Below are positions 1 to 64,000 of a stretch of DNA of 64,000 bases, piece by piece. The notes under the pieces are model-generated. The model was given only the letters and a program-made list of their open reading frames with translations, was not told the origin of the DNA and made no database searches. The first letter of the stretch is position 1, and every line of letters begins with the position of its first letter. This stretch comes from Sphingomonas japonica (GTDB lineage Bacteria; Pseudomonadota; Alphaproteobacteria; Sphingomonadales; Sphingomonadaceae), in NCBI RefSeq assembly GCF_006346325.1, contig NZ_VDYR01000002.1:1-64000 (forward strand). Reading direction: 5' to 3'. The translations under genes and the position numbers were made by a program.

Positions 1-80
1 GATATAGCGATCGTGCGGCGAAAGAAAAGGTGGGAGTCTTTGTAGAGAGCGGCACAAACACGCCTTTCCAGCGCCACAAT

Positions 81-94
81 GTCCCGCTAGGGAC
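81..94. promoter_or_regulatory. Inverted repeat just upstream of the Rrf2 gene, possible operator
   Basis: The sequence GTCCC-GCTA-GGGAC forms two 5-bp arms about an uneven 4-bp centre. It ends 9 bases before the Rrf2 start codon. Rrf2 regulators often repress their own promoter, so this could be an autoregulatory operator. The position is the main support. The arms are short, and the rest of the 103-base leader shows no clear promoter boxes. Confidence 0.3.
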
Positions 95-103
95 TAGGAT
101 ATC

Positions 104-535
104 ATGTTGACGCAGCGTTCCCGTTACGCCCTTCGCGCGATGTTGTTTCTCGCCGAACATCCCGCTGGCGGCCCGCCGATCCCGATGAACCGGATCGCCG
201 AGGCGGCGAACGTGCCGCGCAAGTTCCTCGAACTCATCCTGGCCGACCTGCGCGAAGCGATGCTGCTGCACAGTCATCGCGGCAAGATGGGGGGATATTG
301 CCTGTCGAGGCCGACGCATCTGATCTCGCTCGGCGAGATCGTCCGCGTGATCGAGGGGCCGCTGGCGCTGGTGCCATGCGTCAGCCGCACCGCGTATCGC
401 CCGTGCAAGGATTGCAAGGACGAGGCGAGCTGCGCGATCCGCATCGCGATGGCGCGGGTGCGCGACGAGACCGCCCGCATCCTCGACGGCACCAGCCTTG
501 CCGACGCTGTAGCCGAGGATCTGGCTGCGGCCTGA
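104..535 (+). CDS. Rrf2 family transcriptional regulator, probably an Fe-S sensor
   Basis: This 143-residue protein has the Rrf2 layout: an N-terminal winged helix starting MLTQRSRYALRAML, with a recognition region near residues 30-50, and a cysteine cluster in the second half. Cysteines 92, 101, 104 and 110 occupy the region where IscR, RirA and NsrR bind an iron-sulfur cluster, so sensing of iron, nitric oxide or redox state is likely. The spacing is not exactly that of IscR (C-x5-C-x5-C), so I do not assign a subfamily. The gene stands alone, with no isc or suf genes beside it. Its stop is 6 bases from the stop of the convergent mscL gene. The ATG follows a short inverted repeat that may be its own operator. 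Confidence 0.85.
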   Translation: MLTQRSRYALRAMLFLAEHPAGGPPIPMNRIAEAANVPRKFLELILADLREAMLLHSHRGKMGGYCLSRPTHLISLGEIVRVIEGPLALVPCVSRTAYRPCKDCKDEASCAIRIAMARVRDETARILDGTSLADAVAEDLAAA

Positions 536-541
536 ATTGGT

Positions 542-1009
542 TCAAAGGGGTGGGTTCGTGCCCGGCCTCGCCTTCAGTTCGTCGCGGATCTCGCGCAGCA
601 GCACAATGTCGGCGGCTTCGGCAGCCGGCGGCGCGGTGCCTTCGGCCTTTTCCTTTTCCATCTTCGCCAGCATGCGATTGACGCTGCGCACGAGCAGGAA
701 GACGATGAAGGCGAGGATGACGAAATTGATCACGACCGTCAGGAACGCCCCGTATCCGAACAGCGGTACCCCGGCCTCCTTGAGCGCGGCATAGTTTTCC
801 GGCGATCCCGTGTAGGTCGCCGGGATCGGCCCCAATCGCACGAAATAGCTGGTGAAATCGAACCCGCCGAAGATCGCGCCGATCACCGGCATGATGACGT
901 CGTCGGTCAGCGATTTGGTGATCGTCCCGAACGCAGCGCCGATGATCACCCCAACTGCCAGGTCGAGGACATTGCCGCGGGCAATGAATGTCTTGAACTC
1001 GTTCAGCAT
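542..1009 (-). CDS. mscL: Large-conductance mechanosensitive channel MscL
   Basis: MscL forms a homopentameric inner-membrane pore that opens under membrane tension and protects cells from hypo-osmotic lysis. The 155-residue protein starts with the family N-terminus [20 protein letters not shown] and continues into the first pore helix (about residues 15-40, small-residue rich). A periplasmic loop covers about 50-75 and the second helix about 80-105. A charged cytoplasmic helix follows ([14 protein letters not shown], then LLREIRDEL). Length and domain order are normal for the family. It is divergent from the LemA gene, with a 90-base shared upstream region, and convergent with the Rrf2 gene. 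Confidence 0.95.
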
Positions 1010-1099
1010 GTCTCAAATGCTCCCATTGCTCGTACCGATTTCCCTTCGCACTGGCTTCGCTGCGTCTTATATACACCACACACCGAGGGGAGACCGATC

Positions 1100-1690
1100 A
1101 TGTCGCTTCGTTCCAGCCTGTTGTTCGTGGCCGCATTGGCGCTGTCGGCGTGCGGCCTCAACAGCGTGCCGACCGCCGAGGAAAATGCCAAGGCCAAATG
1201 GGCCGAGGTGCAGAACCAGTATCAGCGGCGCGCTGACCTGATCCCCAACCTCGTCAATACCGTGAAGGGATTTGCCGGGCAGGAAGAGCGGGTGCTGACG
1301 CAGGTCACCGAAGCGCGATCGCGCGCGACCTCGATCAACGTCACCACCGACGACCTGTCCGATCCGGCGACGTTCGAACGCTTCAGCCAGGCGCAGAACC
1401 AGCTGACCCAGGCGCTCGGCCAGCTGCGCACCGTCGTCGAGAATTACCCAGAGCTGACGTCGAACCAGAATTTCCTGACGCTGCAGTCGCAGCTAGAGGG
1501 GACCGAGAACCGCATCGGTATCGCCCGTCGCGATTACAACGAGGCGGTGCAGGCTTACAACACGCGCATCCGGACCTTCCCCGACGCGATCGGCGCGCGC
1601 ATCTTCCACGGTGCCGAGCCGATGACGCCGTTCGCCGCGCAGGCGGGAGCGGATACCGCGCCGACGGTCAATTTCGGTAATTCCAACTAA
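1100..1690 (+). CDS. LemA family lipoprotein
   Basis: The 196-residue product has an export signal ending in the lipobox LALSAC (cysteine about residue 18), so it is probably a lipoprotein. The mature part is the alpha-helical LemA fold: NQYQRRADLIPNLVNTVKGF is the family's most conserved stretch, followed by long helices rich in Q, N and R. The molecular role of LemA is not settled. It is usually encoded next to TPM-domain proteins, as here, with GTG of the next gene two bases after this stop. The start is supported by the SD-like AGGGGAG about 8 bases upstream. A possible -10 element (TTATATAC, 1067-1074) lies in the divergent gap with mscL. Confidence 0.88.
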   Translation: MSLRSSLLFVAALALSACGLNSVPTAEENAKAKWAEVQNQYQRRADLIPNLVNTVKGFAGQEERVLTQVTEARSRATSINVTTDDLSDPATFERFSQAQNQLTQALGQLRTVVENYPELTSNQNFLTLQSQLEGTENRIGIARRDYNEAVQAYNTRIRTFPDAIGARIFHGAEPMTPFAAQAGADTAPTVNFGNSN

Positions 1691-1691
1691 G

Positions 1692-2498
1692 GTGATCGCA
1701 CGCCTGTTTCTCGCTCTGGCGCTGCTGCTCGCCCCCGGCGCGGCGGCGGCGCAGAGCTTTCCGCCGCTGTCGGGTCGGGTGGTCGATGCCGCCAACCTGC
1801 TCGATCCTGCGCAAGAGGCTCAGCTTTCGCGACTGAGCCAGGAGATCGAGGCGGCTTCGACGCGACAGTTCGTCGTTGCCACCGTCCCCGACCTGCAAGG
1901 CTATGAGATCGAGGAGTATGGCTATCGCCTCGGGCGCGAATGGAAGATCGGGCAGGGCGAGGCGAACAACGGCGTCATCCTGCTGGTCGCACCCAACGAA
2001 CGCAAGGTACGGATCGAGGTCGGCTATGGCCTCGAGCCGATCATGACCGACGCATTGTCGAGCGTGATCGTCAACCAGACCATCCTGCCCGCGTTTCGTG
2101 ACGGCGACATGGGCGGCGGCATCGTCGCCGGGGCCGTCCAGATCGGCGAGCAGCTGCGCCTGCCGCTCGAAGCCGCGGAGGAGCGCGCCCGCACCGTGGT
2201 CGCGGAAAATGCCGACCGCGGCGATGGAGCAGGAGTCGGCATCGCGATCTTCTGGGTAATCGTGATGCTGGTGATCTTCATCGCGTTGTTCGCCAACCGT
2301 GCCAAGGGCAAGCGTTATCGCGGCGGCCGCGGGCCGGTCATCCTGTGGGGTCCGGGGTTCGGGTCGGGCTGGGGCGGCGGCAGCAGCGGCGGATCGTCCT
2401 GGGGCGGCGGTGGCGGCGGTGGCGGCTGGGGGGGAGGCGGCGGCTTTTCGGGCGGCGGCGGATCGTTCGGCGGCGGCGGCGCGTCGGGGGGCTGGTGA
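1692..2498 (+). CDS. Exported TPM-domain protein with glycine-rich tail (YgcG family)
   Basis: This 268-residue protein starts at GTG, one base after the LemA stop. It has a cleavable signal peptide (about residues 1-21, ending AAAAQS). The TPM domain (about 25-150) contains the family start SGRVVDAANLLDP and the stretch VGYGLEPIMTD. A transmembrane helix follows at about 190-212, and then a tail of roughly 55 residues built almost only from Gly, Ser, Trp and Phe. The TPM domain is thus periplasmic, tethered to the inner membrane, with the glycine-rich tail in the cytoplasm. TPM proteins have been linked to photosystem repair in plants and to envelope functions in bacteria; the precise role here is unknown. 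Its stop overlaps the next start by one base. Confidence 0.87.
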   Translation: MIARLFLALALLLAPGAAAAQSFPPLSGRVVDAANLLDPAQEAQLSRLSQEIEAASTRQFVVATVPDLQGYEIEEYGYRLGREWKIGQGEANNGVILLVAPNERKVRIEVGYGLEPIMTDALSSVIVNQTILPAFRDGDMGGGIVAGAVQIGEQLRLPLEAAEERARTVVAENADRGDGAGVGIAIFWVIVMLVIFIALFANRAKGKRYRGGRGPVILWGPGFGSGWGGGSSGGSSWGGGGGGGGWGGGGGFSGGGGSFGGGGASGGW

Positions 2499-3169
2499 TG
2501 CACCTCACCCCACAGGATCATGGCCGCGTCACCGCAGCGGTGGCGCAGGCCGAACGCACGACCGATGCCGAGATCGTGACGATCGTCGCTGATCGGTCCG
2601 ATGCCTATCATGATGTCGGGCTGCACTATGCCGTACTGGCGATGCTGCTGTTGCTCGGGCTGGCGGCATTGGTGCCCGGCGTGATCGAGGCCAAGCTGGC
2701 GCTGCTGAATCGCGGCTGGACCGGCGAGGTGTCGCCGCGCGCGGTGCTGCTGGTGGTGCTGGTGGCGCAGGCCACGTTGTTCCTCGTGGTGCGCTATGCG
2801 CTCGCATGGTTTCCGCTGCGCATGGCGGTGACGCCGCGGGCGACCAAGACCAGGCGGGTGCGGCGGCGCGCGGTGCAGCTGTTCCGGGCAAGTGCCGAGA
2901 AGCGCACGGCGACGCGCATCGGCGTGCTGCTGTATCTGAGCCTGTCCGAGCATGTCGCCGAGATCGTCGCCGACGAGGCGATCCACGCCAAGGTCCCTCC
3001 CGAGCGTTGGGGCGAGGCGATGGCGGCGCTGGTCGACCGGGTCAAGGCGGGCGACGTCGCGGGCGGGATGGTCGCCGCGGTCGAGGCGATCGGCGCGATC
3101 GTGGCGGAGCATTTCCCCAAGAGCGAGGGCGATCCCAACGAGCTGCCCGACCGGCTGATCGAACTGTGA
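2498..3169 (+). CDS. TPM-domain integral membrane protein
   Basis: The ATG at 2498 shares a base with the TGA of the upstream TPM gene (TGATG), so the two are translationally coupled. The 223-residue protein begins with a short TPM N-terminal part ([16 protein letters not shown], then [15 protein letters not shown]). It has two hydrophobic segments (about residues 43-62 and 82-104). The rest of the domain follows, including [18 protein letters not shown] and a final [16 protein letters not shown], which is typical of the cytoplasmic TPM partner in LemA-TPM-TPM operons. There is no signal peptide. An upstream in-frame extension is open to 2345, but it lies in the glycine-rich tail of the previous gene and is rejected as a start. 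Confidence 0.85.
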
Positions 3170-3696
3170 TCCCCGACCACGACGCTCCGGTCGAGACGAT
3201 GTGGGCGGGAAACTACATTACCGCCAAGCGCCAGGGACGCTGGGAATATGTGTCGCGGGCACGCGGTATTCGCGCGGCCGTGATCGTCGCGATCGACGAC
3301 GGCCATGTCCTACTGGTCGATCAGTATCGCGTCCCGCTCGGCCGCCGCTGCCTTGAGCTGCCGGCCGGGCTGGTCGGGGACGAGAATGCTGACGAGGCGC
3401 CCGAGCAGGCCGCTGCGCGCGAACTGGAGGAGGAAACCGGTTACCGCGCTGCGCGCATCGTCAATTGCGGCGATTTCTTCTCGTCGCCGGGCATGGTCAG
3501 CGAGAGTTTCACTCTGGTGCGCGCCTCCGGGCTGATGCGCGTGGGCACAGGCGGCGGCGTCGATAGTGAGGACATCGCGGTCCACCGCGTCGCGATCGGC
3601 GACGTGGCGACATTCGTCGCGCAGCAACGCGCCGCGGGCATGGCGATCGACGTCAAGTTGCTGCTGTTGCTCGGGTCGGGGATCCTGGCCAGCTGA
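3166..3696 (+). CDS. NUDIX hydrolase, ADP-ribose pyrophosphatase type
   Basis: NUDIX enzymes cleave nucleoside diphosphates linked to another group. The complete box G-x5-E-x7-REL-x-EE-x-GY is visible as GDENADE...[10 protein letters not shown], about residues 71-93. It is preceded by RCLELPAGL, a pattern seen in ADP-ribose/ADP-glucose pyrophosphatases. I place the start at GTG 3166, which overlaps the preceding stop by four bases (GTGA), giving 176 residues; the long open frame to the left is an artefact. An ATG twelve codons inside is an alternative. The stop overlaps the next gene's ATG. ADP-ribose is the likeliest substrate, but sequence alone does not fix it. Confidence 0.85.
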
Positions 3697-5147
3697 TGCG
3701 CGTCGCGGTGCTGGCGAGCGAGGATGATTTCGACGGCTGGCGCGACGCGGCGCGTACGCTCGCCGGTGCTCGGGTGCCGCCGGGCGAGATCGTCTGGCAG
3801 GTCGGCGACATGCCGGGCGATCTGTTCGGCGACGAAGCGGTGCGCGCCGCTGCGGCACCGGTCGCCTTCTCGGTCCCGCGCGGCTTCCTCGATCTTGCCA
3901 AGACGGTGGTACTCCACGCCGACCCGCAGCGGTTCGCGCTGCTCTATGCGCTGCTCGTCCGCCTGATCGATCAACCGCGGCTGATCGACGACCGTGCCGA
4001 TCCGGCGCTGCGTGCGCTGGAGGAAATGGCCAAGGCCGTCCGCCGCGATATTCACAAGATGCGCGCGTTCCTGCGCTTCCGCGAACTGCCGCACCAGCCC
4101 GCTCCCCCACCCGGCCACCCACAAGATGATATGGGCGGTCGGGTGGAGGAGCGGGCTAATACGGTCGACCCCGAATATGTCGCCTGGTTCGAGCCCGAGC
4201 ATCACATCGTCCGCGCCAACGCCCAGTTCTTCGTCAACCGTTTCACCGCGATGCGCTGGTCGATCCTGACACCCGCGCTGTCGATCCACTGGGACGGGGA
4301 GGTGGTCAGCGAAGCGCCGGGTGCGGTCAAGGCCGATGCGCCCGACGGCGATCCGACCGAGGAGGTGTGGAAGACCTACTACGCCTCGATCTTCAACCCC
4401 GCGCGGGTCAAGATCGGCGCGATGCTCAAGGAAATGCCGCGCAAATATTGGAAAAACATGCCCGAAACGGCGTTGGTACCGGGGCTGATCGCACAAGCGC
4501 AGCGGCGGGAGAGCGGCATGATCGAAACGGCACGGACCGCGCAGGGGGGCAATGTCACCGGGGCATGGGAGGCGCTGCGCGACGAGGCGATGGGGTGCCA
4601 GCGCTGCCCCTTGTGGAAGCCCGCGACGCAGACGGTATTCGGGGAAGGGCCGGTCGATGCGCGGATGATGTTCGTCGGCGAACAGCCCGGCGATCAGGAG
4701 GATCTCGCTGGGCGCCCGTTCGTCGGCCCGGCGGGACAGGTGTTCGACGCCGCGCTTGGCGAGGCGGGGATCGACCGCGCCACGGTGTACGTCACCAATG
4801 CGGTCAAGCATTTCAAATTCGAGCCGCGCGGCAAGCGTCGCATCCATTCCAAGCCGAATGCTGGCGAGATCGACGCCTGCCGCTGGTGGGTCGAGCAGGA
4901 GACGATGCTGGTCCAGCCCCGGCTGACCGTGGCGCTGGGGGCGACCGCCGCGCGTTCGCTGACCGGACGCACAGTGACGATCGGGCGCGAACGCGGGCGC
5001 GGGTTCGAGCTCCCCGGCGGCGGCACCGGCTTCATCACCGTCCACCCCAGCTTCCTGCTGCGCATCGACGACCCCGCCCGCGCCGAGGACGAGCGCGGGC
5101 GTTTCGTCGTGGATTTACGCGCAGCCGCGGCGTTGGTGGTGGAGTAG
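3696..5147 (+). CDS. DUF4130 (TIGR03915)-UdgX fusion, uracil-DNA binding protein
   Basis: The protein has 483 residues in two parts. Residues 1 to about 260 match the TIGR03915/DUF4130 putative DNA-metabolism domain. Residues from about 285 to the end are a family-4-like uracil-DNA glycosylase fold. Visible in that part are the Fe-S pair C301-x2-C304, the uracil-pocket motif GEQPGDQED from residue 328, and KRRIHSKP at 380-387. That last loop, with its histidine (384 here), is the signature of UdgX, which binds uracil in DNA and becomes covalently linked to the abasic site instead of turning over. The fused form is known in proteobacteria. The role of DUF4130 is not established. The gene overlaps the NUDIX stop by one base and may share its transcript. 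Confidence 0.88.
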   Translation: MRVAVLASEDDFDGWRDAARTLAGARVPPGEIVWQVGDMPGDLFGDEAVRAAAAPVAFSVPRGFLDLAKTVVLHADPQRFALLYALLVRLIDQPRLIDDRADPALRALEEMAKAVRRDIHKMRAFLRFRELPHQPAPPPGHPQDDMGGRVEERANTVDPEYVAWFEPEHHIVRANAQFFVNRFTAMRWSILTPALSIHWDGEVVSEAPGAVKADAPDGDPTEEVWKTYYASIFNPARVKIGAMLKEMPRKYWKNMPETALVPGLIAQAQRRESGMIETARTAQGGNVTGAWEALRDEAMGCQRCPLWKPATQTVFGEGPVDARMMFVGEQPGDQEDLAGRPFVGPAGQVFDAALGEAGIDRATVYVTNAVKHFKFEPRGKRRIHSKPNAGEIDACRWWVEQETMLVQPRLTVALGATAARSLTGRTVTIGRERGRGFELPGGGTGFITVHPSFLLRIDDPARAEDERGRFVVDLRAAAALVVE

Positions 5148-5153
5148 AGCTGC

Positions 5154-5229
5154 CCGTTCGTTTCGAGCGAAGTCGAGAAACTGGTCTTGGCACGTCAGGC
5201 ACGTTCTCGACGACGCTCGAAACGAACGG
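5154..5229. repeat. Dispersed palindromic element (REPIN-like) between convergent genes
   Basis: Two 26-base arms (5154-5179 and 5204-5229) are inverted copies matching at 24 of 26 positions, around a 24-base centre. The shared core is GTTTCGAGCG, followed by GTCGAGAA. The element fills the 94-base gap between the stop of the UdgX gene and the stop of the convergent aldo/keto reductase gene. It could act as a two-way transcription terminator. Related elements occur at 34393-34469 and on both sides of the GIY-YIG gene near 38.3-38.7 kb. Confidence 0.85.
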
Positions 5230-5241
5230 CAACCAAGTGGT

Positions 5242-6048
5242 CTATATCTCCAGCGGGTCGGGACCGATCCGGCCGCTCGGCGTGTCGAGTGCGTCGATCG
5301 CCGCGATGTCAGCTTCGCCCAGCGACAGATCCTTGGCGGCGAAATTGTCGGCCATGTGCGCATGGCCCGACGCCTTGGGTATCGCCGAAAAACCGTGGTG
5401 CAGATGCCAGGCGAGGATGACTTGCGCCGGGGTGGCGCCATGCTCGCCCGCGATGCGTGCGATCACCGGGTCCTCGATGGTCTTGCCCTGTCCCAGCGGA
5501 CTCCAGCTCTGGGTGACGATATCGTGCCGCGCATGAAATTCGCGCAGGCGGCGCTGCTGGAAGTGAGGGTGCAGTTCGATCTGGTTGAGCACCGGCAGCA
5601 CCCCGGTCGCGTCGGCCAGCGCCTCGATATGTTCGGGCAGGAAGTTGGCGACGCCGATCGACCTGGTCTTGCCCGCGGCGCGCAGTTCGATCAGCGTGCG
5701 CCACGCTTGGACGAACTGGCCCCCCGACGGATGCGGCCAGTGGATCAGATAGCAATCGACCGAATCGCGGCCCAGCAGCGCCAAGCTCTCGTCGAGCGCC
5801 GCCTCGGCATCGTCGTGGCGATCGTGCCACAGCTTGGTGGTCAGGAAGACATCGGGCTGGTTGATCAGCCCCGATCCGGCGCCGCGCTCATTGTCGTACA
5901 GCGCCGCGGTATCGACCAGGCGATACCCGATATCGACGGCATCGCGCACCGCGCTCGGCGCATGCGTATCAGGAATCTTGTAGGTGCCGAGCCCGAGCGC
6001 CGGGATCGAGCGCCCGTCGTTGAGCGCGAGCGTGGGGATGTCGGTCAT
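5242..6048 (-). CDS. Aldo/keto reductase
   Basis: This is a 268-residue NADPH-dependent TIM-barrel oxidoreductase of the AKR5-like bacterial group (2,5-diketo-D-gluconate reductase type). The catalytic tetrad is visible: Asp in GYRLVDTA, Tyr in AALYDNE, Lys in LTTKLWHD and His in YLIHWPHP. The cofactor-binding end KASGHAHMADNFAAKDLSL is also typical. The start is the ATG at 6048, with CGGAG eight bases upstream; the frame is open further upstream but lacks such a site. It lies 95 bases after the glucosidase gene on the same strand and could be read from the maltodextrin operon. The substrate cannot be deduced. Confidence 0.88.
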   Translation of the reverse strand: MTDIPTLALNDGRSIPALGLGTYKIPDTHAPSAVRDAVDIGYRLVDTAALYDNERGAGSGLINQPDVFLTTKLWHDRHDDAEAALDESLALLGRDSVDCYLIHWPHPSGGQFVQAWRTLIELRAAGKTRSIGVANFLPEHIEALADATGVLPVLNQIELHPHFQQRRLREFHARHDIVTQSWSPLGQGKTIEDPVIARIAGEHGATPAQVILAWHLHHGFSAIPKASGHAHMADNFAAKDLSLGEADIAAIDALDTPSGRIGPDPLEI

Positions 6049-6143
6049 GCAAAACTCCGGTTGGTTCGCCAGCACAACCGCCCGAAGCCGCCAAGGGTTC
6101 ATTCATTGCCGAGCAGATCATTGTGGGGCCGCGATGGCCTCGT

Positions 6144-7766
6144 TCAGGCGCGAAAGACCAGTGCCGCGAAGGGGCCGAGGCGGCCGGATGCGATATCGCC
6201 GGTCTGGAGCAGAATTTCACGTCCGGCCGGAAGCTGCGGCACCGTGACCGGTTCGGAGGCGAAGTTGAACGCGCAGACCACGATATCGCCTGCGTCGCTG
6301 CGACGTTCGAACACGAGCAATTGCGCATCGGCATGGGTCACGGTGATACTGCCCGAGCGCAGCGCGGGCTGGGCATGCCGCAGCGCGATGACGCGGCGAG
6401 TCCAGTGCAGCAGCGAATCGGGATCGTCGCCCTGCACATCGACCGCGAGCGCGTCATGCTCGCTGCCGTGCGGCAGCCACGGGTCGGTCGATCCAAATGC
6501 GCGGTCGTCCGCATCGGCGACCCACGGCATCGGCGTGCGGGCGCCGTCGCGCGACAGGGTCAGCGGCCAGTTGGCGATGGCCTCGGGATCGACCAGCCGG
6601 TCGAACGGGATATCGACCTGGGTCAGGCCAAGCTCCTCGCCCTGATAGAGGATGGCGTTGCCGCGCAGGCACAGCAGCAGCAGCATCTTGAGCCGTGCGA
6701 ACGGTTCGCGATGCTCGGGCGCCGCCCAGCGCGACAGCGCGCGCGGCGCATCGTGGTTCTCGAACGCCCAGCTCGGCCAGCCGTGCCCCGGCGCATCGGG
6801 CCATGCCGCCACCGCCGCCGCGACGAGGCTGGGGGTCAGCGCATCGGCATAGAGGAAGTCGAAGCCATAGGCGCTGTCGAGCCGCTCGGAACCTTGCGTA
6901 TAGAGCGCCATCTCGCGCGCCGAATGGTCGCCGCCGACTTCGGCCATCGCAAAGATCGCGCCGCGCGAATGGAGTTCGGCCGACAGCCGCTCGATGAAGC
7001 CGACAATGTCGGGGTGGCTCTGGTTATGGATCTTGTCCTGGAAATCGAACGGCCGCGTGCGCGGGCGGTTCGACGGCGGCAGCGGCGGATTGTCGCGCAA
7101 TTGCGGATCATGCATCGCGAAATTGAGCGCGTCGAAGCGGAACCCGTCGACGCCGCGATCGAGCCAGAAGCGCGCGGTGGAAATCATCGCGTCCTGCACC
7201 GCTGGATGATGCAGGTTGAGGTCGGGCTGTTCCTCGAGGAAATTGTGGAGATAATATTGACTGCGGCGTGCGTCCCATTTCCACGCCGGCCCCCCGAACA
7301 CCGATTGCCAGTTCGACGGCGGCGATCCGTCGGACTTGGCATCGGCCCAGACATACCAGTCGGCTTTGGCATTGTCGCGCGACGACCGGCTTTCGGTGAA
7401 CCACGGATGCTGGTCCGACGAATGCGAATAGACCTGGTCGATCATCACCTTGAGCCCGAGCGCGTGCGCGCGCGCGACCAGCGCATCGAAATCGGCGAGC
7501 GTGCCGAACACCGGATCCACTCCGCAGAAATCGGCGACGTCATAGCCGAAGTCGCGCATCGGCGAGGTGAAGAACGGCGACACCCAGATCGCGTCGACGC
7601 CGAGGTCGGCGATATGCCCCAGTCGCGCGGTGATACCCGGCAGGTCGCCGATACCGTCGCCATTGGCATCGGCAAAGCTGCGCGGATAGATTTGATAGAT
7701 CACCGCTCCCTTCCACCAGGGGTCGGCAACCTGCGCGGCGTGGCGGGGATGCGCGGCGAGGTTCAT
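6144..7766 (-). CDS. GH13 alpha-glucosidase
   Basis: The 540-residue enzyme hydrolyses terminal alpha-1,4-linked glucose from maltose and maltooligosaccharides. It has no signal peptide, so it probably acts on imported sugars. The family-13 barrel is complete: QIYPRSFADANGDGIGD (an oligo-1,6-glucosidase/alpha-glucosidase signature), nucleophile Asp212 in GFRFDAL, acid/base Glu276 in MAEVGG, and Asp339 in ENHD. The start at 7766 overlaps the upstream amylase stop in an ATGA junction, which indicates translational coupling. It is the fourth gene of the operon TonB receptor-halogenase-amylase-glucosidase. Small differences in substrate preference within GH13_23 cannot be read from the sequence. 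Confidence 0.92.
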   Translation of the reverse strand: MNLAAHPRHAAQVADPWWKGAVIYQIYPRSFADANGDGIGDLPGITARLGHIADLGVDAIWVSPFFTSPMRDFGYDVADFCGVDPVFGTLADFDALVARAHALGLKVMIDQVYSHSSDQHPWFTESRSSRDNAKADWYVWADAKSDGSPPSNWQSVFGGPAWKWDARRSQYYLHNFLEEQPDLNLHHPAVQDAMISTARFWLDRGVDGFRFDALNFAMHDPQLRDNPPLPPSNRPRTRPFDFQDKIHNQSHPDIVGFIERLSAELHSRGAIFAMAEVGGDHSAREMALYTQGSERLDSAYGFDFLYADALTPSLVAAAVAAWPDAPGHGWPSWAFENHDAPRALSRWAAPEHREPFARLKMLLLLCLRGNAILYQGEELGLTQVDIPFDRLVDPEAIANWPLTLSRDGARTPMPWVADADDRAFGSTDPWLPHGSEHDALAVDVQGDDPDSLLHWTRRVIALRHAQPALRSGSITVTHADAQLLVFERRSDAGDIVVCAFNFASEPVTVPQLPAGREILLQTGDIASGRLGPFAALVFRA

Positions 7767-9568
7767 CGGGCTTGCGCGGCGCACACGATCGAGCCGAACG
7801 GGGCGATCCGTACCCGCACGCTGCCGGGCACGCTGACTGCTTCGGGGCAGTTGCCATGCAGGCGCTCGAACCGCGTCACGCCCGTTTCGACGACGACGTT
7901 GGCGGTGATTGCCTCCGGGCTGGTATTGAACGCGATCAGATATTCGCGATCGGTTTCCGGATCGAAGCGGCTGACCGCGAACAGCCCCGGGCCGTCGTCG
8001 CGATAGGCACGCGTGACCTGACGCCCGCGCGTCAGTGCCGGATGCTGCGTGCGCAGCCGGGCGAGCGCGGCGATCGAGCGGAACAGCGGATGACCCGGAT
8101 CGAACTGGTCGGCGTCGTGGCCGCGCGTCGTTCCCACCAGATCGTCCTCGAGATAGGTCGCTGTCTTGCTGGCGAACATCGTCTGGCGTGCATCCTGATC
8201 GTTGCCCTTGCCCGCGAACCCCTGTTCGTCGCCGTAATAGATGGTCGGCACGCCGCGCAGCGTCAGCAGCATCTCGTGCCCCAGCCGGGTCCGCGCCAGC
8301 AGTTCGGCATCGTCCGCCTGCGGGTTGGCGCGCCTGACGAACATCGCGAACCGGCCCTGGTCGTGGTTGCCGATGAACGTCGGCAATTGCAGCGCGGTCG
8401 CCTCCCCCCCGGCATAGACGGCGTCGCCCCAGAACAGCTTGGCGAGCGCGGCGGTCGGCTTGCCCTCGGCGACGGTCTGCTGGACCGCGGTGGCGAAGGC
8501 GAAGTCGAGCACGCTCGGCAGCTTATCGACGATGGTGTGGCGCTGGAGCAGGCCGATCTCGAGTTCGCTCCATGCCGCTTCGCCGAAGATGTGGAAATTG
8601 GGGATGCCCTTCGCCTTGGCGCGCGCCAGCATCGCCGGGGTGAACGCGGCCCAGAATTCAGGGTTTACGTGCCGTGCGGTATCGATGCGAAAGCCGTCGA
8701 TGCCGTAGCGGTCGATCCAGTCGCCATAGATATCGATCATCCCTGCGACCACTTCCGGGCTTTCGGTCGCCAGGTCGTCGAGCCCGACAAAATCGCCCAT
8801 CGTCGAGCTTTCGTTGGAAAAGGTGGTGTTGCCGCGATTGTGATAATGGATCGGGTCGTTGAGCCACGCCGGCACCTTGATGTCGCGCTCCTCGGGCCGG
8901 ACCTTGACCGTATAGGCGAAATTGGGATCGGTGAGCCTCGCGAAATTGTCCTCGGTCATCACCTGGTCGCCCGCAAAGCCGCGGTTGATCCGCCGTCCCT
9001 CGATGCCGCCGCGGGTCGCATAGGGAAAATCGGCGACGCTGCGATAGGGGCAGGCGTCCTTGCCTTCGCACTCCTCGAAATACAGCACGTCGGCGGTGTG
9101 GTTGGCGATGATGTCCATATAGACCTTCATGCCCCGGGCGTGCGCCGCGTCGACCAGCGCCTTGAAGTCCGCCTCGGTGCCCAGGTGCGGATCGACGGTG
9201 GTGAAGTCGGTGATCCAATAGCCGTGATAGCCCGCCGATTCCTGCCCCGTCCCGCCCTGCACCGCCTTGTTCTTGAACACCGGCGTCAGCCAGATCGCGG
9301 TCATGCCAAGCGACTGGATATAGGGGAGCTGCGCGATCAGTCCCTTCAAGTCGCCGCCCTGGAAGAAGCCCTTGTGCGCCGGATCGAAGCCGTGGGTGAG
9401 GCGATCGCCAGCGATGCCGCCGCGATCGTTCGCGCGATCGCCATTCTCGAACCGGTCGGGCAGCACGAAATAGATCACTTCGTCCTGCGGCAGACGCTGG
9501 CGCAGGTCCTGCGCGGCGGCGGGGGCGCTCGCGAGGGCCGCGGCGAGAAGGATGAGCGGTCGGATCAT
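7763..9568 (-). CDS. Exported GH13 alpha-amylase family enzyme
   Basis: This 601-residue glycosidase has a signal peptide (residues 1-20, ending APAAAQ), so it acts in the periplasm or at the cell surface. GH13 catalytic residues are present: Asp296 in GFRIDTARH, Glu330 in FHIFGEAAW and Asp403 in GNHDQG. The calcium/substrate region DIIANHTADV is followed by a cysteine pair (C167, C173) that may form a disulfide. It should cut maltodextrin or starch fragments before uptake through the neighbouring TonB receptor and MFS transporter. Four-base overlaps join it to the halogenase upstream and the glucosidase downstream. A cyclomaltodextrinase-like activity is also possible. Confidence 0.92.
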   Translation of the reverse strand: MIRPLILLAAALASAPAAAQDLRQRLPQDEVIYFVLPDRFENGDRANDRGGIAGDRLTHGFDPAHKGFFQGGDLKGLIAQLPYIQSLGMTAIWLTPVFKNKAVQGGTGQESAGYHGYWITDFTTVDPHLGTEADFKALVDAAHARGMKVYMDIIANHTADVLYFEECEGKDACPYRSVADFPYATRGGIEGRRINRGFAGDQVMTEDNFARLTDPNFAYTVKVRPEERDIKVPAWLNDPIHYHNRGNTTFSNESSTMGDFVGLDDLATESPEVVAGMIDIYGDWIDRYGIDGFRIDTARHVNPEFWAAFTPAMLARAKAKGIPNFHIFGEAAWSELEIGLLQRHTIVDKLPSVLDFAFATAVQQTVAEGKPTAALAKLFWGDAVYAGGEATALQLPTFIGNHDQGRFAMFVRRANPQADDAELLARTRLGHEMLLTLRGVPTIYYGDEQGFAGKGNDQDARQTMFASKTATYLEDDLVGTTRGHDADQFDPGHPLFRSIAALARLRTQHPALTRGRQVTRAYRDDGPGLFAVSRFDPETDREYLIAFNTSPEAITANVVVETGVTRFERLHGNCPEAVSVPGSVRVRIAPFGSIVCAAQAR

Positions 9569-11061
9569 GCGAATACCCGTTGTGCGAGGGAGTCGAGAAA
9601 GGCGCGGTGCGGCGGCAGCGCGGCGGCTGTGCGCTGCGCGACGGAATGCGCGGCGCCCAGGAAGCCGGCGAGGTCATCGCGCGGCAGCGCGTCGGCGCTC
9701 GGGTGCCACGCCTGCGGGACGATCCCCTGGCCCAGCATCACCTGCAGCCAGCCGGGTTCGGCGAACAGCTCGTCGTCGCGCCGCGACAGCCGGGCGGAGC
9801 TTTTGAACAGCGCGATCTTGCGCGCCAGTTCGTCGGGCAGCGCCATGCTGCGTACCGCGTCCCATAGCGGTTCGCCGACCCGCTGGTTGGCGTGGTAATG
9901 CAGCATTAGGAAATCGCGGACCCGGTCATATTCGACATGCGTCAGCCGGTTATATTCGGCGCGATCGGCCTCGTGCATAGCCCCGCGCGGCAGGAACTGC
10001 AGGATGCGTGCGATCGCGGTCTGGACGAGGTGGATGCTGGTCGATTCGAGCGGCTCGAGGAATCCCGACGCGAGCCCGATCGCGACGCAGTTGCGGTCCC
10101 AGAACGCGTCGCGCTTGCCGGTGGCGAAGCGCAGCGGCTTGGGATCGGCAAGTGGCGCGCCGTCCAGATTGGCGAGCAAGGTCACCGCCGCTTCGTCGTC
10201 TGACAGATGCGCGCTGGAATAGACATAGCCGTTGCCGATGCGGTGCTGCAGCGGGATGCGCCATTGCCAGCCCGCCGAGCGTGCCGTGGCGCGGGTATAG
10301 GGCAATGGATTGCCCGCCCCCTCGCACGGCACCGCCAGTGCGCGGTCGCATGGCAGCCATTGCGTCCAGTCCTGATAGCCGACGCCAAGCGCGTCGCCGA
10401 TCAGCAGCGCAGCGAAGCCGGTGGCATCGACGAACCAGTCGGCGGCGATGCGGCGCTCGCCGTCGAGCAGCAGCGCGGCGATGTCGCCGGTGTCGCTGCG
10501 TTCGACCGAGACGATCCGCCCCTCGTGCCGCACCGCACCATGCGCTTCGGAAAACCGGCGCAGGAAAGCGGCATAGAGCGCGGCGTCGAAGTGATAGGCA
10601 TAGGGCATTGGCGGGATCGGCCCGCGCGGTTCGACCTGCGCGAAGCTGCCTGCCAGCGCGGCGGCGTTGTTGAGCGAATGGTCGTGATAGGGCGCGGCGA
10701 TCCCCTCGGCTTGCCCGCGCAGCCAGTAATGATGGAAATCGACCAGCCCCATGCCGCGCCCGACACTGCCGAAGCCGTGAAGATAGCGTTCGCCCGGACG
10801 CGTCCAGCCGTCGAATTCGATGCCGAGCTTGATCGTGCCCTGCACCGCGCGCAGAAATTCGGCTTCGTCGATGCCGAGTGCCTGATTGAACAGGCGGATT
10901 TGCGGGATCGTCGCCTCGCCGACGCCGACCGTGCCGATCGCATCGGATTCGACGATCTGAATATTCCATCCGGGCAGCAGTTTCGAAAACGCCGCCGCGG
11001 CCATCCAGCCGGCGGTGCCGCCGCCGGCAATCAGGATGGTTCGGGGTAGAGGCGTGATCAC
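9565..11061 (-). CDS. Flavin-dependent tryptophan-halogenase family protein
   Basis: The 498-residue protein has the features of FADH2-dependent halogenases: the FAD motif GGGTAGW (residues 13-19), the conserved lysine at position 78 (TIKLG, equivalent to the catalytic lysine of PrnA), the diagnostic WQWRIP (WxWxIP) at 265-270, and EPLESTS at 336-342. I start it at GTG 11061, with AAAGGA eight bases upstream. The longer frame would run into the TonB receptor gene. Homologues are common next to TonB receptors and glycosidases in Caulobacter and sphingomonads, where no halogenated product is known. Its real substrate is therefore uncertain. It overlaps the amylase gene by four bases. Confidence 0.88.
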   Translation of the reverse strand: MITPLPRTILIAGGGTAGWMAAAAFSKLLPGWNIQIVESDAIGTVGVGEATIPQIRLFNQALGIDEAEFLRAVQGTIKLGIEFDGWTRPGERYLHGFGSVGRGMGLVDFHHYWLRGQAEGIAAPYHDHSLNNAAALAGSFAQVEPRGPIPPMPYAYHFDAALYAAFLRRFSEAHGAVRHEGRIVSVERSDTGDIAALLLDGERRIAADWFVDATGFAALLIGDALGVGYQDWTQWLPCDRALAVPCEGAGNPLPYTRATARSAGWQWRIPLQHRIGNGYVYSSAHLSDDEAAVTLLANLDGAPLADPKPLRFATGKRDAFWDRNCVAIGLASGFLEPLESTSIHLVQTAIARILQFLPRGAMHEADRAEYNRLTHVEYDRVRDFLMLHYHANQRVGEPLWDAVRSMALPDELARKIALFKSSARLSRRDDELFAEPGWLQVMLGQGIVPQAWHPSADALPRDDLAGFLGAAHSVAQRTAAALPPHRAFLDSLAQRVFA

Positions 11062-11128
11062 CCGTTTGTCCTTTAGCGGGGAACCCGTGCCGGACGTCCC
11101 GGCAACGGGTTCCTGCGCCCCCTTTTTG

Positions 11129-13852
11129 CTAGAAGCGGAACGCTGCCCCGGCGAGGAAGCGGCGGCCATAGGTCTGGTAATCGATGATCGCCAGTTCGCC
11201 GCGCGGATCGACGGTCGCGAACGGCTCGTCGGTCAGGTTCTGGCCCTGGACGAAGATGGAGAAGCCCTGGAGCGCGCTGCCTTCCTGAAACTCATAGCCG
11301 ATCTGCGCGTCGATGATCGTCTCGTCGAGGGCCCGGCGCCGGACGCGGTTGGCGCCAAAGCCCGACAGTTCGCCGACGAAGGTCGAGCGATAGCGCACCG
11401 ACCCGCGCAGGTTGAACCCCCATTTCTCGAAATAGCCGGTGCCGTTGGCGACCCATTTCGAGTAGCCGGGAATGTCCTCCGGCGCCTGTCCCGGCGTCGG
11501 TGCGATCTCGGTCTCGGTATAGGACAGGCCGCCCGTCACGCCGAACCCGTCGAGCGCGCCGACGAATTCGCCGAACGGCAAGGTCCCGGCCAGTTCGACG
11601 CCATAGATGCTGCCCCCCGAACCGTTGATCGGAATGGTGGCAAGTCCGATCGCGGGGACGTCGACACCCGCAGGGATGTTCGACGGCGGCGGATAGCCGG
11701 TGTAATCGAACGGCTGTTCGAGGTTGTAGACGTAGCTCTTGAGGTCCTTGTAGAAACCCTGGACCGCGAGATAGCCGGCATTGCCGAAATATTTCTCGAC
11801 CGTCAGGTCATAGCTGTTCGACCGGATCGGCCGCAGGAAGGGGTTGCCGCCACTGCCGTTGATCAGGCCCGCCGCGGTGTCGAAGCCATAGGACAGGGCG
11901 ACGCGCATGTCGTCGAGGCGCGGCCGCTGCACCTGGCGCGCTGCCGCCGCGCGGATGACGAAATCGTTGGCAGTGCGAAGCGACAGGTTGATCGCCGGCA
12001 TCACGTCCCAGTAATCGTCGCCCGTCGTGGTCGGCACCAGCGAACCGTTGGCAGTGACGAAACCCGACGAATGCTGTTCGGTCCAGATCGCCTGGACGCC
12101 GAAATTGCCGGTCAGCGTCGCGCTGCCCACTTCCTGCTCGATGTCCGCCTGTGCGTACATCGTCATCAAGTCCTCGGCGATGGTAAATGCCTTGGCCGGG
12201 ATGTCGAGGCTGGTGTTGAACACCTGCGTGTAGATGCCCGCATCGAGCAACTCGCGCGGATCATAGCTCAGGATCGATCCCAGCCCGAGAAAGCCCTGAT
12301 CGGTCGAACCGAGGATGAACTCGTCCGGGATGACCGCCTCAGTCGCACCGTTCGGGAGGACCAGCAGATACTCGTCGGGGACCAGCGACTTGTCGCGGTC
12401 GGTATAGTTCAACCCGACTTTGACGCCTTTCAGGAAGCCATCGAGTTCCTTCTCGATCTCGACGCGGTACTGCCAGATGCGATCCTCGACCTGCCGATCG
12501 TTGAGATAGCCGGCCTGGACATTGGCGCCGCCCCAACCGAGCGGATCGGTCAGGCGGATCAGGTCGGGATCGGAATAATCGAGCGTCGGCGAAAAGATCG
12601 TGCCCGTGTCGGTCGACACGAAGTCGATCGTGTCGGTGGCGCCGTTGCCCGCGCCATAGCCGGTGCCGGCATAGGTTTCGATGACGATTTCATTGCGGTC
12701 GGTCTTGGAATAGCTGACGTCGAGCATGGCGTTCCAGCCGTCGTCACCTTCCCACTTGTTGTTCCACCCAAACGAATACAACTTTGCCTTGCGCTGGAAG
12801 GAATCGTTGCGGATCACGCCTTCGACATTGGCGAAGCTGCCCGCGGTGACGAACCCGTTCTCACTAGCGGAGACGGTCAGCGGGCTGGCGCTGAACGCCA
12901 GCGGCAGTTCGATGCCGCGCTTGATCTGGTCGTCGTCGAAGTCCGAGAAGAACCCGTCGAACGTCGAGGTGAAATTGGGCGTGGGGCGCCACTGCAAGGT
13001 GCCCGACAGCCCGAGCCGCTTGAGCTGGGTCGAGGTGACATAGGATTTCGACCCGCCGATCACCCCGCCTTCGCCGCCGGGCGCATCGGCATAGCCCCAG
13101 GCATTGAACTCCTGGATTTGGTACGGTTCGTCGAGATAGTTGGCCGACAGCGCGATGCCGATCGTGTCGTTCGCGAACTGGTCGATATAGGTGCCCGACA
13201 CGCGATAGCCGTACTCGGTCGATCCGGCGTTGAGCGCGCCTAGGTCGGCATAGGTGCCGCGTCCACCGATCGCGATCGCGCGGCGGCCGTAATCGAGCGG
13301 GCGCACCGTGCGCAGATCGACGGTGCCCGACAGACCCTGGCCGATCAGGCTGGGCTGCGCGGTCTTGTAGACCAGCACCTGGCTCATGATCTCGGCGGGA
13401 TATTGGTCATATTCGACCGCGCGGTTGTCGCCGGTAGAGGTCTGTTCGCGACCGTTGAGCAATGTCGTCGAGAAATCGGGCGCGAAGCCGCGAATCGAGA
13501 TGCTGTTCGACCGCCCAGAGACGCGTTGCGAGGTCAGTCCGGGCAGCCGCGCGATCGACTCGGCGATCGAAGCGTCGGGCAGCTTGCCGATATCCTCAGC
13601 CGAGATCGACTCGGCGACGATGTCCGATTCGCGCTTGGTCGCGACCGCGCTTTCCAGGGCCGCGCGAAATCCGGTGACGACGATTTCCTCGCCGGCATCG
13701 TCGGCAACCGGCTCGCTGGGCTCGGCGGTCTGGCCGGCAGGTGGCAGCGTCTGCTGGGCGTGGGCGGTTCCCGCCACGGCAAGTGCGGCGGCCATCGCCG
13801 CCAGGCTGGTGCCGCTGCGTCGCGCATCGGCAAAGGTCATCCGGATCATCAT
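11129..13852 (-). CDS. TonB-dependent outer-membrane receptor, probable maltodextrin uptake (MalA-like)
   Basis: This 907-residue receptor has a signal peptide (about 1-33, ending GTAHAQ), a TonB box region EEIVVTGFR, and a plug domain with SISAEDIGKLPDASIAESIA and ISIRGF. The long beta-barrel ends with an aromatic residue (GAAFRF), as outer-membrane barrels do. The plug pattern belongs to the carbohydrate-type TonB receptors of Caulobacter and sphingomonads. It is the first gene of the leftward operon with halogenase, amylase and glucosidase, and it is divergent from a LacI regulator, so import of maltodextrins is the likely role. AGGAGG lies directly before the ATG at 13852. Confidence 0.9.
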   Translation of the reverse strand: MMIRMTFADARRSGTSLAAMAAALAVAGTAHAQQTLPPAGQTAEPSEPVADDAGEEIVVTGFRAALESAVATKRESDIVAESISAEDIGKLPDASIAESIARLPGLTSQRVSGRSNSISIRGFAPDFSTTLLNGREQTSTGDNRAVEYDQYPAEIMSQVLVYKTAQPSLIGQGLSGTVDLRTVRPLDYGRRAIAIGGRGTYADLGALNAGSTEYGYRVSGTYIDQFANDTIGIALSANYLDEPYQIQEFNAWGYADAPGGEGGVIGGSKSYVTSTQLKRLGLSGTLQWRPTPNFTSTFDGFFSDFDDDQIKRGIELPLAFSASPLTVSASENGFVTAGSFANVEGVIRNDSFQRKAKLYSFGWNNKWEGDDGWNAMLDVSYSKTDRNEIVIETYAGTGYGAGNGATDTIDFVSTDTGTIFSPTLDYSDPDLIRLTDPLGWGGANVQAGYLNDRQVEDRIWQYRVEIEKELDGFLKGVKVGLNYTDRDKSLVPDEYLLVLPNGATEAVIPDEFILGSTDQGFLGLGSILSYDPRELLDAGIYTQVFNTSLDIPAKAFTIAEDLMTMYAQADIEQEVGSATLTGNFGVQAIWTEQHSSGFVTANGSLVPTTTGDDYWDVMPAINLSLRTANDFVIRAAAARQVQRPRLDDMRVALSYGFDTAAGLINGSGGNPFLRPIRSNSYDLTVEKYFGNAGYLAVQGFYKDLKSYVYNLEQPFDYTGYPPPSNIPAGVDVPAIGLATIPINGSGGSIYGVELAGTLPFGEFVGALDGFGVTGGLSYTETEIAPTPGQAPEDIPGYSKWVANGTGYFEKWGFNLRGSVRYRSTFVGELSGFGANRVRRRALDETIIDAQIGYEFQEGSALQGFSIFVQGQNLTDEPFATVDPRGELAIIDYQTYGRRFLAGAAFRF

Positions 13853-13984
13853 ATTCCCCTCCTGAAAGGCTGACGCCGTCCCCGCGTCTCACCCTGGTGC
13901 TCGTCGAACATCTTCCCGCATCAGCCGTGCGGTGTTGCTGCTGTGACGCGATGTACCGCGCCCGGGCATCCGCCGAATAGAGCG

Positions 13985-13994
13985 CATACGTATG
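13985..13994. promoter_or_regulatory. Palindrome CATACGTATG between TonB receptor and LacI genes, candidate operator
   Basis: A perfect 10-bp palindrome with a central CG lies in the 289-base divergent gap, about 130 bases from the TonB receptor start and 150 from the regulator start. LacI-family regulators bind palindromes centred on CG, so this is the best candidate site I can see in the gap. No second copy was noticed before the transporter gene. Confidence 0.4.
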
Positions 13995-14141
13995 TCGCTG
14001 CGCGCGCGAACACGCCGCGATCGTTGCAGATCGGCCACAGTCGCTGTCGGCGCGACGCTTTACCGGCCGCGACGCGCACGATAGCATCGCGCAACTGCGG
14101 CCGCTGCCGGACCGCATGGCGTGGAGAGAGGTTGTGGAGGC

Positions 14142-15188
14142 GTGACCCGGACGGTGTCGCAACGGCCGACTTCCTTCGACATCGCCTATCTTGCGGGCGT
14201 GTCGCAGCCCACCGTGTCGCGTGCGCTGCGCGGCAGTGCTTCGGTCAGCAAGGCGACGCGCGAGCGGATCGAGCGGATCGCGCGCGAACTCAACTACAGC
14301 GTCGACAAGAACGCATCCAACCTGCGTTCGCAAAGCGCCAACACGCTGGCGCTGCTGTTCTTCGAAGACCCGACCGCCGACAGCTCGCTGATCAACCCGT
14401 TCTTCCTGTCGATCCTCGGTGCGATCACGCGCAGCGCCGCCAGGGCGGGGTACGACCTGCTGATCTCGTTCCAGCAGCTATCGGGCGACTGGCACACCAG
14501 TTACGAGGACAGCCGCAAGGCCGACGGCATCATCCTGCTCGGCTATGGCGATTACGAACTCTATCGCCCGCGGCTCGAACAACTGGTGCGTCAAGGCACG
14601 CATTTCGTGCGCTGGGGATCGCCCGGCGACGACGCCAACGGCACCACCATCGGCTGCGACAATCGCGCCGGGGGGCGGCTCGCGACCGAGCATCTGATCG
14701 CGCACGGGCGGCGCCGTGTTGCCTATCTCGGCGCAAGCGACGACCATTATCCCGAGTTCCGCGACCGCTGGCTCGGTTATCGCGAGGCGCTCGACGCGGC
14801 GGGCCTCCGCTACGATTCGGCGTTGCAATGCGATGCGATCACGCTGGAGGCGGCAGGCTATGACGCGGTGCGCGGCTTGCTTGCGCGCGGTGTTTCCTTT
14901 GATGCGATCTTCGCGGCCAGCGACCTCATCGCGATCGGCGCGATGCGTGCGCTGAACGACGCGGGCATCGCCGTGCCAGGTACCGTCGCCGTGATCGGCT
15001 ATGACGACATCCCCGCAGCGCAGCAGGCGAGCCCGCCGCTGACGACGGTGCAGCAGGACGCGACGCTCGCGGGACAGGCGCTGGTTGCCGCGCTGCTCGC
15101 GCGGCTGGAAGATCGCGATCCGGCCAGCCGGTTGCTGCCGGTCAGCCTGCAGGTGCGGGCAAGCTGCGGGGCGCATACGAATGCATGA
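14142..15188 (+). CDS. LacI family transcriptional regulator of the maltodextrin locus
   Basis: The protein starts with the LacI helix-turn-helix: FDIAYLAGVSQPTVSRALRG, then VSKATRERIERIARELNY as hinge region. A periplasmic-binding-protein-like effector domain follows (DGIILLGYG, NRAGGRLATEHLIAHGRRRVAYLG, and VIGYDDIPAAQQASPPLTTV near the end). I place the start at GTG 14142 (348 residues), with GAGAGG ten bases upstream; GTG codons at 14121 and 14154 are alternatives. It faces the TonB receptor operon and precedes the sugar transporter by 82 bases. It probably represses both and responds to maltose or maltodextrin. In Caulobacter the equivalent regulator is called MalI. Confidence 0.9.
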   Translation: MTRTVSQRPTSFDIAYLAGVSQPTVSRALRGSASVSKATRERIERIARELNYSVDKNASNLRSQSANTLALLFFEDPTADSSLINPFFLSILGAITRSAARAGYDLLISFQQLSGDWHTSYEDSRKADGIILLGYGDYELYRPRLEQLVRQGTHFVRWGSPGDDANGTTIGCDNRAGGRLATEHLIAHGRRRVAYLGASDDHYPEFRDRWLGYREALDAAGLRYDSALQCDAITLEAAGYDAVRGLLARGVSFDAIFAASDLIAIGAMRALNDAGIAVPGTVAVIGYDDIPAAQQASPPLTTVQQDATLAGQALVAALLARLEDRDPASRLLPVSLQVRASCGAHTNA

Positions 15189-15270
15189 GCGCACCCTGCT
15201 TTCGCGGTCCCCGCTTCGCGCCTAGCATCGCGGCCAAGGATCGGGATGCACCCGGGGCAAGGGGACGAGG

Positions 15271-16752
15271 ATGGACGAAGGCAAGCCGCGCCAGGGCTTT
15301 GGCGGTCTGTGGACGATCTCGTTCGGTTTCTTCGGCGTCCAGATCGGCTTTGCGCTGCAGAACGCTAATGCTAGCCGCATCTTCCAGGCGCTCGGCACGC
15401 CGATCGACGACCTTGCGATCATGTGGATGGCGGCGCCGCTGACCGGGCTGCTGGTGCAGCCGATCATCGGCCATTATTCGGATCGCACCTGGACGCGGCT
15501 GGGGCGGCGGCGGCCCTATTTCCTGGTCGGCGCGATCCTGTGCACGATCGCCTTGTGCTTCATGCCCAATTCCCCGGCAATCTGGGCAGCGGCGATCACC
15601 TTGTGGATCCTCGACGCGTCGCTCAACGTCACGATGGAACCGTTCCGCGCCTTCGTCGGCGACATGCTGCGCCGCGCCCAGCGCCCCGCGGGATATGCAT
15701 TTCAGACCGCGTTCATCGGTGCGGGCGCGGTCGCCGCCAGCCTCGCGCCTGCGATCCTGACCTGGGCCGGCGTCTCCAACGTCGCTCCGCTGGGCAGCGT
15801 GCCCGACACGGTGCGGTACAGCTTCTACATCGGCGCCGCCGCACTGCTCGCGGCGGTGCTGTGGACCGTGCTCGGTACGCGTGAATATGCACCCGAGGAG
15901 ATGGCCCGTTTCGCCGCGGCCGATGGCGAAGCGCCGCCGCCGCTCGACCGCGCGCCGCTGGTCGCGCCAGCCACCGGACCGTGGTGGTTGGTGGCGGGCG
16001 CGATCGCCGCGGCGGTGGCTTGGGCGCTCGGCCTGGCTAACGAAGCCTATCTGGTGGCGGGCGGGCTCGCCGCGTTCGGTATCGCGCAGATCGCGGCGCG
16101 GCGCATCGTCGCGCGCGGCGCCACCGACAATGTCCTCGCGCATGTCGTCAGCGACCTGGCGACCATGCCCGAGACGATGCGGCGGCTGGCGCTGGTCCAG
16201 TTCTTCACCTGGGGCGCGCTCATCATCATGTGGATCTACACCACGCCGGTGGTCGCACTGCAGGCGTTCGGGGCGAGCGATCCGGCATCCGCAGCCTATA
16301 ACGAAGCAGGCAATTGGGTCGGCGTGCTGTTCGCGATCTATTCGGGCGTGGCGACGCTGGGTGCCTTTTTGCTGCCGAAACTGTCGCAGGCGATCGGCAA
16401 GGCGCGCACGCATATATTAGGCCTGCTGTGCGGCGCGGCCGGCTTTGTCGGGCTGTATGCGATCCACGATGCGAGCCTGCTGATCGCGCCGATGATCGGT
16501 ATCGGCATCGCCTGGGCGTCGATCCTGACGATGCCGTACGTGATCCTCGCCGACGCGCTGCCGCAGCACAAGCTGGGCGTGTATATGGGCATCTTCAATT
16601 TTTTCGTGGTGCTGCCGCAATTGATCGTCGCCGCGCTGATGGGTGCGGCGATCACCGCGCTGTTTCCCGCCACGCCGCAAGTGACGATGCTGATTGCCGC
16701 CACGGTGATGACGATCGCTGCCGCCGCGATGCTGAGGGTCAAGGCGGAGTAG
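15271..16752 (+). CDS. MFS sugar transporter, SLC45/GPH-like (MalY-type)
   Basis: The 493-residue inner-membrane protein has about twelve hydrophobic segments. Family signs are GFFGVQIGFALQNANASRIF in the first helix and GHYSDRTWTRLGRRRPY in the loop between helices 2 and 3, the RxGRRRP pattern of SLC45-type disaccharide/proton symporters. In the second half, LADALPQHKLGVYMGIFNFF is typical. It sits next to the LacI regulator and the maltodextrin operon, and is likely to carry maltose or short maltodextrins into the cytoplasm, where the signal-less GH13 glucosidase can act. The ATG is preceded by GGGACGAGG. Confidence 0.9.
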   Translation: MDEGKPRQGFGGLWTISFGFFGVQIGFALQNANASRIFQALGTPIDDLAIMWMAAPLTGLLVQPIIGHYSDRTWTRLGRRRPYFLVGAILCTIALCFMPNSPAIWAAAITLWILDASLNVTMEPFRAFVGDMLRRAQRPAGYAFQTAFIGAGAVAASLAPAILTWAGVSNVAPLGSVPDTVRYSFYIGAAALLAAVLWTVLGTREYAPEEMARFAAADGEAPPPLDRAPLVAPATGPWWLVAGAIAAAVAWALGLANEAYLVAGGLAAFGIAQIAARRIVARGATDNVLAHVVSDLATMPETMRRLALVQFFTWGALIIMWIYTTPVVALQAFGASDPASAAYNEAGNWVGVLFAIYSGVATLGAFLLPKLSQAIGKARTHILGLLCGAAGFVGLYAIHDASLLIAPMIGIGIAWASILTMPYVILADALPQHKLGVYMGIFNFFVVLPQLIVAALMGAAITALFPATPQVTMLIAATVMTIAAAAMLRVKAE

Positions 16753-17191
16753 ATCCTGTCCACGCAGGCGGATGCGGCACCGGCAAGCCTCGCAAGGGCT
16801 GCCGTTTCGTCACGGACCGGCCATCGTTTTCCGGCATATCTGCCCGGGAATGCGCATTTTCGCGCCGAGCGGCCAGACCCGCTGCATCCTGCGGGATTGA
16901 AAACCTAATTCGCCTTCGATATGTCTGAGTTAACGGCGCAGAGCAGGGGATGGTGTTGACGTTCGAGCCTTTCGTCGGTGCGCGGTGTGGCGGCGCTGCG
17001 GCATCCGGTTCAGGCGTGATCGCTGCGGCGTGCGCTGTCGTTCGCAAGGCCGAGCCGCCGACGATCTGGATAGCCCGTGCGCTGCCGACGCCGCATGCCT
17101 GGCTCCGCCATCGCCGCGACCGAAGATATCGCATCTGACAAATGGTACCGCCAGCGACCTGGCACACCGGGCGGCGACGAAGGGACGAGGA
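16753..17191. other. 439-base intergenic region without a supportable gene
   Basis: The gap lies between two genes on the same strand and separates the maltodextrin and arabinose modules. Short frames are open in several phases, but none has a credible start, composition or protein pattern. The right end should hold the promoter of the arabinose operon. A candidate operator is listed at 17143-17156. Confidence 0.5.
17143..17156. promoter_or_regulatory. Candidate LacI-type operator before the arabinose operon
   Basis: TGGTACCGCCAGCG lies 35 bases before the araD1-like start. It agrees at 9 of 11 defined positions with the TGGTAnCGnTAnCA pattern that I recall for xylose/xylan operators in Caulobacter and Xanthomonas. 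The comparison is from memory, and the second half is degenerate. Confidence 0.3.
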
Positions 17192-18175
17192 ATGAAACTG
17201 GTACAGCTACGCGACGGTCGCGGCGGGCGATTCGTCGCCGGGGTGGACGATGCCGGGTCGGCAAGGCGCGTCGCTGCGGCCGACACCGTCTATGCGCTTG
17301 CGACGGAGGCGATCGCGCAGGGCGTCTCGCTCGCCGATCTCGCGCGAGATCGGCTTAACGAGACGATCGACCTCGCCGCCGCCTGTGCGGAGGGGCGCAT
17401 GCTCGCCCCGATCGACCATCCCGATCCGGCGCATTTGTATCTCACCGGAACCGGTCTGACCCATCTCGGTTCGGCGGAGGGGCGCGACAAGATGCACCAG
17501 CCCGCCGCGGGCGACACGCCGACCGATTCGATGCGGATGTTTCGCATGGGCGTCGAGGGCGGCAAGCCAAGCGGCAGCGAACCGGGCGTTCAGCCCGAAT
17601 GGTTCTACAAGGGCGACGGGTCATGTCTCGTCACCCCGGGCGCACCGCTCGCTTCGCCCGATTTCGCGCTCGACGGCAGCGAGGAGCCGGAGATCGCGGG
17701 CATCTACCTGATTGATGGCGACGGCAATCCGCGCCGCCTGGGCTTCGCGCTCGGCAACGAGTTCTCCGACCATGTCGTCGAACGCGGCAATTATCTGTGG
17801 CTGGCACATTCCAAACTGCGCCCCGCCAGCCTGGGCCCGGAACTGCTGACCGGCGAATTGCCCCGGGACGTGCGCGGCACCAGCCGTATCGTGCGGGGCG
17901 GCGAAACCCTATGGGAAAAGCCGTTCCTGTCGGGAGAAGCCAATATGTCGCACAGCATCGCCAACCTCGAGCATCACCACTTCAAATATGCGCTGTTCCG
18001 CCGTCCCGGCGACGTCCACGTCCATTTCTTTGGCACTGCCACGCTGTCGTTCGCCGACGGCATCGAGACGCGCGAAGGCGATGTGTTCGAAGTCGAGGCC
18101 GCGCCGTTCACGCTGCCGGTGCGCAATCCGCTCGCCAAGGCCGATGCGGCCCCGGTCGCGGTGCGGCCGCTGTGA
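17192..18175 (+). CDS. AraD1/GguC family protein (FAH-like fold)
   Basis: The 327-residue protein belongs to the GguC/AraD1 branch of the fumarylacetoacetate-hydrolase-like fold. Family patterns are LYLTGTGLTHLGSAEGRDKM, QPEWFYKGDG, GNEFSDHVVERGNYLWLAHS and MSHSIANLEHHHFKYALF. In arabinose and galactarate clusters of other proteobacteria such proteins act on 2-keto-3-deoxy sugar acids; AraD1 is linked to dehydration of L-2-keto-3-deoxyarabonate. The ATG at 17192 follows GGGACGAGG; the frame is open further upstream without family residues. A GTGA overlap couples it to the dehydrogenase gene. The specific reaction is inferred from neighbours. Confidence 0.82.
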   Translation: MKLVQLRDGRGGRFVAGVDDAGSARRVAAADTVYALATEAIAQGVSLADLARDRLNETIDLAAACAEGRMLAPIDHPDPAHLYLTGTGLTHLGSAEGRDKMHQPAAGDTPTDSMRMFRMGVEGGKPSGSEPGVQPEWFYKGDGSCLVTPGAPLASPDFALDGSEEPEIAGIYLIDGDGNPRRLGFALGNEFSDHVVERGNYLWLAHSKLRPASLGPELLTGELPRDVRGTSRIVRGGETLWEKPFLSGEANMSHSIANLEHHHFKYALFRRPGDVHVHFFGTATLSFADGIETREGDVFEVEAAPFTLPVRNPLAKADAAPVAVRPL

Positions 18176-19095
18176 GCGCGACGCGTATCGCGCTGGTCGG
18201 GATCGGCAAGATCGCCCGCGACCAGCATGTCCCGCACATCGCCGCCTCGCCCCATTTCGAACTGGCCGCGACCGTCAGCCGCAGTAACGGCATCGACGGC
18301 GTTCCCGGCTTCACCTCGATCGCCGAGATGATGGCGGCGGTCCCCGACGTGCAGGCGGTGTCGATCTGCACCCCGCCGCGCGGACGCCTCGCCATCGTCG
18401 AGGAAGCCGTCGCGCACGGCCTCGACGTCATGCTCGAAAAGCCGCCCGCCGCGACCTTCAGCGAGGCGCAGGCGATCGTCCGTACCGTCGCCGAAGCGGG
18501 GCGCGTGCTGCATGTCACCTGGCATTCGCGCGAGGCCGCCGCGGTGGAACCTGCGCGGCAATGGCTTGCCACGCGGACGATCGAGCGAGTCGAGGTCAAC
18601 TGGAAGGAAGACGTGCGCGTCTGGCATCCCGGACAGGAATGGATCTGGGAGCCGGGCATCGGCGTGTTCGATCCCGGCATCAACGCCCTGTCGGTCCTCA
18701 CACAGATTCTGCCGCGCCCGCTGCTGCTCGGGGCCGCGCAACTGCGCTTTCCGTCGAACCGCGCCGCGCCGATCGCCGCCGATCTGACGTTCGCGGACAC
18801 GCAGGGCGTCCCCGTCTCGGTCGCCTTCGACTTCGACCAGCGCGGTCCGCAGCGGTGGGACATCGACGTCGAGACCGATGCCGGCCACCTCACGCTCGGC
18901 ATGGGCGCATCGCAGATGGCGATCGACGGCGCGCCGGTCGATGTCGGAGACGAAGCCGAATATGCGCGCCTGTACAGACGCTTTGCCGAATGCCTGGCGA
19001 CCCGCACCAGCGACACCGATCTGACTCCGTTCGCGCATGTCGCCGATGCCTATCTGCTCGGTCGCCGCGCGGTGGTCGGCGCATTCGAAGAATAG
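18172..19095 (+). CDS. Gfo/Idh/MocA family sugar dehydrogenase
   Basis: This is a 307-residue NAD(P)-dependent oxidoreductase. It has an N-terminal Rossmann motif IALVGIGKIA, the family motif EKPPAA after the cofactor domain, and a C-terminal substrate domain including WKEDVRVWHPGQEWIWEPGI with GVFDPGINALS, which is typical of galactose/arabinose 1-dehydrogenases. It starts at GTG 18172, overlapping the AraD1-like stop by four bases. With that gene and the arabinofuranosidase it fits the oxidative route of L-arabinose through arabonate. D-galactose would be the main alternative substrate. Confidence 0.85.
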   Translation: MSATRIALVGIGKIARDQHVPHIAASPHFELAATVSRSNGIDGVPGFTSIAEMMAAVPDVQAVSICTPPRGRLAIVEEAVAHGLDVMLEKPPAATFSEAQAIVRTVAEAGRVLHVTWHSREAAAVEPARQWLATRTIERVEVNWKEDVRVWHPGQEWIWEPGIGVFDPGINALSVLTQILPRPLLLGAAQLRFPSNRAAPIAADLTFADTQGVPVSVAFDFDQRGPQRWDIDVETDAGHLTLGMGASQMAIDGAPVDVGDEAEYARLYRRFAECLATRTSDTDLTPFAHVADAYLLGRRAVVGAFEE

Positions 19096-19114
19096 GCACA
19101 AGAGGGAGAGAGAG

Positions 19115-20659
19115 ATGAGATTGCTGACCCGAATGATCGGTGCCGCCGCGACGCTATCGCTGGCGCTGCCCGCCGCGGCGCAACAGATACCGGTCGCGGT
19201 GACCGTCACCGTCGATACGTCGAAGCCGGGGCCAAGGATCGAGCGCGACGTGTATGGCCAGTTCGCCGAGCATCTCGGCCGCGGCATCTATGAGGGCATC
19301 TGGGTCGGCAGCAACTCGCGCATCCCCAACACCAAAGGCTATCGCACCGACGTCGTCGAAGCGCTTCGCAGGATCAAGGTGCCGTCGGTGCGCTGGCCCG
19401 GCGGCTGCTTCGCCGACGAATATGACTGGCGCGACGGCATCGGCGCGCGCGCGCAGCGGCCGACCCGCGTCAACACCCATTGGGGCGGCGTGACCGAGGA
19501 CAATGCGTTCGGCACCCACGAGTTCATGAACTTCGCCGAACTGATCGGGGCGCAGGCCTATATCGCCGGCAACATGGGATCGATGGGCCCGCGCGAGATG
19601 GGGCAGTGGGTCGAATACATGACCAGCGACAGCCGGTCGACGCTCGCCAACGAGCGCCGCAGGAACGGCCGCGACAAGCCCTGGAAGGTCGCCTATTTCG
19701 GCGTCGGCAACGAAAGCTGGGGCTGCGGCGGCAATATGCGCCCCGAATATTCGGCCGATCTCCACAAGCGCTATTCGACCTTCGTCAAGGCGCCTCCCGA
19801 AATGGGCATGAAAAAGGTCGCGAGCGGTGCCAGCGTCGACGACTATGCGTTCACCGAAATGCTGATGGACCGCGCGCGCGCGCAGATGGATGCGGTCAGC
19901 ATGCACCATTACACCTTCACCAATTCCTGGGAGGAAAAGGGAAATGCCACCGGCTTCAGCGAAGCCGACTGGGCATCGGTGATGGTCAACGCGCTCAGGA
20001 TGGACGAGCTCGTCACCAGGCATTCGGCGATCATGGACAAATACGATCCCGAAAAGCGCGTCGGGCTGTACGTCGACGAATGGGGCACCTGGTATAATCC
20101 CGAGCCGGGCTCGACGCCGGGCTTTCTGTACCAGCAGAACACGCTGCGCGATGCGCAGGTCGCCGCGCTGACGCTCAACATCTTCCATCGCCACACCGAC
20201 CGGGTGAAGCTCGCCGCGATCGCGCAGATGGTCAACGTGCTGCAGGCGATGATCCTGACCGATGGCGCCAAGATGGTGCTGACGCCGACCTATCATCTGT
20301 TCGACATGTACGTGCCGTTCCAGGGCGCGACGCCGTACGCGGCGTTCGTCACCAACGCGCGCTATACCAGCGGCGGCAAGGATCTGCCGATGATTGATAC
20401 GTCGGTGGCGCGCGCGACCGACGGGACGTTATGGATGGCGCTGGTCAATCTCGATCCCAATCGGCCGGCACGGATCGCCACAAACCTGACCGGCACCGCC
20501 ATCGGCCGCATCCTGACGGCGGCCGCGATGGACGCGCACAACAGCTTCGAAAACCCGAACGCGATTGCGCCTGCCGCTTATTCGGGCACGGTCATCGACG
20601 GCAAGCTCGGCTTCGACTTGCCGGCCAAGGCGATCGCGATGGTGCAGATCGCCGAATGA
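19115..20659 (+). CDS. Exported GH51 alpha-L-arabinofuranosidase
   Basis: The 514-residue enzyme removes arabinofuranosyl groups from arabinan, arabinoxylan or their oligomers. A signal peptide spans residues 1-23 (ALPAAAQQ), so it acts outside the cytoplasm. GH51 residues are clear: RWPGGCFADEYDWRDGIG near 93-110, acid/base Glu200 in GVGNESWGCGG, and nucleophile Glu322 in LYVDEWGTWYN. The ATG at 19115 follows GGGAGAGAGAG. It closes an operon that also holds the AraD1-like protein and a sugar dehydrogenase, so released arabinose can be degraded by the same cluster. Its TGA overlaps the ATG of a short Tat-like remnant. Confidence 0.92.
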   Translation: MRLLTRMIGAAATLSLALPAAAQQIPVAVTVTVDTSKPGPRIERDVYGQFAEHLGRGIYEGIWVGSNSRIPNTKGYRTDVVEALRRIKVPSVRWPGGCFADEYDWRDGIGARAQRPTRVNTHWGGVTEDNAFGTHEFMNFAELIGAQAYIAGNMGSMGPREMGQWVEYMTSDSRSTLANERRRNGRDKPWKVAYFGVGNESWGCGGNMRPEYSADLHKRYSTFVKAPPEMGMKKVASGASVDDYAFTEMLMDRARAQMDAVSMHHYTFTNSWEEKGNATGFSEADWASVMVNALRMDELVTRHSAIMDKYDPEKRVGLYVDEWGTWYNPEPGSTPGFLYQQNTLRDAQVAALTLNIFHRHTDRVKLAAIAQMVNVLQAMILTDGAKMVLTPTYHLFDMYVPFQGATPYAAFVTNARYTSGGKDLPMIDTSVARATDGTLWMALVNLDPNRPARIATNLTGTAIGRILTAAAMDAHNSFENPNAIAPAAYSGTVIDGKLGFDLPAKAIAMVQIAE

Positions 20660-20757
20660 TCGGACGCCGCGCCTTTCTGACCTCGGCAAGGCGCGGCCGG
20701 GCAAGACCACCGGGCGGATCAAGGTCCGCCCGGGGCGGCTGTCGGCGGTGCGGCTGA
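20656..20757 (+). pseudogene. Possible remnant of a Tat-exported protein gene
   Basis: An ATG overlaps the arabinofuranosidase stop (ATGA), the usual junction for a following operon gene. It opens with MIGRRAFLTSA, a Tat-signal-like beginning (RRAFL). After about eleven codons the frame becomes arginine/glycine-rich and stops at 20757. A second frame across the same stretch is open into the era gene and could hold a decayed C-terminus. I read this as a gene reduced by deletion, perhaps another glycosidase of the arabinose cluster. Chance cannot be excluded. Confidence 0.35.
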
Positions 20758-20818
20758 CCCGATCAATCCCGGCCGGCGCGGTCGAGGCCGATCGCAGGGC
20801 GCTGCTGATCGGGCTGCG

Positions 20819-21721
20819 TCACTCGACCCAGTCGAGCCCGATCTCGCGATAGATGTCGCGGTCGTCTTCCCAGTTCGGGCGGACCTTGACGTGCAGGTAC
20901 AGATGCACCGGCACCCCGGTTATGCGCGCCAGCTCGGCGCGCGCGCGCGCGCCGATCTCCTTGATGCGCTGCCCGCCCTTGCCCAGCACGATCGCGCGCT
21001 GGGTATCGCGCTCGACCAGCACCTGCTGGTGGATTTCGAGCGAGCCATCGTCGCGCTCGTCATATTTCTCGGTCTCGACTGCGCTGGCGTAAGGCAGTTC
21101 GGCGTGGAGCTGGAGGTAGAGCTGTTCGCGCGTGACTTCGGCGGCGAGCATGCGGTCGGTCGCGTCGGACACCTGGTCGGCGGGGAAATGCCACGGTCCT
21201 TCGGGCATGCGGTTGGCCAGCGCAGCCTTGAGCTCGGCGATGCCGTCACCGGTGGTGGCCGACACGAAGAAGATCTCGTCGAACGCCAACAGATCGTTCA
21301 GCCGCTGCGCATGGCTCAGCAGCCGCGGCTTGTCGGCGATGTCGACCTTGTTGAGGATCAGCAGCTTGGGTTCCTTGCGGTGCGCCAGCCGCTCGGCGAT
21401 CGCGGTGACCTTTTCGGGCAGGCCGCCCTTGGCATCGACCACGAACGCGATCGCATCGGCGCCTTCCGCACCTTCCCACGCCGCAGACACCATCGCGCGG
21501 TCGAGGCGACGCTTGGGATCGAAGATGCCGGGCGTATCGACCAGCAGCAGCTGCGTCTCGCCCTCGATCGCGAGACCCATCAGCCGAGTACGCGTGGTCT
21601 GTGCCTTGGGACTGACGATCGCGATCTTCTGCCCGACCAGCGCGTTGACGAGGGTGGATTTGCCCGCATTGGGCGCGCCGACGACGGCGACGAGGCCGCA
21701 ATGGGGGATTGGGGTGGTCAT
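20819..21721 (-). CDS. era: GTPase Era
   Basis: Era is an essential GTPase that binds 16S rRNA near its 3' end and helps small-subunit maturation. The 300-residue protein has the G motifs GAPNAGKST (about 15-23), DTPG and NKVD. It has the C-terminal KH domain with LGKGGQRIKEIGARARAEL for RNA binding. The ATG at 21721 overlaps the rnc stop by four bases. The gene order lepB-rnc-era, all leftward and overlapping, is the classic proteobacterial arrangement. Length is normal. Confidence 0.97.
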   Translation of the reverse strand: MTTPIPHCGLVAVVGAPNAGKSTLVNALVGQKIAIVSPKAQTTRTRLMGLAIEGETQLLLVDTPGIFDPKRRLDRAMVSAAWEGAEGADAIAFVVDAKGGLPEKVTAIAERLAHRKEPKLLILNKVDIADKPRLLSHAQRLNDLLAFDEIFFVSATTGDGIAELKAALANRMPEGPWHFPADQVSDATDRMLAAEVTREQLYLQLHAELPYASAVETEKYDERDDGSLEIHQQVLVERDTQRAIVLGKGGQRIKEIGARARAELARITGVPVHLYLHVKVRPNWEDDRDIYREIGLDWVE

Positions 21722-22419
21722 GAGCGGGTTTCCAATTGGGTGAGCAGCGCCTCCGCCGCGGCGGTTTCGGCTTCCTGCTTCGATGCGCCCGTCGCGGTCG
21801 CATCCGCCAGCTTGCCGATGCTCACCCGCACCGTGAAGCGCGGGGCGTGCTGTGGGCCGGAGCGTTCGACGACCAGATATTCGGGCGGGCGACGCTGGTG
21901 CGCCGCGGCCCATTCCTGAAGCGCGGATTTGGGATGGCGCGGTGCGCGGGTCTGGGTTTCGATGCGGTCGGCCCATGCAGCGCGGATGAAACCGCGCGCG
22001 GCGTCCTGCCCGGCGTCGAGATAGAGCGCGCCGATCAGCGCCTCGAGCACGTCGCCCAGCACATTGTCGCTGTCGGCGGCGCCATCGTCGCGCGCCTGCT
22101 TGCCGAGTTTGAGATGCGGGACGACGCCGATCGTGCGCGCCACATCGGCGCAGACCGCGCCGGTCACCAGCGCATTGAGCCGCCGCGACAAGGCGCCTTC
22201 GGGTTCGTTGGGAAAGCGCTCGTACAGCCATTCGGCAATGCTGAGCCCCAGCACGCGGTCGCCCAGAAATTCGAGCCGTTCGTAATTGGCCGAATCGCGG
22301 CTGCCATGCGTCAGCGCGCGCAGATAGGGCAGCGGATCCCCTGGATCATGCCCCAGCGCAGTGGCGATCCAGGCGACGGCGTCGGCGTCGGTCAAAAACC
22401 GTCCCCGATGCGCTCCCAT
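21718..22419 (-). CDS. rnc: Ribonuclease III
   Basis: RNase III cuts double-stranded RNA, including the rRNA precursor. The 233-residue protein contains the signature ERLEFLGDRVLGLSIAEWL, the second acidic site DVLEALIGALYLDAG, and a C-terminal double-stranded RNA binding domain (PKSALQEWAAAHQ to ASKQEAETAAAEALL). The start at 22419 lies inside the last codons of lepB (28-base overlap). The frame is open far upstream, but that part only shadows lepB. The stop overlaps era. Confidence 0.96.
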   Translation of the reverse strand: MGAHRGRFLTDADAVAWIATALGHDPGDPLPYLRALTHGSRDSANYERLEFLGDRVLGLSIAEWLYERFPNEPEGALSRRLNALVTGAVCADVARTIGVVPHLKLGKQARDDGAADSDNVLGDVLEALIGALYLDAGQDAARGFIRAAWADRIETQTRAPRHPKSALQEWAAAHQRRPPEYLVVERSGPQHAPRFTVRVSIGKLADATATGASKQEAETAAAEALLTQLETRS

Positions 22420-23186
22420 CGCGCCGCCGAGAACCATGTCCACGGCAGCAGCCACGACGCGGTGCCGTCGGTCGACCAGAAGTTGACGACTGCCCGCCCT
22501 TCGAGATTTTCGAGCGGGACATAACTGATCGAATCGAAGAAGCGACTGTCCTTCGAATCGTCGCGATTGTCGCCCATCAGGAAGACGTGGCCCGCCGGCA
22601 CGGTGAACACCTCGGTATCGTCGGCGATCGTCATGCCCTGGTCGAGCACGCGATAGGTCTTGCCGTTGGGCAGCGTTTCCTCGAACTGCGGAAAGCGGCA
22701 GATCGGCGTCCCGTCGTTCAGCGCGTCCTGAAAGTACGGCGCACATTGCGCGTTCGGGGTCACCGGCTCGACGAAATCGGCGATGCGGTTCTTCGGGATC
22801 GGTTTTCCATTCAGGACGAGCGTACCGCCGCGCATCTGGATGGTGTCGCCGGGCAGGCCGATGACGCGCTTGATCCAGTCCTCGCGCGCGGTCGGCGGCG
22901 CCTTGAACACCACCACGTCGCCGCGTTCGGGGGTGTCGGCAAGGATGCGGCCGGGGATCAGCGGCAGGCTGAACGGCAGCGAGTGCCGCGAATAGCCATA
23001 ATCCCATTTGGTGATGAAGATATAATCGCCGACCAGCAGCCGCGGCAGCATCGATCCCGACGGGATGACGAAGGGCGAGAACAGGAAGCTGCGCACCACG
23101 AACACGACGATCGCGAGCTTGAGCAGGAAGCTCAGCGTCTCGCGCCATTCGGACTGGGCGGGCTTGGGCGTCGACTTGGTGGCCAT
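22392..23186 (-). CDS. lepB: Signal peptidase I
   Basis: LepB cleaves Sec and Tat signal peptides at the outer face of the inner membrane. In 264 residues it has a membrane anchor (about 18-38), the catalytic serine in PSGSMLP (Ser45), the general-base lysine in WIKRVIGLPGD, and the later box GHVFLMGDNRDDSKDSR. One anchor helix instead of two is usual in alphaproteobacteria. The ATG at 23186 (MATKSTPKP) is chosen over a TTG at 23222. It is the first gene of lepB-rnc-era. A TTGACG at 23220-23215 on this strand could be a -35 element, but no matching -10 is evident. Confidence 0.95.
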   Translation of the reverse strand: MATKSTPKPAQSEWRETLSFLLKLAIVVFVVRSFLFSPFVIPSGSMLPRLLVGDYIFITKWDYGYSRHSLPFSLPLIPGRILADTPERGDVVVFKAPPTAREDWIKRVIGLPGDTIQMRGGTLVLNGKPIPKNRIADFVEPVTPNAQCAPYFQDALNDGTPICRFPQFEETLPNGKTYRVLDQGMTIADDTEVFTVPAGHVFLMGDNRDDSKDSRFFDSISYVPLENLEGRAVVNFWSTDGTASWLLPWTWFSAARWERIGDGF

Positions 23187-23333
23187 GCCGCAAGCTCTGC
23201 GGGGCGCCGGGCCAAGCGTCAAGATGATGCGCGTTTTGGGGCTGACCCGCTGCCCGCGCGGAGCTAGGGCGCTCTACGACACGAACTACCCTTGGAGGTG
23301 GCGTGATTGATGCCCAATGCTGCGGAGGTGAAT

Positions 23334-24833
23334 ATGGCGACGAACCCCTGGGAAGCGATCGAAGCCCTCGAACCGGCCCGGCTCGAAGCACTGTTCACGG
23401 CTGACGCGGACCGGCTCGCGCTGCTGACCGCCGATGTCGCAGGCATCCATTTCGACTGGTCGAAGACGCATCTCACGCAAGCGGCGATCGATGCGTTCGC
23501 CGCGCTTGCCGAGGCGCAGGGGCTGGCAGCCAAGCGCGACGCGCTGTTCGGTGGCCAAGCGATCAACGTCACCGAGGGTCGCGCGGTCGAGCATGGTGCC
23601 GAGCGCGGTGAGGGCTCGCCCGAAAGCGTCGCGCGGGCGCGGGGTTTCCAGCACCGCATGCGCGCGCTGATCGACGCGATCGAAGCCGATGCACTGGGGC
23701 CAGTGCGCCACATCCTGCACCTCGGCATCGGTGGATCGGCGCTCGGCCCCGACCTGATCGTCGACGCACTGGGGCGGGATGGCACCCGCTACGACGTGGC
23801 GATCGTCTCGAACGTCGACGGCGTCGCGCTCGAAGAGGCGTTGGCGCGGTTCGATCCCGCCGCCACGCTGATCGCCGTGGCATCGAAGACCTTCACCACC
23901 ACCGAGACCTTGCTCAACGCCGAAAGCGCGCTGGGCTGGATGGCCGAGCACGGCGTCGAGGATCCCTATGGCCGGGTGATCGCGCTGACCGCCAATCCCG
24001 ATGCCGCCACCGCATGGGGTGTCGACGAGACGCGGGTGCTGCCTTTTTCCGAAAGCGTCGGCGGGCGTTATTCGCTGTGGTCGTCGATCGGCTTTCCCGC
24101 GGCGGTCGCGCTCGGCTGGGACGCCTATGCCGAACTGCTCGAAGGCGCAGCCGAGATGGACCGACATTTCCGCCTGACCGAGCCTGCCCGAAACGCGCCG
24201 ATGCTCGCCGCGTTCGCCGATCTCTATTACACGCAGGTCCGCGGCTGCGAGACGCGTGCGGTGTTCGCCTATGACGAGCGGCTGCGCCTGCTGCCGAGCT
24301 ATCTTCAGCAGCTCGAGATGGAATCGAACGGCAAGTCGGTGACTGCCGACGGCCAGCCGGTCGGGCGCGCGACCGCGCCGATCACCTGGGGCGGGGTCGG
24401 CACCGACGCGCAGCATGCGGTGTTCCAGCTGCTCCACCAGGGCACGCACCTCGTGCCCGTCGAATTCATCGGCGCGATCGAGGGCGGCGACACGCTGGCG
24501 GAGGCGCATCACCGCCAGCTGCTGCTCAACATGTTCGCGCAAGGCGCCGCGCTGATGCAGGGCAAGGCGAACGAAGATGCCGCCCGCGCCTATCCCGGCG
24601 ACCGTCCTTCGTCGACGCTGCTGCTGGACGAGGTCAGCCCGCGCATCCTGGGCGCGCTGATCGCGTTCTACGAACATCGTACCTTCGTGAATGCGGTGCT
24701 GCTCGGCATCAATGCCTTCGACCAGTTCGGGGTCGAGCTGGGCAAGGAGATGGCCAAGGCGGCAGATGCGGGCGATTTGGATTTCGATGCTTCGACCAAC
24801 GACCTGATCCGGCGCGCGCTCGGCCCGGCCTGA
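23334..24833 (+). CDS. pgi: Glucose-6-phosphate isomerase
   Basis: Pgi interconverts glucose 6-phosphate and fructose 6-phosphate. The 499-residue protein carries the phosphate-binding stretch HLGIGGSALGPDLI, the family signature VGGRYSLWSSIGFPAA (Pgi signature 1), and GGVGTDAQHAVFQLLHQG near the active-site glutamine/histidine region. The start at 23334 has GGAGG five bases upstream. An ATG eight codons earlier also has an SD further away, so the N-terminus could be longer by eight residues. It is divergent from lepB and followed by gor after 19 bases. Confidence 0.96.
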   Translation: MATNPWEAIEALEPARLEALFTADADRLALLTADVAGIHFDWSKTHLTQAAIDAFAALAEAQGLAAKRDALFGGQAINVTEGRAVEHGAERGEGSPESVARARGFQHRMRALIDAIEADALGPVRHILHLGIGGSALGPDLIVDALGRDGTRYDVAIVSNVDGVALEEALARFDPAATLIAVASKTFTTTETLLNAESALGWMAEHGVEDPYGRVIALTANPDAATAWGVDETRVLPFSESVGGRYSLWSSIGFPAAVALGWDAYAELLEGAAEMDRHFRLTEPARNAPMLAAFADLYYTQVRGCETRAVFAYDERLRLLPSYLQQLEMESNGKSVTADGQPVGRATAPITWGGVGTDAQHAVFQLLHQGTHLVPVEFIGAIEGGDTLAEAHHRQLLLNMFAQGAALMQGKANEDAARAYPGDRPSSTLLLDEVSPRILGALIAFYEHRTFVNAVLLGINAFDQFGVELGKEMAKAADAGDLDFDASTNDLIRRALGPA

Positions 24834-24852
24834 CCAACCTGAGGAAGCTGAC

Positions 24853-26202
24853 TTGGCTACATATGACTATGACCTGTTCGTCATCGGCGCCGGTTCGGGC
24901 GGTACCCGCGCCGCGCGTGTGGCCGCCGCGCATGGCGCCAAGGTGGCGATCGCCGAGGAATATCGCATCGGCGGCACCTGCGTCATCCGTGGCTGCGTGC
25001 CCAAGAAGCTGCTCGTCTATGGCGCGCATTTCGCCGAGGATTTGAAGGACGCCAAGCATTTCGGCTGGGACGTACCCGATGAATGCGCGTTCGACTGGAC
25101 CCGGCTTCGCGACAATGTCTTTGCCGAGGTCGATCGGATCAACCAGGCCTACACCGCCACGCTCGAGAGCCACGGCGTCGAGATCATCGCCGAACGCGCG
25201 GTCGTTACCGGGCCGCACGACGTCCGGCTGACCGGCGGGCGGACGGTGACCGCCGAGCGCATCCTGGTCGCGGTCGGGGCCCGCCCGCACGTTCCGTCCT
25301 GCCCGGGGCATGAACACGGCATCACCTCGAACGAGGCGTTCCACCTCGACGCCGTGCCCAAGCGCATCCTGATCGCCGGCGCTGGCTATATCGCCAACGA
25401 GTTCGCCGGCATCTTCAACGAGTTCAAGGCAAGGGTGACGCTGATCAACCGCAGCGACGTGATCCTGCGCGGCTATGATGAATCGATCCGTGACCGGCTG
25501 TTGCAGATTTCGATGACCAAGGGGCTCGACTTCCGCTTCAACGCCGAGTTTCGCGGCATCGACAAGCAGGCGGACGGCTCGCTCAAGGTGGCGATGACCA
25601 ACCACGAGCCGATCGAGGTCGATTGCGTGCTGTTCGCAACCGGGCGCGTGCCGAATACCGACGACCTCGGCCTCGACGCCGCGGGGGTCGAACTCGACGA
25701 CAAGGGAGCGATCAAGGTCGACGACGATAACCGCTCGAGCTGCGACAGCATCTTTGCCGTCGGCGACGTCACCAATCGCGTCCAGCTGACCCCGGTGGCG
25801 ATACGCGAGGGGCAGGCGTTCGCCGACAGCTTCTATGGCGGCAAGCCGACCAAGGTCGATTATGGCTGCATCCCCAGCGCGGTGTTCAGCCATCCGCCGA
25901 TGGCGTCGGTCGGCATGACCGAGGGCGAGGCCAAATCCAAGCTGGGAGCGGTCAAGGTGTACCTGTCCGACTTCCGCGCGATGAAGAATGTGCTGGCGGG
26001 GCGTAACGAGCGCGCGCTCTACAAGATGATCTGCGACGGCGACACGGGAAAGATCGTCGGACTGCACATGATCGGGCCGGACGCCCCCGAAATCCTCCAG
26101 GCGGCCGCGATCGCCGTGAAGGCAGGACTGACCAAGGACGATTTCGATGCGACCGTCGCGCTGCACCCGACGATGGCGGAGGAACTGGTGCTGATGAAGT
26201 AG
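24853..26202 (+). CDS. gor: Glutathione-disulfide reductase
   Basis: This FAD enzyme reduces oxidised glutathione with NADPH. The 449-residue protein has the FAD motif [12 protein letters not shown], the redox disulfide C43-x4-C48 in GGTCVIRGCVPKK, an NADP-binding fold (IAGAGYIANEFAGIF), and the dimer-interface end VALHPTMAEELV with the catalytic His-Glu. The start is TTG 24853, with GAGGAA six bases upstream; no ATG fits, because the FAD motif begins only a few residues later. It follows pgi by 19 bases, probably on the same transcript. Confidence 0.94.
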   Translation: MATYDYDLFVIGAGSGGTRAARVAAAHGAKVAIAEEYRIGGTCVIRGCVPKKLLVYGAHFAEDLKDAKHFGWDVPDECAFDWTRLRDNVFAEVDRINQAYTATLESHGVEIIAERAVVTGPHDVRLTGGRTVTAERILVAVGARPHVPSCPGHEHGITSNEAFHLDAVPKRILIAGAGYIANEFAGIFNEFKARVTLINRSDVILRGYDESIRDRLLQISMTKGLDFRFNAEFRGIDKQADGSLKVAMTNHEPIEVDCVLFATGRVPNTDDLGLDAAGVELDDKGAIKVDDDNRSSCDSIFAVGDVTNRVQLTPVAIREGQAFADSFYGGKPTKVDYGCIPSAVFSHPPMASVGMTEGEAKSKLGAVKVYLSDFRAMKNVLAGRNERALYKMICDGDTGKIVGLHMIGPDAPEILQAAAIAVKAGLTKDDFDATVALHPTMAEELVLMK

Positions 26203-26220
26203 AGCGCGCGCCGATGCGGG

Positions 26221-27486
26221 CTATTCCCGGGCGAGCAGCGCATCACCCTCGGTGATCGGTCCCTTGCCGCCACGCTCGGCGACGATGCCGGTCACGGCGA
26301 TGTTCATCGTCACGTTGCCGATCGTGCGCCAGATGTCGGGCAGTGTCTCGACGGCGACGAGCAGCGCCAGGGGTTCGATCGGCACCCCCATCGCCAGCGC
26401 GATCGGCGCGATCGACGAGACGAAGCTGATCTGCCCGGGCAGGCTGACCGCCCCCATCGTCGTGATCGCCGCCGCCGCGATCCCGGCGGCGATCTGCGCC
26501 GGACCGAGGGTGATGCCGAACACATGCGCGACGTATAGCGCGACCGCCAGGTTCATCGGCGGGCCGGTGAAGCGGAAGATCGCGACCGCGAGCGGCAGTA
26601 CCACGCCCGACGTCGCCACCGGCACGCCCAGCGCTTCGCTCCCGCGCAGCATTGCGGGCAGCGAGGCGAGCGAGGACTGGGTGGAGATCGCGACCGCCTG
26701 CGACGGCCCCGCCGCGCGGGCGAAGCGGGCAAGCGGCATGCGCGCGCCGAACATCGCTGCCGGATAGGCAAGCAGCGTCATGACGACGCCGACGCTCACC
26801 AGGATCAGGACATAATGGACCAGCGCACCGAACGCCGCCGTCCCGGCGCGCGCGCCGACGACGTAGGCGAGCGCGGCGACCCCGATCGGGGCGAGCCACA
26901 GCACCCAGCCGATGACGATCAGCATCGTATCGGCGATTGCCTGGAAGAAACCGGTGAGAAGCTGTCGCGGCGCATCCGGCAGACGGGTGACGGCAAAGGC
27001 GAATACGGTCGTGAACACGATCAGAGGCAGGAACGCGTCCTCGGCCGCGGCCGATACCGGGTTGGTCGGGATCATCCCGACCAGGAACTCGCCGAAGCCG
27101 GGCACGTCTCCCACCGGCGCGGCGGTGTCGAACGTCGCGCGCAATGCCGCCGCGGCGCCTGTGCCCAGCGGGAACCAGTCGAGCAGTCCCAGCGTCACCG
27201 CCGCGCCGGTCGCCGAGGATGCCCACAGGCAGGCGACAAACAGGACGATCGACTGCGTCGCCAGCCTGCTCGCCTGCGCGGCCTCGGCCGTCGCGGCGAT
27301 GCCGGTGACGAGCAGCGCGACCACCAGCGGCACGATCGTCATGCGCAGTGCATTGAGCCACGCCGTGCCGATCGGCTGGACATAGTCGGTCGCCGCCAGG
27401 GCACCGGCCGGATTGGCCGACGCCGCGAAGATGCCGATGGCGAGGCCGACGAACAATGCCAGGAGGATACGGATCGGCTGCGACAT
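26221..27486 (-). CDS. Dicarboxylate/amino acid:cation symporter (DAACS family)
   Basis: This 421-residue inner-membrane protein belongs to the glutamate/dicarboxylate:Na+ or H+ symporters (GltP/DctA group). It has about eight membrane segments, the serine-rich re-entrant motif [14 protein letters not shown] (family STSSSxTLP type) and the helix-7/8 region [19 protein letters not shown], in which the usual NMDGT is replaced by [25 protein letters not shown] and [26 protein letters not shown] follow, as in the family. The substrate (C4-dicarboxylates or acidic amino acids) cannot be told. It is convergent with gor and divergent from glmM across 72 bases. Confidence 0.88.
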
Positions 27487-27558
27487 GCTCGCTCTTCTCG
27501 AAAACGGGCGCTATCACCCCGGGCCAGGCTCCAAGGCAAGGTGACGGCGGGACGCGCG

Positions 27559-28899
27559 ATGGCAAGAAAATATTTCGGCACCGATGGGATCCGCGGCAAG
27601 ACCAACGCGATGCCAATGACTGCGGCGATGGCGATGCAGGTCGGCATGGCGGCGGGGGCGCATTTCCGCCGGGGGGACCATCGCCACCGCGTCGTGATCG
27701 GCAAGGATACGCGATTGTCGGGCTATATGCTCGAAACCGCGATGGTCGCGGGATTCACCAGCGTCGGCATGGACGTGGTCCTGGTCGGGCCGATGCCGAC
27801 GCCTGCGGTGGCGATGCTGGTCCATTCGATGCGCGCCGATCTCGGCGTGATGATCTCGGCCAGCCACAATCCCTATCACGACAACGGCATCAAGCTGTTC
27901 GGACCCGATGGCTACAAACTGTCCGATGCCGACGAGCTCGCGATCGAGGCGCTGATCGACGGCGAGATTCCGCTGGCCGCATCGCAGGACATTGGCCGCG
28001 CCAAGCGTATCGAGGACGCGCGGGGCCGGTACATCCACTTCGCCAAGACCACCTTTCCCAGTGACCTGCGGCTCGACGGGCTCAAGATCGTCGTCGATTG
28101 CGCGAACGGAGCGGCGTATCAGGTCGCGCCTTCAGCGCTGTGGGAGCTGGGCGCCGAAGTCGTGGCGATCGGGGTCGCGCCCAACGGCCGGAACGTCAAT
28201 GACGGGGTCGGATCGACCGCGCCCGAAGCGCTGTGCGAAACGGTGGTCGCGAGCGGCGCGCAGATCGGCATCGCGCTCGACGGCGATGCCGACCGCCTGA
28301 TCGTCGCCGACGAACAGGGCCGGATCGTCGATGGCGACCAGTTGATGGCGACGATTGCGGGCGGCTGGGCACGAAGCGGTCGGCTGCGCGGCGGCGGGCT
28401 GGTGGCGACGGTCATGTCGAACCTGGGGCTGGAGCGGCATTTGCGGGGGCAGGGCCTCGACCTGATCCGGACCGCGGTCGGCGATCGCTACGTGCTGGAG
28501 GCGATGCGCGCGCGCGGGCACAATGTCGGCGGCGAGCAGTCGGGGCACATCATCCTGTCGGACTATGCGACGACCGGCGACGGCCTGGTCGCGGGACTGC
28601 AGGTACTGGCCGAACTGGTGCGCGCAGGTGCGCCGGCGAGCGAGGTGCTGCATCGCTTCGATCCGGTACCGCAAGTGCTCAAGAATGTGCGGTTCGGCGG
28701 CGGGCGCCCGCTCGACCACAGTGACGTCGTCGCAACGATCGCACGGGTCGAGGAAGAACTCGCCGGCAGCGGCCGGCTGGTGATCCGCCCGTCAGGCACC
28801 GAGCCGGTGATCCGGGTAATGGCCGAGGGCGACGACGCCGGCCAGGTCGCGGCAGCGGTCGATCGCATCTGCGACGCGGTGCGCAAGGCGGCGGCGTAA
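27559..28899 (+). CDS. glmM: Phosphoglucosamine mutase
   Basis: GlmM converts glucosamine 6-phosphate to glucosamine 1-phosphate on the way to UDP-GlcNAc for peptidoglycan and lipid A. The 446-residue protein starts [13 protein letters not shown]. It has the phosphoserine loop [17 protein letters not shown] with Ser102, the metal loop ALDGDADRL, the sugar loop GGEQSGHI, and the phosphate-binding end [15 protein letters not shown]. The ATG at 27559 is chosen from the conserved N-terminus; the frame stays open for 250 codons upstream, only as a shadow of the symporter gene. The length is standard. Confidence 0.97.
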
Positions 28900-28931
28900 C
28901 CCGCTTCGCGCTCGGTTCATCCTGGTTTCAT

Positions 28932-28983
28932 GCCCGCAAATTTGCAGGCGCCGCCGGATTTTGTCAGAAAAATGGCAATTGCC
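28932..28983. other. Two AT-centred palindromes in the glmM-thiD gap
   Basis: GCCcGCAAATTTGCaGGC (28932-28949) is an 18-base palindrome with one mismatched pair. GGCAATTGCC (28974-28983) is a perfect 10-base palindrome. Both lie in a stretch richer in A+T than the surroundings, 33 to 84 bases after the glmM stop and before the small membrane peptide gene. The first could be part of a glmM terminator, although a T-run does not directly follow. Both could also be protein-binding sites. Confidence 0.45.
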
Positions 28984-29033
28984 GGGGTGGTCGCTATCAC
29001 GTTGCCGTTCCCGCACATTTTTGTGAGGATGAA

Positions 29034-29168
29034 ATGGTCACGATCAAACCAGCGCAGCACCACGGAATGGTGGCGAGCGGAATCATAGCTGCCATTATAG
29101 CAGTCCTGTTGTTGGCCCGACTGGTTGCAGAGCTTGTTCTTTATTGTGCCGGCCTGTGCTTCGGCTGA
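29034..29168 (+). CDS. Small single-span membrane peptide (44 aa), unrecognised
   Basis: This short frame lies in the 383-base gap between glmM and thiD. The ATG has a GAGGA Shine-Dalgarno five bases upstream. The product has a polar start (MVTIKPAQHHG), one hydrophobic helix of about 22 residues (GIIAAIIAVLLLARLVAELV) and a short tail with two cysteines. I do not recognise a family. The DNA here is less GC-rich than its neighbours, with two palindromes upstream. A real small membrane protein is plausible, but a chance frame cannot be ruled out without homologues or expression data. Confidence 0.45.
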   Translation: MVTIKPAQHHGMVASGIIAAIIAVLLLARLVAELVLYCAGLCFG

Positions 29169-29282
29169 ATTGCAATTTGTCAGGTTGCGACTGCATCATC
29201 GACGCCGCCCGGCGGGCGACTGGTGCTTCCCACAAAGCCGGATAACCGGTACGCGCGGAGCTGACCGCAACCTTGGCAGTTC

Positions 29283-30050
29283 ATGACACCGCGCATTCTC
29301 ATCATCGCCGGATCGGATTCGGGTGGCGGCGCGGGGATCCAGGCCGATATCAAGACGGTGACAATGCTCGGCGGCCACGCCATGACTGCGATCACCGCGA
29401 TCACCGCGCAGAATACGCTGGGGGTGCAGGCGGTGCATTCCGTCCCCACCGCTATGGTGGTGGCGCAAATGCGGTCGGTGCTCGAGGATATCGGCGCCGA
29501 TGGCGTCAAGATCGGCATGATCGGATCGGCGCAGACCGCGCATGCCGTGGCGGACATTCTTGAGGAACTAGACGTGCCGATCGTGTTCGATCCGGTGATG
29601 GTGGCGACGTCGGGCGCAGTGCTGGCCGATGCCGGGACGATCGCGGCGTTCGAGCGGCTGATCGCGCTCTCGGCGCTGGTCACGCCCAACCTGCCAGAAC
29701 TCGACATGCTCGGCGGAAGTGCGGCCATGCTGGCGGGCGGGCATACCCTGCTGATCAAGGGTGGTCACGGGGAGGGCGACCGCGTCGTCGATCGCCTCGT
29801 CGGTCAGGCCGGCGAGCGAAACTGGGACCATCCGCGCATCGTCACGCGGCACAGTCATGGCACGGGATGCACGCTGGCGAGTGCGATCGCGACCGGGCTG
29901 GGCGCGCAGCTGACACTGATCGACGCTATCACCCGGGCGATCGCCTATGTCCGTGCCAGCCTTGCGGCGGCACCGGGCCTGGGGCAGGGGCATGGGCCGA
30001 TGGGTCATGCCCTTGGCCGAAACCCGTTCGACGAGTTGCACGATGCCTGA
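29283..30050 (+). CDS. thiD: Hydroxymethylpyrimidine/phosphomethylpyrimidine kinase
   Basis: ThiD phosphorylates HMP and HMP-phosphate to give HMP-diphosphate for thiamine synthesis. The 255-residue ribokinase-fold protein starts with ILIIAGSDSGGGAGIQADIKT and contains VFDPVMVATSGAVLAD, TPNLPELDML and the ATP/anion-hole end RHSHGTGCTLASAIAT. The length is normal. The leader shows no TPP riboswitch core that I can recognise. The last eight bases overlap the start of rnhB. Confidence 0.94.
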   Translation: MTPRILIIAGSDSGGGAGIQADIKTVTMLGGHAMTAITAITAQNTLGVQAVHSVPTAMVVAQMRSVLEDIGADGVKIGMIGSAQTAHAVADILEELDVPIVFDPVMVATSGAVLADAGTIAAFERLIALSALVTPNLPELDMLGGSAAMLAGGHTLLIKGGHGEGDRVVDRLVGQAGERNWDHPRIVTRHSHGTGCTLASAIATGLGAQLTLIDAITRAIAYVRASLAAAPGLGQGHGPMGHALGRNPFDELHDA

Positions 30051-30639
30051 TTATTCGCACGAAACGCTGCACCTCGCTCCGGTGGCCGGTGTCGACGAGG
30101 CCGGACGCGGGCCACTGGCCGGGCCGGTGGTTGCCGCCGCAGTGGTGCTCAGCCCGGATTGCATTCCGGACGGAATCGATGATTCCAAGGCACTGACCGC
30201 CGCCAAGCGCGCCGAATTATGCGCTGCGCTGATGCAGTGTGCGCGGGTAGGCGTCGGGATCGCCAGCACCGAGGAGATCGATCGGCTCAACATCCTGTGG
30301 GCGACGATGCTGGCGATGGAGCGCGCGGTGGCGGCGCTGGGCATTGCACCCGGCATGGTGCTGGTCGACGGCAATCGCAGCCCGAAATGGGCGCATCCCA
30401 GCACCGCGATCATCGGTGGCGATGCGCGGTGCGTGTCGATCGCGGCCGCATCGATCGTCGCCAAGCACCGCCGCGACCAAATGATGATCGAGGCCGATGC
30501 GCTGCATCCCGGCTATGGCTGGGCGTCGAACAAGGGCTATGCCAGCCGCGCGCACCAGGCGGCATTGCGCAGCTTGGGGCCGACGCCGCTCCACCGCCGC
30601 AGCTTCGCGCCGGTCGCGCAGGCATGGCTGGCGCTGTGA
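30043..30639 (+). CDS. rnhB: Ribonuclease HII
   Basis: RNase HII removes RNA from RNA-DNA hybrids and single ribonucleotides from DNA. The 198-residue protein has the catalytic start VAGVDEAGRGPLAGPVVAAA (DEAGRG), then DDSKAL, and later VLVDGN and AAASIVAKHRRD, which complete the acidic active site. The ATG at 30043 lies inside the end of thiD (eight-base overlap). It is convergent with the NnrU-like gene, two bases apart. The length matches the family. Confidence 0.96.
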   Translation: MPDYSHETLHLAPVAGVDEAGRGPLAGPVVAAAVVLSPDCIPDGIDDSKALTAAKRAELCAALMQCARVGVGIASTEEIDRLNILWATMLAMERAVAALGIAPGMVLVDGNRSPKWAHPSTAIIGGDARCVSIAAASIVAKHRRDQMMIEADALHPGYGWASNKGYASRAHQAALRSLGPTPLHRRSFAPVAQAWLAL

Positions 30640-30640
30640 T

Positions 30641-31330
30641 CTAGAGCCAGCGCCAGATTCCCGCGGCGATCCCGGCAAACGGCAGATGCGCCCAGCTCGC
30701 CGCCAGCCACAGCAACACTCCGCCGACCAGCACGCCAATGCCCGGCATCGCCGCCGACCAGCGTGTCCGCCCCGACAGCAGGTTGGCGAACGGCACGAAC
30801 GCGGTCTCGCGCTGCCATTGCGGCCAGAAGCCAGGCTCGAGCCGCCGTTTCTTGGCATCCTGAAGCGCTGCACCGACCAGTGCGAGCACCAGGATCGCGC
30901 CCGTCAGCACCAGATTGGCGGGCGTCGGATAGACGGCGATATGGGCAAGGCTCCACAGCGCAAAGCTCCACATCATCGGGTGACGGGTGACCGCGAACAC
31001 GCCGCGCGGTTGCTTTTCGGGGCGTGCCGCGGCGGTCGGATCGGGCAGCGCCGGATTGCCGATCAGCGATCCCACGAACAGCACGCTCGCGACCAGCATC
31101 GCCGCGCTCGCCAACGCCCACAGCGCGTCGCTGATGCCCCACATCGGCGGCTGGGGCGGCAAAGCGAGATAGGCCGATATCATCCACCCTAGCGTCGCGA
31201 ACGCCACCAGCGAGTAGAGGCCGAGAAACCCCATGCCGCCGATCGCCCCGACCAGTGGCGCGCGCAGCGGATGCGACAACAGGAAATGGGTGCCGACGAA
31301 CGCCGCGCTGGCAAGGATCAGCTGGTCCAT
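30641..31330 (-). CDS. NnrU family integral membrane protein
   Basis: The 229-residue protein has about six hydrophobic helices. It matches the NnrU family, which is related to isoprenylcysteine methyltransferase-like membrane enzymes: FVGTHFLLSHPLRAPLVG at the start and RGVFAVTRHPMMWSFALW in the middle, where the RHP motif is the family hallmark. NnrU was named from denitrification clusters, but no nitrogen-oxide genes lie here, so no specific role can be assigned. It is downstream of the peptide transporter gene on the same strand (15 bases) and may share its transcript. Confidence 0.85.
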   Translation of the reverse strand: MDQLILASAAFVGTHFLLSHPLRAPLVGAIGGMGFLGLYSLVAFATLGWMISAYLALPPQPPMWGISDALWALASAAMLVASVLFVGSLIGNPALPDPTAAARPEKQPRGVFAVTRHPMMWSFALWSLAHIAVYPTPANLVLTGAILVLALVGAALQDAKKRRLEPGFWPQWQRETAFVPFANLLSGRTRWSAAMPGIGVLVGGVLLWLAASWAHLPFAGIAAGIWRWL

Positions 31331-31344
31331 TCCTCGTTCTCCCG

Positions 31345-32955
31345 TCAGCGCGGCGGCAGCGTCTCTCCGCGCGTGTCGAACCCGGCTGCCTTGGGCTCAC
31401 CGATCTCGCGCTCGCCCGCCATCGCGTGGTCGGGATCGTCGGTGAGCGTGTCGAGATGCATCAGCCGCTTGACGAACGGTGCCACCACCAGCACCGCGAC
31501 GCCGACACCGACCGCGATCCACCCGACATTGGTCCAGATATCGAGGAACAGCTGCTTGGCGCTTTCGCCCTCGGTGGCATTCTCGGCGCCGGTCGCCTTC
31601 GAAATCTGTCCGGCGATGAAGTTGCCGCCGGCGGTGGCGAAGAACCACGCGCCCATGATCAGTCCGGCCATATGGCTCGGCGCGAGGCGGTTCATCGCCG
31701 AAAGCCCGACTGGAGACAGACACAGCTCGCCCATCGTGTGCAGCAGGTAGAGCAGGATGATGAGGTAGAAGGGCGTCGCATTCTCGACGCCGAACGCCTG
31801 CGCGCCCCATACCAGCAGCAGGAAGCCCAGCCCCACGAACACGATCGCATAGCCGAACTTGGCCGGCGTCGATGGTTCGATCCCGCGCCGCCCCATCTTG
31901 GTCCACAAGGTGGCGAACACCGGCCCCAGTAGCAGGATGAAGGCGGCGTTGACCGACTGGAACCACGTCGTCGGGATCGTCCAGCCGAGGAATTCGCGAT
32001 CGACATGGCGGTCGGTGAACAGGCTGATCCCGGCGCCCGCCTGTTCGAACAGTCCCCAGAACACCGGTTGCAGCATCAACAGGAAGATGATGACGAAGAT
32101 GCGGTCGCGTGCATCCTTGGGCAGCTGCGTCGCGGCGATGTAGAGGATGTAGCCGAGCAGCGCGAGGCCGGAGACCAGCAGCAGCGTGCCGACCACCGAC
32201 TGATACTGGATCAGCACCCAGATCACCCCGATCGAGGCGATGCCGATTCCGTAGAGCAGCCATTCGAGCGGAATGCCCGCAACGGGTTTCTTGAGCAGCG
32301 CCGGATCGCGCGGCTCCGCTTTGCCGAGCAGCAGGGGCTTGCCGATCACGAACACGATCAGGCCGAGCAGCATGCCGACCCCGGCCGCGCCGAACCCGTA
32401 GCTCCAGCCGATATTCTCGCCGAGATAGCCCGCGATCGCCACGCCCAGCAGCGATCCCAGGTTAATCCCCATGTAGAAGATCGTATACGCGCCGTCGCGC
32501 CGCACGTCGGTGCGCGGATAGAGCTGGCCGACGATGGTCGAGATGTTCCCCTTGAGGAATCCAGACCCGACGATGATGAAGGCGAGCGCGAGCCAGAAGA
32601 TGTTGATGGTCGGGTCGCCTTGCCCGCCGGTCCCCTCAAACGCCATCAGCCCGTGACCGATGGTCAGTATGATGCCGCCGAACAGCACCGCCTTTCGCTG
32701 GCCGAGATATTTGTCGGCCAGATAGCCGCCGAGCACCGGGGTGATGTAGACCAGTGCGGTATAGGCGCCGTAGATCACCGACGCGTCGCCGTCGGAAAAC
32801 AGCCAGTGCTTCGTCAGGTAGAAGATCAGCAGCGCGCGCATTCCGTAATAGGAAAAGCGCTCCCACATCTCCGCGAAAAACAGGATGAACAGCCCGCGCG
32901 GGTGCCCCAGAAACTCTTTGCCGCCATCGCTGGCCGACGGAACCGCACTCGCCAT
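31345..32955 (-). CDS. POT family peptide MFS transporter
   Basis: This 536-residue proton-coupled oligopeptide transporter has the ExxERFxYYG motif as EMWERFSYYGMRALL in the first helix. GAYTALVYITPVLGGYLADKYLGQRK marks helices 2-3, and a third family stretch is FTIFYMGINLGSLLG-like (YTIFYMGINLGS). In the second half, GELCLSPVGLSAMNRLAP is the other POT signature. Up to fourteen membrane segments are expected. Di- and tripeptides are the usual substrates. The gene is divergent from the nitroreductase gene, with 125 bases between starts. Confidence 0.93.
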   Translation of the reverse strand: MASAVPSASDGGKEFLGHPRGLFILFFAEMWERFSYYGMRALLIFYLTKHWLFSDGDASVIYGAYTALVYITPVLGGYLADKYLGQRKAVLFGGIILTIGHGLMAFEGTGGQGDPTINIFWLALAFIIVGSGFLKGNISTIVGQLYPRTDVRRDGAYTIFYMGINLGSLLGVAIAGYLGENIGWSYGFGAAGVGMLLGLIVFVIGKPLLLGKAEPRDPALLKKPVAGIPLEWLLYGIGIASIGVIWVLIQYQSVVGTLLLVSGLALLGYILYIAATQLPKDARDRIFVIIFLLMLQPVFWGLFEQAGAGISLFTDRHVDREFLGWTIPTTWFQSVNAAFILLLGPVFATLWTKMGRRGIEPSTPAKFGYAIVFVGLGFLLLVWGAQAFGVENATPFYLIILLYLLHTMGELCLSPVGLSAMNRLAPSHMAGLIMGAWFFATAGGNFIAGQISKATGAENATEGESAKQLFLDIWTNVGWIAVGVGVAVLVVAPFVKRLMHLDTLTDDPDHAMAGEREIGEPKAAGFDTRGETLPPR

Positions 32956-33080
32956 CCGGCTGAAACTCCCCGATACTGGTCGCCGCGCATGCTCGCGGCT
33001 GGATGGGCAGGCAACCTAACCGCTAAATGCGCGCTGCCAAGCCGGTTGTTGCCCCGCAGGCCTGTCGCTACGTGGCGGGC

Positions 33081-33662
33081 ATGGCTTTCAACGATCTCAC
33101 GACGCCGTGGACGATGCTGGCGACACGGCGCTCGGGCAAGCCGCGCGACATGGTCGCGCCCGGGCCCGATGCTACCGAACTTGCCGCGATCCTCGCCGTC
33201 GCGGCGCGCACGCCCGATCACGGAAAGCTCGCGCCGTGGCGGTTCGTGATCGTGCTTCCACCGGCGCGCGATGCGTTCGAGGCATTGTTGGTGAGAGCCT
33301 ATCGCGCCGACAAGCCGGACGCCGGGCGGCTCGAGATCGAGGCGATCACGAGCTTCGCGCATCAGGCTCCCGCGCTGGTAGTGGCGCTGCATCGCCCGCG
33401 TCCCGACAGTCACATTCCGGCATGGGAGCAGGAACTGTCGACCGGCGCCGCGATCATGAATCTGGAACATGCCGCGCATGCTCGCGGCTATGTCGCGGGC
33501 TGGCTGACCGGCTGGGCGACCTATTCGGACCGGGTGCGCGACGCATTCGGCGCGGCACCCGAACGGATCGCCGGATTCGTGTTCATCGGCACCCCGTCGC
33601 GTCCGCTCGACGAGCGGCCGCGTCCCGATTCTGCCGATGTCGTGTCGGTATGGGCGCCGTGA
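33081..33662 (+). CDS. Nitroreductase family protein
   Basis: The 193-residue flavoprotein resembles the small FMN-dependent nitroreductases (YdjA/TdsD-like). Seen are RRSGKPRDM near the N-terminus, AARTPDHGKLAPWRFVIV for FMN binding, and the later GAAIMNLEHAAHARGYVAGWLTGW and IGTPSRPLDERPRP. Such enzymes reduce nitro groups or other electrophiles with NAD(P)H; the natural substrate is unknown. The ATG at 33081 matches the family start. A GntR gene follows after 35 bases. Confidence 0.88.
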   Translation: MAFNDLTTPWTMLATRRSGKPRDMVAPGPDATELAAILAVAARTPDHGKLAPWRFVIVLPPARDAFEALLVRAYRADKPDAGRLEIEAITSFAHQAPALVVALHRPRPDSHIPAWEQELSTGAAIMNLEHAAHARGYVAGWLTGWATYSDRVRDAFGAAPERIAGFVFIGTPSRPLDERPRPDSADVVSVWAP

Positions 33663-33697
33663 CTTTACGCCGCTGCCAATCGGTGTATTAAGGCAGC

Positions 33698-34057
33698 ATG
33701 GCAGTTGTTTCCGAACAGGATGACGTTCCGGTCTATCTCCGGCTCCGTGCGACCATCGTCGCGGCGATCCTGCGCGGCGATTTTCGCGCGGGCGATCAGC
33801 TGCCGTCGGTTCGGGCGTTCGCTGCCGAGGTCGGCGCCAATCCGCTGACCGTCGCCAAGGCGTATCAGACATTTCAGGACGACGGCTATGTCGAGGTGCG
33901 CCGCGGCGTCGGCATGTTCGTACTGGCGGGCGCTGCCGAAGCGCTGCGGGCTGCGGAACGCGCGCGCTTCCTGACCGGGAACTGGCCGCGCATCCGCGAC
34001 CATATCGCGTTGCTCGGCCTGTCGCCGTCCGACCTGTTCGACCGCATCGACGCCTGA
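33698..34057 (+). CDS. GntR family regulator, short YtrA-like form
   Basis: The 119-residue protein is a winged-helix GntR domain (VPVYLRLRATIVAAILRGDF, GDQLPSVRAFAAEVGANPLTVAKAYQTFQDDGYVEVRRGVGMFV) followed by a helix of only about 45 residues. The short C-terminus is typical of the YtrA subgroup, which normally controls ABC transporters encoded beside it. Here no ABC transporter is adjacent; the neighbours are a nitroreductase and a zinc-ribbon protein. The effector and targets are unknown. Confidence 0.88.
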   Translation: MAVVSEQDDVPVYLRLRATIVAAILRGDFRAGDQLPSVRAFAAEVGANPLTVAKAYQTFQDDGYVEVRRGVGMFVLAGAAEALRAAERARFLTGNWPRIRDHIALLGLSPSDLFDRIDA

Positions 34058-34149
34058 GCGTTCTCGACTCGTTTCGCCGCATTTTCAGTTCGTCGCTGGA
34101 ACTAACCGGTTCATCGTGCGATAATGCAGGTGGACAGGGAGTGACGACG

Positions 34150-34377
34150 ATGACGACGGTGCCATTCGCGAGCAATCGAGGCAGCTATCGCCCGGTATAC
34201 CGTGCGCAGGAAATCAACCATTGCCCCGGGTGCGGCAAGTCGCAATGGATGGTCGGCCGCATTACTGCCGAATGCGCCTTCTGTGCGACCGCGCTGCCGC
34301 TCAACGAAGGTGGCATGATCGGCGGCGGCATGTGGCGGGTCCATCCGCGCGGGTTGGAGACGGTGCTGGCGGCTTGA
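34150..34377 (+). CDS. Small zinc-ribbon protein, function unknown
   Basis: This short protein of about 75 residues contains two cysteine pairs, CPGC and CAFC, about 20 residues apart in the middle, arranged as a zinc ribbon (INHCPGCGKSQWMVGRITAE, then CAFCATALPL). There is no signal peptide or membrane segment. The start may be ATG 34150 or GTG 34141, three codons earlier; AGGGA precedes both. I do not recognise a defined function. A dispersed palindrome follows directly after the stop. Confidence 0.7.
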   Translation: MTTVPFASNRGSYRPVYRAQEINHCPGCGKSQWMVGRITAECAFCATALPLNEGGMIGGGMWRVHPRGLETVLAA

Positions 34378-34392
34378 ACGGCCTCGCATCCT

Positions 34393-34469
34393 CCATTTGT
34401 TTCGAGCGAAGTCGAGCAACCGCCACGTAGCGCTCGATCACGTCTCTCCGTTACGCTCGAAACGGACGG
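34393..34469. repeat. Dispersed palindromic element between convergent genes
   Basis: An imperfect inverted repeat has arms at 34393-34417 and about 34447-34469. Both contain GTTTCGAGCG, the core seen in the element at 5154-5229, with a CGCTCGA copy inside the loop. Like that element it fills the gap between two convergent stops (zinc-ribbon protein and acyl-CoA dehydrogenase). The outer parts of the arms have diverged. Confidence 0.75.
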
Positions 34470-34497
34470 GTAGAGAGCTATCGAACGCACACAATGC

Positions 34498-36222
34498 CTA
34501 AGCCGCAAACGCTTCCGCATCGACAGCATACAGCACCTCCGCCTGCGCCAGCGCCGCCGCCTTCAGCCCCAGCGCTTCCGGCACGAGTTGCTCGACATAG
34601 AAACGCGCTGCAGCGGCCTTCATCGCCAGGAACGCCGGGTCACCCTGCGCGCCGCTCGCGATCCGACCCGATCGCTCCATCAGCCAGCCGCACACCCCAA
34701 CCGACAGCATCGTCAGGAACGGATAGCTCCCGGCCAGCCGGTCGTCGATCTCGGCAGCCAGCATGTGCCGCGCCACGTCTTCGCACGCATCGATCAGCGC
34801 GATCAGCCCGGCGTCTTGCGCCTCGCCGCGCATCTCGGCGATGAGCGCCGCCAGCGTGCCGCCATTATCCCCCGATAATTTGCGCCCGACCAGATCGGCT
34901 GCCTGGATGCCGTTGGTGCCTTCGTAGATCGGGGTGATACGCGCATCGCGGAAATGCTGGGCAGCACCGGTCTCTTCGATATAGCCCATCCCGCCATGCA
35001 CCTGAATGCCGATGCTGGCGACTTCGTTGCCAAGGTCGGTGCCATGCGCCTTGGCCAGCGGCGTCAGCAGGTCGAGGCGCTTCTTGGCATCGCTGTCGCC
35101 CAGCGCCGCGCGATCGACCTGCCCTGCGGCATAATAGACCAGGGCGCGGGCAGCCTGGGTCTGCGCCTTCATCCGCATCAGCATCCGGCGCACGTCGGGA
35201 TGCTCGATGATCGCGACGGGGTCGCGGCTCGCCGAGCCTGCGCGGGCCGACTGGATGCGATCGCGGGCATAGGCGACTGCCTTCTGCGTCGCGGCTTCCG
35301 CGACCTGCACGCCTTGCAGACCGACGTTGAGCCGCGCATTGTTCATCATCGTGAACATCGCAGCGATGCCGCCGCCCTCGGCCCCGACCAGCTCGCCGAT
35401 GCAGTCGCCATTGTCGCCGAAGCTCAATACGCAGGTCGGCGACGCGTGCAGCCCCATCTTGTGCTCGATCGACACCACGCGGACATCATTGAAATCGCCG
35501 GGCTGGCCATCCGTATCGAGCCGATATTTCGGCACCAGGAACAAGCTCAGCCCCTTGGTCCCCTGTGGCGCGCCAGGCGTGCGTGCGAGCACGAGGTGGA
35601 CGATATTGTCGGTCAAGTTGTGATCGCCGAACGAGATGTAGATCTTGGTGCCGGTGATCGCCCAGCGGTCCTTCCCCAGCGGCTCGGCCCTGGTGCGCAG
35701 CGCGCCGACATCGCTCCCTGCCTGCGGCTCGGTCAGGTTCATCGTGCCGGTCCATTCGCCGGTCGCCAGCCGCGGCAGGTACTGCGCCTGCTGCTCGGGG
35801 GTGCCGTGATGGACCAGGGCCTCGATCGCACCGACGGTCAGCGTCGGGCACAATGCGAACCCCATATTCGCCGCGCCCAGCGTATCGAGCACCGCTGCCG
35901 CCAGCACGAACGGCAGCCCCTGACCCCCGAAGTCGACCGGAGAGCCGATCGTCCCCCAGCCGCCCTCGACATAGGCGCGGTAGGCCGCGCGAAAGCCGTC
36001 GGGCATTACCACGCCGCCCTCGGTCCATTTGGCCCCCACCGTATCGCCTGCACGATCGAGCGGCGCCCATTCGCCCGCCGCGAATTGCCCGGCCCCCTCG
36101 AGCACCGCCTCGACCAGATCGGGCGTGGCGTCGGCGAAGCGGTCGCTGGCGGCGAGGTCGCCGATCCGCACGACATGCTCGAGCACGAATCGCTGGTCGG
36201 CAGTGGGGGCGGTGAACGGCAT
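34498..36222 (-). CDS. Acyl-CoA dehydrogenase (DmdC-like, with C-terminal extension)
   Basis: The 574-residue FAD enzyme oxidises acyl-CoA at the alpha-beta bond. It belongs to the long type with an extra C-terminal domain, as in 3-methylmercaptopropionyl-CoA dehydrogenase. It shows GTMNLTEPQAGSDVGALRT and ITGTKIYISFGDHNLTDNI for flavin and substrate, GGMGYIEETGAAQHFRDARI, and the catalytic-base region PIYEGTNGIQAADLVGRKL. The N-terminus FTAPTADQRFVLEHV is typical. The start at 36222 has AGAGGA upstream. Substrate chain length cannot be inferred. It is divergent from the Sua5 gene by 47 bases. Confidence 0.9.
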   Translation of the reverse strand: MPFTAPTADQRFVLEHVVRIGDLAASDRFADATPDLVEAVLEGAGQFAAGEWAPLDRAGDTVGAKWTEGGVVMPDGFRAAYRAYVEGGWGTIGSPVDFGGQGLPFVLAAAVLDTLGAANMGFALCPTLTVGAIEALVHHGTPEQQAQYLPRLATGEWTGTMNLTEPQAGSDVGALRTRAEPLGKDRWAITGTKIYISFGDHNLTDNIVHLVLARTPGAPQGTKGLSLFLVPKYRLDTDGQPGDFNDVRVVSIEHKMGLHASPTCVLSFGDNGDCIGELVGAEGGGIAAMFTMMNNARLNVGLQGVQVAEAATQKAVAYARDRIQSARAGSASRDPVAIIEHPDVRRMLMRMKAQTQAARALVYYAAGQVDRAALGDSDAKKRLDLLTPLAKAHGTDLGNEVASIGIQVHGGMGYIEETGAAQHFRDARITPIYEGTNGIQAADLVGRKLSGDNGGTLAALIAEMRGEAQDAGLIALIDACEDVARHMLAAEIDDRLAGSYPFLTMLSVGVCGWLMERSGRIASGAQGDPAFLAMKAAAARFYVEQLVPEALGLKAAALAQAEVLYAVDAEAFAA

Positions 36223-36269
36223 CCGGTCCTCTCTTGTCGCTTTTGTGTGCGCGCTATAGCGCCATCTGA

Positions 36270-37205
36270 GTGACCCCGCCAAACGCCTCGATCCCGACGC
36301 GGACCTTACGCTACGGCCCCGCCGCGATCGCCGAGGCGGCCAGGGTCATCCGGCAGGGCGGCTGCGTCGCGGTGCCGACCGAGACGGTGTATGGCCTTGC
36401 CGCCGACGCGACCGATTCGCGCGCTGTCGCGGGCATCTACGCGGCCAAGGGACGGCCCAGCTTCAACCCGTTGATCGTGCATGTCGCCGATCTCGACGCG
36501 GCACGTGCAATTGCCGTGTTCGATGCGGAAGCCGAACGTCTCGCCGCCCGCTATTGGCCGGGTCCGTTGACCCTGGTGCTACCGATCGCCCCGGACAGCC
36601 CTGTAGCCAGTCTGGTGACGGCGGGGCTGACGACGGTCGCCGTGCGTATTCCGGCCCACCGGGCAATGCGGGCGTTGCTGGCAGCGACCGGCAAGCCGCT
36701 TGCCGCGCCGTCGGCAAATGCCAGCGGGGGGATCAGCCCGACCTGTGCCGGGCATGTGCTGGCGAGCCTGAGCGGACGCATTGCGTTGATCCTGGACGAT
36801 GGTGCAACGGCGGAGGGGTTGGAGTCGACCATCGTCGATCCGGCGAACCGCACGGTTCTGCGGCCGGGGCCGATACCACGCGCCGAGCTGGGCTATGAGA
36901 TTGCGGCCAGCGGCGGCACGATTTCCGCCCCCGGGCAGCTGGCGAGCCATTACGCGCCGACCAAGCCGCTCCGACTGGGTGCCACCACGGCCGGGCCGGA
37001 CGAGTGGCTGATCGGCTATGGCGCCATCACCGGCGACGACACGCTGTCCGGCCAAGGCGACCCGATCGGGGCCGCCGCCCGACTGTTCGCCGCGCTCCAC
37101 CGCGCCGATGCCAGCGACCGCGGCGCTATCGCCGTCGCGCCGATCCCGGACGACGGCATCGGCGAGGCGATCAACGATCGCCTCGCCCGCGCCGCGGCAC
37201 GTTAG
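36270..37205 (+). CDS. L-threonylcarbamoyladenylate synthase (Sua5 type)
   Basis: This enzyme makes threonylcarbamoyl-AMP from threonine, bicarbonate and ATP, the first step of the t6A modification in ANN-decoding tRNAs. The 311-residue protein has a YrdC domain (GGCVAVPTETVYGLAADAT, KGRPSFNPLIVHV, APSANASGGISPTCAGHV) and, after about residue 205, the extra C-terminal Sua5 domain. So it is the long form, not TsaC. The start is GTG 36270. Its stop overlaps the stop of the convergent lipoprotein gene by four bases. Confidence 0.94.
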   Translation: MTPPNASIPTRTLRYGPAAIAEAARVIRQGGCVAVPTETVYGLAADATDSRAVAGIYAAKGRPSFNPLIVHVADLDAARAIAVFDAEAERLAARYWPGPLTLVLPIAPDSPVASLVTAGLTTVAVRIPAHRAMRALLAATGKPLAAPSANASGGISPTCAGHVLASLSGRIALILDDGATAEGLESTIVDPANRTVLRPGPIPRAELGYEIAASGGTISAPGQLASHYAPTKPLRLGATTAGPDEWLIGYGAITGDDTLSGQGDPIGAAARLFAALHRADASDRGAIAVAPIPDDGIGEAINDRLARAAAR

Positions 37206-37468
37206 TTGCCGTTGACCATGGCGTCCTGCTGGCCCTTGGTCAGATCGTCGGTATCGACATCCGAATCGTCGATCGCATCGGCGCGATCCTCGCCATCTTC
37301 CTCGATCTGGTCCACCACCGCATCGTTGGCGCCCATCGCTTCAGCCTGATCGGCCTGCACTTCGGCCTGATCCTCGGCGCGGTCGGCTAGAGCATCGTCG
37401 CCGTCGCCACCGCAGGCAGCGAGCGGAAGGGCGAGCGCGGCCAGCGCCGCAACGATATGGAGCTTCAT
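37202..37468 (-). CDS. Small acidic lipoprotein, function unknown
   Basis: The 88-residue protein starts with a lipoprotein signal peptide, MKLHIVAALAALALPLAACG, with the lipobox LAAC placing the acylated cysteine at residue 19. The mature part is short and strongly acidic, built of D, E, A and Q (ADRAEDQAEVQADQAEAMG, then VVDQIEEDGEDRADAIDDSD), and is likely helical or disordered. No known domain is visible. The start at 37468 is fixed by the signal peptide. It lies downstream of trmJ on the same strand. Confidence 0.75.
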   Translation of the reverse strand: MKLHIVAALAALALPLAACGGDGDDALADRAEDQAEVQADQAEAMGANDAVVDQIEEDGEDRADAIDDSDVDTDDLTKGQQDAMVNGN

Positions 37469-37539
37469 GCAATTTCCCCTGTCGTGCGACCGGATTTGAG
37501 CCGCGGGAGTGCCAACCCGCTGCGATGCCGCAGGTTCCG

Positions 37540-38616
37540 TCAGACACCGCCGCCGCTGCGTGGCCGTGCCAGCGTCGACAGGATACCGCGCACCGTGCGC
37601 ACTTCCTGCGCCGACCAGCCGGGCTTGGTCAGCAAGGTGCGCAGCATGCGCCGCGTCGTCGGCGCGCGATCGGCGGAATGGAAATAGCCGCCGTCGACGA
37701 GCATGGCGTCGAGCTGCGCCAGCATCTGGTCGAGCTCGTCCTGTGGCGCGGGTGGGTCGAGGTCGACCGCGGGCGGCTGTGCCAGTGCGATGCCCTTCGA
37801 CCATTCATAGGCGACGAGGATCACCGCCTGCGCCAGGTTGAGCGATCCGAATTCGGGATTGATCGGCACGGTGATGATCGTCCGCGCGACCGCCACGTCG
37901 TCGCTGTCGAGCCCCGAGCGCTCCGGGCCGAACAGGATCGCCGATCGCCCCGGTGCCTCGTGCATGGCCCGCGCGGCGGCTTCAGGCGTGACCACCGGCT
38001 TGGTCACGCCGCGCTTGCGCACGGTGGTGGCGTAGACATGCGCGCAATCGGCGGTGGCGGCAGCGACGCTGTCGAACACGGTGGCCTGATCGATGACGCG
38101 GTCGGCGCCCGATGCGGCCGGGCCGGCCTGCGGGTTGGGCCAGCCGTCGCGCGGGGTGACGAGCCGCAATTCGGTCAATCCGAAATTGAGCATGGCCCGC
38201 GCCGCCTTGCCGATATTCTCGCCGAGTTGCGGGCGCACGAGGACGATGACGGGGGGTGCGACATCCACTTCCGTTCGTCCCGAGCGTAGTCGAGGGACAT
38301 TGCTGAGCGAAGTCGAGGCAGCTCGAGCCGCGCACTCACTGGGAGGTGCCGAAACGCGCTTCAGCCGATCCCAATCCTCCGAAATCAGCGATTCCTTTTT
38401 CGCTCGCGACCACGACTTGATCCGCAATTCGGCAGCCAAGGCTTCCTGCCGCGTCGGAAACTCCGCGCTCCACACGAATTCGAGCGGGCGGCGGTCATAT
38501 GTATAGCCCTGATACGCGCCTGAATGATGCTGGCCGATCCGGCGTTCGAGGTTGTCGGTATGGCCGGTGTAGTAAGTGCCGTCATTGCAGCGCAGGATGT
38601 AGGTCCAGAAGGTCAC
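37540..38616 (-). CDS. Continuous frame: GIY-YIG nuclease domain fused to TrmJ-type RNA methyltransferase
   Basis: One uninterrupted frame of about 358 codons from GTG 38616 holds two units. Codons 1 to about 90 are a single-domain GIY-YIG nuclease (COG2827/YhbQ type): WTYILRC, GTYYTGHTDNLERRIGQH with the catalytic arginine, and AAELRIKSWSRAKKE with the metal-binding glutamate. About 30 linker codons (AASTSLSNVPRLRSGRTE) are the translated dispersed repeat. From GTG 38268 follows a complete SPOUT methyltransferase of TrmJ type (VIVLVRPQLGENIGKAARAM, ILFGPERSGL, PEFGSLNLAQAVILVAYEW), about 242 residues, which would 2'-O-methylate tRNA. The frame could give a fusion protein, or TrmJ may start separately at 38268, where the SD is weak. 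The TrmJ part equals a whole family member. Confidence 0.8.
   Translation of the reverse strand: MTFWTYILRCNDGTYYTGHTDNLERRIGQHHSGAYQGYTYDRRPLEFVWSAEFPTRQEALAAELRIKSWSRAKKESLISEDWDRLKRVSAPPSECAARAASTSLSNVPRLRSGRTEVDVAPPVIVLVRPQLGENIGKAARAMLNFGLTELRLVTPRDGWPNPQAGPAASGADRVIDQATVFDSVAAATADCAHVYATTVRKRGVTKPVVTPEAAARAMHEAPGRSAILFGPERSGLDSDDVAVARTIITVPINPEFGSLNLAQAVILVAYEWSKGIALAQPPAVDLDPPAPQDELDQMLAQLDAMLVDGGYFHSADRAPTTRRMLRTLLTKPGWSAQEVRTVRGILSTLARPRSGGGV
38271..38320. repeat. Left inverted repeat of the GIY-YIG cassette
   Basis: The unit begins CCGTTCGTCCCGAGC. It contains two short hairpins side by side: GTCCC...GGGAC (38277-38298) and TGC...GCA around TGAGCGAAGTCGAGG (38301-38320). It is an inverted relative of 38624-38671. 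It ends two bases before the GTG codon where TrmJ homology starts, and it is translated in the long fused frame. Confidence 0.85.
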
Positions 38617-38623
38617 GGAGAGA

Positions 38624-38671
38624 TTCTCGCTTCGCTCGAGCAAGTCCCTCGACTTTGCTCGGGACGAACGG
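38624..38671. repeat. Right inverted repeat of the GIY-YIG cassette
   Basis: Read on the minus strand it begins CCGTTCGTCCCGAGC, followed by AAAGTCGAGGGAC and then TTGCTCGAGCGAAGCGAGAA. It is the inverted partner of 38271-38320. It lies just upstream of the GIY-YIG start, so it also forms the leader of that gene. Confidence 0.85.
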
Positions 38672-38695
38672 TTCTGGGGGAGATAGCTGATTTGC

Positions 38696-39157
38696 CTATC
38701 CCCGCGCCACCTCGCTGACGCTTCCAGCGAATTCCTCGAAATCGCGCGCTTCGGTGAAATCCTTGTAGACGCTGGCGAAACGGATGTACGCGACCGAATC
38801 GACGCCCTTCAGCGCTTCCATCACCAGCTCGCCGATCCGCACCGAGGCGACTTCGCTTTCGCCCGACGTCTCGATCTGGCGCTGGATGCTCGACACCAGC
38901 TGTTCGATCTGCGCGGGCTCGATCGGGCGCTTCGAACAGGCGATCGACACCGATCGCACCAGCTTGTCGCGGTCGAAAGGCTGGCGGCGGTCGGCACTTT
39001 TGAGCACGGTCAGCTCGCGCAGCTGGATGCGCTCGAAGGTGGTGAAGCGCGCGCCGCACGCACCGCATTGCCGCCGCCTGCGGATCGCCGCGCCGTCTTC
39101 GGACGGGCGGCTGTCCTTTACCTGACTGTCCTCATGAAAACAGAAGGGGCAGCGCAT
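38696..39157 (-). CDS. nrdR: Transcriptional repressor NrdR
   Basis: NrdR represses ribonucleotide reductase genes according to ATP/dATP. The 153-residue protein has the N-terminal zinc ribbon [20 protein letters not shown] with [16 protein letters not shown] (two CxxC pairs), then the ATP-cone domain ([19 protein letters not shown] to [13 protein letters not shown]). Length and both domains are complete. Its ATG follows directly on the stop of the 57-residue gene, in the series glyA-small protein-nrdR-trmJ. Confidence 0.96.
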
Positions 39158-39331
39158 TCAAACGACCGGCCGGCCTTTCTTGCCCTTGTAATAGGCATAA
39201 CCGGCGCCCGCCGCGGCCCCGAGGATCGGGCCGATGAACGGCACCGGAATCGCGACCACCGCGCCAAGTGCGCCCCATTTGGCCATGCTCTTGCCCAGGC
39301 GGCGGTCTTCGGGGTTGTTCTTCATGTCCAT
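39158..39331 (-). CDS. Small glycine-rich membrane protein (57 aa)
   Basis: The 57-residue protein has a charged start (MDMKNNPEDRRLGKSMAKW), one hydrophobic, glycine- and proline-containing segment (GALGAVVAIPVPFIGPILGA, extended by AAGAGYAYY) and a basic end (KGKKGRPVV). It looks like a short membrane-inserted or hairpin protein. I do not recognise a function. It sits between glyA (11 bases) and nrdR (stop and start adjacent), so it is very probably translated as part of that operon. AAAGG lies seven bases before the ATG. Confidence 0.75.
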   Translation of the reverse strand: MDMKNNPEDRRLGKSMAKWGALGAVVAIPVPFIGPILGAAAGAGYAYYKGKKGRPVV

Positions 39332-39342
39332 GACTTGGCCTT

Positions 39343-40656
39343 TCAGAGTTCGGGATAGATTGGAAAGCGCTCGCACAAGCTGCGCACGCGTCCCCGAACG
39401 TCCGCCTCGACCGATGGGTCCCCGTGCTCGCCCTTGGCGGCGAGGCCGTCGAGCACATCGGCGATCATGTTGCCGATCTCGCGGAACTCTGCCGATCCGA
39501 AGCCGCGCGTGGTGCCCGCGGGCGATCCAACGCGAATGCCGCTGGTCTTGACCGGGGGCAGCGGATCGAACGGCACGCCGTTCTTGTTGCAAGTGATCGC
39601 CGCGCGCTCGAGCGCCTCGTCGGCATCGCGGCCGGTGACGCCCAGCGGGGTTAGATCGACCAGCGCGAGGTGCGTGTCGGTGCCGCCCGAGACCAGGTCG
39701 GCGCCGCGCTCCTTCAGCGTCGCCGCCAGCACCTTCGCATTCTCGACCACCGCGGCGATATAGCTCTTGTATCCCGGTTGCAGCGCCTCGCCGAACGCGA
39801 CCGCCTTGGCGGCGATGACGTGCATCAGCGGACCGCCCTGCAGGCCGGGGAACACCGCCGAATTGATCTTCTTCGCGATCGCCTCGTCATTGGTCATCAC
39901 CATGCCGCCGCGCGGGCCGCGCAGCGTCTTGTGCGTGGTGGTGGTGACGACATGCGCATGCTCGAACGGGCTGGGATGCAGCCCGCCCGCGACGATCCCG
40001 GCGAAATGCGCCATGTCGACCATGAACAACGCCCCGACCTCGTCGGCGATCGCGCGGAACCTGGCGAAGTCGATCTGGCGCGGATAGGCCGATCCGCCGG
40101 CGATGATCAGCTTGGGGCGACGTTCTTTGGCGAGCGCTTCGACCTGATCGAAGTCGATCCGGTGATCGTCGCGGCGCACGCCATATTGGACCGCGTCGAA
40201 CCACTTGCCCGACTGCGCGGCCTTGGCACCGTGGGTGAGGTGCCCGCCCGCGTCGAGGCTCATCCCCAGGATCGTGTCCCCCGGCTTGGTCAGCGCCAGC
40301 ATCACCGCACCATTGGCCTGTGCCCCCGAATGCGGCTGGACATTGACGAAGCCGCAGCCGAACAGCGCCTTGGCGCGGTCGATCGCCAGCTTCTCGACGA
40401 CGTCGGACGGTGCGCAGCCCTGATAATAGCGCTTGCCGGGATAGCCCTCGGCATATTTGTTGGTGAAGACCGAGCCTTGCGCCTCGAGCACCGCCTTCGA
40501 GACGATGTTCTCCGACGCGATCAATTCGATCTGATGGCGCTCGCGGTCCAGTTCCTGCGTGACGCCCGCGAAAACCTCGGCGTCGGTATCGGCAAGGCTA
40601 CGCGTGAAGAAGCCATCGGGCTGGACGTCTGACAGCGTCTGAGGATTGGTGCTCAT
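39343..40656 (-). CDS. glyA: Serine hydroxymethyltransferase
   Basis: GlyA interconverts serine and glycine with transfer of a one-carbon unit to tetrahydrofolate. The 437-residue PLP enzyme has the PLP-lysine motif [18 protein letters not shown], the N-terminal region [20 protein letters not shown], and [14 protein letters not shown]. The ATG at 40656 fits the family; an upstream in-frame ATG-like extension adds eleven residues without support. It heads the operon with the 57-residue protein and nrdR. I recognised no riboswitch in the 139-base leader. Confidence 0.96.
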
Positions 40657-40795
40657 CGGCGGGGCCTTTCGTGGACCAGGGCTGCGCATCGCCGCGCATC
40701 GACGCGGCTGCGGGTTCGGTTGCGCTCATACCGGGTGGCGGGCGTGAACGCTACTGCCCATCTAGCCCCAGACGCCGACATATTGGAGCACGCGC

Positions 40796-41245
40796 ATGAC
40801 CCGATCGATCCCATCACCGGCGCGCCTGCTCGGTTTCGCCGGGCTGCTGCCGCAAGTTGCAGCGGTCGTGGTTCAGGCGATCGGCGAGCCGGGGACGCTG
40901 TTCACCGCCCAGGCGTTCGCCTTTGCCTATGCGGCGCTGATCTTCAGCTTTCTGGGCGGCATGTGGTGGGGCATCGCGGCGATGGCCGATCGCGCCCCGG
41001 GATGGCTGTGGATCGCGGCGGTCGCGCCCAGTCTGATCGCCCTTGCTGCCTGCGCGCCGTGGATGACCGGCGGGACATGGCCCGGCCCGTCGTCGGCGCT
41101 GCTCGGAATCGCGATCGTCGCTACTTTATGGGTCGACCGCCGCCTTGCCGCAGATCGCCTTGTGCCGCCATGGTGGATAAAGCTGCGGGTGCCGTTGTCG
41201 CTGGGGCTGGGCGGGTTGACCTTGGTGTCGGGCCTGCTGGCGTGA
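40796..41245 (+). CDS. DUF3429 family membrane protein
   Basis: The 149-residue protein has four to five hydrophobic helices and the DUF3429 patterns LLGFAGLLPQVAA at the start, FSFLGGMWWGIA in the second helix and WATLLVDRRL-like ATLWVDRRLAADRLVPPWW in the later loop. No biochemical function is known for the family. It lies on the opposite strand from glyA and rpiB, diverging from the former and converging on the latter (14 bases between stops). Confidence 0.82.
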   Translation: MTRSIPSPARLLGFAGLLPQVAAVVVQAIGEPGTLFTAQAFAFAYAALIFSFLGGMWWGIAAMADRAPGWLWIAAVAPSLIALAACAPWMTGGTWPGPSSALLGIAIVATLWVDRRLAADRLVPPWWIKLRVPLSLGLGGLTLVSGLLA

Positions 41246-41259
41246 CGGCGGCGATGCGC

Positions 41260-41703
41260 TCACTCGACCTTGGGGCGAGACAATTTCTCGACGCGGCGCA
41301 GGTGGCGCTCGCCGGCGAACGGGGTTTCGAGAAACGCCTCGACGCACGCCTTGGCCATTTCGGGTCCGATCAGCCGCGCGCCCAAGGCGATGACATTGGC
41401 ATCGTTATGTTCGCGTGCGAGCCGGGCCGACAGCGGCTCTCCGACCAATGCGGCGCGGCAGCCGGGATGGCGATTGGCGGCGATCGAGATGCCGATCCCC
41501 GATCCGCAGATCGCGATCCCCATCTCGGCATCGCCGCGCGCCACCGCATTCGCCAGCTTGTAGCCGAAATCGGGATAATCGACGCTGGCGACGCCATCGG
41601 TACCGAGATCGATCACATCGTGCCCCAGTTCGACCAGCCATCCGGCCAGTTCGGCCTTGAGATCGAACGCGGCGTGGTCGGAAGCGATCGCGATGCGGCG
41701 CAT
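41260..41703 (-). CDS. rpiB: Ribose-5-phosphate isomerase B
   Basis: RpiB interconverts ribose 5-phosphate and ribulose 5-phosphate. The 147-residue protein starts RRIAIASDHAAFDLKAEL. It carries the active-site stretch GIAICGSGIGISIAANRHPG with the catalytic cysteine, and RLAREHNDANVIALGARLIG. Family length is about 145-150, as here. The ATG at 41703 is chosen; the open frame upstream lacks conserved residues. It often neighbours glyA in sphingomonads; here the DUF3429 gene intervenes on the other strand. Confidence 0.95.
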   Translation of the reverse strand: MRRIAIASDHAAFDLKAELAGWLVELGHDVIDLGTDGVASVDYPDFGYKLANAVARGDAEMGIAICGSGIGISIAANRHPGCRAALVGEPLSARLAREHNDANVIALGARLIGPEMAKACVEAFLETPFAGERHLRRVEKLSRPKVE

Positions 41704-41790
41704 GGGCAATTCCGGAAGTTGGAGCGAACCGCCCCGCTCTAGGCGCATCGATCTGGCCGCGCTAGGCTCGTGCGACCCCTGACAGGAGAC

Positions 41791-42282
41791 ATGCCGATGA
41801 TGCTACGCCTCGCGCCCTTTGCCTGCCTGCTGGCGCTTGCCGCCTGCAACGGCGGTGCCGACACCTCCGAACAGGCCAATATCGCCGCGATCGAGAACCA
41901 GGCGGGGCTGGACGGCCCGATCGTCGAACTGCCCGAAGAAGGCGGCAGCGAAGCCGAGCTTGTCGGCGAGAATGCGGAAGCTCCAACCAGCGCGGCGACC
42001 GACAAATGGGTCGGCAAATGGGTCGGCGTCGAAGGGCTGGTGCTCGACATCGCGCCCGATGCGGCCAAGGGGCCGGGCGCATACCGGCTGACGATGCAAT
42101 ATACGCTCGATGACAAGGGCGTGTTCGAGGGAACCGCCACGCCCGAGGGCATCGCCTTCAGCCGCCCCGACGGCGACCATGTCCTGCGCGCCACCGATGG
42201 CGATGCCACCGGCCTCAAATATCTCGCCGGAAAGACCGACTGCCTGACGGTGATGCAGGGCGAGGGCTATTGCCGCGGGTGA
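41791..42282 (+). CDS. Conserved lipoprotein, function unknown
   Basis: The 163-residue protein has a lipoprotein signal (MMLRLAPFACLLALAACNGG, lipobox LAAC). An acidic linker and a C-terminal domain with KWVGKWVGVEGLVLDIAPD, LTMQYTLDDKGVFEGTATPE and TDCLTVMQGEGYCRG follow; the last holds two cysteines that could pair. It looks like a small beta-rich domain anchored in the envelope. I recognise the pattern as common in sphingomonads but know no function. AGGAG precedes the ATG at 41791. Confidence 0.78.
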   Translation: MPMMLRLAPFACLLALAACNGGADTSEQANIAAIENQAGLDGPIVELPEEGGSEAELVGENAEAPTSAATDKWVGKWVGVEGLVLDIAPDAAKGPGAYRLTMQYTLDDKGVFEGTATPEGIAFSRPDGDHVLRATDGDATGLKYLAGKTDCLTVMQGEGYCRG

Positions 42283-42384
42283 CGCGATAGTGTCACGGCC
42301 GGGCAACGCAACCGTCACATGGCGCGCCTAGGGGATCGGCAAGCTGCCCAGGGTTGGCCGCTTCCCTCAGGACGGGACATCGCA

Positions 42385-43623
42385 ATGGCCAGCTTGCCCA
42401 GGATTCCAGCCAATCGCGCGGTGCGCGGGGCGGTGCACCGGCACGAACATCTGACCCGGCAGGGGCTGCTGGAACGCGCATTCACCTTCGCGTTTCGCGG
42501 CCTCGTCTATGCGCAGATCTGGGAGGATCCGGAGGTCGATCTCGAAGCGCTGGCGATCACGCCGACGTCGCGGATCGTCACCATCGCCAGCGGCGGCTGC
42601 AATGTGCTCAGCTATCTGACCGCGAACCCGGCGGCGATCACCGCGGTCGATCTCAATACCGCGCATGTCGCGCTGGGTCGGCTCAAGATCGCGGCGGCAC
42701 GGCATCTGCCCGACCATGCCGCGTTCCACCGCTTCTTCGCGCAGGCCAATCGCGCCGACAATATCGATGCCTATCGCCGCTATGTCGCGCCGCACCTCGA
42801 CGACGTCTCGCGGCGCTATTGGGAGGGCCGCGACCTGATCGGGCGGCGCCGGATCACCGGGTTTGCCAAGGGCTTCTATCGCACCGGGCTGCTCGGCGGG
42901 TTCATCGGTGCCGCGCATCTGGTGGCAAGGCTCTACCGCGTCGATCCGCGCGTGCTGCTGGCGGCGCGGACGATCGAGGAACAACGCGCGATCTTCGAGG
43001 ACAAGCTCGCGCCGGTGTTCGACAAGCGCTTCGTTCGCTGGCTAACCGACCAGCCCGCATCGCTGTTCGGACTCGGCATCCCGCCCGCGCAATATGAAGC
43101 GCTGGCCGGCGCCGATCCCGAGGGTAGCATGGCGGCGGTGCTCAAGGCGCGGCTCGAAAAGCTCGCTTGCCACTTCGCGCTGTCCGACAATTATTTCGCG
43201 TGGCAGGCGTTCGGGCGCGGCTATGGCGAAGGTCCGGCGGCGCCGCTGCCGCCCTATCTGCGCCGCGAGCATTATGCCGCGGTGACCGATCGCATCGATC
43301 GCATCGATATCCGCCACGCCAACATGATCGAGTATTTGGACACGATGCCGGACGCCTCGCTCGATCGCTATATCCTGCTCGATGCGCAGGACTGGATGAC
43401 CGATGCCGTGCTGACGCGGCTATGGAACGCGATTACGCGAACCGCCGCACCCGGAGCGCGCGTGCTGTTCCGGACCGCTGCGGCGCCGAGCCTGCTGCCG
43501 GGGCGCGTCGCGCAGGAAACGCTCGATCGCTGGGAATATTGCGCCGAGCAGTCGCTCGACCTGACGCGGCGCGACCGCTCGGCGATCTATGGCGGCGTGC
43601 ATCTCTATGTGCTGAAGCGATGA
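42385..43623 (+). CDS. btaA: BtaA: AdoMet-diacylglycerol 3-amino-3-carboxypropyltransferase (DUF3419)
   Basis: BtaA moves the aminocarboxypropyl group of S-adenosylmethionine to diacylglycerol, giving diacylglyceryl-homoserine, the first step to the betaine lipid DGTS. The 412-residue protein has the DUF3419 layout: LVYAQIWEDPEVDLEAL, the AdoMet region IVTIASGGCNVLSYL and AVDLNTAHVALGRLK, and at the end LLDAQDWMTD with RVLFRTAAAPSLLPG. The start ATG 42385 lies just before the conserved part. It is coupled by a four-base overlap to the methyltransferase expected for the next step. In Sinorhizobium these genes answer to phosphate shortage; I see no clear Pho box here. Confidence 0.9.
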   Translation: MASLPRIPANRAVRGAVHRHEHLTRQGLLERAFTFAFRGLVYAQIWEDPEVDLEALAITPTSRIVTIASGGCNVLSYLTANPAAITAVDLNTAHVALGRLKIAAARHLPDHAAFHRFFAQANRADNIDAYRRYVAPHLDDVSRRYWEGRDLIGRRRITGFAKGFYRTGLLGGFIGAAHLVARLYRVDPRVLLAARTIEEQRAIFEDKLAPVFDKRFVRWLTDQPASLFGLGIPPAQYEALAGADPEGSMAAVLKARLEKLACHFALSDNYFAWQAFGRGYGEGPAAPLPPYLRREHYAAVTDRIDRIDIRHANMIEYLDTMPDASLDRYILLDAQDWMTDAVLTRLWNAITRTAAPGARVLFRTAAAPSLLPGRVAQETLDRWEYCAEQSLDLTRRDRSAIYGGVHLYVLKR

Positions 43624-44273
43624 CCGTCGCCGCGGCGCATGCGCGCCGGATGGACGGCATCTATCGCAGCCAGCGGCATTTCTACGACCTCACGCGCAAA
43701 TATTATCTGCTCGGGCGCGATCGCCTGATCGCCGACCTCGCCCCGCCACCGGGGGGAAGCGTGCTCGAGATAGGTTGCGGCACCGGGCGCAACCTCATCG
43801 TCGCTGCGCGGCGCTGGCCGCACGCGCGCTGGTTCGGGCTCGATATCTCGCACGCCATGCTCGCCACCGCACGCGCCGGTGTCGCCAGGGCAGGGCTCGA
43901 TCCGCGGATCACGCTCGCACAGGGCGACGCCACCGATTTCGACCCGCAGATACTGTTCGGCGTGTCGGGCTTCGACCGCATCTTCATGAGTTATACGCTG
44001 TCGATGATCCCCGACTGGCAGGCGGCCATCGGCGCGGCAGTCGATGCGCTGGCGCCAGGCGGCGCGCTGCACGTCGTCGATTTCGGCCAGCTCGAGCGCC
44101 TGCCGTCCCCCCTTCGCGCCGGGCTGTTCGCGTGGCTGCGCCGTTTCGACGTGACGCCGCGCGCCGATCTGGAGCAATGGCTGCGCGTCGCCGCCGACGC
44201 CCGCGCCGCTTCGCTGGCGTTCGAGTCGCTCTATCGCGGCTATGCCTGGAGCGGCGTCGTCCGCCGCGACTGA
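43620..44273 (+). CDS. btaB: BtaB: N-methyltransferase for betaine lipid DGTS
   Basis: The 217-residue protein is a class I AdoMet methyltransferase with LEIGCGTGRNLIVAARRWP (motif I), FGLDISHAMLATAR and DRIFMSYTLSMIPDWQ. BtaB adds three methyl groups to diacylglyceryl-homoserine to give DGTS. The identification rests on the fusion-like position directly after btaA (ATGA overlap) and the pattern YDLTRKYYLLGRDRLI near the start, which is typical of BtaB/PmtA-type enzymes. The last 34 bases overlap the end of the convergent sensor-like gene. Confidence 0.87.
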   Translation: MTVAAAHARRMDGIYRSQRHFYDLTRKYYLLGRDRLIADLAPPPGGSVLEIGCGTGRNLIVAARRWPHARWFGLDISHAMLATARAGVARAGLDPRITLAQGDATDFDPQILFGVSGFDRIFMSYTLSMIPDWQAAIGAAVDALAPGGALHVVDFGQLERLPSPLRAGLFAWLRRFDVTPRADLEQWLRVAADARAASLAFESLYRGYAWSGVVRRD

Positions 44274-46090
44274 GCGCCGGTCTCGAGCTGTGCCAGCCGC
44301 CGATCGAGCGCGCGCAGGCGGTCGCTCAGCGCTGCCTCGCGCCGGTCGTGGCGATACGCATCGCGCAGCGCCGCGGCTACCGGGGTGCGCACGGCGTTGA
44401 GCGCGGCGCGTACATCCTTGGCGAGGCCCGCGCCCTGCGGACGCCCGCCGATCAGCAGCAGTCCGACCGGTACGGTCCCGTCGCGCAGCCTGAGCCGGAT
44501 CGGAAACAGCGGATCGCCCGGCGCGGTTTCGTTGACGTCGCCTTCGTCATCAACCCGCTCGGCAAGCCAGGTTGCCAGCGCGGACGCCTCGACTCCGCGG
44601 CAGGCCGCGGTCGTGAACCGGTCGCCGGTCCACACCAGCAGCGCCGCGCGCGATGCCCCGAGCTGCGCGGCGATCGTGTCGGTCACGCGACGTCCGATAT
44701 CGGCCGGGGTATCGCCCTGCCGCCACAGGCTGATCTGCTCGGGCAGCGCGGCGATTGCGGCGACTTCGCCATTGATGCGATCGTCAATCCATTTCGAGAT
44801 GCGGGCGCGCGCCGGTCCCACCACCGACCCGGCGATGATCGCGCTGGCCGCGGCGGCCAGCGCCTTGTTCTCGGCGCCGAACAGCGCAGCGGCGGTTTCG
44901 TTGGCCAGGATCGTGCATCCCGCCCAGATGCCGCCGAGCGCGACCGTGACCGCGCCGACGCCCGCCGACTTGCCGATCGCGGCGTCGGCGTCCCACAGGC
45001 TGATGCGAAGGACCGCGACCGTCGTCCCGACCGCGAGCACGACCAGGCTGAAATTGAGCAGTCCGCCGGTGGCGAGGTTGGCCCCCAGCTCCCACGACGC
45101 CGGGAACGCATCGGCGGCGACCGCGACGATCACCATCGCCGCGACCAGCAGCACGATCGCCGCTCCGCAAAATCCGACCGCCGCCCATTTCAGCTGCTGT
45201 CTCTCGATCCCCGGCGGGGTGCGACGAAACCGGCGCCATGGGAGCAGTATCACCGCCAGCAGCAGCAGGACGATGACGCCCTCTGCCAGCCCGCTTTCCG
45301 ATGGAAACGCCATCAGCGCGAGTGCCAGCGGTCCTGCCGCCACGGCGACCCCCGCAGCCCAGCGCGACCGGAACGCGCCGTCAGGAAAGGCGGTGACGAC
45401 GATGATCAGCAGCGCGAAGAAGCTGAGGCCGGTGCCGCGATCGATTATCTCGAGGTCGCGCGCCAGCCACCATCCGGTGCCGATCAGCGTGCTCGCGCCG
45501 CAGAGCAGCGCGAACGACAGCATCAGTGCCACCGGATCACGCCGCCGCTTGCGAAAGATCAGCGCCGCGCACGCCATCATCGCGAGCGTCGCGGCCAGCG
45601 GCAATCCGGTCTCCAGCAGGAACAGGGTGACCGGCGAAGTTGTGCCCATCGCCGCGCGCTGGACATCGGGCCCCCGGCGCAGCGTCAGCGTCTGCGGCGG
45701 CGACACGTCGTCGTCGACCGTCAGCCGCACGCTTCCCGGGGGACCGGAGAGCGCCCGGGCCAATGCCGCCATGCCCGCAGGCGCCGGCTTTCCGTCGATC
45801 GCTACGATATGCGCCGGCCATATCGGCCCGCTGCGCCGCACCTGCGGTGTCAGTGCATCGACCGATACCGAGCCTTCATAATCGTCCGAAAAGCTCAGCC
45901 CGAGCTGGTAGAAGGCGGGCGAGATCGCCTGCGCCTGGGTCCATCCGTGCCACGACCCGCCGATCGCCGACAGGACGACGAGGGCCAGCAGCAGCCACCA
46001 CAGCATATCGGCCAGGGGCTGCATCCGGCGCGGCACGGCGCCCAGCCTGCGCGGCAGGATGCGGCCCGGCGATGCCAGCAATTTCGACAC
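44240..46090 (-). CDS. Large membrane protein with PDZ-like and GAF-like domains, no kinase
   Basis: This 616-residue protein starts with a membrane helix (about 29-50). A periplasmic part of about 100 residues follows, with a PDZ-like stretch (IVAIDGKPAPAGMAALARAL and SVRLTV). Seven to eight helices lie between about 150 and 405. The cytoplasmic tail (about 410-616) looks like a GAF domain (AAQLGASRAALLVWTGDRF, VPVGLLLIGG) and ends in a coiled-coil-like helix (AALSDRLRALDRRLAQLE). It resembles the input half of a sensor kinase, but the histidine and ATPase domains are absent. I know no function. It lies between btaB and hemA. Confidence 0.72.
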   Translation of the reverse strand: MSKLLASPGRILPRRLGAVPRRMQPLADMLWWLLLALVVLSAIGGSWHGWTQAQAISPAFYQLGLSFSDDYEGSVSVDALTPQVRRSGPIWPAHIVAIDGKPAPAGMAALARALSGPPGSVRLTVDDDVSPPQTLTLRRGPDVQRAAMGTTSPVTLFLLETGLPLAATLAMMACAALIFRKRRRDPVALMLSFALLCGASTLIGTGWWLARDLEIIDRGTGLSFFALLIIVVTAFPDGAFRSRWAAGVAVAAGPLALALMAFPSESGLAEGVIVLLLLAVILLPWRRFRRTPPGIERQQLKWAAVGFCGAAIVLLVAAMVIVAVAADAFPASWELGANLATGGLLNFSLVVLAVGTTVAVLRISLWDADAAIGKSAGVGAVTVALGGIWAGCTILANETAAALFGAENKALAAAASAIIAGSVVGPARARISKWIDDRINGEVAAIAALPEQISLWRQGDTPADIGRRVTDTIAAQLGASRAALLVWTGDRFTTAACRGVEASALATWLAERVDDEGDVNETAPGDPLFPIRLRLRDGTVPVGLLLIGGRPQGAGLAKDVRAALNAVRTPVAAALRDAYRHDRREAALSDRLRALDRRLAQLETGAQSRRTTPLQA

Positions 46091-46162
46091 CTGTTCCCCC
46101 CGCGATCCGCGCCGCGGCGAACCTTAGCAACGACGCCCGACCACTGCCAAGCGCCCGTCGCG

Positions 46163-47407
46163 TCACGCCGCCTGGCGCAGCTCCAGACGGGTCCAGATTT
46201 CGGCAAGCGCCTGTGTCAGCTCGGCCATCATCGCGGGGGTGTGCGCGGGGCCCGGAGTAAAGCGCAGCCGTTCGGTGCCGCGCGGGACGGTCGGATAATT
46301 GATCGGCTGGACGTACACGCCGTATTCGGCGAGCAGGATGTCGCTGATCTTCTTGGCCTTGACGGGATCGCCGACCATCAGCGGGACGATGTGCGTGGTC
46401 GATGCCATCACCGGCAGGCCGGCCTGTGCGAACAATGTCTTAAGCTGCTCGGCCGCGGCCTGCTGGCCTTCGCGCTCGGCGCTCGATGCCTTGAGGTGGC
46501 GCACGCTCGCCAGCACGCCTGCGACCAGCACCGGGGACAGCGAGGTCGTGAAGATGAAGCCGGGCGCATAGCTGCGGATCACGTCGATGATCGTGCGATC
46601 GGCGGCGATATAGCCGCCCATCACGCCGAACGCCTTGCCCAGCGTCCCCTCGATGATCGTCAGCCGGTCGGCGACGGCGTCGCGTTCGGAAATGCCGCCG
46701 CCGCGCGCGCCGTACATGCCGACCGCATGGACTTCGTCGCAATAGGTGAGGGCGTTGTAGCGATCGGCGAGGTCGCAGATCGCGGCGATCGGCGCGACAT
46801 CGCCGTCCATCGAATAGACGCTCTCGAACGCGATCAGCTTGGCCGTGCCCGGCTCCTCGGCGGCGAGGAGTTCTTCGAGATGCGCAAGATCATTGTGGCG
46901 GAACACGCGCTTCTCGCATCCCGAATTGCGGATGCCCGCGATCATCGATGCGTGGTTGAGTTCGTCGGAAAAGATCACGCAGCCCGGCAACAGCCGGGCC
47001 AGCGTCGCCAGGGTGGCCTCGTTCGAGACATAGCCCGAGGTGAAGAGCAATGCCGCCTGCTTGCCGTGCAGGTCGGCAAGCTCGTTCTCCAGATCGACAT
47101 GATAGTGCGTATTGCCGCCGATATTTCGGGTGCCGCCCGATCCGGCGCCAACATCATGGAGCGCTTCCTCCATCGCCGCGATCACCTTGGGATGCTGCCC
47201 CATCGCCAGATAGTCGTTCGAGCACCACACCGTGATCGGCTTCGGCCCGTTATGCCCGGCAAAGCAGCGCGCATTGGGATAGGCACCCTTGTTGCGCAGG
47301 ATGTCGATGAAGACGCGATAGCGCCCCTCGGCGTGCAGGCGGTCGATCGCCTGGTTAAACACGCGGTCGTAATCGACTCCGCGCGGTGCGATGGCATCCA
47401 CGGTCAT
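46163..47407 (-). CDS. hemA: 5-aminolevulinate synthase
   Basis: The enzyme condenses glycine with succinyl-CoA to 5-aminolevulinate, the first step of haem synthesis in alphaproteobacteria (Shemin pathway). The 414-residue PLP protein begins with [21 protein letters not shown]. It has [37 protein letters not shown] and the PLP-lysine region [18 protein letters not shown]. Length is normal. The 216-base divergent region to the next gene is AT-richer and holds a degenerate FNR-like site (47501-47514). Confidence 0.96.
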
Positions 47408-47500
47408 GCGCGCCCCTTATCGTCCTCGCGCACCGATTTCCAGTGGCCACGCTCACCTGTTGCGATGTCGGGATGGAAACAACCCTCGGAATAGCGACGC

Positions 47501-47514
47501 TTATCATGGATCAA
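47501..47514. promoter_or_regulatory. Degenerate FNR-like site upstream of hemA
   Basis: TTATCATGGATCAA matches the FNR consensus TTGAT-N4-ATCAA at 7 of 10 defined bases, with a perfect right half and a poor left half. It lies 94-107 bases before the hemA start. FnrL control of hemA is known in Rhodobacter. A small inverted repeat GATAG-N7-CTATC (47535-47551) lies nearby. Confidence 0.25.
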
Positions 47515-47623
47515 ATCGGAAACATGATCAGTGTGATAGCACCTGTCTATCGCGTGCTCTGATTCGCAGGCTTGCGCGCGACGAGAGTCTTCCGCGCTCC
47601 CGCTTGCTTCAAGGAGCCGACCC

Positions 47624-47788
47624 ATGAACCGACCCGATGAACATGATTATTACGCCAGCCGCGCGCAGTCTGCGCGCCGTATGGCGGAAACCGCGAGCGA
47701 CACCACGGCGCGCCGCGCGCATGAGGAAATGGCCAAGCGCTACACGATGCTGCTCGAGCGCATCCAGGTGCCGCACACCACCAACTGA
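47624..47788 (+). CDS. Small soluble helical protein (54 aa), function unknown
   Basis: This short gene has a good Shine-Dalgarno (AAGGAG seven bases before ATG). It encodes a charged, alanine- and arginine-rich helix: MNRPDEHDYYASRAQSARRM, then AHEEMAKRYTMLLERI. There is no signal or membrane segment. The heptad-like spacing suggests a helical hairpin or dimer. I recognise such short proteins as common in sphingomonads but know no role. It is divergent from hemA and convergent with murI (four bases between stops). Confidence 0.68.
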   Translation: MNRPDEHDYYASRAQSARRMAETASDTTARRAHEEMAKRYTMLLERIQVPHTTN

Positions 47789-47792
47789 CCGG

Positions 47793-48587
47793 TCACAACA
47801 GTTCGGTGACCGGCAGCCCGCGCCGGGCCAGCGCGGGCGCCAGCGCGGCGATCCGGCCATCGTCGCAGGTGAACACCGCGCGCCCGGCGGCGGCATCGCC
47901 CCAATCCTGCCCTTGCGTAAGATAGGCGATCCGGCGCGCGATGCCCTCGCCGCCATCGACGAAGCGTAGCGGCTGAGGTGCGACCGTCGCGAGGCGGTGG
48001 GCGACCAGGGGGAAATGCGTGCAGGCGTTGACGACGACGTCGATCGCGTCGCCGCCGGGCTGGCCGAACAACCCGGCGACCGCTGCTGCAAAGGCAGCGT
48101 CGGTAGCCGGTTCGCCGCGCAATTCGCGCTCGGCGAGATCCACCAATTCGGCCGAGCCGTGGCGCAGTACGCGGCAGTCGCTCGCAAATCGTGCCGCGAG
48201 ATCGTCTACATAGGGCTGGCGCACGGTAGCGTCGGTGCCGAGCACGCCGATCGTCCGCGTCCCGCTCAGCGCCGCTGCCGGCTTGATCGCCGGAACCGTG
48301 CCGACGATGGGCAGGTCGAGCGCGGCGCGTACCGCTGGCAGCGCGATCGTCGACGCGGTGTTGCACGCAATGACGATCAGCCGCGGGCGATAACGCTCGG
48401 CCAGCCGCCCGAGCAGGGCGGGCACCCGCGCCGCGATCTCGGCCTCGCTGCGGGTGCCATAGGGATAGCCTGCCGAATCAGCGGCATAGACATAGCTGGC
48501 CTGCGGCAGCAGCGCGCGTGTCGGTGCCAGCACCGACAGTCCGCCGACCCCCGAATCGAAGAAAAGGATTGGCCTCAAATCGCTCAT
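47793..48587 (-). CDS. murI: Glutamate racemase
   Basis: MurI supplies D-glutamate for peptidoglycan. The 264-residue protein begins with ILFFDSGVGGLSVLAPTRAL. It carries both catalytic cysteines, in VIACNTASTIALP and VVNACTHFPLV, with the surrounding ADSAGYPYGTRSEAEI and GTVPAIKPAA. The ATG at 48587 fixes the usual length; the frame is open far upstream, antisense to plsY. It is divergent from plsY. Confidence 0.95.
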   Translation of the reverse strand: MSDLRPILFFDSGVGGLSVLAPTRALLPQASYVYAADSAGYPYGTRSEAEIAARVPALLGRLAERYRPRLIVIACNTASTIALPAVRAALDLPIVGTVPAIKPAAALSGTRTIGVLGTDATVRQPYVDDLAARFASDCRVLRHGSAELVDLAERELRGEPATDAAFAAAVAGLFGQPGGDAIDVVVNACTHFPLVAHRLATVAPQPLRFVDGGEGIARRIAYLTQGQDWGDAAAGRAVFTCDDGRIAALAPALARRGLPVTELL

Positions 48588-48662
48588 CGATCCTGATTGA
48601 GATTGTTGCCGATGCGAAAGCAAGCGCCTAGCTTGCGAGCGTACACAGGCGGCGGGGGTCGA

Positions 48663-49268
48663 TTGGAAACCCAGATACTCTGGTTGGCGCCTACCGGCGC
48701 GCTGCTGCTCGGCTATCTGCTCGGGTCGATCCCGTTTGGCGTGCTGCTGACGCGGATCGGCGGTGCGGGCGATCTGCGCGCGATCGGATCGGGCAATATC
48801 GGCGCCACCAACGTGCTTCGTACCGGGCGCAAGGGGCTGGCCGCGGCGACGTTGCTGCTCGATCTGCTCAAGGGCGCGGCGGCGGTGTGGATCGTCGATG
48901 CGATCTGGCCCGGCCATGGCGTCGTCGCCGGGGCGGGCGCATTCCTCGGTCATTGCTATCCGGTGTGGCTGCGTTTCAAGGGCGGCAAGGGCGTCGCCAC
49001 GATGATGGGGATCGTTCTTGCGCTCCACCCGGTCTCGGCGCTGGCCTATGCCGTGGTCTGGCTGGGGCTGCTCGGCCTGATCAGGATTTCCTCGGTCGCC
49101 GGGATGGTTGCGGCGATCAGCGCCCCGGTCAGCGCCGCGGCGTTCGGCGCATTCGACGTGGTATTGCTGTTCCTTGCACTCGCGCTGATCGTCCTGTGGA
49201 AGCACCGCGCAAATATCGACCGGTTGATGAGCGGGGAGGAACCGCGGATCGGCGGCGATCGTGGCTGA
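48663..49268 (+). CDS. plsY: Glycerol-3-phosphate acyltransferase PlsY
   Basis: PlsY transfers an acyl group from acyl-phosphate to glycerol 3-phosphate at the inner membrane, opening phospholipid synthesis. The 201-residue protein has about five helices and the family motifs LLGYLLGSIPFGVLLTR, IGSGNIGATNVLRTGRKG and GHCYPVWLRFKGGKGVAT. I use TTG 48663, which gives the usual N-terminus; an ATG at 48612 would add 17 unconserved residues. dprA follows after 8 bases. Confidence 0.92.
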   Translation: METQILWLAPTGALLLGYLLGSIPFGVLLTRIGGAGDLRAIGSGNIGATNVLRTGRKGLAAATLLLDLLKGAAAVWIVDAIWPGHGVVAGAGAFLGHCYPVWLRFKGGKGVATMMGIVLALHPVSALAYAVVWLGLLGLIRISSVAGMVAAISAPVSAAAFGAFDVVLLFLALALIVLWKHRANIDRLMSGEEPRIGGDRG

Positions 49269-49276
49269 CCCACGGC

Positions 49277-50359
49277 ATGGCTGATGCCCGGCTGGCAAGG
49301 CTGCGGTTGATCCGGTCGGCCAATGTCGGGCCGGTCACCTATGCCCAGCTGCTCGGCCGCTTCGGATCGGCCGAGACCGCGCTCGAGGCGCTGCCGATGC
49401 TGGCCGCGCGCGGCGGCGGCCGCGCCCCGGTGATTGCCGACGAGCGGCTGGTCCGACGGGAGATCGCGCGCGTCGAAGCGCTCGGCGCGACCTATGTATT
49501 CCGCGGCGATTCGGGCTATCCGGCGCTGCTCGCCGAGATCGAGAATCCGCCGCCGGCACTGATCGTTCGCGGCGACCTCGCGCTGCTCGATCGGCCGAGC
49601 GTTGCGATGGTCGGCGCGCGCAATTGCTCCGCCGCCGCGGTCCGCTTCGCGCGAAGCCTCGCGGCAGGGTTGGGAGAGGAGGGGATTACGGTGGTCTCCG
49701 GGCTGGCGCGCGGCATCGATACCGCCGCGCACGTCGCCTCGCTCGATCGCGGCACCGTCGGCGTGATCGCCAGCGGCATCGATGTGGTGTTCCCGCCCGA
49801 AAATGCGCAGCTTCAGGAAGCGATCGCCGAGCGCGGGCTGCTGATCGCCGAACAGCCACCGGGTACCGAGCCGCGCGCACGGCACTTCCCGTATCGCAAC
49901 CGCATCATCGCCGGCGTCGCGATCGGCACCGTGGTGGTGGAGGCGGCACCCAAATCGGGCTCGCTGATCACCGCGCGGCTGGCGGCCGAGGCAGGGCGCG
50001 AGGTGATGGCGGTGCCGGGCAGCCCGCTCGACCCGCGCGCGCAGGGGTGCAACCTGCTGATCCGCGAAGGCGCCACGCTGGTCCAGTCGGTCGCCGACAT
50101 TGCCGAGATGCTGCGCCCGATCGACCCGCGCAATGTCCGCGCCCCGACCAGCGACTTCGCCGCGCAGCCCCCCGGCGATCCGAGCGATGCCGAGCGCCAT
50201 GTCGTCGGCGACCTGCTCGGCCCGGTGCCGGTGCCGGTCGACGAGCTGATCCGCCAGTCCGGGCTGGCGCCCGCAACCGTCGCCTTCGTGCTGCTCGAAC
50301 TCGAGCTTGCCGGGCGCATCGAACGGCATGCGGGAGGCCGCGTCAGCGCCTTCGACTGA
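49277..50359 (+). CDS. dprA: DNA-processing protein DprA
   Basis: DprA protects incoming single-stranded DNA during natural transformation and loads RecA. The 360-residue protein has an N-terminal SAM-like part (LIRSANVGPVTYAQLLGRFG), then the Rossmann-like DNA-binding domain with SVAMVGARNCSAAAVRFARS, VVSGLARGIDTAAH and EQPPGTEPRARHFPYRNRII. A C-terminal winged helix follows (DLLGPVPVPVDELIRQSGLA to VAFVLLELELAGRI). All three domains are present, as in the longer proteobacterial forms. No other competence gene is in the window. Confidence 0.95.
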   Translation: MADARLARLRLIRSANVGPVTYAQLLGRFGSAETALEALPMLAARGGGRAPVIADERLVRREIARVEALGATYVFRGDSGYPALLAEIENPPPALIVRGDLALLDRPSVAMVGARNCSAAAVRFARSLAAGLGEEGITVVSGLARGIDTAAHVASLDRGTVGVIASGIDVVFPPENAQLQEAIAERGLLIAEQPPGTEPRARHFPYRNRIIAGVAIGTVVVEAAPKSGSLITARLAAEAGREVMAVPGSPLDPRAQGCNLLIREGATLVQSVADIAEMLRPIDPRNVRAPTSDFAAQPPGDPSDAERHVVGDLLGPVPVPVDELIRQSGLAPATVAFVLLELELAGRIERHAGGRVSAFD

Positions 50360-50408
50360 GCGTGCACGGCGCCTTGTTTGCGCCATCAACCCGCGCAAGA
50401 TTGCGGCG

Positions 50409-50687
50409 ATGCTCGCGCTGTTGCTTGTCCAGGCGATAGCCACGCCGCAGTCAGCGCAGCAGCGCGACTGCCCCGAACGATCGCGCAGCGCCGAAGACGG
50501 CGAAATCGTGGTCTGTGCGCGTACCGATCGCAACGAACGCTATCGCCTGCACCCCCTCCCCGAACGCTATGTCGAGCGCCGCCAGGTCCGCCTACGCCTG
50601 CCCGGTGGCGGCACCGTCGAACCGCATGTCGATCAGGGACGACTGGGCGATCCGCAGATCAAGGCGACGCTCAAGATCCCGTTCTGA
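50409..50687 (+). CDS. Small secreted protein with paired cysteines, function unknown
   Basis: The 92-residue protein has a short signal peptide (MLALLLVQAIATPQSAQ). Its mature part contains a cysteine pair in CPERSRSAEDGEIVVCARTD, followed by RYRLHPLPERY and a basic tail. The EIVVCxR...RYRL pattern recurs in small exported proteins of sphingomonads, whose function is unknown. The start is the ATG at 50409; an open frame upstream lacks a signal. The end overlaps the convergent tonB gene by 17 bases. Confidence 0.72.
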   Translation: MLALLLVQAIATPQSAQQRDCPERSRSAEDGEIVVCARTDRNERYRLHPLPERYVERRQVRLRLPGGGTVEPHVDQGRLGDPQIKATLKIPF

Positions 50688-51435
50688 CGTCCGGAGGCGC
50701 GAACCACCAGCGCTGGCGCCATCCGCGTGCTTCGGGCACCGCCGCGCCGCTGGCGTCGCGGGCCGGGGCATACCGGAAGCGCGCCTCGATCAGGCGGCAG
50801 GTCGCGGCGTCCAGCGCGGCGTTCCCGCTCGATGCCGTCACGCTGCAGCCGCCCGGTCGGCCGCCGGCATCGACGGTGAAGCGCACCGTGACGCTGCCCA
50901 TCGCCCCCGACCGGCGCGCCGCGGCGGGATAGTCGCGGTCGCCGATCGCCCCGCGCAGCAGCCGCGCGCGGGTCCCGCCGCCACCGCCGCCACCGCCGCC
51001 GCCCGGTCCGCTGCCCTCTGCGCCGCTTCCCGACCCCGCTCCGATCCCGCCGGCACCGCTGCCACTGTCCTTTGGAGCCGCTCCCGCATCGGGCGCATCA
51101 CCGCTGCCTGCGACTGGCGCGATGTTCAACACCGGCGGCAACGGTAGCGGCACGATCGGCGGCGGCATGACCAGTGGCGGCGGCGTCGCACGTACGCCTG
51201 CCGGGGCAGTCGCGCCTTCTGCCAGCGGGGCCGCCGCGATCGCGGCAGGCGGCGGCAGCGGAGATGGCGGCGGCGGATCCGGCACGTCGAACAGCGCGAT
51301 CGGCTCGGCCTCGATCGTGACGGTTGGCCGCACCGCGATACCGAGCAACAGCAGCGCGAGCGCGGCATGCAGCGCCAGCGCGGCGACGGCCGCACCGATT
51401 CGTCGGCGCCGGGAAAGGACAGGGGCGATCGTCAT
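50671..51435 (-). CDS. TonB family energy-transducing protein
   Basis: The 254-residue protein has an N-terminal anchor (about 12-36). It then has a proline-rich periplasmic spacer (DVPDPPPPSPLPPPAAIAAA and PPPLVMPPPIVPLPLPP), a glycine/serine-rich stretch (GSGPGGGGGGGGGG) and a C-terminal TonB domain (DYPAAARRSGAMGSVTVRFT, then LIEARFRYAPA). It should pass proton-motive energy from ExbBD to outer-membrane receptors, perhaps including the maltodextrin receptor of this window. No exbB or exbD is adjacent. Many TonB paralogues are usual in these bacteria. Confidence 0.87.
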   Translation of the reverse strand: MTIAPVLSRRRRIGAAVAALALHAALALLLLGIAVRPTVTIEAEPIALFDVPDPPPPSPLPPPAAIAAAPLAEGATAPAGVRATPPPLVMPPPIVPLPLPPVLNIAPVAGSGDAPDAGAAPKDSGSGAGGIGAGSGSGAEGSGPGGGGGGGGGGTRARLLRGAIGDRDYPAAARRSGAMGSVTVRFTVDAGGRPGGCSVTASSGNAALDAATCRLIEARFRYAPARDASGAAVPEARGWRQRWWFAPPDVRTGS

Positions 51436-51474
51436 CGGGGGCGATGCTCTATCAGCCCCGGCATCGATGCAATG

Positions 51475-51915
51475 CTATGCGCGCAACCGGATATGCGCCG
51501 CGCGCAATGCCAGCGGATAGAGCAGGTCGTTCTCGGTCCGGATGCGCTGAGCCAACCGGTCGAGCAGTTCGGCATTGTCGGCGACGAATGTTTCCCAGTC
51601 GGCACGGATCGCGCATTGCGTCCAGCGCGCCTGATGGACGGTCCAGTCGGCTGCCAGCGTTTCGAACTGGCGGATCGCGCGCCGCGCCGCGTCGGCGGCG
51701 CCTTCGTCGTTGCTGAGCATCAGCCGGGGATAGATGTCGCGATCCTCGGTCGCCAGATGCTCGGCCAGATCGGCCCCCAGCGCCGTGAGGGCGCGATGGG
51801 CAGCGGCGGGATCGGCCGGCGCTGCGCAAATCCCGCTCAGTTGCTTGGCATGCTCCAGAATCGCCTGATGCTCCGCGATAAGACGCTCGAACGAATGCAT
51901 CTGCCGATTTCCCAT
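51475..51915 (-). CDS. Hemerythrin-domain protein
   Basis: The protein of about 146 residues is a four-helix hemerythrin-like domain with LIAEHQAILEHAKQL, a later HLATEDRDIYPRL and RTENDLLYPLALRAAH. These contain His and Glu/Asp residues suited to a di-iron site that could bind oxygen or nitric oxide. The final helix lacks one expected histidine pair, so metal binding is likely but not certain. The start may be ATG 51915 or 51900. It is divergent from topA. Confidence 0.78.
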   Translation of the reverse strand: MGNRQMHSFERLIAEHQAILEHAKQLSGICAAPADPAAAHRALTALGADLAEHLATEDRDIYPRLMLSNDEGAADAARRAIRQFETLAADWTVHQARWTQCAIRADWETFVADNAELLDRLAQRIRTENDLLYPLALRAAHIRLRA

Positions 51916-51978
51916 ACGCCGCACGACTCGCAGTCTGAGCAAATATCAGGGGCCGGTTAACAAAGCTCGACGCTCGCG

Positions 51979-52028
51979 GGATGCCGCACGGACTTTCCCC
52001 TTACCGCGCCACGCCCTATGCGGCATCC
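51979..52028. other. Inverted repeat in the hemerythrin-topA gap
   Basis: GGATGCCGCA (51979-51988) and TGCGGCATCC (52019-52028) are perfect 10-base inverted arms around a 30-base centre, 67 bases before the topA start. They may form a leader hairpin or a regulator site. Confidence 0.45.
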
Positions 52029-52095
52029 TCGCTTGACGGCGGGCGTGACGGCTCTCCATCCTCGCGCGTACACGTAAGGGATTGATTGCCGCCTC

Positions 52096-54672
52096 ATGCA
52101 GCTTGTCATCGTCGAATCGCCCGCCAAGGCGAAAACCATCGAGAAATATCTGGGCAAGGACTATCGCGTCCTGGCGTCCTACGGCCATGTCCGCGACCTG
52201 CCGCCCAAGGACGGATCGGTGAACCCCGACGACGGTTTCGCGATGGAGTGGGAGAATTACGCCGACAAGGCCAAGCAGCTGAAAGCGATCACCGACGAGG
52301 CGAAAAAGGCCGATCGCCTGATCCTCGCCACCGATCCCGATCGCGAGGGCGAGGCGATTTCGTGGCATGTCCAGGAAGTGCTCGCCAAGCGCAAGGCGCT
52401 GCCCAAGGACGTCGAGCGAGTCACCTTCAACGCGATCACCAAGGCGGCGGTGCTGTCGGCGATGGCGGCGCCGCGCCAGCTCGACACCGACCTGATCGAC
52501 GCGTACCGGGCGCGCCGCGCGCTCGATTACCTCGTCGGCTTCACGCTGTCGCCGGTGCTATGGCGCAAGCTGCCCGGCGCGAAGTCGGCGGGGCGCGTGC
52601 AGTCGGTGGCGCTGCGCCTGATCGTCGAGCGCGAGCGCGAGATCGAGGCGTTCGTGCCGCAGGAATATTGGTCGGTGGCAGCGACGCTCGAACAGGACGG
52701 GCAGAGCTTTATCGCGCGGCTGTCGCGCTTCGACGGGCAAAAGGTCGATCGGCTGACGATCGGCGAGGAAGGCACCGCGCTGCGTGCCAAGGCCGCGGTC
52801 GAGGCCGGACGCTTCACCGTCGCCTCGGTCGAGACCAAGCCTGCCACCCGCAACCCGCCGCCGCCGTTCACCACCTCGACGCTGCAGCAGGAGGCCGCGC
52901 GCAAGCTCGGCTTTTCGGCCAGCCATACGATGCGGATCGCGCAGGCGCTCTACGAGGACGGCGCGATTACCTATATGCGCACCGACGGCGTCCAGATGGA
53001 CCATTCCGCAATCAGCGACGCGCGCAAGGCGATCGCCGACCGCTATGACGGCGGCTATGTCCCCGACAAGCCGCGCCAGTACCAGACCAAGGCCAAGAAT
53101 GCGCAGGAAGCGCACGAGGCGATCCGCCCGACCGATTTCACCCGGGACCGCGCCGGTTCCGGCGATCACGCGCGCCTCTACGACCTGGTGTTCAAGCGTG
53201 CGCTCGCCAGCCAGATGGCCTCGGCGCGGATGGAGCGGACTGCGGTCGAACTGGAAGACGGCACCGGCCAGCATGCGCTGCGTGCAACCGGTCAGGTGGT
53301 GCTGTTTCCCGGCTATCTGGCACTTTACGAGGAGGGGCGCGACGAAGAGGGCGACGAGGACAGCCGCCGCCTGCCGCTGCTGCGCGAGGGCGACGCGCCC
53401 GCCAAGCAGGGCGTTGCCGCCGAACAGCATTTCACGCAGCCGCCGCCGCGCTTTTCCGAGGCGTCGCTGGTCAAGCGGATGGAGGAATTGGGCATCGGCC
53501 GTCCGTCGACCTATGCGTCGATCATCCAGGTCATCAAGGACCGCGCCTATGTCCGCGTCGAAAAGAACCGCTTCTTTGCCGAGGAGAGCGGCCGGCTGCT
53601 GACCGCGTTTCTCGAGCGCTTCTTCCAGAAATACGTCAATTACGACTTCACCGCGGGCCTCGAAGAGGAGCTTGACGACGTGTCGGGCGGTCGCGCGCAG
53701 TGGCAGGGCGTGCTCGACCAGTTCTGGCGCGATTTCAAGCCGCGCACGACCGAGGTGATGGACTTTAAGCCCAGCGAGGTGACCGCCGAGCTCGACCAGT
53801 TCCTTGAACCCTATCTGTTTCCGGCCAGGGCCGATGGTTCCGACCCGCGGCTGTGTCCGAATTGCGGCGAAGGGCGGCTGGCACTGCGCGGCGGGCGTTT
53901 CGGCGCGTTCGTCGCGTGCTCCAACTATCCCGAATGCAAATACACCCGTCGCTTCGCGCAGCCCGGCGGCGGGGACGGCGACGATGCCGGGCCCGAGACG
54001 CTGGGCACCGACCCCGACACCGGGCTGCCGGTCGAGCGCAAGTCGGGACGCTTTGGGCCGTATATCCAGCTCGGCGACGGCAAGGACGCCAAGCGCGCTT
54101 CGATCCCCAAGGACTTGCCGGGCGATCTCGACCTCGAATGGGCGCTGAAGCTGCTCTCGCTACCACGCACGATCGGCACGCATCCGGAAAGCGGCGAGCC
54201 GATCACCGCGTCGATCGGCCGCTATGGCCCCTATCTCCAGCACGCCGGTAAATATGCCCGGCTGCAAGGCACTGCCGATGTGTTCGAAACCGGCATGAAT
54301 GCAGCCGTGGTCAAGCTGGCCGAGGCTGCCGCCAATGGTGGGCGCCCGGCGCGCGGGGCGGCCCGCGAGCCGTTGAAGGTGTTCGGTGCGCATCCCGTCA
54401 GCGGCGCGGAGCTGAAGCTGATGGAGGGCCGCTACGGACCCTATATCACCGACGGCGAAACCAACGCGACCTTACCCAAGACCAGCGATCCGGCGACGCT
54501 GACGCTCGACGAGGCGGTCGCGCTGGTCGATGCCAAGGCGGCGGCGGGGCCGGCCAAGGGCAAGAAGAAGGTCGCGGCGAAGAAAAAGGCACCGGCCAAG
54601 AAGGCCGCTGCGAAGAAGGCGCCAGCGAAGAAAGCGGCGGCGAAAAAGCCGGCAGCGACAAAAACAGGCTGA
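52096..54672 (+). CDS. topA: DNA topoisomerase I with lysine-rich tail
   Basis: TopA relaxes negative supercoils. The 858-residue protein has the Toprim domain (MQLVIVESPAKAKTIEKYLG and ATDPDREGEAISWHV), the catalytic tyrosine at 293 in AITYMRTDGVQMD, and RPSTYASIIQVI. One four-cysteine zinc finger follows (CPNC...CSNYPEC), then several zinc-less C-terminal repeats (GRFGPYIQLGDG, GRYGPYLQHAG, GRYGPYITDG). The last 45 residues are almost only Lys, Ala and Pro, like a histone H1 tail (KKVAAKKKAPAKKAAAKK). Such tails occur in alphaproteobacterial and actinobacterial TopA and increase DNA binding and processivity. Confidence 0.97.
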   Translation: MQLVIVESPAKAKTIEKYLGKDYRVLASYGHVRDLPPKDGSVNPDDGFAMEWENYADKAKQLKAITDEAKKADRLILATDPDREGEAISWHVQEVLAKRKALPKDVERVTFNAITKAAVLSAMAAPRQLDTDLIDAYRARRALDYLVGFTLSPVLWRKLPGAKSAGRVQSVALRLIVEREREIEAFVPQEYWSVAATLEQDGQSFIARLSRFDGQKVDRLTIGEEGTALRAKAAVEAGRFTVASVETKPATRNPPPPFTTSTLQQEAARKLGFSASHTMRIAQALYEDGAITYMRTDGVQMDHSAISDARKAIADRYDGGYVPDKPRQYQTKAKNAQEAHEAIRPTDFTRDRAGSGDHARLYDLVFKRALASQMASARMERTAVELEDGTGQHALRATGQVVLFPGYLALYEEGRDEEGDEDSRRLPLLREGDAPAKQGVAAEQHFTQPPPRFSEASLVKRMEELGIGRPSTYASIIQVIKDRAYVRVEKNRFFAEESGRLLTAFLERFFQKYVNYDFTAGLEEELDDVSGGRAQWQGVLDQFWRDFKPRTTEVMDFKPSEVTAELDQFLEPYLFPARADGSDPRLCPNCGEGRLALRGGRFGAFVACSNYPECKYTRRFAQPGGGDGDDAGPETLGTDPDTGLPVERKSGRFGPYIQLGDGKDAKRASIPKDLPGDLDLEWALKLLSLPRTIGTHPESGEPITASIGRYGPYLQHAGKYARLQGTADVFETGMNAAVVKLAEAAANGGRPARGAAREPLKVFGAHPVSGAELKLMEGRYGPYITDGETNATLPKTSDPATLTLDEAVALVDAKAAAGPAKGKKKVAAKKKAPAKKAAAKKAPAKKAAAKKPAATKTG

Positions 54673-54697
54673 ACGCCCCACATCCGTCCGGCCGCCG

Positions 54698-55735
54698 CTA
54701 GATCCATTGCCGATCGTAGCGCGCGCCCATGCCGGTGAGCAGTTCGTACTGCGACATCCCGCTGGCTGCGGACGCATCGGGCAAGGCGAAGTCGATCGCG
54801 ACCCAGTCGCCTTCGCCTATGGCGGGCGCCGCAGTGACGTCGATCGCCAGCAGGTCCATCGATACCCGTCCGATCACCGGCAGGCGGAGGTCGCTGATGC
54901 GCGCGGCACCGCGGTCGGAAAAACCCCGGAAATACCCGTCGGCATAGCCCAGGTTGAGGATCGCCACCGCGGTGTCGCGAGGCGCCGTCCAGGTCGCGCT
55001 ATAGCCAACGGTCGCGCCTGCGGGCACCGTGCGGCGCTGGAGAACTTGCGCGTGCGGCGTCACCACCTGCCGGATCACACCCTCCAGCGCCGCGACCTGG
55101 ACGCCGCCATAGAGCGACAGCCCCGGCCGCGTCAGATCGAACGCATAATGGTGGCCCAACGCAATTCCCGCCGAATTGGCGAGGCTGAGCCGGCGTGCAC
55201 CAGTCTTGCCCGCGAGCCCCGCCAGAGCATCGCGCTGCCGTGCATTCATCGCGCGGTCCTCGTCGGCGCAGGCGAGGTGGCTCATCAGCGTCTCGATCGC
55301 CAGCCCGTCGAGCAGTCCGCTCGCGACATCCTCGATGCCGATGCCGAGCCGGTTCATGCCGGTATCGACCATCACGTCGCACGCGCCGCCATTGCCTCCG
55401 CGCCAGCGGGCGACCTGCGCGGGCGTGCTCAGCACCGGTCGTGCGGCGGGGTGCCTGGTCGCCATCGGCATGTCTTCGGCGCGCACGCCGTGCAGCACCG
55501 ATATCGGCACGCCCAGATCGGCGATCGCCGCCGCCTCGGCCCAGGTTGCGACGAAGAAGTCGCTGCACCCGGCGTCGGCCAATGCCGCGACCACGGCGCG
55601 GGCGCCCAGCCCGTAGCCATCGGCCTTGACCGCCGCCCCGCACGCCGCGCGCCCGCTCAGCGCCGACAGCGCGCGCCAGTTGGCGACCAGCGCGGATCGA
55701 TCGATGTGCAGGCGAAGCGGGGCAGGGACGGTCAT
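54698..55735 (-). CDS. alr: Alanine racemase
   Basis: Alr makes D-alanine for the cell wall. The 345-residue PLP enzyme shows the cofactor lysine (37) in AAVKADGYGLGA, VMVDTGMNRLGI, LANSAGIALG and RPGLSLYGG, and the second catalytic tyrosine region VGYSATWTAPRD. The ATG at 55735 fits the normal N-terminus; a much longer open frame upstream only shadows the transporter. It is convergent with topA (25 bases between the genes). Confidence 0.94.
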   Translation of the reverse strand: MTVPAPLRLHIDRSALVANWRALSALSGRAACGAAVKADGYGLGARAVVAALADAGCSDFFVATWAEAAAIADLGVPISVLHGVRAEDMPMATRHPAARPVLSTPAQVARWRGGNGGACDVMVDTGMNRLGIGIEDVASGLLDGLAIETLMSHLACADEDRAMNARQRDALAGLAGKTGARRLSLANSAGIALGHHYAFDLTRPGLSLYGGVQVAALEGVIRQVVTPHAQVLQRRTVPAGATVGYSATWTAPRDTAVAILNLGYADGYFRGFSDRGAARISDLRLPVIGRVSMDLLAIDVTAAPAIGEGDWVAIDFALPDASAASGMSQYELLTGMGARYDRQWI

Positions 55736-55782
55736 CGCCGCGACCGGTAGCGATCCCGATGCGGCTGCGCCACCCCGGCGCG

Positions 55783-57399
55783 TCACTGCAGCTCCGGTGC
55801 CCCGCGCGTTTCCTTCAGGCCGATCAGGCACACCGCCAGCGCCAGCGCGACGACGGCCATCGTGTACCACAATCCGGCATAGGGATCGCCGGTCGACGCC
55901 ACGATATACTGGCTGATGAAAGGCAGGAACCCGCCGAAATAGCCGGTGCCGACATGATAGGGGATCGACATCGAGCTGTAGCGGATGCGCGCCGGGAACA
56001 TCTCGGTCAGCACGGCGGCGACCGGGCCATAGGTCATTCCCGACAGCAGGCTGAGCCCGACCACGGCGATCAGGATCAGCGCGATATTGCCCGGCGAGGG
56101 GATCACGCGGTCGAGCTTCCACCCCGCCGCCTCCAGCGCTGCGTCGAGCCCCTCCGGGCTCGGGTCCGCGACCGGGATGCCGCCGATCGACACCGCGACC
56201 GACGGCGCCTTGACCGTGGTGTACGCCACGCCCTTGCGCGAGAAGTGATCGAGCACCTGCCCGCACCCGTCGCTCTGGCGTGCGGCGAACGGTTCATAGC
56301 TGCACGCCGGTCCCGCCACGACGACCGGCGCACGGCGCGCCGATTCGGCGAGGCCAGGATTCGCTGCCGAACCGATCAGCCAGAATAGCGGGAACAGCAG
56401 CAGCAGCGTCAGGAAATAGCCCAGCACGATCGGCGGCTTGCGGCCGACCCTGTCCGACAGCCTGCCGAACAGCACGAACCAGATCAGCCCCATCAGCGCC
56501 CCGCCTCCGGTAAGCAGCTGCGCGGTGGTCTCCTCCACACGCATCGGCCCCTGCAGGAACGACAGCACCGAGAACATCGCGGTGTACCAGATCACCGTCA
56601 GTCCGCCGGCGATGCCGAACAGCGCCACCAGCAGCCGTTTCCAGTTGCCCGGATAGGTAAAGCTCTCGACGAAGGGGTTGCCGGCGGTCTGGCCTGCCGC
56701 CTTCATCGCCTTGAACACCGGGCTCTCGCTTAGCTTCAGCCGCATCCACAAGGACACGGCGAGCAAGATGATCGAGAACAGGAATGGAAACCGCCATCCC
56801 CAGTCCTGCCAGGCCGCGTCCGACATCGCTCCCTTGGTCGCCAGGACGACCGCGAGGCTCAGGATAAACCCGCCCGCCACGCTCGCCTGGATGAAGCTGG
56901 TGTGGAAGCCGCGCCGGGCGGGCGGCGAATGTTCGGCGACATAGATCGCCGCGCCGCCATATTCGCCGCCGAGCGCGAGGCCCTGCAGGATGCGCAGCGC
57001 GATGATGAGCGCGGGCGCAGCCACGCCGATCGCTGCCGCCGACGGCACCAGCCCGACGCCGGCGGTCGCGACTCCCATCAGCGTGATCGTGACGAGAAAG
57101 GTGTATTTACGCCCGAGCTTGTCGCCGAGATAGCCGAACAGGATCGCGCCGAGCGGCCGGAACCCGAACCCGACCGCGAACCCGGCCCAGGCGAGCAGCG
57201 CCTGCATGACTTCGGACCCGGCCGGAAAGAAGGTGCGCCCGATGATCCCGGATGCCGCCAGCGTGCCGTAGATGAAGAAGTCGTACCATTCGAACACCGT
57301 GCCCAGCGACGACGCGGTGATGACGAGGCGCATGTCCTTGGACGAAGGTTCGGCTGCCGGCGGGCCGTCAGTGTCGGTGATCGCGTCGATACTCGCCAT
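55783..57399 (-). CDS. MFS transporter, metabolite:H+ symporter (MHS) family
   Basis: The 538-residue inner-membrane protein has the MHS start ITASSLGTVFEWYDFFIYGT, the loop motif GYLGDKLGRK and QGLALGGEYGGAAIYVAEHS, typical of KgtP/ShiA/ProP-like symporters. Between about residues 353 and 433 it carries an unusual periplasmic insert of roughly 80 residues with two cysteines (GPACSYEPFAARQSDGCGQ) and a short repeat-like GG motif. The start at 57399 has GGAGG before it. The substrate is unknown. Confidence 0.88.
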   Translation of the reverse strand: MASIDAITDTDGPPAAEPSSKDMRLVITASSLGTVFEWYDFFIYGTLAASGIIGRTFFPAGSEVMQALLAWAGFAVGFGFRPLGAILFGYLGDKLGRKYTFLVTITLMGVATAGVGLVPSAAAIGVAAPALIIALRILQGLALGGEYGGAAIYVAEHSPPARRGFHTSFIQASVAGGFILSLAVVLATKGAMSDAAWQDWGWRFPFLFSIILLAVSLWMRLKLSESPVFKAMKAAGQTAGNPFVESFTYPGNWKRLLVALFGIAGGLTVIWYTAMFSVLSFLQGPMRVEETTAQLLTGGGALMGLIWFVLFGRLSDRVGRKPPIVLGYFLTLLLLFPLFWLIGSAANPGLAESARRAPVVVAGPACSYEPFAARQSDGCGQVLDHFSRKGVAYTTVKAPSVAVSIGGIPVADPSPEGLDAALEAAGWKLDRVIPSPGNIALILIAVVGLSLLSGMTYGPVAAVLTEMFPARIRYSSMSIPYHVGTGYFGGFLPFISQYIVASTGDPYAGLWYTMAVVALALAVCLIGLKETRGAPELQ

Positions 57400-57462
57400 T
57401 GCCCCTCCCAAGGCATTGTTTCCCTGTTGGTGTAGCCGCTGGGTCTGGCGCGGCAAGCCGCC

Positions 57463-58374
57463 TTACCGGTTGACCCAGATCAGATAGCAGCTCGATAGCA
57501 CGATCCACGCGCCGTCGAGCGTCTTGAGCCGCAGCGATCCCAACCACAGCGCGATCGGGCGCGCGATGAACCCGCCGACCAGCGCGCCCGGCGCGGCGAG
57601 CGCGACGACTTCCCACGGCACCGTCCCCGCCTCGATATGCCAGACGGCGCCCATCAGGCACGACAGCGCCGACAGCACGGTGGCGGCGCCGGTCGACAGC
57701 AGGATCGGATAATGGCGGATGAACAGATAGAGCGCGACCATCTCGCCGATACCGACCGAGAACAGCGCGGTGATGAACCCGCCCACCGGTGCCATCGCCA
57801 GCAGCACGATCAGGTCGATGCGCTTGAGGCTGGGCTGTTCGGGCAGCTTGCGGTTTACCGTCCATGCCGTCGCGATCAGGGTCAGTCCCAGCAGGATCGA
57901 GAACGCCTTGAACGCGATCAGCACGTTGTGCGGCGCGAAATGGGCGAGACGCTGCGTCGCGAGCATCACGGGCGCCGAGATCGCGATCACCGCGCCGACG
58001 ATCGTCCAGAAATCACGGATGCGGACGCGGACATGGTGGTCGTCGGCGGGCGGCAGCTGGGCGTGGACGCGCAATCCCCAGCGCAGCGACCCCATCGACA
58101 TGCCGAAGCACTGGATCAGGAAGCTCGACGCGGTGATCGCGACCGGCGCGAGCGCGATCACGCCTTCGATGCGCAGGATGTTGAAGACAGGAATGAACAC
58201 CACGCCGCCGCCCGTGCCCGACGTATTGGCGATGGTGGCGCCGAGCACGCCGATCGCGGGCATGAACCAGATCCGGCGCAGGACATCGCCGTCGATCGGC
58301 GCGAATGCCCATAATGCCGCATACATCGCCGCGAAACAGGCGATTCCTGCCCAGAATATCCGACCCGCCATCAC
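57463..58374 (-). CDS. TSUP (TauE/SafE) family membrane transporter
   Basis: The 303-residue protein has about eight helices and the TSUP double pattern: ANTSGTGGGVVFIPVFNI in the first half and GGFITALFSVGIGEMVALYL in the second. The family exports or imports sulfite, sulfonates or other organic anions. It lies upstream of the MHS transporter on the same strand (63 bases) and downstream of metH, so a link with sulfur compounds is possible but unproven. Two ATG codons (58374, 58371) are possible starts. Confidence 0.87.
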   Translation of the reverse strand: MMAGRIFWAGIACFAAMYAALWAFAPIDGDVLRRIWFMPAIGVLGATIANTSGTGGGVVFIPVFNILRIEGVIALAPVAITASSFLIQCFGMSMGSLRWGLRVHAQLPPADDHHVRVRIRDFWTIVGAVIAISAPVMLATQRLAHFAPHNVLIAFKAFSILLGLTLIATAWTVNRKLPEQPSLKRIDLIVLLAMAPVGGFITALFSVGIGEMVALYLFIRHYPILLSTGAATVLSALSCLMGAVWHIEAGTVPWEVVALAAPGALVGGFIARPIALWLGSLRLKTLDGAWIVLSSCYLIWVNR

Positions 58375-58419
58375 CTGCCCCCCGCTGTGCCGCTACGCGC
58401 CGGGACGGGGTTGGGCAAG

Positions 58420-61014
<2,595 letters not shown>

Positions 61015-61051
61015 TAGGATTCCGTTCGTGGTAAGTAAGGTGGATGGGGCG

Positions 61052-62098
61052 TCACGCCGCCATCGTGAACGGCTCCAGCCCGGCCAGTCGCGTTACCACC
61101 GGCGGCTTTGGCAGCGCCCGCGGCGGCAATCCGCGCACGGCATCGGCGATCGCCTTGATATGCGCCGGCGTCGAACCGCAACAGCCGCCGAGGATGTTGA
61201 TCTGTCCTGCATCCGCCCATTCCTTGACCAGTCCGGCGGTCGTCGCCGGCATCTCGTCATATTCGCCCAGTTCGTTGGGAAGGCCTGCGTTGGGATAGAC
61301 CATGATCAGCGTATCTGCCGCAGCCGACAGCGTGCGCACATGCGGACGCAGCTGTTCCGCGCCGAACGAGCAATTGAGCCCGATCGTCAGCGGCCGGGCG
61401 TGACGCACCGCGCACCAGAACGCCTCGACCGTGTGCCCCGACAGGTTGCGCCCCGACAGATCGGTCAGCGTCATCGACAACATGATCGGCACGTCGCGGC
61501 CAAGATCATCTGCGGCCTCGATCGCGGCCATGATCCCGGCCTTGGCATTCAGGGTGTCGAACACCGTCTCGATCAGGATGAAGTCGGCGCCGCCCTCTAG
61601 CAGCGCGTCGATCTGTTCGCGGTACACGTCCTTGAGCGTATCGAAGTCGATCTCGCGAAACCCGGGATCGTTGACGTCGGGCGACAGCGACAGCGTCTTA
61701 TTGGTCGGCCCGATCGCACCGGCGACGAAGCGCGGGCGCCCATCCTTCGCCGCATATTCGTCGGCGCAACCGCGCGCGATCCGCGCCGATGCGATGTTGA
61801 TCTCGCGCACCAGGCCCTCCGCGCCGTAATCGGCTTGGCTGATCTTGTTGGCGCTGAAGGTGTTGGTCGATACGATGTCGGACCCCGCATCCAGATAGGC
61901 GCGGGTGATCGCTTCCGGCACCTCCGGCTTCGTCAGCGCGAGGATGTCGTTATTGCCCTTCTGGTCATGGCCCAGGCCAAGATCGCCGGCATAGTCGGCC
62001 TCAGACAGCTTCCAGTTCTGGATTTCGGTCCCGAACGCGCCGTCGGTGACGAGGATGCGCTGGGCTGCCTGGGCGAGCAGATGTTCGCGTGGGGTCAT
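61052..62098 (-). CDS. Methionine synthase, homocysteine-binding part
   Basis: The 348-residue protein is the homocysteine S-methyltransferase domain of MetH. It has [18 protein letters not shown] at the start, [15 protein letters not shown], and the zinc ligands in [11 protein letters not shown] and [13 protein letters not shown]. Together with the following gene it reconstitutes the whole enzyme that methylates homocysteine with methyl-folate. The genes are 37 bases apart, so a true gene split, not a sequencing frameshift, is supported by the gap, the stop and the new start. Confidence 0.93.
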
Positions 62099-62110
62099 CT
62101 TAGAAAATCC

Positions 62111-63079
62111 TCAGGCCGCCACGCGCCCTGCCGCCGCCTTGGGCCGCAGCCCCAGCATATGGCAGATCGCGTAGCTCAGTTCGGCGCGGTTAAGCGTGTA
62201 GAAGTGAAGGTGCCGGACGCCGCCCGCATACAGCTTGCGGCTGAGTTCGGCGGCCAGCGTCGCCGCGACCAGCTGGCGGGCGGCGGGAAGCGCATCGAGA
62301 CCCTCGAACAGCCGCCCCATCCAGTCCGGAACGTCGGTGCCGCACAGCTTCGACATGCGCTGGACTGCGGCGAAATTGGTCACGGGCATGATGCCGGGGA
62401 CGAGATCGGCGTCGATCCCGGCAGCGGCGGCCGCGTCGCGGAAGCGAAAGAACGTCTCGGGCTCGAAGAAAAACTGCGTGATCGCGCGGGTCGCCCCGGC
62501 GTCGATCTTGGCCTTGAGGTTGTCGAGGTCGGTGGTCACGTCGCCCGAATCGGGGTGGCATTCGGGATAGGCGGCGACCGAGATCTCGAACGGGTGCAGC
62601 CTTCGCAGCCCCGCGACCAGCGCGGCGGCGTTGGCATAGCCGTCGGCATGCGCCTCGAACCTCGCGCCAGGCGTCGGCATGTCGCCGCGCAACGCGACGA
62701 TGTGGCGCACGCCTGCGGCCCAATATTCCTCCGCCACCGCATCGATCTCGCTGCGGGTCGCCTCGACGCAGGTCAGATGCGCCGCGGCCGAAATTGCGGT
62801 CTCGCGCGCGATCCGGGCCACGGTGGCGTGGGTGCGCTCGCGCGTCGAGCCGCCCGCGCCGTACGTGACCGACACGAAGCTCGGCTCGAGCGGCTCCAGC
62901 ATCCGCACCGCGTCCCACAGGGTCGCTTCCATCTTCTCGGTCTTGGGCGGAAAATATTCGAACGACACGCGGCAATCGCCTGCGACGTCGGCGAACAACG
63001 GCGCGGCGAGCGCCACGGCGCTGTCGTCGTCGGGTCGCACGCGCCGCGCCTCTTCGAGCTGTCCCAGCGATAGCGTCAT
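62111..63079 (-). CDS. metF: Methylenetetrahydrofolate reductase
   Basis: MetF reduces 5,10-methylene-THF to 5-methyl-THF, the methyl donor of MetH. The 322-residue flavoprotein carries VSFEYFPPKTEKMEATLWDA (the FPPK motif), SVTYGAGGSTRERTHATV and IVALRGDMPTPG, then ATRAITQFFFEPETFFRF and PGIMPVTNFAAVQRM. The ATG at 63079 overlaps the upstream stop by four bases. It comes 12 bases before the MetH homocysteine part. Confidence 0.95.
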   Translation of the reverse strand: MTLSLGQLEEARRVRPDDDSAVALAAPLFADVAGDCRVSFEYFPPKTEKMEATLWDAVRMLEPLEPSFVSVTYGAGGSTRERTHATVARIARETAISAAAHLTCVEATRSEIDAVAEEYWAAGVRHIVALRGDMPTPGARFEAHADGYANAAALVAGLRRLHPFEISVAAYPECHPDSGDVTTDLDNLKAKIDAGATRAITQFFFEPETFFRFRDAAAAAGIDADLVPGIMPVTNFAAVQRMSKLCGTDVPDWMGRLFEGLDALPAARQLVAATLAAELSRKLYAGGVRHLHFYTLNRAELSYAICHMLGLRPKAAAGRVAA

Positions 63080-64000
63080 GCCGCCTGTACCTCCAGCTTG
63101 GGCGGCGCGCTGCTGCGCGCCAGCCATAGTTTCACCGTCAGTTCGCCGCCTTCGAGCGTGTCGATCGACACCGGGGCGAGATTGTGCTGGTCGAACCAGC
63201 CCTGAATCTGGTCGTCCGAGAAGCCCAGCCGCGCATGTGCGTTCCGGCTGCGCAATTCCTCGCGCTCATGCGGCGCGAAATCGGCGATCAGCAGCCGTCC
63301 GCCGGGTCGCAGCACGCGTGCCGCCTCGGCGATCGCGGCGCCGGGCTGCTGCGCGAAATGCAGGACATGGTGCAGGATCGCGACATCGGCAGCGCCGCTT
63401 CCCATCGGCAGCGCGTAGAGATCTGCCTGGCGCAACTCGGCATGCGTCAATCCCTGTTCGGCGAGCTTGGCGCGCGCCAGCCGCAGCATTTCCGAACTGC
63501 GATCGATCCCCAGCGCGCGGGTCGCGCGCGGTGCGAATAATTCCAGCATCCGGCCGGTGCCGGTACCGATGTCGATCAATTGCGCGATCGGCTGGCCGCC
63601 GATCACCCGCAGCATCGCCTGTTCGACTTCGCTCTCGGCGATATGCAGCGACCGGATCGCATCCCATTCGTCGGCGTGCTGCTGAAACCAGTCGGCCGCA
63701 GCCGCGGCGCGATCGGCGCGCACAGCCGACAGCCGGGCGGTATCTGCGGTCGCCCAGGGATCGGGTGCATCGGCCTGCCAGCGATCGAGCGCCGCCAGCA
63801 CCGGCTCAACGCGATCGGGCACGCCGAGCGCCACGAACACCCAGCTGCCTTCCTTGCGGCGCTCGGCAAGGCCGGCATCGCACAGGATCTTGACGTGACG
63901 GCTCACCCGCGGCTGGCTCTGACCCAACACCTGCGCGAGTTCACCGACCGAAAGCTCCATCGACCGCAGCAACGCGACGATGCGCAGGCGCGTCGCATCC
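63076..64000 (-). CDS. ArsR family regulator fused to a methyltransferase (partial at window edge)
   Basis: The frame enters from the right edge; the true start lies outside, and at least 308 codons are seen. The N-terminal part is an ArsR-type winged helix (ATRLRIVALLRSMELSVGEL, QSQPRVSRHVKILCDAGLAE). From about residue 110 on it is a class I AdoMet methyltransferase (LIDIGTGTGRMLELFAP, RQADLYALPMGSGAADVAI, VLRPGGRLLIADF). Such fusions regularly precede metF-metH in sphingomonads. It may sense AdoMet or S-adenosylhomocysteine and control the operon; this is inference. The stop overlaps metF. Confidence 0.88.
   Translation of the reverse strand, partial: DATRLRIVALLRSMELSVGELAQVLGQSQPRVSRHVKILCDAGLAERRKEGSWVFVALGVPDRVEPVLAALDRWQADAPDPWATADTARLSAVRADRAAAAADWFQQHADEWDAIRSLHIAESEVEQAMLRVIGGQPIAQLIDIGTGTGRMLELFAPRATRALGIDRSSEMLRLARAKLAEQGLTHAELRQADLYALPMGSGAADVAILHHVLHFAQQPGAAIAEAARVLRPGGRLLIADFAPHEREELRSRNAHARLGFSDDQIQGWFDQHNLAPVSIDTLEGGELTVKLWLARSSAPPKLEVQAA

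Follow-up and report, generated by a model that had tools for sequence, protein, structure and literature searches.

The window analysed here, a stretch of 64,000 nucleotides from Sphingomonas japonica (contig NZ_VDYR01000002.1, positions 1 to 64,000), carries between nrdR and trmJ a small GIY-YIG nuclease gene bordered by inverted copies of a repeat that recurs elsewhere in the same DNA. The locus raises the question of whether this nuclease and this repeat are partners, as are the RAYT enzymes and REP palindromes to which a preliminary description likened them, and whether the cassette that they form is mobile.

The cassette occupies positions 38271-38671. Its gene (38341-38616, minus strand) is flanked by inverted arms of 42 nt (38271-38312 and 38630-38671), which are 83% complementary and reach approximately 47 nt in a gapped alignment. 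The encoded protein (92 aa, the GTG start being picked by comparison with relatives) matches PF01541 (GIY-YIG) with an E value of 2.3e-20 and is of the UPF0213 type, a class of about 100 aa, whose members 1zg2 and 1ywl are the closest solved structures. The arms start with CCGTTCGTCCCGAGC, and the stem GTCCC...GGGAC that had been described in each flank is found in both. On the 3' side of the gene, a palindrome of the family that we named T1 (38271-38298, plus strand) has its head, CCGTTCGT, outermost and its tail inward, and is followed by an inner extension (38299-38320, plus strand) with a second GAGCGAAGTCGAG motif. On the 5' side, the palindrome (38644-38671, minus strand) also has its head outermost and adjoins an inner extension at 38622-38643 (minus strand).

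The neighbouring genes, named as in the preliminary description, are trmJ downstream (37540-38268, minus strand) and nrdR upstream (38696-39157, minus strand). The 0.4-kb nuclease-only unit that had been proposed stands in so far as the arms bracket the gene, but the frame that starts in the nuclease has no stop before trmJ, and the unit is therefore not a clean, self-contained gene. This frame (37540-38643, minus strand) crosses the 3' arm and is open for 367 aa, and other nrdR-trmJ cassettes have comparably long open frames; the two genes would thus either be fused as GIY-YIG-TrmJ or have starts that overlap.

The T1 repeat is not confined to the cassette. Allowing up to 2 mismatches, we counted 15 occurrences of its core, GAGCGAAGTCGAG, in the window (3.9 expected; the highest of 100 shuffles gave 9). 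Nuclease-free examples of the longer repeat comprise a doublet with tails inward (5155-5228) and one solo palindrome (34394-34420, plus strand), in line with the preliminary description. In the whole host genome (2.86 Mb, 6 contigs) we detected 82 copies at up to 3 mismatches, while a reversed control pattern gave 0. Among the copies listed, the head adjoining the hairpin reads CCGTTCGT or differs slightly from it, unlike the GTAG of REP/RAYT systems. Paired stem positions covary: the most variable pair was of Watson-Crick type in 77 of the 82 copies, with four pair types represented (shuffled mean 31.4). Folded as DNA, one 28-nt repeat is not outstanding as a hairpin (z -0.42), and doublets of 77 and 108 nt fold strongly (z -10.4 and -5.5).

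Neighbouring T1 copies in the host genome are almost uniformly oriented: 26 of the 27 pairs lying within 500 bp have their tails inward, as in the cassette, and a single pair has them outward. They include 25 short doublets with starts 40-80 bp apart, dispersed inverted pairs with a short spacer like those known as REPINs. The nuclease lies within one wide pair, of 372 bp; taken by itself, this genome could well have a pair at a spacing of 100-500 bp by chance (mean 0.42 for random placement, P for at least one 0.34), and the case for pairing consequently rests on the comparison across genomes. There are also five long doublets (98-109 bp), three of which (L020, L025 and L027) share the inner ends of the cassette. 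One half of each agrees with the 22 inner bases on its 3' side at 20, 18 and 16 positions, and the other half with the 22 on its 5' side at 15, 17 and 17, the opposite assignment giving only 8-12. The remaining two are weaker (15 + 11 against 7 + 11 for L006, and 10 + 15 against 6 + 11 for L009). Judged by these alignments, L020, L025 and L027 look like internal-deletion derivatives of the nuclease cassette, comparable to MITEs.

Relatives of the window protein were sought in 199 genomes of the same family, and the search returned two well-separated groups, one close and one distant. Among the close loci (90 of the 91 matches, one partial match with a stop being left out), T1 palindromes with tails inward were present on both sides of the gene in 74, on one side in 15 and on neither side in 1. 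The distant group comprised 40 loci: 41 of the best 46 listed were taken (3 partial and 2 other matches being passed over), one of which was dropped as it gave no blast match. These nucleases have palindromes of another type, CGTC, on both sides in 30 cases, on one side in 6 and on neither in 4. The distant group, once considered as a negative control, was dropped from this role, being itself a second nuclease-repeat partnership, and shifted positions were therefore used instead. At these positions, displaced by 600-800 bp and mostly inside coding sequence, both-sided palindromes were found in 1 of 354 (a CGTC pair) and 0 of 156 cases, and one-sided ones in 60 and 12. The enrichment of the repeat beside these nucleases, which the preliminary description had proposed to look for, is thus pronounced.

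The pairing of nuclease clade and palindrome is specific. Among the loci examined, no nuclease of the T1 clade has paired CGTC arms and none of the CGTC clade has paired T1 arms. A motif-free inverted-repeat score gave medians of 31.5 for the close and 29 for the distant loci, against 13.5 for controls (maximum 26.5, n = 177), with about a quarter of the close loci within the control range. The opposite, tails-outward arrangement was seen on both sides in 19 of 90 close and 7 of 40 distant loci, a possible reason being that many arms are themselves doublets. It is worth mentioning that the host genome carries a CGTC-clade GIY-YIG gene (L002, C1:451026-451241) with no CGTC palindromes adjoining.

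The same arrangements extend beyond the family. Fourteen of 20 T1-clade relatives from other families (L232 and L235-L253) scored above the control maximum of 22, obtained from 58 control positions at all 30 loci of that search; the exceptions were L237, L240, L243, L246, L251 and L253. A related palindrome, e.g. CCTCATCCTGAGGAGC...GTCTCGAAGGATGA, is present in most of the flanks. Among CGTC-clade loci in named records, the best 80 of at least 554 comprised 54 with palindromes on both sides, 21 with one and 5 with none, at least 2 of these loci (L255, L264) probably coming from genomes already present in the set of 40; control positions were both-sided in 2 of 144 cases and one-sided in 14. 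This best-80 set takes in Neisseria gonorrhoeae, Bergeriella, Rhodanobacter, Xanthomonas, Azospirillum, Thalassospira and metagenome bins of other phyla.

Within the T1 clade, the repeat subtype of the nuclease equals that of the flanking repeat in 66 of the 70 cases in which it was clear (20 of the 90 nucleases, without a clear subtype, were left out). When the match was required with a neighbour at another site, agreement fell to 38 of 70 (permuted mean 30.9, maximum 43). The subtype match is therefore inseparable from inheritance at a fixed locus, and we rejected it as lock-and-key proof of recognition. Some genomes contain two nucleases of one repeat subtype; none of the 35 within-genome nuclease pairs are recent duplicates, the smallest tree distance being 0.35.

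Analysis of repeat numbers linked abundance with the nuclease. Of the 62 genomes that have a T1 nuclease, 55 contained at least 10 T1 copies (the other 7 having fewer), compared with 37 of the 137 without one, an odds ratio of 21 on raw counts that ignore kinship; the corresponding ratio for the Y1 transposase, also ignoring kinship, was 2.9. No match to PF01797, the Y1/RAYT family, was found in the host genome, and 31 of the 199 family genomes have one. Of the 92 repeat-rich genomes, 71 are without a Y1 transposase and 21 have it, this being the only transposase family surveyed. The RAYT-like partnership proposed at the outset is well supported by this absence of Y1, by the way in which abundance follows the nuclease, and by the cassette ends in three of the five long doublets.

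The type of the repeats follows that of the enzyme as well. TTG repeats outnumber GAAG repeats in 25 of 26 genomes having only TTG-loop nucleases, and GAAG repeats outnumber TTG repeats in 9 of 12 having only GAAG-loop ones (kinship again ignored; the other 24 of the 62 genomes have mixed, long-type or untyped nucleases). At least 10 CGTC repeats were counted in 75 of 124 genomes with a distant-group GIY-YIG gene and in 17 of 75 without it, in a comparison that likewise takes no account of kinship. T1 and CGTC repeats are each also associated with the nuclease of the other clade, so a general richness in REPs contributes to these figures. A profile search of 12 of the 37 repeat-rich genomes that have no T1 nuclease was negative for 5; in the other 7 the matches were confined to distant or broken relatives, which indicates that the repeats can outlast the nuclease or do without it.

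Of the 61 genomes of the genus, 59 allowed the nrdR-trmJ junction to be read: it is filled with a GIY-YIG gene in 24 (one of them a remnant), empty in 29 and otherwise occupied in 2, and in 4 trmJ was absent from the stretch. Filled and empty alleles of one site thus coexist, as with homing endonucleases, and the empty sites that the preliminary description had called for in related strains do exist; in these the two genes overlap or lie at most 59 bp apart. On a tree of nrdR and trmJ covering 53 of the 59 loci, occupancy requires 10 changes, compared with 17.5 after shuffling (range 13-23).

Some closely similar junctions house clearly different nucleases. Between L190 and L194, 440 of 451 bases of nrdR and 473 of 500 of trmJ are identical, against 54 of 86 residues of the nucleases; the corresponding values are 414/451, 458/500 and 56/82 for L208 and L213, and 428/451, 464/500 and 51/74 for L174 and L192. 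The flanks of 15 pairs are more than 90% identical, and their nucleases share 63-70% identity in 8 pairs and 80-99% in 7. Yet over all 253 pairs (the remnant, L179, being left out) flank and nuclease identity are correlated (Spearman 0.53). Since near-identical flanks enclose diverged nucleases while the overall correlation persists, we conclude that one junction has been refilled, against a mainly inherited background. Three repeat subtypes are represented among the cassettes at this junction.

Throughout the family, 26 of the 90 T1 loci lie at nrdR-trmJ. Of the remaining 64, 21 form one group with homologous genes on both sides (representatives L088 and L108, at yqeY-dnaG) and 7 form another (representatives L074 and L104, beside a pseudouridine synthase gene). 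The CGTC loci fall into groups of 6, 4 and 3. Group representatives were seen among housekeeping genes: between genes for a dihydrolipoyl-type (lpd-like) reductase and an E2 acyltransferase (L141), between those for succinyl-CoA ligase and an E1 dehydrogenase (L132), and near L35 and pheS (L131). Over half of the 90 cassettes are therefore found at a few conserved junctions, which points to a distribution that owes much to vertical descent, accompanied by gain, loss and replacement, and not to unrestricted mobility.

The yqeY-dnaG junction was examined at 69 loci from 195 genomes with yqeY, 30 of them best-scoring and 39 picked by hand, known cassette loci being passed over. Where both genes were present (67 loci), 8 contained a GIY-YIG gene, 3 T1 repeats only and 56 neither; given this non-random sample, 8 of 67 is not a frequency. 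In the host genome (L355), this junction has one solo T1 repeat (C1, 930240-930266), at a place where other genomes have the whole cassette, and the solo copy is possibly a scar.

Target-site duplications of the kind left by insertion sequences were not found in the 65 of the 90 cassettes with both arms located (k of 2-5, offsets from -6 to +7). This lack fits a single-strand route and equally fits old insertions. A pyrimidine-rich box (approximately CCCAYCTCC) ahead of the CGTTCG head in these 65 cassettes could belong either to the element or to its target. The empty and replaced junctions are in keeping with a unit that can be gained and exchanged; against free movement speak the lack of target duplications, the lack of recent nuclease duplicates and the concentration at a few sites with much vertical inheritance.

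A nuclease of a different family was observed at yqeY-dnaG. Twelve of the loci examined there have a DUF559 gene near yqeY (L354, L360, L363, L368, L371, L374, L379, L382, L385, L388, L405 and L412), the three checked against Pfam being PF04480, a domain which we take to be Vsr-like. All 12 have inverted-flank scores of at least 24.5 (control maximum 15.5, n = 18), and 10 carry a CTCCCCTCCC-type palindrome on both sides under a strict palindrome pattern. Elsewhere (L416-L465; 49 of the 50 loci, one being incomplete, with a further match, L303, too short to judge), inverted flanks scoring at least 23 were seen in 28 of 49 loci and in 0 of 98 controls. The palindrome was present on both sides in 24 of these 28 and in 29 of the 49 overall (1 of 98 controls), and the rest, including several long or fused frames, showed nothing of the kind. 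The flanks of about half of the loci surveyed elsewhere suggest a third pairing, between DUF559 nucleases and CCCTCTCCC-type palindromes.

One alternative is a homing-type cassette, whose nuclease would cut the cassette-free nrdR-trmJ (or yqeY-dnaG) junction, with repair copying the unit in and the arms being mere borders. Such behaviour would agree with the 29 empty and 24 filled junctions of a single genus, with the swapping of different nucleases between near-identical flanks, and with the residence of 26 T1 loci at nrdR-trmJ and 21 in the yqeY-dnaG group. We nevertheless regard it as unlikely, as it leaves unexplained the dispersed doublets and solo repeats and their link to the presence and type of the nuclease, and as the tree shows occupancy to be partly vertical; three repeat subtypes at nrdR-trmJ and an unrelated DUF559 nuclease at yqeY-dnaG in other genomes also speak against it.

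Conserved sites and a vertical signal could also reflect a housekeeping role. The Neisseria nuclease Ssn, said to have been described in 2025, is reportedly a single-strand-specific GIY-YIG enzyme that cuts DNA at genomic repeats and modulates transformation. If the T1 nuclease acted likewise, the repeats would be cleavage sites and the pair would be kept by selection, e.g. for limiting the uptake of foreign single-stranded DNA, with no mobility. The CGTC clade does have members from Neisseriaceae with CGTC repeat flanks, but movement is suggested by the doublets in which the cassette ends recur and by the exchange of nucleases at one junction, and we consider this role rather improbable. It is highly improbable that the repeats spread by other means (a RAYT, another transposase or replication slippage) and that the nuclease genes landed in REP-rich spacers as safe sites: many repeat-rich genomes are now without the nuclease, and some IS elements are known to land in REPs (PMC1525189), but the landing would have to be clade-specific, with no crossed arms among the loci examined, and Y1 transposases are present in just 21 of the 92 repeat-rich genomes.

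The explanation that we favour, with moderate confidence, is that the cassette represents a REP family in the form that carries the nuclease, in which a GIY-YIG enzyme and its cognate palindrome work like RAYT and REP with an unrelated enzyme. Beside the observed specific pairing, empty and replaced sites, shared ends and copy-number link, we infer recognition, cutting and mobilisation of the palindrome by the nuclease. Most likely, the enzyme would recognise the palindrome, which in single-stranded DNA would probably form a hairpin, and nick beside it, whereupon replication and repair would copy or move hairpin pairs. Solo copies would thereby be dispersed, as would tail-to-tail doublets, among them internal-deletion forms of the cassette. 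The cassette itself would mostly reside at a small number of conserved operon junctions, nrdR-trmJ and yqeY-dnaG among them, and be gained, lost and replaced there. We know of no strand-transfer chemistry for GIY-YIG enzymes, and completion of the process would thus fall to host repair.

Several known systems invite comparison. Free-standing GIY-YIG homing endonucleases of the T4 Seg type are likewise stand-alone genes between conserved genes, with empty alleles; in contrast, the window gene has at its borders inverted palindromes of which further copies are scattered elsewhere. Neisseria Ssn is probably the characterised relative, and the window protein is also a small GIY-YIG protein, but it pairs with another palindrome. 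The homologue from Bergeriella (Neisseriaceae) belongs to the CGTC clade, being 58% identical to a sphingomonad member and 35% to the window protein.

In REP/RAYT systems and REPINs (PMC2817692, PMC3116915), an enzyme gene lies between inverted copies of a dispersed palindrome, and inverted doublets are dispersed too. Both features are shared here, the enzyme gene of the window being flanked in the same manner and the host genome having its 25 short doublets. The system differs in that the enzyme is of the GIY-YIG and not the Y1 HUH type, that the head is CCGTTCGT instead of GTAG, and that two nucleases of the same repeat subtype coexist in some genomes. CGTC-tagged REPs without a dedicated transposase were described by Di Nocera et al. 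2013 (PMC3733652), and that text contains no occurrence of "GIY". These are the repeats that flank the second GIY-YIG clade, and the window repeat, CCGTTCGTCCCGAGC..., constitutes a separate family. Among the papers listed in searches of the open-licence literature, we saw none tying GIY-YIG or DUF559 nucleases to REPs, nor any by repeat sequence, and the words nuclease, RAYT and transposase are absent from the text of the RepRanger paper (PMC12306157).

As REPs are widespread in bacterial genomes, a nuclease with its own palindrome in a genome with no detectable Y1 is a concrete candidate for a partner enzyme. More tentatively, and with somewhat more doubt than conviction, we suggest that most non-RAYT REP families may have a small endonuclease of their own, recruited convergently from unrelated folds: GIY-YIG enzymes of two clades for the T1 and CGTC palindromes and Vsr-like DUF559 enzymes for the CCCTCTCCC-type palindromes, beside the HUH enzymes of the RAYTs. 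In that case a sequence-specific nick beside a hairpin, with host repair, would suffice for the spread of REPs, no transposase being needed, and the CGTC REPs would gain their missing enzyme. Should DUF559 act likewise, the spread of REPs would be a convergent habit of small nucleases and not a speciality of HUH transposases.
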